A stretch of DNA of 34,279 nt from Eubacteriales bacterium (GTDB lineage: Bacteria; Bacillota; Clostridia; Lachnospirales; Lachnospiraceae), in the NCBI GenBank assembly GCA_030524125.1, contig JAUNHB010000023.1, positions 1 to 34,279 on the forward strand. The letters run 5' to 3'. The translations under genes and the position numbers were made by a program. Below the pieces are notes generated by a model. The model was not told the DNA's origin. It was given only the letters and a program-made list of their open reading frames with translations, and made no database searches. Shown here piece after piece: positions 1-34,279 of the stretch (the first letter of the stretch is position 1; every line of letters begins with the position of its first letter).

Positions 1-123
1 CGCGCTCCCCGCCGCTTCGCGGCTCTCTTTGCTCATAAGCTGGCGCTCCCTCAGCCGGAAGCAACAGGTCCCCATTCGTGCAAGCACGATGTTGACCTGC
101 CGCTCCCGGCTGGCTGAACTGTT
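1..123. repeat. Long-class palindromic intergenic repeat, left end cut by window
   Basis: This is the right-hand part of a structured repeat. It holds a perfect hairpin gccgc-ttc-gcggc at 11-23. A long stem follows, pairing 52-70 with 94-112 with few mismatches, and its tip is a second perfect hairpin cgtgc-aa-gcacg at 77-88. It ends with ggctggctgaactgtt, the same terminus seen in other copies in this window. The arrangement matches the copy upstream of purA at 11263-11432. It lies just upstream of the glyA promoter. The left terminus is outside the window. Confidence 0.7.
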
Positions 124-140
124 GTCAGGTAAATTCCTTG

Positions 141-169
141 TTGAAAAATTTGGCGGAACATGGTAGAGT
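141..169 (+). promoter_or_regulatory. Putative sigma-A promoter of glyA
   Basis: The -35 box is TTGAAA (141-146) and the -10 box is TAGAGT (164-169), separated by 17 bp. A TG one base upstream of the -10 box makes it an extended -10 type. Transcription would start near 176, leaving a leader of about 58 nt before glyA. Confidence 0.6.
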
Positions 170-233
170 GTTGGATGTCTGAAGAAAACAAATGTCTTTG
201 AGAGAAAAACATTCGACTACGAGGAGGAACGCA

Positions 234-1475
234 ATGTATTCACTGGACGAGGTAAGAGCAGTTGACCCCGAGATCGCGCAGGCCATTACGGACGAGATGG
301 CCAGGCAGAACAGCCATATCGAGCTGATCGCATCGGAAAACTGGGTCAGCAAGGCCGTCATGGCGGCCATGGGAAGCCCGCTGACCAACAAATACGCGGA
401 AGGGTACCCGGCAAAGCGCTATTACGGCGGCTGCGAGTGTGTGGACGTGGTGGAGGAGCTGGCGATCAAAAGGGCGAAGGAAGTGTTTGGCTGCGAGTAC
501 GTGAACGTACAGCCTCACTCCGGGGCGCAGGCGAACATGGCGGTGTTTTTCGCTATGCTGGAGCCGGGCGACAAGGTGCTTGGCATGAATCTGGCCCACG
601 GCGGTCATCTGTCTCACGGAAGCCCCGCCAACTTCTCGGGGAAATATTTTAACGTGCAGCAGTACGGCGTCAACGACGACGGATTTATCGATTATGACGA
701 GGTGCGCAGAATCGCGCTGGAGTTCCGGCCGAAGCTGATCGTGGCGGGAGCCAGCGCCTACGCAAGAACGATCGATTTCAGGAAATTCCGCGAGATCGCC
801 GACGAGTGCGGCGCGTACCTGATGGTGGATATCGCCCACATCGCGGGTCTCGTGGCGGCGGGCGTGCATCCGAGCCCGATCCCGTACGCCCACGTGACGA
901 CGACCACGACGCACAAGACGCTGAGAGGACCGCGGGGCGGTATGATCATGTCCGACGCGGAGACCGCGAAGAAATTTAATTTCAACAAGGCGGTGTTTCC
1001 GGGCATCCAGGGAGGCCCGCTCATGCATGTGATCGCGGCCAAGGCCGTGTGCTTAAAGGAGTGCCAGAGCGAGGAGTACAAAGAATATCAGAGAAATATC
1101 GTCAAAAACGCCAAAGCGCTCTGTGCGGGCCTCATGAGCCGCGGCGTCCGGATCGTATCCGGCGGGACGGACAATCATCTGATGCTGATGGATCTGACCA
1201 GCCTTGGCATCTCCGGCAAGGATGCGGAGAACCTGCTGGATATGGCAAATATCACGGCGAACAAGAACACGATCCCCAACGACCCGCGTTCCGCGTTTGT
1301 GACGAGCGGCGTGCGTCTGGGAACGGCGGCCGTGACCAGCCGCGGACTTGGCGAGGCGGATATGGACGTGATCGCCGAGGCCATCGCCATGATGCTCAAG
1401 GAGGGCGAGAGCGCCGCGCCGAAGGCGAAGAAGCTGATCGTGGAGCTGACGGAGAAATACCCGCTCTGCATGTAG
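234..1475 (+). CDS. glyA: Serine hydroxymethyltransferase
   Basis: This PLP enzyme interconverts serine plus tetrahydrofolate with glycine plus 5,10-methylene-THF, and is a cytosolic source of one-carbon units. The 413-residue product has the family's usual length. The signature [15 protein letters not shown] carries the PLP lysine at K228. The N-terminal [15 protein letters not shown] segment (about 54-68) and the PHSGAQAN segment (about 94-101) are also characteristic. I chose the start at 234 because GAGGAGGAA lies just upstream and the protein then begins where the family does. An in-frame ATG at 192 would add 14 residues with no ribosome binding site. The gene appears monocistronic, with its own promoter and a hairpin terminator near 1605. 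Its product supplies methylene-THF to the ThyA encoded a little downstream. Confidence 0.97.
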
Positions 1476-1478
1476 GAG

Positions 1479-1545
1479 GTAGCCGCGCAGCGGCGGGGAG
1501 CGCGTCAGCGCGGCTTTGCGAATGGCGCGGGCTGAACGGTTACTG
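1479..1545. repeat. Short-class palindromic intergenic repeat
   Basis: The segment 1496-1543 closely matches 28598-28647, including the identical 17-mer tttgcgaatggcgcggg. An outer stem pairs cgcgtc with ggcgcg through a G-T wobble. It ends with gctgaacggttac, a variant of the common terminus gctgaactgtt. The left terminus is degenerate or was lost at the glyA stop codon. Confidence 0.65.
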
Positions 1546-1573
1546 TAGGAGAGGTTTTCACTGGTTTTGCCCC

Positions 1574-1602
1574 TTTGCATACAAAAGAAAATCGTTTATA
1601 AT
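1574..1602 (+). promoter_or_regulatory. Putative promoter for the 1765-2902 gene pair
   Basis: A perfect -10 box TATAAT (1597-1602) lies 17 bp from a weak -35 box TTTGCA (1574-1579). TTGCAT shifted by one base, with a 16-bp spacer, is equally possible. A transcript starting near 1609 would begin inside the left arm of the hairpin at 1605-1640. Confidence 0.5.
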
Positions 1603-1604
1603 AG

Positions 1605-1644
1605 AGGAACCGGAGCGAAGAGAAGAAGCTTCCGGTTCCTTTTT
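1605..1644 (+). terminator. Rho-independent terminator, probably of glyA
   Basis: The perfect 10-bp stem aggaaccgga (1605-1614) / tccggttcct (1631-1640) is followed by a short T tract. It fits a terminator for glyA transcripts. Because a TATAAT box ends at 1602, RNA initiated at that promoter would contain most of the hairpin at its very 5' end. Confidence 0.65.
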
Positions 1645-1764
1645 GTACGAGCAGCCATTTGCGGGGCAACGGACAGCGAACAGCTTGCTGTGAGCTGGCT
1701 GCGGTATTGCGGCGGATAGGGGAAGAACATCTTTCCTGATCCGATATCTGAGGAGGACGGTAGG

Positions 1765-1959
1765 ATGAGTGAGATTCTGGAGGAGTTTGTCAGCGGATTT
1801 TGCCGCACCTGCAACGGGACGCGGACGGTCTGCTGCGAATATGAGCGGGGAGCTGACGGAAGGCTGCGGCTGACGGACTTTGAGTGCGACCCGGAGCGCT
1901 GCGCGAACAGCGCGGCCTGCGAGATCTGGCGGGAGGCCGGACGGCGGGCAGAAGGGTAG
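1765..1959 (+). CDS. Small Cys-rich protein, function unknown
   Basis: The product has 64 residues and I do not recognise its family. It has seven cysteines (13, 16, 23, 24, 41, 46, 52). The FCRTCNGTRTVCC segment gives a CxxC pair followed by CC, suggesting a small zinc- or metal-binding fold. There is no signal peptide or membrane segment. GAGGAGGACGG precedes the ATG at good distance, which favours a real gene. The next gene starts 16 nt after the stop, so the two are probably co-transcribed from the promoter at 1574-1602. A role as accessory or metal-binding partner of the downstream protein is speculation. Confidence 0.6.
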   Translation: MSEILEEFVSGFCRTCNGTRTVCCEYERGADGRLRLTDFECDPERCANSAACEIWREAGRRAEG

Positions 1960-1975
1960 AGAGGAGACGGACAAG

Positions 1976-2902
1976 ATGGCAAAGAGAATGCTGGACTGCG
2001 TGACATCAGATTTTCAGGGATTTACAAAGGAGGACTGGCTGTCGAGCATCAGCGGCAGCGAGGGGAGGGTGATCGCCTGCGAGAGCATCGGTACGGTGCT
2101 GCCTATGCTGGGAAACATCACTAACGCGGAGTTTACGGCGTCCATGGGCGCGGACATCCTGCTTTTGAATATTTTCGACGTGGAGGATCCGGTGATCCAG
2201 GGGCTGCCGCCGGTGGACAAAAAAGACTGCATCCGGGAGCTGAAGCGCCTGACCGGGCGGATGGTGGGGATCAATCTGGAGCCGGTGGAAGATTCCTACG
2301 AGTCGGAGGACCCGGACAGCATGTGGAAAATGTCCCCGGGGCGGAAGGCCACGCCGGAGAACGCGGCAAGAGCCTGCGAGATGGGAGTGGACATGGTGCT
2401 GCTGACCGGCAATCCGGGTAACGGAGTGTCCAATCAGGCCATCACGGACACGCTGCGCAGGCTGAAGGCGCTTCTGGGAGACCGGCTGATCTTAGCGGCG
2501 GGGAAGATGCACGCGTCGGGCATCCCGTCCGAGGCCGGAGAGCACATCATCACGGGACGCGATGTGGAGGAATTTATCGGAGCGGGCGCGGACATCGTGC
2601 TTCTGCCCGCGCCGGGCACGGTGCCGGGCATCACGACGGAGTACGTGCGGGGGCTTGTGAAGGAGGCCCACAGCCGGGGCGTGCTGACTATGACGTCCAT
2701 CGGCACGTCGCAGGAGGGAGCGGACGTGGAGACGATCCGCCAGATCGCGCTCATGTGCAAGATGGCCGGGACGGACATCCATCATCTGGGCGACTCCGGC
2801 TATACGGGCATGGCCCTGCCGGAAAACATACTGGCCTACTCCAAGGCGATCCGGGGAGCAAGGCACGCCTACCGGCGGATGGCAGTGTCGGTGAACCGGT
2901 AA
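1976..2902 (+). CDS. TIM-barrel-like protein of unknown function (phosphonomutase/DUF7916-like)
   Basis: The 308-residue product resembles a conserved family that databases often label PEP phosphonomutase-like or, misleadingly, haloacid dehalogenase-like. Features seen include SEGRVIACES near the N-terminus and GADILLLNIFDVEDP, typical of a TIM-barrel beta strand and loop. Further along are VGINLEPVED, LILAAGKMHASG, GAGADIVLLPAPGTVPG and a C-terminal HHLGDSGYTGMALPENI. The repeated beta-strand/acidic-loop pattern supports a barrel enzyme, but I cannot name the reaction. The start at 1976 follows AGAGGAGA. An in-frame upstream ATG at 1880 lies inside the preceding gene and is unlikely. It is co-oriented with the Cys-rich gene 16 nt upstream. 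Confidence 0.75.
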   Translation: MAKRMLDCVTSDFQGFTKEDWLSSISGSEGRVIACESIGTVLPMLGNITNAEFTASMGADILLLNIFDVEDPVIQGLPPVDKKDCIRELKRLTGRMVGINLEPVEDSYESEDPDSMWKMSPGRKATPENAARACEMGVDMVLLTGNPGNGVSNQAITDTLRRLKALLGDRLILAAGKMHASGIPSEAGEHIITGRDVEEFIGAGADIVLLPAPGTVPGITTEYVRGLVKEAHSRGVLTMTSIGTSQEGADVETIRQIALMCKMAGTDIHHLGDSGYTGMALPENILAYSKAIRGARHAYRRMAVSVNR

Positions 2903-2918
2903 ACGAGACCCGTTTCCC

Positions 2919-2947
2919 TTGCCACGTCCGCCTGCATGAGCTATAAT
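2919..2947 (+). promoter_or_regulatory. Putative promoter of the thyA-polC operon
   Basis: TTGCCA (2919-2924), a 17-bp spacer and a perfect TATAAT (2942-2947) lie in the gap after the preceding gene. The predicted leader of about 50 nt contains a GC-rich segment and ends in GAGGAGGAAT before thyA. Confidence 0.65.
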
Positions 2948-3004
2948 CAAAAATAAAGGACGGCGCGGGCGGAAGCCGCGGACCGGACAGAGGAGGAATT
3001 TTCC

Positions 3005-3853
3005 ATGAGCTATGCCGATCAGCTTTTCATCGGGATGTGTACGGATATTTTGGAGAACGGGACGAGCACCGAGGGCGAGAAGGTGCGGCCCAGATGGGAG
3101 GACGGCGCGCCGGCCTACACGATCAAACGGTTCGGCGTGGTGAACCGGTACGATCTGCGGAAGGAATTTCCGGCCATCACGCTGCGCAGGACGGCGCTTA
3201 AAAGCTGCATGGACGAGATCCTGTGGATCTATCAGAAGAAATCCGCCAACATTCACGATCTGAACAGCCATGTCTGGGACGAGTGGGCGGACGAGACTGG
3301 CTCCATCGGCAAGGCCTACGGCTACCAGATCGGCGTGAAGAGCCGCTATAAAGAGGGCATGATGGACCAGATGGACCGGGTGCTCTACGACCTGAAGCAC
3401 AATCCCTTCAGCCGCCGGATCATGACCAACACGTACGTGCACGCGGATCTGAGCGAGATGCATCTCTATCCGTGCGCCTACGGGACCACGTGGAACGTGA
3501 CCCAGACGCCGGGGGAGGAGCGGCTGACGCTGAATCTGGTGCTGCACCAGCGGTCGCAGGACGTGCTGGCGGCCAACAACTGGAACGTATGTCAGTACGC
3601 GATCCTGCTGATGATGGTGGCGCAGTCGTGCGGTATGATCCCCGGGGAGCTGCTCCACGTGATCGCGGACGCCCACATCTACGACCGGCATGCGGACATC
3701 GTCCGGGAGCTGATCGGACGGACGCCCTACCCGGCGCCGAAGGTGAGCCTGAACCCCGGGATCACGGATTTTTACAAGTTTACGACGGAGGACCTGCTGG
3801 TGGAGGACTATCAGACAGGGCCGCAGGTGAAGAATATTCCCATCGCAGTGTAG
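3005..3853 (+). CDS. thyA: Thymidylate synthase (ThyA), divergent active-site variant
   Basis: This enzyme makes dTMP from dUMP using methylene-THF, which leaves dihydrofolate. The 282-residue product has a normal ThyA length. It shows the phosphate-binding arginine pair in NPFSRRIMTN, the catalytic cysteine (C157) in LYPCAYGTTWNV, QRSQDVL for dUMP binding, and HIYDRH near the C-terminus. The context around the catalytic Cys is unusual: most ThyA proteins have PPCH, whereas here it is YPCA. The segment after QRSQD reads LAANNWN rather than the common LGxPFN. The downstream neighbour is dihydrofolate reductase, which recycles the dihydrofolate, a classical pairing. It is the first gene of a five-gene operon and its start is backed by GAGGAGGA. 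Confidence 0.93.
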   Translation: MSYADQLFIGMCTDILENGTSTEGEKVRPRWEDGAPAYTIKRFGVVNRYDLRKEFPAITLRRTALKSCMDEILWIYQKKSANIHDLNSHVWDEWADETGSIGKAYGYQIGVKSRYKEGMMDQMDRVLYDLKHNPFSRRIMTNTYVHADLSEMHLYPCAYGTTWNVTQTPGEERLTLNLVLHQRSQDVLAANNWNVCQYAILLMMVAQSCGMIPGELLHVIADAHIYDRHADIVRELIGRTPYPAPKVSLNPGITDFYKFTTEDLLVEDYQTGPQVKNIPIAV

Positions 3854-3864
3854 GAGGAGAGTCT

Positions 3865-4359
3865 ATGAATCTGATCGTCAATGTGGACCGAAACTGGGCC
3901 ATTGGATACAAAGGAAAGCTTCTGGTCAGCATTCCGGAGGATATGAAATTTTTCCGCACCCAGACTACGGGCAAGGTGGTGGTGCTGGGGCGCAGGACGC
4001 TGGACACCTTTCCGGGCGGACAGCCGCTGAAGAACCGGACGAATATCATCCTGAGCCGGAATCCGGACTTCCGGGTGAAGGGCGCGCTGGTGTGCCATTC
4101 GGTGAAGGAGGCTTTGAAGGAGCTGGAGAAATATGACAGCGACGACGTCTATATCATCGGCGGCGACGCCATTTACCGGGAGTTTCTGCCCTACTGCAGC
4201 GTGGCCCATGTGACCAGGACGGAGCACGCCTACGAGGCGGACGCGTGGTTTCCGGATCTGGAGGCGGATCCGGAGTGGACGCTGACCGGGGAGAGCGAGG
4301 AGCGGACCTATTTTGATCTGGAGTTCCGGTTCTGCCGGTATGAGAGACGGGAGCGCTGA
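3865..4359 (+). CDS. folA: Dihydrofolate reductase
   Basis: The product reduces dihydrofolate to tetrahydrofolate with NADPH, closing the cycle opened by ThyA. It has 164 residues, typical of bacterial DHFR. Landmarks are the N-terminal NVDRNWAIGYKGKLLVSIP, the acidic substrate-binding segment PEDMKFFR (about 27-34), GKVVVLGRRTLDTFPG for NADPH binding, and DDVYIIGGDAIYREFLP. The start at 3865 follows TAGGAGGAG, which overlaps the thyA stop. The earlier in-frame ATG at 3472 lies deep inside thyA and is rejected. The next gene begins two bases after the stop, indicating tight coupling. Confidence 0.95.
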   Translation: MNLIVNVDRNWAIGYKGKLLVSIPEDMKFFRTQTTGKVVVLGRRTLDTFPGGQPLKNRTNIILSRNPDFRVKGALVCHSVKEALKELEKYDSDDVYIIGGDAIYREFLPYCSVAHVTRTEHAYEADAWFPDLEADPEWTLTGESEERTYFDLEFRFCRYERRER

Positions 4360-4361
4360 GC

Positions 4362-5561
4362 ATGGCGGGAAGGAGAAGAGACCGGATCTTTCAGTTCGGT
4401 CCCCTTGGCATGGATACCAATCTGCTGGTGTCGCTGTTCTTCGTCATGGTGTTCGGCTTTATCATGATCTACAGCGCCAGCTATTATAAGGCGGGAATGA
4501 GCGCCAGCTTCAACAACGATTCCATGTATTTCCTGAAGCGTCAGGTCGTCTACAGCGCGGTGGGCGTTGTGGCGATGCTGATCGTGTCGGCGGTCAACTA
4601 CCATGTGTGGAGCAGGTTTGCCGTTCTCGGCTATGCCGCCTGTCTGGTGCTGATCCTGCTTCTGAAGAGCCCCATCGCCATCACGGCGAACCATGCCACG
4701 CGGTGGATCCAGCTGGGGCCGGTGCAGCTTCAGGTGGCCGAGCCCATCAAGCTGATCATGATCGTCTTTATGTCGACGCTGCTGGTGGCAAGAGGCAGGC
4801 ATCTGAGAACGTGGGTCTCCATGATCCGCATCATGATCCCGGCCGGGATCATCGGGGTGCTGGTCTGGAAGGTCAGCGACAATATGAGTACGGCGGTGAT
4901 CATCCTCGGCACGGCGGTGCTGATGGTCTACATCGTCCATCCGGAATACTGGAGATTTTTCCTGTGCGCGGCGCTGGTCGCGGCGGCAGCGGCGGCGGTC
5001 GTTTATTACGTTGGCAGTCTGGATCCGTCCCAACTGGGAGAGAACTTCCGGTTCGGCCGCATCCGGGCATGGCTGGATCCATACGAGTATGAGGACAGCA
5101 CGGCCATGCAGGCGCTTCAGGGGTTGTACGCCATCGGAAGCGGGGGCCTGTGGGGCAAGGGGCTTGGCAACAGCATCCAGAAGCTGGGGACGCTGCCGGA
5201 GCCGTACAACGATTACATATTTACGATCATCTGCGAGGAGCTGGGGATCTTCGGGGCAGGGATGGTGATCATGCTCTTCATTTACCTTCTGTACCGGATC
5301 TACATCATCTCCCAGACGGCGGAGGACATGCTGGGGAGGCTCATCACGATCGGCGTGTTTTCCCACATCGCGCTGCAGGTGGTCCTGAACCTTCTGGTGG
5401 TGACCGGGCTGTTTCCGACCACCGGCGTGACGCTGCCGTTTTTCAGCTACGGAGGCTCGGCGTCCGTCTTTTTGCTGATTGAGTTCGGGCTGGTGCTGAG
5501 CGTCAATAAATACAGTGTCCAAAAGCGTCTGGACGACGCCCGGGAAGAGAGATTTGCATAG
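4362..5561 (+). CDS. SEDS-family cell wall protein (FtsW/RodA/SpoVE type)
   Basis: This polytopic membrane protein belongs to the SEDS peptidoglycan glycosyltransferases, which polymerise lipid II together with a class B penicillin-binding protein. It has 399 residues with about ten predicted membrane segments. Diagnostic motifs are ATRWIQLGPVQLQVAEPIKL, where WI.LG and QPSE/VAEP-like residues occur, then LPEPYNDYIFTIICEELG and TTGVTLPFFSYGGSAS near the C-terminus. The sequence alone does not settle FtsW versus RodA versus SpoVE, and no PBP or min genes are adjacent. It starts two bases after dfrA with a modest GGGAG site, so translation is probably coupled. Confidence 0.9.
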   Translation: MAGRRRDRIFQFGPLGMDTNLLVSLFFVMVFGFIMIYSASYYKAGMSASFNNDSMYFLKRQVVYSAVGVVAMLIVSAVNYHVWSRFAVLGYAACLVLILLLKSPIAITANHATRWIQLGPVQLQVAEPIKLIMIVFMSTLLVARGRHLRTWVSMIRIMIPAGIIGVLVWKVSDNMSTAVIILGTAVLMVYIVHPEYWRFFLCAALVAAAAAAVVYYVGSLDPSQLGENFRFGRIRAWLDPYEYEDSTAMQALQGLYAIGSGGLWGKGLGNSIQKLGTLPEPYNDYIFTIICEELGIFGAGMVIMLFIYLLYRIYIISQTAEDMLGRLITIGVFSHIALQVVLNLLVVTGLFPTTGVTLPFFSYGGSASVFLLIEFGLVLSVNKYSVQKRLDDAREERFA

Positions 5562-5573
5562 GAGGAATGCGAG

Positions 5574-6629
5574 ATGTACCGCGATCATACAAAGGCTGTA
5601 AGGATTGGAGACCGGGTCATCGGAGGGGGAAATCCCATCCTGATCCAGTCTATGACCAACACGAGGACGGAGGACGTCACGGCGACGGTGGAGCAGATCC
5701 GGAGACTGACCGAGGCCGGCTGCGAGATCGTCCGCTGTACGGTGCCCACCGAGGAGGCGGCCAGAGCCATCGGGGAGATCAAAAAGCAGATCACGATCCC
5801 GCTGGTGGCGGATATCCATTTTGATTACCGCATGGCTATCGCGGCCATGGAAAACGGGGCCGACAAGATCCGGATCAATCCGGGGAATATCGGAAGCATG
5901 GAGAGGATCAGGGCCGTGGTGGACACGGCGAAGGAGCGGGACATCCCGATCCGCGTGGGCGTCAACAGCGGTTCCCTCGAAAAAGAGCTGCTGGAAAAAT
6001 ACGGAGGCGTCACGGCGGAGGGGATCGTGGAGAGCGCCCTTGACAAGGTGCGGATCATCGAGGAGCTGGGGTACGACAATCTGGTCGTCAGCATCAAGTC
6101 TTCGGACGTGCTCATGTGCGCGAAGGCCCACGAGCTGATCGCGGACAAGACCGACCATCCGCTCCACGTGGGCATCACCGAGGCCGGAACGCTGTTTTCC
6201 GGAAATATCAAGTCCGCCGTCGGACTTGGCATCATCCTGAGCAAGGGCATCGGAGACACGATCCGCGTGTCCCTGACCGGGGACCCGGTGGAGGAGATCA
6301 AGTCGGCGAAGCTGATCCTGCGCACACTGGGACTTCGGAAGGGCGGCGTCGAGGTCGTGTCATGTCCCACCTGCGGGCGGACGAAGATCGATCTGATCGG
6401 CCTTGCCAATCAGGTGGAGACCATGGTATCGGGCTTTCCGCTGGACATCAAGGTGGCGGTCATGGGCTGCGTGGTCAACGGGCCGGGAGAGGCCAGAGAG
6501 GCCGATATCGGCATCGCCGGAGGGGACGGCATCGGGCTTCTGATCAGACACGGGGAAGTGGTGAAGAAGCTTCCCGAGGGCGAGCTTCTGGACGCCCTGC
6601 GGTATGAACTGGAGAATTGGAATGAATGA
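5574..6629 (+). CDS. ispG: 4-hydroxy-3-methylbut-2-enyl diphosphate synthase
   Basis: IspG (GcpE) carries out the penultimate step of the MEP isoprenoid pathway, converting MEcPP to HMBPP with a [4Fe-4S] cluster. The 351-residue product is the short bacterial form. The N-terminus [15 protein letters not shown] opens a TIM barrel. The C-terminal part carries the cluster ligands C264 and C267 in SCPTCGRTK and C299 in [11 protein letters not shown], with the conserved glutamate just after. The start follows AGGAGGAATGCGAG. It is embedded in the wall/replication operon, and isoprenoids feed undecaprenyl phosphate used with the upstream SEDS protein. The stop overlaps the polC start. Confidence 0.97.
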
Positions 6630-9600
6630 AAAACCTTTTTTTGACGTCTTCCGCACGCTGGAGGTGGACAGCCAGACGCGGGCGCTCTTCGAGCAGGTGG
6701 TCGTAAACCGGGTGAGCACATCCCCGGCGCAGGACGTCCTGCGGGTCTATATCACGAGTAAAAAGCTGATTGCGAAAAATCAGCTTTTTCAGTTGTCCAG
6801 ACAGATCCAGCGCCAGATCTTCGGCTACCGGAAGGTGCAGGTCCATATCTTCGAGAAATTCCAGCTGTCCGGGCAGTACACGCCCAGCAAGCTGTGGGCG
6901 CTCTACGAGGACAGCGTGATGACGGAGCTGGAGGCGTACAGCCCGTACAAGAGGAGCATCCTGAAAAATTCCAGAGTGGAGTTTCCAGATGAGGACAACG
7001 TGACGGTGGGCGTCTCTGAGAGGGTGTACGACCGGGAGGCGGTGGACGACATCGTCCGCATTCTGGACCGGGTGTTCAACGAGCGGTGCGGCTTCCGGGT
7101 CAAGGTGGACGTGAAGTATCTGGAGATGAAGGAGAGCGCGTCCATGGAGAAGAGCGAAGCCGAGCTTCAGCAGCGCATCAGCTTCCTGACGGAGAATCTG
7201 CGCCGGGAGAAGGCGGCCAGAGCGGAGGCGAAGGCCGAGGCGCGGGCCGCGCGGGAAGAGAAGAAGGCGGCGGCTGTCGGCGGGGAGGAGACTCCCGCGC
7301 CGAAAATGCAGGCGGCAGGGACCGCTTCCTCCGGAAATGCGGGCGCTTCCGACGGCGGAGCGGGCGGCCGGAGAGGCTTTTCCCCGGGACAGGGCTTCGG
7401 CGGCCGCAGAGGCTCCTTCGGACAGGGAGGCTCGTGGAAGCGCAGCGACAATCCGGACGTGCTCTACGGCAGGGACTTCGACGACGAGCCCATGCCGCTG
7501 GAGCAGGTGGTGGAGGAGATGGGCGAGGTGACCGTCAAGGGCAAGCTCCTGAACGTGGAGGAGCGGGAGATCCGGGGCGAGCGCACGATCATCACCATGA
7601 CGCTGACAGATTTTACCGACACGATCCATGTGAAAATGTTCGTGAGAAACGACGCGCTGGAGGAGATCCGGGGAAAGATAAACGCGGGAGCCTTCGTGAA
7701 GGTCAAGGGCATGACCGTGCTGGACCGGTTCGACCATGAGCTCGGCATCAGCTCCGTGACGGGGATCAGGAAGATCGCCGATTTTACCACGTCCCGCATG
7801 GATTATGCCTATAAGAAACGGGTGGAGCTCCACTGCCACACGAAGATGAGCGACATGGACGGCGTCACCGACGCGTCCGTCCTCTTAAAGCGGGCCAGAT
7901 CGTGGGGAATGCCCGCGCTGGCCATCACGGACCACGGCTGCGTGCAGGCGTTCACTGAGGCCAGCCACACTATCTCCAAGGACGAGGAGTTCAAGGTGAT
8001 CTACGGCGTGGAAGGGTATCTGGTGGACGACCTGAAGGAAGTGGCGGAGAACTCCAAAGGACAGAGCCTGGACGGTTCCTTCGTGGTGTTCGACCTGGAG
8101 ACCACGGGACTGTCCGCGGTGCGCAACCGGATCATCGAGATCGGCGCGGTCAAAGTGGAGAACGGGCGGATCACAGACCGGTTCAGCACCTTTGTGAACC
8201 CGCAGGAGCCCATCCCGTTCGAGATCGAGCAGCTCACCAGCATCAGCGACGAGATGGTCATGGGAGCTCCGGTCATCGAGGACGTCCTCCCGGAATTTCT
8301 GAAATTCTGCGAGGGCTCGGCGCTGATCGCCCACAACGCTTCCTTTGACGCGGGTTTTATACAGGAAAACTGCCGCCGCATGGATATCCGCACGGATTTC
8401 ACGGTGGGCGACACGGTGGCCATGGCGCGGGTGCTGCTCCCGGCGCTCAGCAAATTCAAGCTGGATACGGTGGCGAAGGCGCTGGGGATCCCGCTGGACC
8501 ATCATCACCGGGCGGTGGACGACGCGGCCTGCACGGCCGAGATCTTCGTGAAGTTCATCCAGATGTTCAAGGACAAGGACGCGTTCACGCTGGATCAGGT
8601 CAACGAGCTTGGCCGGGCCAACGCGGGAGCCATCAAAAAGCTCCCCACCTACCATGTGATCATCCTGGCAAAAAACGATATCGGGCGCGTGAATCTGTAC
8701 CGTCTGGTCTCCATGTCCCATCTGGATTATTTTGCCAGAAGGCCAAGGATCCCGAAGAGCGAGCTGGCGAAATACAGGGAGGGACTGATCGTGGGCTCCG
8801 CCTGCGAGGCGGGGGAGCTCTATCAGGCGATCCTGCGGGGCGCTCCCAGCCAGGAGGTGGCCCGGATCGTGGAGTTTTACGATTACCTGGAGGTGCAGCC
8901 GCTGGGAAACAATGCGTTCATGTTGCGGGATTCCAAAAATCCGGTCAACTCCGAGGAGGATCTGAAGGAAAATGTCCGGAAGATCGTCCGGCTGGGGGAA
9001 GAGTTCGGAAAACCGGTGGCGGCCACCTGCGACGTCCACTTCATCGATCCGGAGGACGAGATCTACCGGCGGATCATCATGACGGGAAAGGGGTTTGCCG
9101 ACGCGGATCAGCAGGCGCCGCTCTATCTGCGCACGACAGAGGAGATGCTGGAGGAGTTCGCGTTTCTCGGGGCGGAGAAGGCGCAGGAGATCGTGGTGGA
9201 CAACACGAACCTGATCGCGGATATGTGCGAGCACCTCTCGCCGGTGCGTCCGGACAAGTGCCCGCCGGTCATCCCGGATTCGGACAAGACGCTCCGGGAG
9301 ATCTGCTATCAGAAGGCACATGAGATTTACGGGGAGAATCTGCCCGAGGTGGTGACCGAGCGGCTGGAGCGGGAGCTGAAGTCCATCATCGGAAACGGCT
9401 TTGCGGTCATGTACATCATCGCCCAGAAGCTGGTGTGGAAGTCCAACGACGACGGCTATCTGGTGGGCTCCCGCGGATCTGTCGGTTCCTCCTTCGTGGC
9501 GACCATGGCCGGCATCACCGAGGTGAACCCGCTGCGGCCCCACTATATCTGCCCGTCCTGCCATTACAGCGATTTTGACTCGGAGGACGTGAAGAAGTAT

Positions 9601-11172
9601 GCGGGCATGGCCGGGTGCGACATGCCGGACAAGAACTGCCCGGTCTGCGGAGAGAAGCTTCAAAAGGAAGGCTTTGACATTCCGTTTGAGACGTTCCTCG
9701 GTTTCAAGGGAAACAAGGAGCCGGACATCGACCTGAATTTCTCCGGAGATTACCAGTCCAAGGCCCACAAATACACAGAGGTCATCTTCGGAGCCGGGCA
9801 GACCTACCGGGCGGGGACCATCGGGACGCTGGCGGACAAGACGGCGTTTGGCTATGTGAAGCGGTACTACGAGGATCACGGCGTCAGCAAGCGCAACTGC
9901 GAGATCGACCGGATCGTGCTGGGCTGCACGGGCGTGCGGCGGACGACGGGGCAGCATCCGGGCGGCATCATCGTGCTGCCGCTGGGGGAGACGATCTACT
10001 CCTTCACGCCGGTGCAGCACCCGGCCAACGATACGACCACGGACATTGTGACGACTCACTTTGACTACCACTCCATCGACCACAACCTGCTGAAGCTGGA
10101 TATTTTGGGGCACGACGATCCGACCATGATCCGTATGCTGGAGGATCTGACCGGAGTGGACGCAAAGACGATCCCGCTGGACGACCCGCAGGTCATGACG
10201 CTTTTTCAGAGCACGGAGGCGCTGGGAGTAAGGCCGGAGGACATCGGAGGAACGAAGCTGGGATCGCTTGGGATCCCGGAGTTTGGAACCGAGTTCGCCA
10301 TGCAGATGCTCATCGACACGCACCCGACCCACTTCTCCGATCTGGTCCGGATCGCCGGACTGGCGCACGGGACCGACGTGTGGCTTGGCAACGCCCAGAC
10401 GCTCATTCAGGAAGGAAAGGCCACGATCTCCACGGCCATCTGCACCCGCGACGATATCATGACCTACCTGATCGGCATGGGGCTGGAGAGCGAGATGTCC
10501 TTCAAGATCATGGAGGCGGTGCGAAAGGGCATGGTGGCCAAGGGAAAATGCGACAAATGGCCGGAGTGGAAGGCGGAGATGGAAGCCCACAACGTGCCCG
10601 ACTGGTATATCTGGTCCTGCGAGAAGATCAAGTACATGTTCCCGAAGGCACATGCGGCGGCTTACGTCATGATGGCATGGAGGATCGCGTGGTGCAAGAT
10701 CAACTATCCGCTGGCTTACTATGCGGCGTATTTCAGCATCCGCGCCGACGCTTTCAACTATGAGATCATGTGTCAGGGGAGGGACCGGCTCGAGCGCTAT
10801 ATGGAGGACTACCGGCGCAGGAGCGACACTCTGTCCCAGAAGGAACAGGACACGCTGAAGGACATGAAGAGCGTGCAGGAAATGTACGCCAGAGGCTTTG
10901 AGTTCATGAAGCTGGACATCTACCGGGCGGACGCCCACAAGTTCCAGATCATCGACGGCAGGCTGATGCCGGCGCTGTCCACCATCGACGGACTGGGCGA
11001 CAAGGCGGCGGACGCTTTCGTGGCGGCGGCTGCGGACGGGCCGTTCCTGTCCAGAGACGACCTGCGCCAGCGCAGCAAGCTGAGCAAGACCGTCATCGAC
11101 CTGATGGGAGATCTGGGACTTCTGGAGGGGCTGCCCGAGTCCAATCAGCTGTCATTGTTTGACTTTGGATGA
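6622..11172 (+). CDS. polC: DNA polymerase III alpha subunit, PolC type
   Basis: This is the replicative polymerase of low-GC Gram-positives, with built-in 3'-5' proofreading. The 1516-residue product reads in order: N-terminal domain (1-170), a charged helical stretch (about 175-225), a Gly/Arg-rich linker (to about 285), an OB fold (about 295-380), and a PHP domain opening with [10 protein letters not shown] near 402. A DEDDh exonuclease is inserted from VVFDLETTG (about 488) to [15 protein letters not shown] (about 635). The Pol core has GSRGSVGSS (about 948), a zinc site (C977, C980, C999, C1006, C1009) and the catalytic PDIDLNFSG (D1035, D1037). It is longer than the roughly 1440 residues usual for PolC because of the linker. 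I chose the start at 6622, which overlaps the ispG stop and has GGAG upstream. The ATG at 6604 would add six residues. Confidence 0.97.
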
Positions 11173-11187
11173 TAAATAAGCTATACT
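11159..11187 (+). promoter_or_regulatory. Putative promoter of the purA operon, overlapping the polC 3' end
   Basis: TTGACT (11159-11164), a 17-bp spacer and TATACT (11182-11187) give a strong sigma-A match. The -35 box lies in the last codons of polC. Transcription from here gives a leader of about 260 nt containing a hairpin (gcggca 11197-11202 / tgccgc 11217-11222) and the repeat at 11263-11432 before purA. I see no promoter between that repeat and purA. Confidence 0.65.
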
Positions 11188-11262
11188 AAACAGTGTGCGG
11201 CAAAACGGAGGAACCGTGCCGCGAGGTCAGTACGTGCAGGCGGACAGAGCCTGTGAAATGGC

Positions 11263-11432
11263 GACAGTTCAGCCATGCATCTTGAAAGCTCGCTGCTTCG
11301 CAGCTAACCGGCGCTTGCGCGCCTGCTTTCTCGATCACGGCTAAGCGCCGTATGGCAAATATGGGAAAGCTCTGCTTACATGCAAGCATGACGCAGTGCT
11401 TCCCCATATTTCCCGCATGGCTGAATAGTTAC
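11263..11432. repeat. Long-class palindromic intergenic repeat in the purA leader
   Basis: This complete copy has 11-bp perfect terminal inverted repeats, ttcagccatgc (11268-11278) and gcatggctgaa (11415-11425), extended outward by acag/agtt-like bases. Inside are hairpin gctgc-ttc-gcagc (11292-11304), a GC-rich gcgcttgcgc hairpin, and a long stem pairing 11357-11370 with 11398-11411. The tip of that stem is catgc-aa-gcatg (11379-11390). The order and loops match the copy at 1-123, while the stem sequences differ. There is no coding potential. Confidence 0.8.
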
Positions 11433-11454
11433 GCGAAATGGAGGAACATAGATT

Positions 11455-12738
11455 ATGGTAAGAGCAGTAGTAGGAGCAAACTGGGGAGACGAGGGCAAGG
11501 GCAAGATCACGGATATGCTCGGCCAGGAGTCCGACATCATCGTCCGCTTTCAGGGAGGAGCAAACGCCGGACATACCATCGTGAACGATTACGGAAAGTT
11601 TGCGCTCCACACCCTTCCGTCCGGTGTGTTCTACGGACATACTACAAGCATCATCGGAAACGGAGTTGCGCTCAACATCCCGGTTCTGTGCAAAGAGATC
11701 CAGGGGATCGTGGACCGCGATGTGCCAAAGCCGAAGATCCTGATCTCCGACCGGGCGCAGATGGTCATGTCTTATCATATCCTGTTTGATAAACTGGAGG
11801 AGGAGCGTCTGGGCGGAAAATCCTTCGGATCCACCAAGTCCGGCATCGCTCCGTTCTATTCGGACAAGTACGCGAAGATCGGCTTTCAGGTCAGCGAGCT
11901 GTTCCGGGACGAGGCGTCCCTGCGGGACAAGATCGACGGGGTTCTGGCTCAGAAGAACGTCATTCTGGAGCATCTTTACCATGCGCCGGCCCTGAAGACG
12001 GACGACATTTACAAAGAACTGATGGAATATAAGGAGCTGGTGGAGCCGTACGTGTGCGACGTATCCGCCTATCTGTGGGAAGCGCTGAAGGAAGGAAAGA
12101 ATATCCTTCTCGAAGGACAGCTTGGAACGATGAAGGATCCGGATCACGGAATCTATCCGATGGTGACCTCTTCGTCCACACTGGCGGCCTACGGGGCCAT
12201 CGGCGCGGGTATCCCGCCCTATGAGATCAAGCAGATCATCGCGGTCTGCAAAGCATACTCCAGCGCGGTGGGCGCGGGAGCCTTTGTCAGCGAGATCTTC
12301 GGGGAGGAGGCCGATGAGCTGAGACGCCGCGGCGGCGACGGCGGCGAGTTCGGCGCGACGACCGGACGCCCGAGAAGAATGGGATGGTTCGACTGCGTGG
12401 CGTCCAAGTATGGCTGCCGTCTGCAGGGAGCCACCGACGTGGCGTTCACGGTGCTGGACGTGCTGGGCTATCTGGATGAGATCCCGGTGTGCGTAGGCTA
12501 CGACATTGACGGACAGATCACCACCGAGTTCCCGACCACGCACCTTCTGGAGAAGGCGAAGCCGGTCTACGAGACGCTGCCGGGCTGGAAGTGCGACATC
12601 CGCGGGATCCGCAGGTATGAGGAGCTGCCGGAGAACTGCCGCAGATATATCGAGTTCATCGAGAAGCAGATCGGCTTCCCGATCACGATGATCTCCAACG
12701 GTCCGAGCCGCGACGACATCATCCGCAGAACGGTGTAA
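11455..12738 (+). CDS. purA: Adenylosuccinate synthase
   Basis: PurA joins IMP and aspartate using GTP, the first committed step from IMP to AMP. The 427-residue product has the normal length. The N-terminal GANWGDEGKGKITDMLG is the P-loop-like catalytic signature with the catalytic Asp and the 40s-loop nearby. NAGHTIV binds IMP. GGKSFGSTKSGIAPFYSDK, QLGTMKDPDHGIYPMVTSSS and GATTGRPRRMGWFD are further family blocks. The start at 11455 is preceded by ATGGAGGAACATAG. It is the first of three closely spaced genes. The long structured leader could influence expression, but I recognise no known purine riboswitch in it. Confidence 0.97.
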   Translation: MVRAVVGANWGDEGKGKITDMLGQESDIIVRFQGGANAGHTIVNDYGKFALHTLPSGVFYGHTTSIIGNGVALNIPVLCKEIQGIVDRDVPKPKILISDRAQMVMSYHILFDKLEEERLGGKSFGSTKSGIAPFYSDKYAKIGFQVSELFRDEASLRDKIDGVLAQKNVILEHLYHAPALKTDDIYKELMEYKELVEPYVCDVSAYLWEALKEGKNILLEGQLGTMKDPDHGIYPMVTSSSTLAAYGAIGAGIPPYEIKQIIAVCKAYSSAVGAGAFVSEIFGEEADELRRRGGDGGEFGATTGRPRRMGWFDCVASKYGCRLQGATDVAFTVLDVLGYLDEIPVCVGYDIDGQITTEFPTTHLLEKAKPVYETLPGWKCDIRGIRRYEELPENCRRYIEFIEKQIGFPITMISNGPSRDDIIRRTV

Positions 12739-12741
12739 CCT

Positions 12742-13350
12742 ATGATCAGAAATATCATTTTCGATATCGGAAACGTGCTGGTGGACTTTTGCTGGAGAGA
12801 GCATCTTGAGCGGTTCGGCTTTTTCGGGGAAGAGCAGGAAAAGCTTGCGAAAGCGCTGATGCTCGGCCCGATCTGGCCGCAGATCGATCTGGGGATCCGG
12901 GACGATCAGGAGCTTCTGGAAGCGTTTGTGAAGAGCGCTCCGGAGCTGGAGAGCCAGATCCGCCTCGTGTACTCGGATCTGAGCACCATCGTCCGGGAGC
13001 GGGAGGGCTCCGCGCCGTGGCTCCGCTCGCTGAAGGAGCGCGGGTACAGGATCTACTACCTGTCCAACTACGGAGAACGGATCCGCCGGGAGACGGAGCA
13101 GGAGCTTTCGTTTCTGCCGGAGATGGACGGAGGGATTATGTCCTACACGGTCCACCTGATCAAGCCCGATCCTGCCATTTACCGGGCGCTTCTGGAGAAA
13201 TACGGTCTGAAGGCAGAGGAGTGCGTCTTTCTGGACGACTCCCGGCCGAACGTGGAGGCGGCCCGCGCCCTCGGCATGGAAGGCGTCGAGGTGGAGAGCC
13301 AGGAGCAGGCGAAGCAGGAACTGGAGAAGCTTTTGGAGCGGACGGACTAG
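12742..13350 (+). CDS. HAD-superfamily hydrolase (YihX-like phosphatase)
   Basis: This 202-residue HAD phosphatase has its substrate unassigned. Motif I is FDIGNVLVDF (nucleophile D8). Motif II is LSNYG, the motif III lysine lies in KPDPAIY, and motif IV is FLDDSRPNVEAARALGM. A helical cap between motifs I and II (about 16-95) resembles the subfamily of FMN or glucose-1-phosphate phosphatases such as YihX. It starts three bases after the purA stop with no clear ribosome binding site, so translational coupling to purA is likely. A role in nucleotide housekeeping is only a guess from the neighbourhood. Confidence 0.88.
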   Translation: MIRNIIFDIGNVLVDFCWREHLERFGFFGEEQEKLAKALMLGPIWPQIDLGIRDDQELLEAFVKSAPELESQIRLVYSDLSTIVREREGSAPWLRSLKERGYRIYYLSNYGERIRRETEQELSFLPEMDGGIMSYTVHLIKPDPAIYRALLEKYGLKAEECVFLDDSRPNVEAARALGMEGVEVESQEQAKQELEKLLERTD

Positions 13351-13374
13351 ATCCGCCCGGAAGGAGGAAGAAAT

Positions 13375-14097
13375 ATGAGAGACGTGCTGGACGTACATAC
13401 TCATACGATCGCCAGCGGTCACGCCTACAATACGATGATGGAGATGATCCATGAAGCGCAGCGGAAGGAACTGGAGGTCTACGGCATCACGGAGCATGCT
13501 CCGCGGATGACGGGAACGTGCACTGATTTCTACTTTCACAATCTGAAGGTTGTTCCGGAACGCCATGGGGATCTGGAGCTGCTGCTGGGCATCGAGCTCA
13601 ATATTCTCGACCAGTACGGCACGGTGGATCTGGAGGAGCCCTACCTCGGCCAGATGGACGTGGCCATCGCCAGCCTCCATCTGCCCTGCATCAAGCCGGG
13701 CAGCCGGGAGTACAACACGGAATGCCTGATCAGCGCCATGAAAAACCCGCACATCAATATCATCGGCCATCCGGACGACGGACGGTTTCCGGTGGATTTT
13801 GAGGCGGTGGTGCAGGCGGCAAAGGAATACCACACGCTTCTGGAGGTCAACAACAATTCGCTGAACCCCAGATGCTTCCGCCAGAATGCGCGGGAGAACG
13901 ACGCGGCCATGCTGAGACTCTGCAAGAAGTACGGCGTGCCGGTCATCATGGCAAGCGACGCCCACTACTACGAAGACATCCTGAACCACGAGCTGGCTAT
14001 GGACGTGCTGCGGGAGGTGGATTTCCCGGAGGAACTGGTCGTCAACACCGACCGGGAAAAGCTCTACCCGTTCATCAACAAATATATTGGGAGATAG
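13375..14097 (+). CDS. PHP-domain phosphatase, YcdX-like
   Basis: The 240-residue metal-dependent phosphoesterase belongs to the PHP superfamily. The first metal motif is DVHTHTIASGH (H8, H10). Further ligands are expected in GITEHAPRM, LLGIELNILD, ASLHLP, IIGHPDDGRFP and the C-terminal ASDAHYYED. This pattern is that of YcdX-type trinuclear zinc phosphatases. The natural substrate is unknown. AAGGAGGAAGAA precedes the ATG, 24 nt after the HAD gene. It is probably the last gene of the purA transcript, which ends at the hairpin just downstream. Confidence 0.9.
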   Translation: MRDVLDVHTHTIASGHAYNTMMEMIHEAQRKELEVYGITEHAPRMTGTCTDFYFHNLKVVPERHGDLELLLGIELNILDQYGTVDLEEPYLGQMDVAIASLHLPCIKPGSREYNTECLISAMKNPHINIIGHPDDGRFPVDFEAVVQAAKEYHTLLEVNNNSLNPRCFRQNARENDAAMLRLCKKYGVPVIMASDAHYYEDILNHELAMDVLREVDFPEELVVNTDREKLYPFINKYIGR

Positions 14098-14103
14098 CCG
14101 CGC

Positions 14104-14165
14104 AGTCAAAAGCGCCTGCCCCCTGAGCGGAAAGGGATCCGCGAAGGGGGCGGGCGCTTTTGACT
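14104..14165. terminator. Bidirectional terminator between convergent operons
   Basis: A 19-bp stem with one G-T wobble pairs 14104-14122 with 14147-14165, and an inner gcgga/tccgc hairpin extends it. The stem ends in cttttgact on the plus strand and in the equivalent run on the minus strand. It separates the plus-strand purA operon from the minus-strand two-component operon, whose last stop codon is at 14168-14170. Confidence 0.8.
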
Positions 14166-14167
14166 GC

Positions 14168-15721
14168 TTACGGCTGAGAGATCTGCGAATTCCGGTATTC
14201 GCTGGGATTCATACCCGTGATTTTTTTAAATACCTTTGAAAAGTAGCTCTGGTCATTGTAGCCAACCTTTCCGGCGATCTCCTTTACCGAGAAATCGCCA
14301 TGGCGGATCAGCTCCATTGCTTTCTGGATCCGGATCCCAGTGAGGTAATCGACGAAATTCTGATCGGTATACTGCTTGAACAGCTTACTCAGATAGTAGC
14401 TGTTGATGTGAAAGCGGTGACTCAGACCGGAGAGCGTCAGCTGGCGGTCATACTTTTCCTGAATGTACGCGCAGATCTGGGTGATCGTCTGATGCTGACG
14501 TTTCTGCGTCTGAGAAATGTAGGCGTCGGCGATCCCCGCGAGGAGGAGCCCGGACTGTTCGACCAGCGTTTCCCCGGACAGACCGGTCAGCAGCGCCCGG
14601 AAATCCCGCGCCGGAGGCTGTCCGGTCAGCAGGCGCTCAATGTACGAGAGGGCGTCGGCGGTCGTCTCCTGGGCAAAGCCGGACGGAAGCCGCGCCTCTT
14701 CTGAGCGGACATAGCTCTGAAAGAGACTTCCGGCGGCGTCCGTGCTCTGCGCCCGGATGTGCTGTATGATATGCTGCAAGGCCGGGTGAGGAAGGGCCTC
14801 GGAAGGAATTCTTACGGTATCGGCGTCGGAGACCGGGCGGCGCAGCTTGTCGATACAGGAGCGGAAAGATGCGGACAGCCCTTCGTTGGAGGCAAATTCC
14901 GTTCCGATAGCGTAGGAGATCTCATGTCCCAGCGCACTGGAAGCTTCCCGCGCGAGGCTGGAGGTAATCTTCCGGAGCTCCAGGAGGCATTCTTCATGGT
15001 GCCGGTGATGAAAGAAAAAATAAACGATAAACGTATCGTTGATGATGGCCGAGATGATACGGATGCCTTTCTGGTGCATGCGGGAGCGCAGCGCGGGTCT
15101 TAAACGGGAGACCTTTTCATAGACCTGCACGGATTCTCCGCTTTGGCTTTTGTCCGGACGGATCCCGAAAGCGGTGCAGCAGCCCCAGTCATAGACGACG
15201 CCCGACATGAGGAGATAGTCGTTGAGCAGGTCGGAGCAGGCGGCCTTCTGGTCGCGCATGATGGAGTAGATGATGTCCTTTTCCAGCATGGTAGACAGAT
15301 GACGGATCCGCCGGTCCGCGTTTTTCTTTTTCTTAAGCTCCTGCTCATGATTCTGGTACCAGTGAAAGTATTTGCTGACAGAGGATGACAGGTCGGGCAG
15401 CTGCACCGGCTTGAGCAGATAGTCTCTGGCGCCGGCCACGATGGCTCCTTTTGTGTAGGAAAAATCGTTGTGGGCGCTGACAACCACGCAGTAAACGTCG
15501 GGATTTTCCTCCAGAAGCTTTAAAAAGGACAGCCCGTCCATCTGCGGCATCTGGATATCTACAAATAAAAGCGTCGGATGGAATTCCTGGATCTCGGTCA
15601 GCGCTTCCAGAGCGCCGGAGGCGGTGACGATGTGAAATTCTTCTCCCCATTGATATTCCAGAAGCATGCGAAGCATGTGGACGTCCCGGTCCTCGTCATC
15701 AACGATCAGTATCGTGTGCAT
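14168..15721 (-). CDS. Response regulator, YesN type (REC plus AraC HTH)
   Basis: This is a 517-residue transcription factor. The N-terminal receiver domain has ILIVDDEDRD (D8, D9), the phospho-acceptor D55 in FVDIQMPQMDG, and a conserved Lys in DYLLKPVQLPD. A middle region of about 280 residues has no motif I recognise. The C-terminal 100 residues form an AraC double helix-turn-helix, with TLSGLSHRFHINSYYLSKLF followed by KEIAGKVGYNDQSYFSKVFK and ending GMNPSEYRN. It overlaps the kinase gene upstream by 23 nt, so the two form a pair. The likely targets are its own operon or the divergent transporter operon, with the inverted repeat at 18147-18200 as a candidate site. That is inference. Confidence 0.93.
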   Translation of the reverse strand: MHTILIVDDEDRDVHMLRMLLEYQWGEEFHIVTASGALEALTEIQEFHPTLLFVDIQMPQMDGLSFLKLLEENPDVYCVVVSAHNDFSYTKGAIVAGARDYLLKPVQLPDLSSSVSKYFHWYQNHEQELKKKKNADRRIRHLSTMLEKDIIYSIMRDQKAACSDLLNDYLLMSGVVYDWGCCTAFGIRPDKSQSGESVQVYEKVSRLRPALRSRMHQKGIRIISAIINDTFIVYFFFHHRHHEECLLELRKITSSLAREASSALGHEISYAIGTEFASNEGLSASFRSCIDKLRRPVSDADTVRIPSEALPHPALQHIIQHIRAQSTDAAGSLFQSYVRSEEARLPSGFAQETTADALSYIERLLTGQPPARDFRALLTGLSGETLVEQSGLLLAGIADAYISQTQKRQHQTITQICAYIQEKYDRQLTLSGLSHRFHINSYYLSKLFKQYTDQNFVDYLTGIRIQKAMELIRHGDFSVKEIAGKVGYNDQSYFSKVFKKITGMNPSEYRNSQISQP

Positions 15722-17207
15722 AGGGCTCCCCCTCTCTTTTGTCGCTGTAATCCTCTTTCAACTCCTTCGGGATCCGTATGATCACGGAGACGCCGGCCCC
15801 CGGAGCGCTTTGAAGCTCAAATTCCTCCTCGCCGCCGTAGCAGAGGGTCAGCCGCTCCCGGATATTGTGAAGACCGATGGAATCGCGCTTCTCCTGACAG
15901 GCGTCCGCGCACGGTTCGTTCAGCCGTTTTAAAAGATCTTCCGGGATTCCAACGCCGTTGTCCCGGATGATGATCTCGATCCGCTCTCCGTCCCCGCTCT
16001 CCGATACCAGGATCAGGATCTGCCCCAGCTCGAAGGACGGCTCCAGTCCATGAACGATGGAGTTTTCCACAATGGGCTGCAAGCTCATCCACGGAAGCCG
16101 GATCTCATCCGGATCCAGCGGGGGAGCGATGGAAATCTGCAGATCCAGAGGAAAGGAAAAGCGGGTTTTCTGAAGAAACACGTAAGAACGGATAATGTCC
16201 AGTTCCTCCGTCAGCGTGACGGAGGATTTCATGCTGTGCAGAGAGTAGCGGAGATATTTGCATATATTTCCGACAATTTCCACGGTCTCAAAGGACCCCT
16301 CGCTCATGGCGGACTGGGATACGGTGGTCAGGAGATTAAACAGAAAATGCGGATGGATCTGCGCCAGCAGGGCACGGTAGCGGGTCTCCTTGTATAAAAG
16401 CTCCAGACGGGCCTGCTCTCTGGAATCCTCCAGCGCTTTTTGCAGACTGGCCGTCATGGAGGCGAAGGTGGCGGACAGCAGATGGATCTCCTGAAAATTG
16501 GTCTCCACCGCGGGAACCGCGTTCAGATCTCCGGCTCCGATGCGGGATGCGGTCAGGGCCAGCCGCTCCAGAGGTCTGGAAATATTTTCTGATATGCGCC
16601 GGCTCAGGACGGCGGCCAGCACGGCCGAGACGGCGAGGACGATCAGAAAGAAAACGGTCAGCCGGTGAAAAAGATGGAGCATGGCGGAATACTGACTGGT
16701 ATTGTTCTTGATCTCCATATCGAGAAAATCGTCAAGCGTATCCTGGATGTATCCGCCGATCTTTACCCCTTCCTCATAGTCTTCAATATAGGTGCGGGTC
16801 TGAGGATAGTACTTGTACATGCTGGAGTAATTGGAATACAGGTTGATGTAGGTGATCACATAGCGGTCGTACAGATTCTGCAGGCTGACGACAGTCTGGA
16901 AGGCTTCGTCGGTGGAGGCGGAGGCGGAGAGCTCCTCCAGATGCCCGCCGATGTCCACGATCGCTTCGTCGTACTGGCGGAAATAATACAGATCCTTGGT
17001 CAGAACATAATCCCGGATATACTGGTTGCAGTATTCCACGTCCCCGGAGATCTCAGAGGAGATCGCAATTTTGTCAAAGATCGCCGTGTACATACGGTTC
17101 ATGGCAAGCATCCCGGCGCCGAAGAGAACGCACAGGAGAGAAAACATGCCGATGATGATCAGCAGGTATCGACGGATGTGATGCTTGATAGCCGGAATGG
17201 ATCTCAT
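15699..17207 (-). CDS. Sensor histidine kinase, YesM/LytS type
   Basis: The 502-residue membrane kinase has a first membrane segment at about 13-33, an extracellular region to about 175 and a second segment at about 180-200. A HAMP linker follows (RRISENISRPLERLALTASRIGAGDL). A coiled stretch leads to the His_kinase domain (PF06580), with the phospho-acceptor histidine in AQIHPHFLFNLL. The ATPase part has the N box in PIVENSIVHGLEP and DNGVGIPEDL plus GLHNIRERL. The start at 17207 follows CGAGGAGGATT and overlaps the stop of the binding-protein gene by ATGA, indicating coupled translation. Together the three genes look like a ligand-sensing system in which the anchored binding protein feeds the kinase. 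Confidence 0.93.
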   Translation of the reverse strand: MRSIPAIKHHIRRYLLIIIGMFSLLCVLFGAGMLAMNRMYTAIFDKIAISSEISGDVEYCNQYIRDYVLTKDLYYFRQYDEAIVDIGGHLEELSASASTDEAFQTVVSLQNLYDRYVITYINLYSNYSSMYKYYPQTRTYIEDYEEGVKIGGYIQDTLDDFLDMEIKNNTSQYSAMLHLFHRLTVFFLIVLAVSAVLAAVLSRRISENISRPLERLALTASRIGAGDLNAVPAVETNFQEIHLLSATFASMTASLQKALEDSREQARLELLYKETRYRALLAQIHPHFLFNLLTTVSQSAMSEGSFETVEIVGNICKYLRYSLHSMKSSVTLTEELDIIRSYVFLQKTRFSFPLDLQISIAPPLDPDEIRLPWMSLQPIVENSIVHGLEPSFELGQILILVSESGDGERIEIIIRDNGVGIPEDLLKRLNEPCADACQEKRDSIGLHNIRERLTLCYGGEEEFELQSAPGAGVSVIIRIPKELKEDYSDKREGEPYAHDTDR

Positions 17208-18076
17208 AAGGAATCCTCCTCGTTCTGTGTCAGCCGATCCAGCAGGAGCGCTCCTTCATATCCTATCTCATAGTAGTCGGTGCGGATCAGGGCGTCCGGA
17301 AGCGTTGCGTCAAAATATTCTCCGCTCACATATGGGTCGTCGCAGCCGATGATTCCGGGAGAGGTAAAAAGAGAAGAATCCAGATATCTGACGGCTGAGG
17401 CAGTGCTGGCCGCATCCGTGCAGAACAGGTACCGGATCTGATTTTCCAGGATGTAGTCCTCCACCTGATCCGTGGAGGAGACGATATCGATATTGAGCGC
17501 AAGAGTACCGGAGACAGAGATTCCGTTTTGTGCAAGACAGTCGGAAAAGGCGGACGCCCGGTTCTGATAGACAATGTTCTGCTGATCACCGATCAGAATG
17601 TAGATGTTCTCCGGGTCGGACGCGACGCTTAAAAATTCCAGAGCCGCCTGTCTGCCGACAGACTGCGCGCTGGCGATGCAGGGGACATCGTCGGAAATAC
17701 GGTTGAGGAGAGTCACAAGGCCGACTCCCTGACGGCGGATGGTATCCAGCATATCGAGTCCTTCCGGACCGTTGTCCATGGGACAGAGGAGGATGCCGTC
17801 GAAGCCGCTGAGAAGAGCTTTGTCCACTTCAGCCTTCTGCTCCTCGAAGGAGGAGACTTCCAGAAATCTGATATAGACATGAAGTTCCTCGGACGCGGCC
17901 GAAAGCCCTTCCGAAAGCTGCAGATTCTGCCCAATCGTATCGGTCGGAACGATGACGGCATACCGCTTCAGGAGACGATCGGAGTGCGCTCCGACAGAGG
18001 CGTTGAACCGGATACAAAGAAAACAGCCGATCACGGCGAACAGAAAGGCAAACGGCAATAGTTTTGCGTGCTTCAT
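17204..18076 (-). CDS. Membrane-anchored periplasmic-binding-protein sensor (sugar-type fold)
   Basis: The 290-residue protein starts with KHAKLLPFAFLFAVIGCFLC, an uncleaved anchor or signal segment. The rest resembles the Peripla_BP_4 fold used by ribose/xylose binding proteins and LacI: SFEEQKAEVDKALLSGFDG, ILLCPMDNG, IYILIGDQQN, CTDAASTASAVRYL and PGIIGCDDPYVSG. I chose the start at 18076 because GGGAG lies at good distance. In-frame ATGs at 18115 and 18142 would extend the cytosolic N-terminus by 13 or 22 residues. It is the first gene of a kinase/regulator operon. Known XylFII-LytS-YesN systems in Clostridia have this architecture. The ligand here is unknown, and the divergent transporter is of amino-acid rather than sugar type. 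Confidence 0.85.
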   Translation of the reverse strand: MKHAKLLPFAFLFAVIGCFLCIRFNASVGAHSDRLLKRYAVIVPTDTIGQNLQLSEGLSAASEELHVYIRFLEVSSFEEQKAEVDKALLSGFDGILLCPMDNGPEGLDMLDTIRRQGVGLVTLLNRISDDVPCIASAQSVGRQAALEFLSVASDPENIYILIGDQQNIVYQNRASAFSDCLAQNGISVSGTLALNIDIVSSTDQVEDYILENQIRYLFCTDAASTASAVRYLDSSLFTSPGIIGCDDPYVSGEYFDATLPDALIRTDYYEIGYEGALLLDRLTQNEEDSL

Positions 18077-18113
18077 GTATTTCTCCCAGTGTTGTCCTGA
18101 TAGTTGCTGTTTC

Positions 18114-18142
18114 ATTATGTCATTTTTTGTGCGAATACGCAA
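18114..18142 (-). promoter_or_regulatory. Putative promoter of the sensor/kinase/regulator operon
   Basis: On the minus strand, TTGCGT (18142-18137), a 17-bp spacer and CATAAT (18119-18114) lie upstream of the 18076 start. The -35 box lies about 5 bp from the large inverted repeat. The boxes are imperfect, which suits an activator-dependent promoter. Confidence 0.45.
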
Positions 18143-18146
18143 GCAA

Positions 18147-18200
18147 AATTCGGTATTTTTTTGTTCTTTTCCGTCAAAATAACAAAAAAATACCAGAATT
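18147..18200. promoter_or_regulatory. Long A/T-rich inverted repeat between divergent operons
   Basis: The arms ggtatttttttgtt (18152-18165) and aacaaaaaaatacc (18181-18194) are perfectly complementary over 14 bp. They are extended by aattc/gaatt with a one-base bulge. The 15-bp centre is cttttccgtcaaaat. It sits just upstream of the minus-strand promoter and about 46 bp upstream of the transporter promoter. In an otherwise GC-rich genome this is a good candidate operator or DNA-bending site shared by both operons. It is not at the end of any gene, so a terminator role is unlikely. Confidence 0.6.
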
Positions 18201-18245
18201 ATCTTGGGAAATCCGGTAAAAATTTGGGGACTTGGGGAGGAACGC

Positions 18246-18274
18246 TTGTGCTTAAACGGACAGATTGCTATGAT
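18246..18274 (+). promoter_or_regulatory. Putative promoter of the LIV-type transporter operon
   Basis: TTGTGC (18246-18251), a 17-bp spacer and TATGAT (18269-18274). The leader of about 57 nt carries a small gccgcctta/aggcg hairpin and then GGGAGGT before the first gene. Confidence 0.55.
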
Positions 18275-18337
18275 GACCTCACAATCTGACGCCGCCTTAG
18301 GGGGAGGCGAAAATCTATCTTTTACGGGAGGTATATC

Positions 18338-19510
18338 ATGAAGAGCAAAAAGGGAAGACTGATCAGTCTGTTGCTGGCAGGAGTTTTACTGACAGGATGC
18401 GGGAGCGCGCAGGCAGGAGGCGGCGATACGGCATCGGAAAGCGGTTCGGGAGACGAACCGGTCTATTTCGGCGTGGCGGCGTCCATCACCGGAAATATGG
18501 CCGAGACGGGAGTCATGATGGACGTGGCGGCCAGAATGGCCGTGGATGAGATCAACGCGTCGGGAGGCATCAACGGACGCCCGATCGAGCTGGTGCTGGA
18601 GGACACAAAGGCCGATCCGAAGGAATCCACCGAGGTGGCGAGAAAATTCGTGGAGGATGACCGGATTATGGCGGTGCTCGGTGATGTGACTACTTCGCAG
18701 GTTATGGCGGCGGCGCCGATCTACGAGGACGGGGGACTCGTACAGTGTACGCCCACGGCTTCCGGCAATGACTTTCCGGCGATGGGAGAGTATCAGTTCT
18801 CCACCGCGGGAAGGGCGGCCGATGAGATCCCGGCTTTTGTACAGAATGTGCTGATCGACACGCTGGACTGCCAGAATCTGGCGATCATCTACATGAACAA
18901 CGACTGGGGGCTGGAGATCGCGCAGTCCGCAAAAGCGGAATGTGAGAAGAACGGGATTCAGGTGGTGTCCGAAGAGAATTTCCTTGAGGGCGAAAAGGAT
19001 TTCACATCCGTGCTGTCCAAAATCCGTCAGACGGATCCGGACGTACTCTTTGTGGCGGCTCAGTACACGGAGGGAGCGCTGATCGTCAATCAGGTGAAGC
19101 AGATGGGGTGGGACGTCATGATGACGACGCAGGGATCTCTGGTACAGTCCAGTTTCTGCGCGCTCGTGGGGGACGACGCCAATATCATCGGTCAGTGCCC
19201 GATCGTGTTCTGCGAGGACATTCCGGACGCCTATGAGTTTGCTCAGAGATTTGTGGAGTATGAAGGCTCCGGCGGTATCCAGCCGACTCTTCGTGCGGCG
19301 GCCACCTACAATGCTATGAGAATGCTCGCGCAGGCGGCGGAGAACTGCGGAGACGATCTGAATCGTGCGAACCTGAGAGATCAGCTGGCTGCGATCAAGG
19401 ATTTTGAAGCGCTGGGCGGGACAAAGATCTCGTTCTCTGAGGAAGGATATGTGAACCTGCAGTACTGCGTCGTTGACATTGAGAACGGACAGTGGGTGCC
19501 GCTGGACTAG
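18338..19510 (+). CDS. ABC transporter substrate-binding lipoprotein, LivJ type (Peripla_BP_6)
   Basis: The 390-residue product has a lipoprotein signal: a basic MKSKKGR start, a hydrophobic core and the lipobox LLTGC with the lipidated cysteine C21. A Gly/Ser-rich tether follows. The mature part begins EPVYFGVAASITGNMAETG, then MAVDEINASGGINGRPIELV, VLGDVTTSQVMAAAPIYED and DVLFVAAQYTEGALIVNQV, all typical of branched-chain-amino-acid-type binding proteins (PF13458 and relatives). These proteins also bind amides, urea, aromatic compounds and peptides, so the ligand is open. It is followed by the complete permease and ATPase set. RBS GGGAGGT. Confidence 0.92.
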   Translation: MKSKKGRLISLLLAGVLLTGCGSAQAGGGDTASESGSGDEPVYFGVAASITGNMAETGVMMDVAARMAVDEINASGGINGRPIELVLEDTKADPKESTEVARKFVEDDRIMAVLGDVTTSQVMAAAPIYEDGGLVQCTPTASGNDFPAMGEYQFSTAGRAADEIPAFVQNVLIDTLDCQNLAIIYMNNDWGLEIAQSAKAECEKNGIQVVSEENFLEGEKDFTSVLSKIRQTDPDVLFVAAQYTEGALIVNQVKQMGWDVMMTTQGSLVQSSFCALVGDDANIIGQCPIVFCEDIPDAYEFAQRFVEYEGSGGIQPTLRAAATYNAMRMLAQAAENCGDDLNRANLRDQLAAIKDFEALGGTKISFSEEGYVNLQYCVVDIENGQWVPLD

Positions 19511-19534
19511 AAAGCGGAACAGAAGGAGAAGAGC

Positions 19535-20413
19535 ATGTATTTTTTGGAGCAGCTAATCAATGGAATCTGTCAGGGTTCTATTTACGCCCTGGTGGCCATC
19601 GGCTATACGATGATCGTAGGTATCATCGGACTGGTCAGCTTCTGCTACGGAGAGACGGTCATGCTGGGAGCGTTTGTCAGCTATATGGCGTTTACCTATC
19701 TGGGAGACCATATACTGATCGCATTTCTGGTCAGCTTTCTCGGAACGGCGGTGCTGGGGATCGCCATCCACAAAATCTGTTATGAGCCGTTTTTTGAATC
19801 GCCCAGGCATATTTCGCTGACATGCACGATCGGCGCGGGCATTCTGATCAAGAGCGCGATCCAGATCGTGACAAAATCGGAGACGAAGGCGATCCCGCAG
19901 ATCTTCGGATCGGGATATCTGTCGCTGGGGCAGATCCGCATCGGGTATGTGCAGCTGGCGATCATCTCCATTGTGATCGTGCTGAGCATCGGACTGTCGT
20001 TCTTCCTGAACAGGACCAGAACGGGGATCATGCTCAAGGCGGTCAGCCAGGACAAAAAAGCGGCGGCGCTTCTGGGGGTAAACGTAAGCTCCGCCACACT
20101 GATCGGAAACTTCGTGGGATGCGGCCTGGGCGGCGTGGCAGGGATGCTGTACTCAGTCTATTACGGAGCGTTTCAGGCGACTATGGGAGGCGCGATTGGC
20201 ATGAAAGCGTTCAGTTCGTCGGTGCTGGGCGGCCTGCACGACATTGCGGTATCGGCGCTGGGCGGACTTGGGATCGGCGTTCTGGAAAATATCGGGATCT
20301 CGCTTGCCGGGACAGGGTACCGTGATCTGATCGCCTTTATCTTCCTGATCCTGGTACTGATCTTTATGCCGTCGGGACTGTCGATGCCGACCAGAAGGAG
20401 GAAGAAGAAATGA
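19535..20413 (+). CDS. ABC transporter permease, LivH type
   Basis: The 292-residue inner-membrane permease has about eight hydrophobic segments. It opens with FLEQLINGICQGSIYALVAI, the family signature, and carries the permease motif region around LLGVNVSSATLIGNFVGCGL. Positively charged residues at the C-terminus (PTRRRKKK) suggest a cytosolic end. It pairs with the LivM-type permease, whose ATG overlaps its stop by four bases. RBS AAGGAGAAG. Confidence 0.93.
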   Translation: MYFLEQLINGICQGSIYALVAIGYTMIVGIIGLVSFCYGETVMLGAFVSYMAFTYLGDHILIAFLVSFLGTAVLGIAIHKICYEPFFESPRHISLTCTIGAGILIKSAIQIVTKSETKAIPQIFGSGYLSLGQIRIGYVQLAIISIVIVLSIGLSFFLNRTRTGIMLKAVSQDKKAAALLGVNVSSATLIGNFVGCGLGGVAGMLYSVYYGAFQATMGGAIGMKAFSSSVLGGLHDIAVSALGGLGIGVLENIGISLAGTGYRDLIAFIFLILVLIFMPSGLSMPTRRRKKK

Positions 20414-21417
20414 GGGAATTTACACACCGTCTGAAGGGGATGCTCCATGCGCATCCAAGAGCCGTGGGGGCGGCTCTTATCCTTCTGGCGCTGCTCCTCC
20501 CGTGGCTTCTGCCGAGCAGCTATCTTCGGGGGATCGCCGTCCGGATCGTGCTGTATATGCTGTTCGCCACCGGACTGAATGTGACCAACGGCTATGGCGG
20601 ACAGTTCAACATCGGATTTGCGGGCTTTATGTGCGTGGGAGCCTACACGGCTGGGATTCTGGCCACATCCGGCCAGATCCCGTTTATCCCCGCTCTGATC
20701 GCGGCGGGACTGGTGGCGGCGTTTTTCGGATTTCTCATATCGCTGCCCACCTCCCGGCTGTCAGGTATGTATCTTTCCATCGTCACGATGGGATTTTCCG
20801 AGATCATCCGGATCATCGTGCTGAACTGGAGCGGACTGACGGGAGGACCGCTGGGGATCAAAAATATTCCGAGACCGAGCTTTTTCGGACTTGAGATCAA
20901 GACGCCGGTTGGATTTTACTATCTGGCGCTGGCGCTGCTTCTGATAGCCCTGTTCTGCGTGTACCGGCTGATCCACTCCAGAGTCGGGCGGGCATGGATC
21001 TCCATCCGCGAGAATCCTGACGCTGCAAGCTCGCTGGGCGTCAACATCCGTCTCTATAAAGCGATCAACTTTATGGTCAGTGCGTTTATCGCGGGCATGG
21101 GCGGCACGTTCATGGCGTTTTACTACCGTTATCTGGCCACGGACATGTTTATGATCGACAACGGACACGAGGTTCTGGCCATGGTCGTGCTGGGAGGAAT
21201 GGGAACGATGACAGGGCCCATGCTCGGCTCGCTTGTCATCAACCTTGTGACAGAGGCATTCCGCTTTGCGTCGGACTTCCGGCTGGTAGCCTACGCGGTG
21301 CTGATCATCGTCATGATGTGGGTGCGGCCGCAGGGGCTGGCGGGAGCCTCCAACAGTATTCTGGCCTCGCAGAGAGCCGATAAGAAAAAACAGCCGGAAA
21401 AGAGGGAGAAGACATGA
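20410..21417 (+). CDS. ABC transporter permease, LivM type
   Basis: The 335-residue second permease has a hydrophobic N-terminal segment AALILLALLLPWLLP. The LivM-characteristic GLNVTNGYGGQFNIGFAGFM follows at about 56-75. The cytosolic coupling region is SIRENPDAASSLGVNIRLYK and the C-terminal half has AMVVLGGMGTMTGPMLGS. A lysine-rich tail ends the protein. Both ends overlap neighbours by ATGA, showing tight translational coupling across the transporter genes. Confidence 0.93.
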   Translation: MREFTHRLKGMLHAHPRAVGAALILLALLLPWLLPSSYLRGIAVRIVLYMLFATGLNVTNGYGGQFNIGFAGFMCVGAYTAGILATSGQIPFIPALIAAGLVAAFFGFLISLPTSRLSGMYLSIVTMGFSEIIRIIVLNWSGLTGGPLGIKNIPRPSFFGLEIKTPVGFYYLALALLLIALFCVYRLIHSRVGRAWISIRENPDAASSLGVNIRLYKAINFMVSAFIAGMGGTFMAFYYRYLATDMFMIDNGHEVLAMVVLGGMGTMTGPMLGSLVINLVTEAFRFASDFRLVAYAVLIIVMMWVRPQGLAGASNSILASQRADKKKQPEKREKT

Positions 21418-22220
21418 CCATACTGGAAGGAAAAAGCGTGAGTAAGCATTTCTCCGGACTGAAGGCGGTGGACCAGGTGGATATGAAGGTGGACGAGGGG
21501 GAGATCTTCGGGATCATCGGGCCGAACGGAGCGGGAAAGACGACGTTCTTCAATCTTTGCTCCGGCACATATCCGGTCACCTCCGGGGAGATCTGGCTGG
21601 AAGGAAAAAACATTACCGGAAAGCACCCGGAGGAGATCGCCCATCTGGGACTGGCCCGCACGTTTCAGAATATCAAGCTGTTCACGCAGATGACTGTGGC
21701 GGAAAATATTGCCATCGGGTTTCACATCCGGACGAAAACGAATATTTTTGACGCCATCACCCGCAACCGCCGTTTCCGGGAGGATGAAGCCTACATCGCC
21801 AGGAAAACAGACGAGATCCTGGAGAGGCTGGGGCTTTCGGAGTACAAGCATTACAAGGCGGCCAATCTGTCCTACGGAATGCAGCGGAAGGTGGAGATCG
21901 CCAGAACGATGGCGCTGGAGCCGAAGATCCTCCTGCTGGACGAACCGGCGGCGGGCATGAATCCGATGGAGACGCAGGAGCTGTCGGAATTTGTGAGGAA
22001 GCTCAACGATGACGGATATACGATCGTGGTGATCGAACACGATATGAAATTTATCATGAACCTCTGTGACCGGATCCTGGTGCTGAACTACGGGCGCAAG
22101 ATCTGCGAGGGCGTTCCGGAGGAGATCAAACGCAACCGGGAGGTGCAGGAAGCCTATTTCGGAAAAGGGCTTGCCGCAGGAAACGCCGTAAAGGTGGAAG
22201 GAGAGGAAACGCTTGCTTAA
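21414..22220 (+). CDS. ABC transporter ATP-binding protein, LivG type
   Basis: The 268-residue cytosolic ATPase shows Walker A GPNGAGKTTFF (about 38-48) and the Q-loop region ARTFQNIKLF characteristic of LivG. The signature is LSYGMQRKVEIART, Walker B is ILLLDEPAAGMNP, and the H-loop histidine is in VVIEHDMKFIM. The Liv family's extended insert IRTKTNIFDAITRNRRFRED is present. It overlaps LivM by four bases and the next ATPase by eight. Confidence 0.95.
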   Translation: MTILEGKSVSKHFSGLKAVDQVDMKVDEGEIFGIIGPNGAGKTTFFNLCSGTYPVTSGEIWLEGKNITGKHPEEIAHLGLARTFQNIKLFTQMTVAENIAIGFHIRTKTNIFDAITRNRRFREDEAYIARKTDEILERLGLSEYKHYKAANLSYGMQRKVEIARTMALEPKILLLDEPAAGMNPMETQELSEFVRKLNDDGYTIVVIEHDMKFIMNLCDRILVLNYGRKICEGVPEEIKRNREVQEAYFGKGLAAGNAVKVEGEETLA

Positions 22221-22923
22221 GGTAGAACATCTGACAGTCCGTTATGGCCATATCCAGGCGCTTGAGGACGTCAGCTTTGAGGTAAAAAAGAATCAGATCA
22301 TCTCCCTGATCGGAGCCAACGGCGCGGGCAAGACCACGTCGCTGATGTCCATATCCGGGATGGTGCCGAAGATCGGGGGGAGCGTCGTCTTTGACGGAAC
22401 GGATATCTCCCGGCAGAAGGCTCATATGATCACGAGGAACGGACTTTCCCATGTGCCGGAGGGGAGACGTGTGTTTCCCGGACTGACGGTGGAGGAAAAT
22501 CTGGTCACGGGAACGATCGGGGCGGGAAAGATCAGCAAGGCCGTCATGCGGGAGCGGATGGAGGAAATGTACGAGCTGTTCCCGCGGATGCGGGAGAGGG
22601 CTTCCCAGACGGCGGGAACCCTGTCGGGAGGAGAGCAGCAGATGCTCGCCATCGCCAGAGGGCTGATGAACGATCCGAAGCTGATCATGCTGGACGAACC
22701 GTCGCTGGGGCTTGCGCCCAAGGTCGTGGACGAGATTTTCGAGCTGATATTGAAGATACGCGATATGGGTAAGACGGTGCTGCTGATCGAGCAGAACGCG
22801 GCGCTGGCGCTGTCTATATCCGATTACGCCTACGTGCTGGAGCTTGGACACATTACGCTTCACGGAACCGGGCAGGAGCTTTTGCATGATCCGATGGTCA
22901 TGAAAGCGTATTTGGGAATATAG
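22213..22923 (+). CDS. ABC transporter ATP-binding protein, LivF type (TTG start)
   Basis: The 236-residue second ATPase has Walker A GANGAGKTTSLMSISG, then the LivF-typical VPEGRRVFPGLTVEENL. The signature is LSGGEQQMLAIARGLM, Walker B is LIMLDEPSLGLAP and the H-loop region is VLLIEQNAALAL. The best start is TTG at 22213, preceded by GGAGAGG and overlapping the previous stop. With it the protein begins LKVEHLTVRYGHIQALEDV as LivF proteins do. No upstream ATG is available in frame near this position. Confidence 0.94.
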   Translation: MLKVEHLTVRYGHIQALEDVSFEVKKNQIISLIGANGAGKTTSLMSISGMVPKIGGSVVFDGTDISRQKAHMITRNGLSHVPEGRRVFPGLTVEENLVTGTIGAGKISKAVMRERMEEMYELFPRMRERASQTAGTLSGGEQQMLAIARGLMNDPKLIMLDEPSLGLAPKVVDEIFELILKIRDMGKTVLLIEQNAALALSISDYAYVLELGHITLHGTGQELLHDPMVMKAYLGI

Positions 22924-22937
22924 AGGAGAGATATGGC

Positions 22938-24371
22938 ATGAAGGATAGTGACAGAAAAAAGATCATCTCCATGGTGGAGCAAAGGGAGACGTATTTCCAT
23001 GCGCTCAGCGACGCGGTGTGGAGGACTCCGGAGCTGTTTTTTCAGGAGAAGCAGTCCTCCGGGACGCTGATCGCGGCGCTGGAGGAGCTGGGATTTTTCG
23101 TAGAGAAAAATGTGGCGGGAATCTCCACGGCATTTACCGGGACGTATGGGAGCGGACATCCGGTCATCGCGATTCTTGGGGAATTTGACGCGCTGCCTCA
23201 GCTGAGCCAGGAGGCGGCCTGCACGGAGAAAAAGCCGGTGGAGGAAGGCGCGCCGGGGCACGGCTGCGGGCACAACGCTCTCGGCGCGGCGTCCATGGCG
23301 GCGGCAGCGGCGGTGAAGGATTATCTGGAGGCGACCGGAGGACAGGGGACGATCCGCTATTACGGCTGCCCTGCAGAGGAGGGCGGATCCGGGAAATCCT
23401 TTATGGTGGCGGCGGGGGCGTTCCGCGACGTGGACGCGGCCGTCACATGGCATCCGGACACAAAGACCTGCGTGATGGGAGTGAACCAGCTGGCGATCCA
23501 GAGCGTGTATTTTACGTTCCATGGGAAATCGGCTCATGCGGCGGGGTGCCCGGATCTGGGACGAAGCGCGCTGGACGCATGCGAGCTGACCAATGTGGGA
23601 GTGAACTATTTAAGAGAGCATGTGGTGCAGGAGGCGCGGATCCATTACGCGTATCAGGACGTGGGAGGTCCTGCGCCCAACGTGGTCCAGGATCATGCCT
23701 GCCTGAAATACTATATCCGCGCGCCGAAGATCGGCCAGATGCTGGACATTGCCCGCCGGGTGAAGCAGATCGCCCGGGGCGCGGCGCTGATGACCGAGAC
23801 GGAGCTGGACGTCCGGGTAGAGTTCGGTATGTGCGACCTGCAGCCCAATGATGTGATCGGAAAGATCATGGCGGAGGAGCTGGCCGCGGCCGGGGGACCG
23901 GTATTCGACGAGGAGGACCGCCGTCTGGCGAGGGCATTCCGGGAGCAGTATTCCCGGGAGCTGATCGACAATGACATCAAGGATCTGGCAAACTATATGG
24001 ACACGGACAAAGCGGAGGCTTATCGGGATACGCTCCTGATGGATACGCCGCTGCCGTATTACAGAAAGTATGTGGCCAAGGCCGGATCCAGCGACGTGGG
24101 AGACGTAAGCTATGCGGTTCCGACGGCATGGCTCAATGTGGCGGGCTGCGCGTTCGGCACGCCGTTCCATTCCTGGTACGCGACGGCCATGTCCGGCTCT
24201 TCCATCATGCACAAGGCAATCACCTGCGCCGCAAAGACGCTGGCGCTGACGGCTGTCCGGCTCATGCGGGAGCCGGAGCGGATCCGGCAGGCGAAGGAGG
24301 AGCATGAGGCGGTCACGGGAGGAGTCTACACGAGTCCGATGAGCGGGGAGACTGTAAGATGGAATGGATAG
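22938..24371 (+). CDS. M20-family metallo-amidohydrolase, AbgB-like
   Basis: The 477-residue zinc-dependent hydrolase cleaves amide bonds in small acyl-amino acids or dipeptides. Family landmarks are AILGEFDALPQLSQE (D84), GHGCGHNALGAAS with metal-ligand C110, GCPAEEGGSGKSFM with the catalytic Glu pair, AAVTWHPD, and FHGKSAHAAGCPDLGRSALDA from the lid/dimerisation domain. The overall pattern is closest to AbgB, the p-aminobenzoyl-glutamate hydrolase subunit. No AbgA or AbgT partner is present. It begins 14 nt after the transporter ATPase and overlaps the next gene by 13 nt, so it very likely acts on the transported compound. The substrate is not readable from sequence. Confidence 0.9.
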   Translation: MKDSDRKKIISMVEQRETYFHALSDAVWRTPELFFQEKQSSGTLIAALEELGFFVEKNVAGISTAFTGTYGSGHPVIAILGEFDALPQLSQEAACTEKKPVEEGAPGHGCGHNALGAASMAAAAAVKDYLEATGGQGTIRYYGCPAEEGGSGKSFMVAAGAFRDVDAAVTWHPDTKTCVMGVNQLAIQSVYFTFHGKSAHAAGCPDLGRSALDACELTNVGVNYLREHVVQEARIHYAYQDVGGPAPNVVQDHACLKYYIRAPKIGQMLDIARRVKQIARGAALMTETELDVRVEFGMCDLQPNDVIGKIMAEELAAAGGPVFDEEDRRLARAFREQYSRELIDNDIKDLANYMDTDKAEAYRDTLLMDTPLPYYRKYVAKAGSSDVGDVSYAVPTAWLNVAGCAFGTPFHSWYATAMSGSSIMHKAITCAAKTLALTAVRLMREPERIRQAKEEHEAVTGGVYTSPMSGETVRWNG

Positions 24372-25642
24372 AGGAGACGAAAAAGCTTTATCTGGACATA
24401 TTGAGGGAGGAGCTGGTACCGGCGCTGGGCTGTACGGAACCCATCGCGGTGGCATATGCCTCCGCGGTGACCCGACGGACGCTGGGCTGTTTTCCGGAAA
24501 GGATTCTGGCGGAATGCAGCGGCAACATCATCAAAAATGTCAAGGGCGTGATCGTACCCATGTCCGGACAGATGAGAGGCGTGGAAGCGGCGGCCGTCCT
24601 GGGCTGCGTGGGCGGGGATCCGGAGCGCAGGCTGGAGGTGCTGGAGGGCGTGACGCAGGAGCATATTCTGCGGACCCGGGAGCTTTTGGACGAGAGGCTC
24701 TGCGAGGTCCGGCTTCTGGACACCCGGGCCAAGCTCCACATCCGGATCACCATGACTGCGGGAGACCGCTCCGCAGTGACGGAGGTGGTTCACACGCACA
24801 CCGGGATCGTGTATCAGGAAAAGGACGGGGAGACGCTGCTTAGTGTTCCGTACGATGAGGAGGAGGCGGAGGCTGGTCTGACGGACAGAAGCTGCCTGAC
24901 TGTGGAGCGGATCATTCAGTTTGCAGACACGGTGCCGCTCGCGCAGATCCGCCCCATTCTGGAGCCGCAGATCGCCTGCAACAGCGCCATATCGGACGAA
25001 GGGATCCGCGGAAAATATGGAGCGGCCATCGGAGCTACGATCCTGGACAACTACGGAAACGACATCAAGGTGAGGGCAAGAGCGAGAGCGGCCGCCGGTT
25101 CGGACGCCCGGATGGGCGGCTGCGTCTTTCCGGTAGTCATCAATTCCGGAAGCGGGAATCAGGGAATGACCGTATCGATTCCGGTTATTGAATACTGGAA
25201 GGAGCTGGAGCTTCCGGAGGAGGCGCTTTACCGGGCGCTGTGCGTCAGCAATTTGGTGGCGATCCACCAGAAGAGCCAGATCGGAAGATTGTCCGCCTTC
25301 TGCGGAGCTGTCAGCGCCGCGGCCGGGGCCGGGGCGGCCATCGCGTATCTTCACGGAGCAGGGGTGGAGGACATCGGGGCCACGATCGTCAACACGCTGG
25401 CAAATGTGGCGGGAATCGTCTGCGACGGAGCGAAGCCGTCCTGCGCGGCCAAAATCGCCTCCTGCGTGGACGCGGCGATCATGGGATATATGCAGACCTG
25501 CCGTAGCCGGAACTTCAGCCCCGGAGAAGGCATCGTGGGGGAAGATGTGGAACAGACGATCTCTGACGTATCCAGAATCGCCCGGGAGGGGATGGGTGTG
25601 ACGGATGAGGAGATCCTGAAGATCATGACGGCATCCAGATAA
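24359..25642 (+). CDS. L-cysteine desulfidase-like protein (CyuA/YhaM, UPF0597 family)
   Basis: The 427-residue product is related to the Fe-S serine dehydratase alpha fold. CyuA proteins split L-cysteine into pyruvate, ammonia and sulfide using a labile [4Fe-4S] cluster. Landmarks are ALGCTEPIAVAYASA (C25), SGNIIKNVKGVIVPMSG, CVFPVVINSGSGNQGMTVSI (C255), SAFCGAVSAAAGAG (C315), and IVCDGAKPSCAAKIASCVDA, where C355, C362 and C369 are spaced seven apart. It overlaps the M20 gene and is last in the transporter operon, so it probably consumes an amino acid released by that hydrolase. Relaxed substrates such as serine or other beta-substituted amino acids are possible. Confidence 0.88.
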   Translation: MEWIEETKKLYLDILREELVPALGCTEPIAVAYASAVTRRTLGCFPERILAECSGNIIKNVKGVIVPMSGQMRGVEAAAVLGCVGGDPERRLEVLEGVTQEHILRTRELLDERLCEVRLLDTRAKLHIRITMTAGDRSAVTEVVHTHTGIVYQEKDGETLLSVPYDEEEAEAGLTDRSCLTVERIIQFADTVPLAQIRPILEPQIACNSAISDEGIRGKYGAAIGATILDNYGNDIKVRARARAAAGSDARMGGCVFPVVINSGSGNQGMTVSIPVIEYWKELELPEEALYRALCVSNLVAIHQKSQIGRLSAFCGAVSAAAGAGAAIAYLHGAGVEDIGATIVNTLANVAGIVCDGAKPSCAAKIASCVDAAIMGYMQTCRSRNFSPGEGIVGEDVEQTISDVSRIAREGMGVTDEEILKIMTASR

Positions 25643-25667
25643 GAGATCTTTGACGCAGAAAGCCGCC

Positions 25668-25695
25668 GGGCGCCTCCCTTCACAGGGAAGCGCCC
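25668..25695. terminator. Hairpin between convergent operons
   Basis: The arms gggcgcctccct (25668-25679) and agggaagcgccc (25684-25695) pair with one mismatch around a four-base loop. There is no clear T tract. It overlaps the last codons of the minus-strand DUF1275 gene and may end transcripts from both sides. Confidence 0.4.
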
Positions 25696-26360
25696 GCGCT
25701 GTCGTCTGGCTCCGTCCGGTAGTCCTTCCACGTAGCCGCCGCGCCCAGCGCCAGCGGCAGCAGGCAGGCGTAGATGCTCCGGATGCCCCAGAGGCGCATG
25801 CAGAACCAGCCGAAGACGACGCCCACGTGGAAGCAAAGAAGCGTGCCGCCGTAGAAGCGGAACCGTCGGAGCTGTCCGGGATCGCGGCTGTGGAGATATT
25901 CCGTCAGACCTGCGAAGCACTGGCGCAGGTTGTTGGTGGAGAAGATCGTGGCGCTCCCAAAGCCTGCGGCCTGCGTGAAGGCCAGCCACTGCACGGCGGT
26001 GGCAAAGAACATGGGGTAGAGGGCCACGACCGGGTGGACGTCTCCGGGAATGCGGGCCAGCACAAGGCAGGCCGCCGCGTCCATGGCGACGGACACAAAA
26101 CGGAAATCGTATTTTTTCATGTACTTAGGGCCCAGAGTGGCGGTCACGATGCCTGCGATATAGCAGACGATAGCCCCCATCCGGACAAAAAAGGAGAGAA
26201 AAGAGCCTTCCATCCCGGAGATCACCAGATAGATCAGGTTGGTGGTCTCCGAGGAGCCGAAGATCTCCTCTCTCATAAACAGCGCGTAGACGCCGAAGAA
26301 CCCGCCCACGACAGCCATGCTGTGGTGGGCGAGAGTTTCTGTGATTTCTTTGCGGTTCAT
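25680..26360 (-). CDS. DUF1275/YoaK-family membrane protein
   Basis: The 226-residue polytopic protein has about six membrane segments: HHSMAVVGGFFGVYALFM, SFFVRMGAIVCYIAGIVTAT, VVALYPMFFATAVQWLAF, and LLCFHVGVVFGWFCM among them. The segment FSTNNLRQ corresponds to the TGNLR-like block of DUF1275. Its function is unknown in the family. AAGGA precedes the ATG at 26360. Two earlier in-frame ATGs (26369, 26366) are too close to that site. It begins 24 nt downstream of glnN on the same strand, so it probably shares its transcript. A link to nitrogen status is inference from position only. Confidence 0.75.
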   Translation of the reverse strand: MNRKEITETLAHHSMAVVGGFFGVYALFMREEIFGSSETTNLIYLVISGMEGSFLSFFVRMGAIVCYIAGIVTATLGPKYMKKYDFRFVSVAMDAAACLVLARIPGDVHPVVALYPMFFATAVQWLAFTQAAGFGSATIFSTNNLRQCFAGLTEYLHSRDPGQLRRFRFYGGTLLCFHVGVVFGWFCMRLWGIRSIYACLLPLALGAAATWKDYRTEPDDSAGASL

Positions 26361-26384
26361 CTGCATCATCCTTCGTTTTTGATC

Positions 26385-28496
26385 CTACACCTCAAACATC
26401 AGATCGCCGTAGGAGGGCATAGGCCACACTTCCTTGTCCACAAGCATTTCCAGCTTGTCGATGGGCCGGCGCAGATCCTCCATGGCGGGCATCACATGAT
26501 CGTGATAATAGTGGGCGCGGGACTCGTTGTCCTCGATCCCGGACGCCTCGGCGGCCACCTTGCGGAGCACGCGGACGGCGGCGCTGGCCTCGGAGAGCAG
26601 GGAGCTGATATCCCGGAGGAGCTCGGCCTGCACGGTGGGAGCCACGCCGACGGCCTGAAGCGACTGGATGATGCCGGACAGCGTGCCGGTGTACTCGATG
26701 ACAGCCGGGATGATCTGCTTGACAGCCATGTCGATCATGGTCAGAGCCTCGATGTTCAGAGCCTTGTTGTAGGTCTCGTACTTGATCTCCGCCCTGGAGT
26801 GGAGCTCCGCCTCGTTGAAGACGTGGAAGCGCTCGAACATCCGGATGGATTTCTCAGTCACAAGGGAGGGGATCGCGTCCACCATGGACTGGAGGTTCGG
26901 CAGACCTCTGCGGGCTGCCTCCTCCACCCACTCCTCCGAGTAGCCGTTTCCGCCGAAGATGATCTTGCGGTGTTCGGCGATATAGCGGATCGTCAGGTCG
27001 TGGAGTGCCGCGTCAAAATCTTCGGCCTGTTCGAGAATGTCGCAGGCGTCCGCGAACGCTTCGGCTGCGATGGTGTTGATGACGACCGTGGAGTGCGCGA
27101 TGGAATCCCGGGAGCCCACCATGCGGAACTCAAATTTGTTGTTGGTAAAGGCAAAGGGCGAGGTGCGGTTCCGGTCCGTGGCGTCCTTTGTAAAATCAGG
27201 CAGAGTCTTCACGCCGGTGTGGAGCTTGTGGCCGCGCAGGCTGTGGGTGGCGCTTCCGGTGCTCAGAAGCTGATCCAGCACGTCGTCCAGCTGCTCGCCG
27301 AGGAAGACCGAGATGATGGCGGGCGGAGCCTCGTGGGCGCCCAGCCGGTGGTCGTTTCCGACGTTGGCGGCGGATTCCCGCAGAAGATCCGCGTGGGTGT
27401 CCACGGCCTTCAGGATGCAGGCAAGGATCAGCAGGAACTGACGGTTCTCGTGGGGGCGTTTGCCCGGATCGAGGAGATTGATGCCGTCGTCGGTGGTCAG
27501 GGACCAGTTGTTGTGCTTGCCGGAGCCGTTGACCCCCGCGAAGGGCTTCTCGTGGAGCAGGCAGACAAGTCCCTGCTGGGCGGCCACGCGCTTCAGCGTC
27601 TGCATCATGATCTGATTGTGGTCGGCGGCCACGTTGGCCTCGGCGTAGATCGGAGCCAGCTCGTGCTGGGCCGGGGCCACCTCGTTGTGCTGGGTCTTGG
27701 CCGGAACGCCCATCTTCCAGAGCTCCTCGTTGACCTGCCGCATGTAGCCGGCGATCCGCTGGCGCAGCGTGCCGAAATAGTGGTCGTCCAGTTCCTGTCC
27801 CTTGGGCGGCATGGCGCCGAAGAGCGTGCGGCCTGTGTAGATCAGATCTTTGCGCTGCAGGTATTTTTCACGGTCGATCAGGAAATACTCCTGCTCCGCG
27901 CCGATGGACGGGACGACCTTGCGGGACGTGGTGTTCCCGAACAGGCGGAGGATCCGGAGCGCCTGCTCCTGCACGGCTTCCATGGAGCGCAGGAGCGGCG
28001 TCTTCTGGTCCAGAGCCTCGCCGGTGAAGGAGCAGAACGCAGTGGGAATACACAGGATCGCGCCGGCGGCGTCCTCGCGGATAAAGGCGGGGGACGTGCA
28101 GTCCCACGTGGTATATCCTCTGGCCTCGAAGGTGGCGCGCAGTCCGCCCGACGGGAACGAGGAGGCGTCCGGTTCCCCCTTGATCAGATCCTTTCCTGAA
28201 AATTCCATCAGGACCGACCCGTCCTCCTTGGGAGGCGTGATGAAGGAATCGTGCTTCTCCGCGGTAAATCCGGTCAGCGGCTGGAACCAGTGGGTGTAGT
28301 GGGTGGCGCCCTTCTCGATGGCCCATTTCTTGATGGCGGCGGCCACCACGTCGGCGATGGCCGGATCCAGTTCCTTGCGTCCTTCGATGGTCTTGCGGAG
28401 CTCGTAGTAGATGCTCTTGGGAAGGTACTGCCTCATGGCCTTGTCGTTGAAGACGTTCGTGCCGAAAATATCCATGATCGAATGTGTGTTTTCCAT
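26385..28496 (-). CDS. glnN: Glutamine synthetase, class III
   Basis: The enzyme makes glutamine from glutamate and ammonium with ATP. At 703 residues it matches the large GSIII class rather than the roughly 450-residue GSI. Family blocks seen are [96 protein letters not shown], and [18 protein letters not shown] chose the start at 28496 ([11 protein letters not shown]) because GAGGAAAGGATC lies upstream. The in-frame ATG at 28583 would run over the promoter. It is divergent from hydG and followed by the DUF1275 gene. Confidence 0.96.
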
Positions 28497-28531
28497 AGAT
28501 TGATCCTTTCCTCTTAGAAGTTTCTTATTTA

Positions 28532-28560
28532 AAGATACAATATACGGCCCAAAATCACAA
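28532..28560 (-). promoter_or_regulatory. Putative glnN promoter
   Basis: On the minus strand, TTGTGA (28560-28555), a 17-bp spacer and TATCTT (28537-28532) sit in an A/T-rich stretch 36 bp upstream of the glnN start. A second -10-like TATATT occurs within the spacer, so the assignment is tentative. Confidence 0.4.
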
Positions 28561-28581
28561 TAGGGTTGAAAAACTTTTGGC

Positions 28582-28648
28582 AACAGCTCAGCAAGCCGGG
28601 AGCGCGCCGACGCGGATTTGCGAATGGCGCGGGTTGGACTGTTGTTAC
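28582..28648. repeat. Short-class palindromic intergenic repeat, complete copy
   Basis: The left end caacagctcagcaagccggg and right end gggttggactgttgtta are imperfect inverted repeats. A central perfect stem pairs cgcgcc with ggcgcg around cggatttgcgaat. It shares the 17-mer tttgcgaatggcgcggg and most flanking bases with 1496-1543. It sits between divergent glnN and hydG, with its right end abutting the hydG promoter. Confidence 0.7.
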
Positions 28649-28677
28649 TTGTAATCCGGAGAAAAATTCCCTATAAT
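28649..28677 (+). promoter_or_regulatory. Putative promoter of the hydG operon
   Basis: TTGTAA (28649-28654), a 17-bp spacer and a perfect TATAAT (28672-28677). The -35 box begins immediately after the end of the palindromic repeat. The leader to hydG is about 100 nt. Confidence 0.6.
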
Positions 28678-28785
28678 AGAACTATGAAATCCGGAGTTCA
28701 TCCGCCGAGGGAGAGGAGAGCGATCCGGATAAAAACGGGGGCGGGCGCAGGAAGAAGCGCATGGCCCAAAAGGAGAGGGTATCGT

Positions 28786-30204
28786 ATGTACAATGTGAAA
28801 TCCATGAAGGCGGAGGAATTTATCTGCGACGAGGAGGTGCGGGCCTCGCTGGCTTACGCGGATGAAAACAAGGACAATCTGGAGCTGGTGGACGCGCTCC
28901 TCGACAAGGCGGAGAAGCTGAAAGGGCTGACGCACAGGGAGGCGTCGGTGCTGCTTGCCTGTTCGGACCCGGAGCGGATCGGAAGGATGTACGCGCTGGC
29001 GGAGAAGATCAAGAAGGAATTTTACGGCAACCGGATCGTCATGTTCGCGCCGCTCTATCTGTCCAACTACTGCGTCAACGGCTGCGTCTACTGTCCGTAT
29101 CACGCGAAGAACAAACATATCGCCAGAAAAAAGCTGACGCAGGAGGAGATCCGTCAGGAGGTCGTCGCGCTGCAGGATATGGGACACAAGCGTCTGGCGC
29201 TGGAGACGGGGGAGGATCCGGTCAACAGCCCTATCGAATACGTGCTGGAGAGTATCCGCACGATCTACTCGATCCGGCACAAAAACGGCGCGATCCGCCG
29301 GGTCAACGTGAATATTGCGGCGACCACCGTGGAAAACTACCGGAAACTGAAGGAAGCCGGGATCGGCACGTACATTTTGTTTCAGGAGACATATCATAAG
29401 GAAAGCTATGAAAAGCTGCACCCGACGGGCCCCAAGCACGATTACGCCTACCACACGGAGGCCATGGACCGGGCCATGGAAGGCGGCATCGACGACGTGG
29501 GCCTGGGCGTCCTGTTCGGACTGGAGCTGTACCGCTATGAGTTTGCGGCGCTCCTGATGCATGCGGAGCATCTGGAGGCTGTGCACGGCGTGGGGCCTCA
29601 CACCATCAGCGTGCCCCGCATCAAGCACGCGGACGACATCGATCCGTCCGCCTTTGACAACAGTATCAGCGACGACGTCTTTGCGAAAATCTGCGCGCTG
29701 ATCCGGATCTGCGTGCCCTACACGGGCATGATCATCTCCACGCGTGAGTCGCAGGCGGTCCGGGAGAAGGTCATCCGGCTCGGCGTCTCGCAGATCAGCG
29801 GCGCTTCGAGGACCAGCGTGGGCGGCTACGCGGAGGAGGAGCCGGAGGAGGAATGTTCCGAGCAGTTTGACGTCAGCGACAGAAGGACGCTGGATCAGGT
29901 GGTCCGGTGGCTGATGGATCTGGGCTATATCCCGTCCTTCTGCACGGCCTGTTACCGGGAGGGACGCACGGGCGACCGGTTTATGAGCCTGTGCAAGAGC
30001 GGGCAGATCCAGAACTGCTGCCATCCGAACGCGCTCATGACGCTGAAGGAATATCTGACGGACTATGCCTCGGAGGAGACAAAAGCCATCGGCGAGCGTC
30101 TGATCGAGGCGGAGCTTCAGAACATCCCTCGGGAGCGGACGAGGGGCATCTGCGCGGATCATCTGAAGAAGATCGAGGAAGGGATCCGGGATTTCCGGTT
30201 TTAG
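28786..30204 (+). CDS. hydG: [FeFe]-hydrogenase H-cluster maturase HydG
   Basis: This radical SAM tyrosine lyase makes the CO and cyanide ligands of the hydrogenase H-cluster as a synthon carried on an auxiliary cluster. It has 472 residues. The radical SAM motif CX3CX2C is C96, C100 and C103 in NYCVNGCVYCPYH. The C-terminal auxiliary-cluster motif CX2CX22C is intact as C386, C389 and C412, which separates HydG from ThiH. I chose the start at 28786 after AAAGGAGAGGG. The ATG at 28618 would begin upstream of the promoter -10 box. hydF follows directly, while hydE and the hydrogenase itself are not in this window. Confidence 0.96.
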   Translation: MYNVKSMKAEEFICDEEVRASLAYADENKDNLELVDALLDKAEKLKGLTHREASVLLACSDPERIGRMYALAEKIKKEFYGNRIVMFAPLYLSNYCVNGCVYCPYHAKNKHIARKKLTQEEIRQEVVALQDMGHKRLALETGEDPVNSPIEYVLESIRTIYSIRHKNGAIRRVNVNIAATTVENYRKLKEAGIGTYILFQETYHKESYEKLHPTGPKHDYAYHTEAMDRAMEGGIDDVGLGVLFGLELYRYEFAALLMHAEHLEAVHGVGPHTISVPRIKHADDIDPSAFDNSISDDVFAKICALIRICVPYTGMIISTRESQAVREKVIRLGVSQISGASRTSVGGYAEEEPEEECSEQFDVSDRRTLDQVVRWLMDLGYIPSFCTACYREGRTGDRFMSLCKSGQIQNCCHPNALMTLKEYLTDYASEETKAIGERLIEAELQNIPRERTRGICADHLKKIEEGIRDFRF

Positions 30205-30212
30205 GAGGCGTC

Positions 30213-31439
30213 ATGGGACTGAACGACACACCGTCGGGGGAGCGGATCCATATCGGCTTCTTCGGCAGAAGAAACGCGGGAAAATCAAGCCTGGTCAATG
30301 CAGTGACAGGGCAGGAGCTGTCCGTGGTGTCCGACGTGCGCGGCACGACCACCGATCCGGTGAGAAAGGCCATGGAACTTCTCCCCATGGGGCCTGTGGT
30401 GGTGATCGACACGCCGGGCTTCGACGATACGGGGACGCTTGGAGCGCTGCGGGTCAGAAAGACCCGCCAGACGCTGAACCGCACAGACGTGGCGGTGTTG
30501 GCTGCAGACTGCACGGCGGGCTTTACAGACTGTGACCGGGAGCTTCTGGAGCTGTTCCGGGAGAAGGAGATCCCTTATCTGATCGCATGGAACAAGTGCG
30601 ATCTTCTGGAACGCGTGCCCACGGCCCAGGAGCACGAGATTTATGTGAGCGCGAAGGACGGCACGGGCGTGTGGGAGCTGAAGGAAAGGATCGCCGCTCT
30701 TGGAAAGGGGGCGGGAGAGAAGCGGCCGCTGGTCGCGGATCTTCTGCGGCCCTCAGACGTGGCGCTTCTGGTCATCCCTATCGACAAGGCGGCTCCGAAG
30801 GGGAGGCTCATCCTGCCTCAGCAGCAGGTGATCCGGGACGCGCTGGAAGCCGGGGCGGGCGCGTTGTGCGTCCGGGACCGCGAGCTTCCGGAGATTCTGG
30901 GAAAAATGAAGACGCCGCCCGCGCTGGTGATCACGGACAGCCAGGTGTTTGCGGAGGCGGCCAGAGCCGTGCCGGAGGAGATCCCGCTCACCTCCTTTTC
31001 GATCCTGATGGCCCGCTATAAGGGTTTTCTGGAGGAGGCGGTCCGGGGGGCCGCAGCTATCGACCGGCTGAGGGACGGCGACGAGGTGCTGATCGCGGAA
31101 GGCTGCACGCATCACCGGCAGTGCGACGACATCGGCAGCGTGAAGCTTCCCCGGTGGCTGCGGGAGCGCACGGGCAGGGAGCTTCGGATCCGGACCTGCT
31201 CAGGCGCAGACTTTCCGGAGGAGCTGTCGGGATACCGGCTGATCGTCCACTGCGGCGGCTGTATGCTGGGAGAGCGGGAGATCCGCTTCCGGATGAAGTG
31301 CGCGCAGGATCAGGGCGTTCCGTTTACCAATTATGGAATTGCCATTGCTTATATGAAAGGAATTTTGGAGCGCAGCGTCCGGATGCTTCCCGGCTGCAGA
31401 CAGGGAAGCCCGGCGGGCGTGGAGGAGACAAGAGCATGA
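30213..31439 (+). CDS. hydF: [FeFe]-hydrogenase maturation GTPase/scaffold HydF
   Basis: HydF carries the 2Fe precursor of the H-cluster to the hydrogenase. The 408-residue product has an N-terminal G domain: the P-loop FGRRNAGKSSLVNA (18-25 core), G3 DTPGFDDTG from D66, and G4 NKCD from N127. A dimerisation region follows, then the cluster-binding C-terminal domain with the family motif C-x-H...H-C-x-x-C. This motif is visible as C298, H300, H346, C347 and C350. The start follows TTAGGAGGCG, overlapping the hydG stop region. Its stop overlaps the start of the Rrf2 regulator by ATGA. Confidence 0.96.
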   Translation: MGLNDTPSGERIHIGFFGRRNAGKSSLVNAVTGQELSVVSDVRGTTTDPVRKAMELLPMGPVVVIDTPGFDDTGTLGALRVRKTRQTLNRTDVAVLAADCTAGFTDCDRELLELFREKEIPYLIAWNKCDLLERVPTAQEHEIYVSAKDGTGVWELKERIAALGKGAGEKRPLVADLLRPSDVALLVIPIDKAAPKGRLILPQQQVIRDALEAGAGALCVRDRELPEILGKMKTPPALVITDSQVFAEAARAVPEEIPLTSFSILMARYKGFLEEAVRGAAAIDRLRDGDEVLIAEGCTHHRQCDDIGSVKLPRWLRERTGRELRIRTCSGADFPEELSGYRLIVHCGGCMLGEREIRFRMKCAQDQGVPFTNYGIAIAYMKGILERSVRMLPGCRQGSPAGVEETRA

Positions 31440-31870
31440 AGATTTCGACGAGAGGAAGATACGCCCTCAGGATGATGCTGGATATGGCATTGTCCGATTC
31501 GGACAAGCCGGTGAGGGTCAGAGAGATCGCCCGGAGGCAGGGAATCTCGGAAAAATATATGGAGCAGATCATGTCGGCGCTGAACAAGGCCGGGTTTGTG
31601 CGGAGCGTGCGCGGGCCGCAGGGAGGATATTTCCTGACGCGCAAGCCGGATCAGTATACGGTGGGAATGATCCTCCGGCTGACGGAGGGGAGCCTCTGTC
31701 CGGTGGAGTGTCTGGAGGAAGGCGCGGTGCAGTGCGAGAGGCAGGAAAACTGCACGACGTTCCTGCTCTGGCGGAAGCTGGACGAGGCGATCCGGGGCGT
31801 GGTGGACACGGTGACGCTGCAGGATCTGGTGGACTGGAGCAAGGAACGGAATCAGGATTACTTCATCTGA
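31436..31870 (+). CDS. Rrf2-family transcriptional regulator with Cys cluster motif (IscR-like)
   Basis: The 144-residue winged-helix regulator begins MKISTRGRYALRMMLDMAL, the Rrf2 signature. The recognition region is IARRQGISEKYMEQIMSALNKAGFVRSVRG, followed by the wing GPQGGYFLTRKP. Four cysteines (C88, C92, C100, C106) lie where IscR-type members hold an Fe-S cluster, so it is likely an Fe-S- or redox-responsive regulator. CymR-type members lack this set. It overlaps hydF and so is made with the hydrogenase maturases. Regulation of this operon or of Fe-S genes by it is inference. Confidence 0.9.
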   Translation: MKISTRGRYALRMMLDMALSDSDKPVRVREIARRQGISEKYMEQIMSALNKAGFVRSVRGPQGGYFLTRKPDQYTVGMILRLTEGSLCPVECLEEGAVQCERQENCTTFLLWRKLDEAIRGVVDTVTLQDLVDWSKERNQDYFI

Positions 31871-31873
31871 CGG

Positions 31874-31900
31874 TAACAGTTCAGCTGAACAGTTGCTGTT
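31874..31900. repeat. Minimal or collapsed palindromic repeat with nested dyads
   Basis: taacagttcagc is followed at once by gctgaacagttgc, sharing the central gc, as if the two ends of the dispersed repeat were joined without an interior. The 7-mer aacagtt is directly repeated at 31875-31881 and 31888-31894, and aacag-ttg-ctgtt (31888-31900) forms a further perfect dyad. It abuts the zupT promoter -35 box, so an operator is an alternative reading. Confidence 0.45.
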
Positions 31901-31928
31901 TGACAGTCCGCCGTTTGACTGGTACAAT
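31900..31928 (+). promoter_or_regulatory. Putative promoter of the zupT-like gene
   Basis: A consensus TTGACA (31900-31905), a 17-bp spacer and TACAAT (31923-31928) form one of the best promoter matches in the window. Just downstream, ctagtaagcatagactaa contains the dyad tagt-N8-acta, weakly like a DtxR/MntR-type operator. Confidence 0.7.
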
Positions 31929-31985
31929 CTAGTAAGCATAGACTAACTATAAGGCGGACTGACAAAATAAGAGAGGCGGCATAGT

Positions 31986-32777
31986 ATGACAGCAGAGGTA
32001 TTAAGAGGGATTCTGATCCCGTTTCTGGGTACGTCCATGGGAGCGGGATGCGTATTTTTTATGAAAGGAACGATCCATCCGACAGTGCAGAGGGCGCTGA
32101 TCGGCTTTGCGGCGGGCGTCATGGTGGCGGCGTCCGTCTGGAGTCTTTTGATCCCGGCCATCGAGCAGACGGCGGCGGGCGGAGCGGCCGCGGTGCTTCC
32201 GGCGGTTCTGGGTTTCTGGTTCGGGATCCTGTTCCTGTTGCTTCTGGATCATGTGATCCCGCATCTGCATATGAACAGTCAGGAGGCGGAGGGTCCCCAG
32301 AGCGCGCGGGGAAAGCTTAAGAAGACTACAATGCTCGTGCTGGCCGTGACGCTCCACAACATTCCCGAGGGCATGGCCGTGGGCGTGGTCTACGCCGGCT
32401 GGATGTCCGGAGAGGCTCACATCACGGCGCTGGGAGCGCTGGCGCTCTCCATCGGGATCGCGATCCAGAACTTTCCGGAGGGAGCCATCATCTCCATGCC
32501 GCTGGGGGCGGAAGGCGTCGGAAAAGGGCGATCCTTTCTCTACGGCGTGCTCTCGGGAGTCGTGGAGCCGGTAGGCGCGTTTCTGACCATTCTGGCCGCA
32601 GGCATGGTGGTGCCGATGCTGCCCTATCTTCTGAGCTTTGCGGCGGGAGCCATGATGTACGTGGTGGTGGAGGAGCTGATCCCGGAGATGTCCGAGGAGC
32701 CTCACTCCAATATCGGAACGGTGCTCTTCGCGGCGGGCTTCACGCTGATGATGGCGCTGGACGTGGTGCTGGGGTGA
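31986..32777 (+). CDS. ZIP-family metal transporter, ZupT-like
   Basis: The 263-residue membrane protein has about eight hydrophobic segments and is a probable importer of zinc, iron or manganese. Metal-site signatures are VTLHNIPEGMAVGV in segment 4 and SIGIAIQNFPEGAIISMPL in segment 5. These HNxPEG and QNxPEG motifs are hallmarks of the bacterial GufA/ZupT branch. A short loop rich in charged residues (NSQEAEGPQSARGKLKK) follows the third segment. It starts after GAGAGGCGG, has a near-consensus promoter of its own, and overlaps or abuts the methyltransferase gene. Metal specificity cannot be told from sequence. Confidence 0.9.
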   Translation: MTAEVLRGILIPFLGTSMGAGCVFFMKGTIHPTVQRALIGFAAGVMVAASVWSLLIPAIEQTAAGGAAAVLPAVLGFWFGILFLLLLDHVIPHLHMNSQEAEGPQSARGKLKKTTMLVLAVTLHNIPEGMAVGVVYAGWMSGEAHITALGALALSIGIAIQNFPEGAIISMPLGAEGVGKGRSFLYGVLSGVVEPVGAFLTILAAGMVVPMLPYLLSFAAGAMMYVVVEELIPEMSEEPHSNIGTVLFAAGFTLMMALDVVLG

Positions 32778-32782
32778 GGACT

Positions 32783-33640
32783 ATGAGAACGATCATCGGG
32801 ATTACAGATTTTGAAGCGCCGGAGTTGGACGTCTACGCCAGACTCCGGGAGCCGCAGCTTCTGCATTTTGGAACAGACGGAAGCGGCATCTTTATCGCGG
32901 AAAGCCCGCGGGTCATCGGAAGGGCGCTGGACGCCGGATGCGTTCCGGTGTCCTTTCTGGCGGAGCGGCGGCATGTGGAGGGAGAGGCGCGCAAGATCCT
33001 GGAGCGCTGCGGGGATATTCCGGTCTACACGGCGGAGCTTGACGTACTGACCCGGATCACCGGTTTCCGCCTGACCAGGGGGATGCTGTGCGCCATGCGG
33101 CGGCCCCGTCCGCTGACGGCGGAGGAGGCATGCCGGGGAGCGGCCCGGATCGCCGTGCTGGAGCATGTGGTCAATCCCACGAACGTAGGCGCGGTATTTC
33201 GCTCCGCAGCGGCATTGAATATCGACGCGGTGCTCCTGACGCCGGATTGCAGCGATCCTCTGTACCGCCGGGCCGCCCGGGTCAGCATGGGGACGGTGTT
33301 CCAGATCCCGTGGGCTTATATGGAGGAGGAGGTCCGCTGGCCCGACAAAGGGCTTGCGCTTCTCGCGAAGCTGGGCTTTAAGACCGTGGCCATGGCACTC
33401 CGGGACGACACGGTGGATGTGGACGATCCGGAGCTTCTGGCGCAGGAGCGGCTGGCGATCGTGCTGGGAACGGAGGGGGAAGGGCTGGAGCCCGGAACCA
33501 TCGCCGGGTGCGACTATACGGTGCGGATCCCCATGGCCCACGGCGTGGATTCGCTGAACGTGGCGGCGGCCAGCGCGGTGGCGTTCTGGGAGCTGGGACG
33601 GAAGAGGGGCAAGGGCTTATGTTTCACGATGGAAGATTGA
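32783..33640 (+). CDS. SpoU/TrmH-family RNA 2'-O-methyltransferase
   Basis: The 285-residue product belongs to the SPOUT methyltransferases that modify rRNA or tRNA with S-adenosylmethionine. The N-terminal part (about 15-110) is the substrate-binding region with GIFIAESPRVIGRAL. The catalytic knot has motif 1 EHVVNPTNVGAVFRSAAAL, motif 2 LAIVLGTEGEGL and motif 3 VRIPMAHGVDSLNVAAASAV. I chose the ATG at 32783 because GTGAGG lies upstream. An in-frame GTG at 32774, overlapping the zupT stop, would add three residues. The exact RNA target is unknown. Confidence 0.9.
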   Translation: MRTIIGITDFEAPELDVYARLREPQLLHFGTDGSGIFIAESPRVIGRALDAGCVPVSFLAERRHVEGEARKILERCGDIPVYTAELDVLTRITGFRLTRGMLCAMRRPRPLTAEEACRGAARIAVLEHVVNPTNVGAVFRSAAALNIDAVLLTPDCSDPLYRRAARVSMGTVFQIPWAYMEEEVRWPDKGLALLAKLGFKTVAMALRDDTVDVDDPELLAQERLAIVLGTEGEGLEPGTIAGCDYTVRIPMAHGVDSLNVAAASAVAFWELGRKRGKGLCFTMED

Positions 33641-33774
33641 GGAATATTTCCGATACAAAAAGCAGATGTTTCAGTTTGAGAATTTCTGCGTGCGAAAACT
33701 GAGCCGATTGGCGCTTTGAGAGAATATATTCATATTAAAATTACAGTTTGCGGAAACTCAAGAATGATGCGGAG

Positions 33775-33844
33775 TAACAGCTCGGCCAGCCGGGAGCAGA
33801 AGGACGAAGCCGCGGCGAAAAACCTCTGGACTTTATAAGTTTAC
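33775..33844. repeat. Diverged palindromic intergenic repeat (one clear end)
   Basis: taacagctcggccagccgggagc (33775-33797) is nearly the reverse complement of 101-124 and matches the left end of the 28582 copy. The opposite end is unclear, although ctggactttataagtttac resembles the right end of the 28582 copy. It runs into the promoter of the regulator gene. The rest of 33641-33774 is A/T-rich, with a weak tcagttt/aaactga hairpin (33671-33702) and no gene I can support. Confidence 0.5.
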
Positions 33845-33855
33845 TGTGCTAAAAT
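33827..33855 (+). promoter_or_regulatory. Putative promoter of the TrpR-family gene
   Basis: TGGACT (33827-33832), a 17-bp spacer and TAAAAT (33850-33855) lie 37 bp upstream of the start codon. The -35 box falls within the diverged repeat. Confidence 0.5.
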
Positions 33856-33891
33856 GGCATAAGCAAAGGCATAAAAACCGGAGGGGAAGAC

Positions 33892-34188
33892 ATGAGCAAA
33901 AAGATTCGCAATGAAGCCACGGACGGGCTGTTTCGCGCAATACTCAGCCTTCAGAATATGGAGGAGTGCTATACGTTCTTTGAGGATGTGTGCACGATCA
34001 ATGAGATCCAGTCGCTGGCGCAGCGTTTTGAAGTGGCGAGACTTTTGAGAGAAAAAAAGACCTACCTGGAGATTGCGGAACGCACAGGCGCTTCCACCGC
34101 GACGATCAGCAGAGTGAACCGCTCGCTGAACTATGGAAACGACGGTTACGATATGGTGTTCAAGCGGATCGACGCGGACGGAGAATAA
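33892..34188 (+). CDS. TrpR-family regulator, YerC/YecD type
   Basis: The 98-residue all-helical DNA-binding protein belongs to the TrpR-like YerC/YecD family common in Firmicutes. The core reads ECYTFFEDVCTINEIQSLAQRFEVARLLREKKTYLEIAERTGASTATISRVNRSLNYG. The helix-turn-helix is YLEIAERTGASTATISRVNR (about 60-80). Its ligand and targets are not known in general, and tryptophan sensing should not be assumed. It begins after GGAGGGGAAGAC and is followed at once by a strong terminator, so it is transcribed alone. Confidence 0.92.
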   Translation: MSKKIRNEATDGLFRAILSLQNMEECYTFFEDVCTINEIQSLAQRFEVARLLREKKTYLEIAERTGASTATISRVNRSLNYGNDGYDMVFKRIDADGE

Positions 34189-34195
34189 AAGAGAT

Positions 34196-34221
34196 AAAGG
34201 GGCTGTTGCGACAGCCCCTTT
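34196..34221 (+). terminator. Rho-independent terminator
   Basis: A perfect 11-bp stem aaaggggctgt / acagccccttt closes on a tgcg loop seven bases after the regulator's stop codon. Two more small hairpins follow before the window end: tgggtc/gaccca (34227-34243) and gtttct/agaaac (34259-34276). Confidence 0.85.
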
Positions 34222-34279
34222 CACTATGGGTCGGATAGACCCAGTTGAGTACGTTGGAGTTTCTCCACAGAGAAACGGA

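Follow-up and report, generated by a model that had tools for sequence, protein, structure and literature searches.

Palindromic repeats of a Lachnospiraceae genome as probable MITEs with a structured core that appears distantly related to Clostridiales-1 RNA

The dispersed palindromic repeats of a Lachnospiraceae draft genome are very probably MITEs that are moved in trans by a DDE transposase and that carry a core related to the Rfam family RF01699 (Clostridiales-1 RNA), this core being kept by selection. The explanation is built on what we observed: the ends, the target-site duplications, a single empty site, amplification to many copies, and covariation of the helices. In the proposed mechanism, a DDE transposase encoded elsewhere would insert the elements and duplicate 8 bp of target, as the ends and the duplication suggest. 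The copies would then decay through slippage between GGGAGCG-like direct repeats (from 160 to 104 to 62 nt), loss of ends and nested insertion. Selection would maintain the folded core, acting more probably on RNA in untranslated regions than on DNA, since the fold may make insertions tolerable or tune the host transcript. The mechanism is an ordinary one for MITEs; what appears to be new is the link of an orphan RNA family to two MITE chassis.

Repeat sites, ends and size classes

The window is the whole stretch of DNA analysed (34,279 nt) and comes from a source draft genome (G000) of 2,387,088 bases (2.39 Mb) in 95 contigs, which is 80.48% complete. A first-pass annotation had described six intergenic sites with common inverted termini. 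All six exist, but both ends are present in three only (11261-11432, 28580-28645 and 31873-31896). The focal element, at 11261..11432 on the minus strand, is 172 nt long, has the ends GCGACAGTTCAGCC...GGCTGAATAGTTAC and lies in the purA 5' leader; it represents a subtype, type B, and the type A model R1 matches it over 11261-11432 on the minus strand (model positions 1-164 of 164, E 1.1e-10). The element at 1..125 (minus strand) is of type A and is truncated by the contig end (R1 1-125 of 164, 107.6 bits); the gene downstream of it, 192-1475, encodes SHMT (PF00464). A right-hand fragment of type A at 1480..1543 (plus strand) has the 17-mer and the right end without the left one, and its R1 match spans 1434-1543 (E 3.4e-10). 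A left-end fragment of type A occupies 33774..33799 (plus strand) and lacks the right end, while a short type A derivative at 28580..28645 (plus strand) is deleted, keeps both ends and has the 17-mer inside; at these two sites the R1 search gave no match at E ≤ 0.1. The site at 31873..31896, to which no strand is assigned, consists of both ends with the interior lost (R1 E 0.0042). The 17-mer that had been taken as common to the short copies does occur at 1515-1531 and 28617-28633, its only places in the window with at most one mismatch, but it is absent from the focal 172-nt copy, which is of the other subtype. No match was obtained when the window was searched against Rfam at gathering thresholds. 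Separately, a 30-bp inverted repeat (90%) at 14102-14167, between convergent reading frames, is perhaps a two-way terminator and gave a weak R1 match (E 0.084).

The inverted ends are about 14 bp long, G(T/C)AACAGTTCAGCC, with the right end varying more than the left; position 2 is T in 23 of 37 copies and C in 10. Facing ends form 64 pairs in stretches of the own genome, counting some pairs that overlap and a few due to chance; the 160-169 nt bin holds 31 of them and the 60-69 nt bin eight. Elements of type A are mostly 160-162 nt long and carry the 17-mer near the right end. Type B elements measure 168-169 nt between the 11-base ends and have the ends of type A around a different interior sequence. 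Three GGGAGCG-like direct repeats, read by eye, lie inside type A, and slippage between them would account for the shortened derivatives of 104 and 62 nt; deleted type A copies retain both ends. The elements are short (160-172 nt), non-coding and multi-copy, as MITEs are.

Several described repeat families are comparable. The parts of PMC2229807 used here present Correia/NEMIS and other bacterial MITEs as elements of about 100-200 bp with inverted ends, target duplication and stem-loop transcripts, and according to them Correia elements too fall into size classes that have or lack an internal segment, as the repeats do here. Most MITEs in those parts of PMC2229807 have TA at their termini, in contrast to the G(T/C)AAC ends and 8-bp duplication found here. 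In the portion of PMC3446304 that treats the Bacillus cereus repeats, bcr1-bcr3 are likened to MITEs, bcr10 and bcr18 have conserved structure, and about half of the repeat copies are transcribed, often in UTRs; bcr1-bcr3 and bcr10/bcr18 are likewise dispersed intergenic repeats, in another host, and the likeness is one of description alone. Bcr1 is also among the stem-loop families listed in the relevant part of PMC2267715.

Some copies contain further repeats. At L109 (about 1560-1775), a different palindromic element of about 210 bp, with ends ATGTTACGATTCA and perhaps a TA target, is nested in a type A copy, and in L007, L019 and L029 what appears to be its right-hand part borders on fragments of type A. 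In L070, L079 and L088, ends resembling those of type A enclose a further repeat module (CCTCAAACAC...GAACAGG); it contains ATGAGCCCGCGAAT, which is reminiscent of the shared core motif.

Target duplications, copy number and the purA leader

The first-pass annotation had proposed a MITE, a REP-like element or a structured RNA module, and had suggested looking for target-site duplications, for empty sites in sister strains and for further copies with a covariance model. Target-site duplications are present and are 8 bp long. A duplication matching at 7 or more of the 8 positions flanks 11 of 55 two-ended copies of the own genome and 18 of the 79 that come from other genomes; shuffled data give 0.35 for each set. 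The 8-bp offset is one of 64 combinations and was chosen after the flanks had been seen, and it stood out in both sets. The copies counted have two ends 40-230 bp apart, are free of N and lie at least 30 bases from the end of their locus. Most copies are without a recognisable duplication (44 of 55 and 61 of 79, respectively). Exact duplications include TTTATTCT, GAAAATGG and ATCTGGCTG, and exact repeats of 8 bases and longer exist. The MITE reading is borne out by the inverted ends, by the 8-bp target duplications and by a site that is empty in sister genomes.

The repeats are highly amplified. A covariance model of type A gave 120 matches at E ≤ 0.001 in the own genome (145 candidates scored), and the 11-base end AACAGTTCAGC, allowing one mismatch, gave 216 matches against 19 in the reversed control. 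As the genome is about 80% complete, the earlier extrapolation to hundreds of copies per genome was of the right order. The 17-mer with at most one mismatch was found 109 times and never in the reversed control, so both this word and the ends are conserved beyond chance. We ran the type A model on 20 genomes, which were chosen and not random, and obtained a match in 17; the others with matches include G218 (146 matches), G219 (117), G217 (103), G067 (54) and G163 (16), and there was no match in G161, G164 and G111. Carriers of the 17-mer number 11 of 150 family genomes, the own genome included. Assemblies of Acetatifactor, Catenibacillus scindens (Lachnospiraceae according to NCBI), Eisenbergiella, Roseburia and Lachnospira are among the named carriers in the matches listed by an exact 24-base scan. 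Within the genus, BLAST with the type A consensus matched three of 17 genomes: the own genome with 63 pieces, G163 with eight and one other weakly. Spread on phages or plasmids was considered and rejected. Viral contigs held no exact match to one type A pattern and one RF01699 pattern, the latter being narrow, plasmids gave no match for one type A copy and one RF01699 copy, and the two partial matches in phage records covered 53% of the query, at identities of 79.8% and 83.1%.

The empty site was found at the insertion point of the focal copy, the one site tested. The gene downstream of this copy is purA, encoding adenylosuccinate synthetase (PF00709). The left target-site duplication lies at 11253..11260 (GTGAAATG) and the right one at 11433..11440 (GCGAAATG); they match at 7 of 8 positions, and the right one extends into the purA ribosome-binding site (GGAGG). 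The element sits between this site and the predicted promoter. We searched for the purA start in 17 genomes of the genus, the own genome included, and read the leader in 15 of the 16 genus-mates, the leader of one being unlocated. Eight of these 15 leaders have the unfilled site G(T/C)GAAATGGAGGAA (for example L359, L367 and L368), and 14 of 15 are without a B-like pattern. The exception, L363 of genus-mate G163, has a separate B-like insertion elsewhere in the purA leader, just after the stop codon of the upstream gene. A TATACT box is present within 200 bases upstream of purA in 15 of 15 leaders, and in the window such a box precedes the element, which indicates insertion within the purA 5' leader. 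We infer from this both the purA promoter and transcription of the focal element.

Candidate transposases

The REP-like alternative holds that the repeats are single-stranded hairpins moved by a Y1 (TnpA_REP) transposase of the REP/RAYT type. The repeats are indeed palindromic and of high copy number, and of the five carriers searched G003 alone has a Y1_Tnp gene; immediately upstream of this gene (L130, 1481) the 13-base end is matched with two mismatches (GTAACAGTTTATC). However, REP/RAYT elements are not known to make a target duplication, whereas the repeats have paired ends and 8-bp duplications, and Y1_Tnp (PF01797) had no match in the own genome or in G067, G056 and G074. Owing to the duplications and to the missing Y1 match in the draft genome, this part of the earlier proposal is unsupported, and we regard it as extremely improbable.

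For the MITE explanation, the best guess at a partner, going by end sequence, is IS66, and it is a weak lead. GTAA ends with an 8-bp duplication are typical of IS66, and the repeats have GTAA-type ends and a duplication of this length. IS66 elements of Lachnospiraceae share these two features with the repeats, with GTAAC and GTAAG ends and perfect 8-bp duplications at L237 and L252; the remainder of their end (CGTCAAATAA) does not match the repeat end AGTTCAGCC. IS66 ends were resolved at three loci only (L237, L238 and L252: GTAACCGTCAAATAA or GTAAGCGTCAAATAA), all unlike AGTTCAGCC, which is why IS66 as a direct partner would be no more than such a lead. Around the other IS66 loci examined there was no end pair of the repeat kind; the loci scanned (L131-L134 and those numbered 225 and up, 43 loci; L131 and L234-L265) are a subset of all IS66 matches. 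An IS66 transposase search gave no match in the own draft genome and fragments only in the Catenibacillus scindens genome. The IS66 match positions are the same in G067, of the window genome's family, and in G216, which contains the Catenibacillus scindens locus. In the stretches examined, no insertion sequence bounded by repeat ends was found with a duplication, and dropping the duplication requirement yielded no convincing pair.

The folded core and Clostridiales-1 RNA

Helix covariation is strong. The type A alignment comprises 30 of 39 representatives drawn from 86 full-length copies; among the nine omitted are the L177 and L197 variants, whose ends are changed but still paired. In this alignment 93.1% of helix cells pair and both sides have changed in 24 of 48 pairs, with 178 doubly changed cells against 64.4 in shuffled alignments, values that none of 500 shuffles reached; the test somewhat favours these helices since they were predicted from the same alignment. 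Helix 2 holds 15 of the 24 doubly changed pairs. In helix 5, ATGAGCA faces TGCGAAT and seven of eight pairs are invariant, which is evidence of conservation and not of covariation. An RF01699 alignment of 24 of 25 copies (L309 ran off its locus) has both sides changed in 29 of 41 pairs, likewise predicted from the alignment tested, and ATGAG and CGAAT are invariant words in it. The focal copy itself folds with z scores against shuffles of -7.99 (plus strand) and -8.70 (minus strand), the minus-strand RNA at -91.2 kcal/mol.

The structured-RNA reading of the first-pass annotation is therefore supported as regards the helices, and the choice between selection on RNA and on DNA is only weakly answered. 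If the fold were kept as DNA alone, its hairpins would aid transposition, or template switching in palindromes would maintain it, and RNA would play no part. This account retains an appreciable, though minority, probability: the inverted ends double as helix P1, template switching within palindromes can yield compensatory change, and copies show no visible preference for gene orientation. With a crude ORF caller, 85 of 89 anchors could be scored, four being at edges, and gave 39 codirectional, 31 divergent and 15 convergent copies against a background of 76, 54 and 26; 20 of the 89 anchors fell inside long ORFs, taken as spurious. It is opposed by the high conservation of ATGAG, CGAAT and a GCNNGC hairpin loop, all of which rank with the best-conserved positions when genera are compared, and by the excess of GU over AC cells on the modelled strand, which carries ATGAG (54:17 and 31:8). 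For pairs predicted from both strands the bias is weaker (68:42, 28:12 and 11:5; p 0.023, 0.036 and 0.15), and the cells are not independent. The G-U bias weakly favours RNA over DNA.

In a set of 16 loci, type A and type B copies match RF01699 at a relaxed threshold over model positions 1-166. In the own genome there are 52 matches at E ≤ 0.1, eight of them above the gathering score of 48 bits (76-124.8 bits); the 44 below it score 20.8-45.5 bits, and 38 of these lie at type A copies (best E 8.1e-9). A type B copy in L068 scores 40 bits. The gathering cut-off is not reached by type A and type B copies; the match covers the whole model (1-166). Of 14 control genomes, one gave a sub-cut-off match at E ≤ 0.1 and none at 1e-4. 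In the reverse search, the type A model found own-genome RF01699 copies in L271, L273 and L274, where the best E values ranged from 1.4e-7 to 4.8e-7, and gave weaker matches to those in L272 (0.0027) and L275 (0.0094). Of 40 RF01699 copies of relatives it found one at E ≤ 0.1 (L349, 3.6e-7). Both families have the GCNNGC hairpin loop, the ATGAG/CGAAT internal loop and a GGGAG hairpin. Nevertheless, there are clear differences. The first is the nesting of the helices, the GGGAG hairpin lying inside the third helix in type A. The second is in the ends and the duplication: RF01699 copies have ends GATGCCAGGGTCAAAAGG and a 7-bp duplication, whereas type A and type B copies have ends GTAACAGTTCAGCC and an 8-bp duplication. 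The own-genome copies above the cut-off end differently from type A, for example with TGAAAGCC and GCATAAAAGC. We read the relation between the type A core and RF01699 as real but distant; the first-pass annotation had recognised no named family in the repeats, which this relation corrects. G038 contains 19 matches to the type A model (best E 8.9e-7), and none of them coincides with the 13 RF01699 copies examined from that genome.

The RF01699 copies examined are MITEs themselves. On the 3' side they continue past the Rfam model as far as a second end, and their inverted repeats read GATGCCAGGGTCAAAAGG; 25 of 39 are flanked by an exact 7-bp duplication, mostly of A and T, against 1.49 in shuffled data, the element boundary having been set after the flanks were seen. 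These 39 are the distinct, strand-unique copies from 70 loci (L283-L352), the rest being off-pattern or repeated sites. Near-identical copies occur with unrelated flanks within one genome. RF01699 is present in 109 of 200 Lachnospiraceae genomes at E ≤ 1e-4, above the cut-off in 87 of 200, and with at least 10 matches in 37 of 200 (at most 13 candidates were scored per genome). Related structured cores with the ATGAG/CGAAT internal loop therefore sit in two chassis with different ends.

Rfam classes RF01699 as 'Gene; sRNA', and it might be supposed that these are fixed structured RNA genes multiplied by ordinary duplication and not by transposition. The strong covariation, the near-invariant internal loop and the tandem arrays would fit such genes; target duplications in both families, the empty site at the purA leader and near-identical copies amid unrelated flanks in one genome make them very unlikely. 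Weinberg 2010 (PMC2864571) listed Clostridiales-1, from Clostridiales and the human gut, as a probable RNA that is probably not cis-regulatory; in the main-text portion consulted it is named once, with no word on mobility. Our searches of the open-licence literature, judged by title or the start of the abstract, yielded no report of RF01699 as a mobile element. On present evidence, an Rfam RNA family of unexplained role is a widespread mobile element in a main gut bacterial family, which changes how RF01699 matches should be annotated. Transposition as MITEs also provides a natural experiment, in which related folds lie beside many different genes and related species offer both occupied and unoccupied sites. 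A more far-reaching possibility, which we consider rather unlikely, is that the ATGAG/CGAAT core is a structured RNA module carried by at least two MITE chassis and serving as a transposon-borne riboregulator or an RNA-protective insert; if so, it would seed many transcripts with one fold.

Copies of type A, spaced about 98-169 bp apart, and copies of the RF01699 type also form tandem arrays, seen in L164, L182, L216 and L224 and at G000:C71:22380-22858 and G000:C66:2423-2921. In L273 (1158-1574), a T-box leader is followed by an RF01699-type copy about 35 bases downstream.
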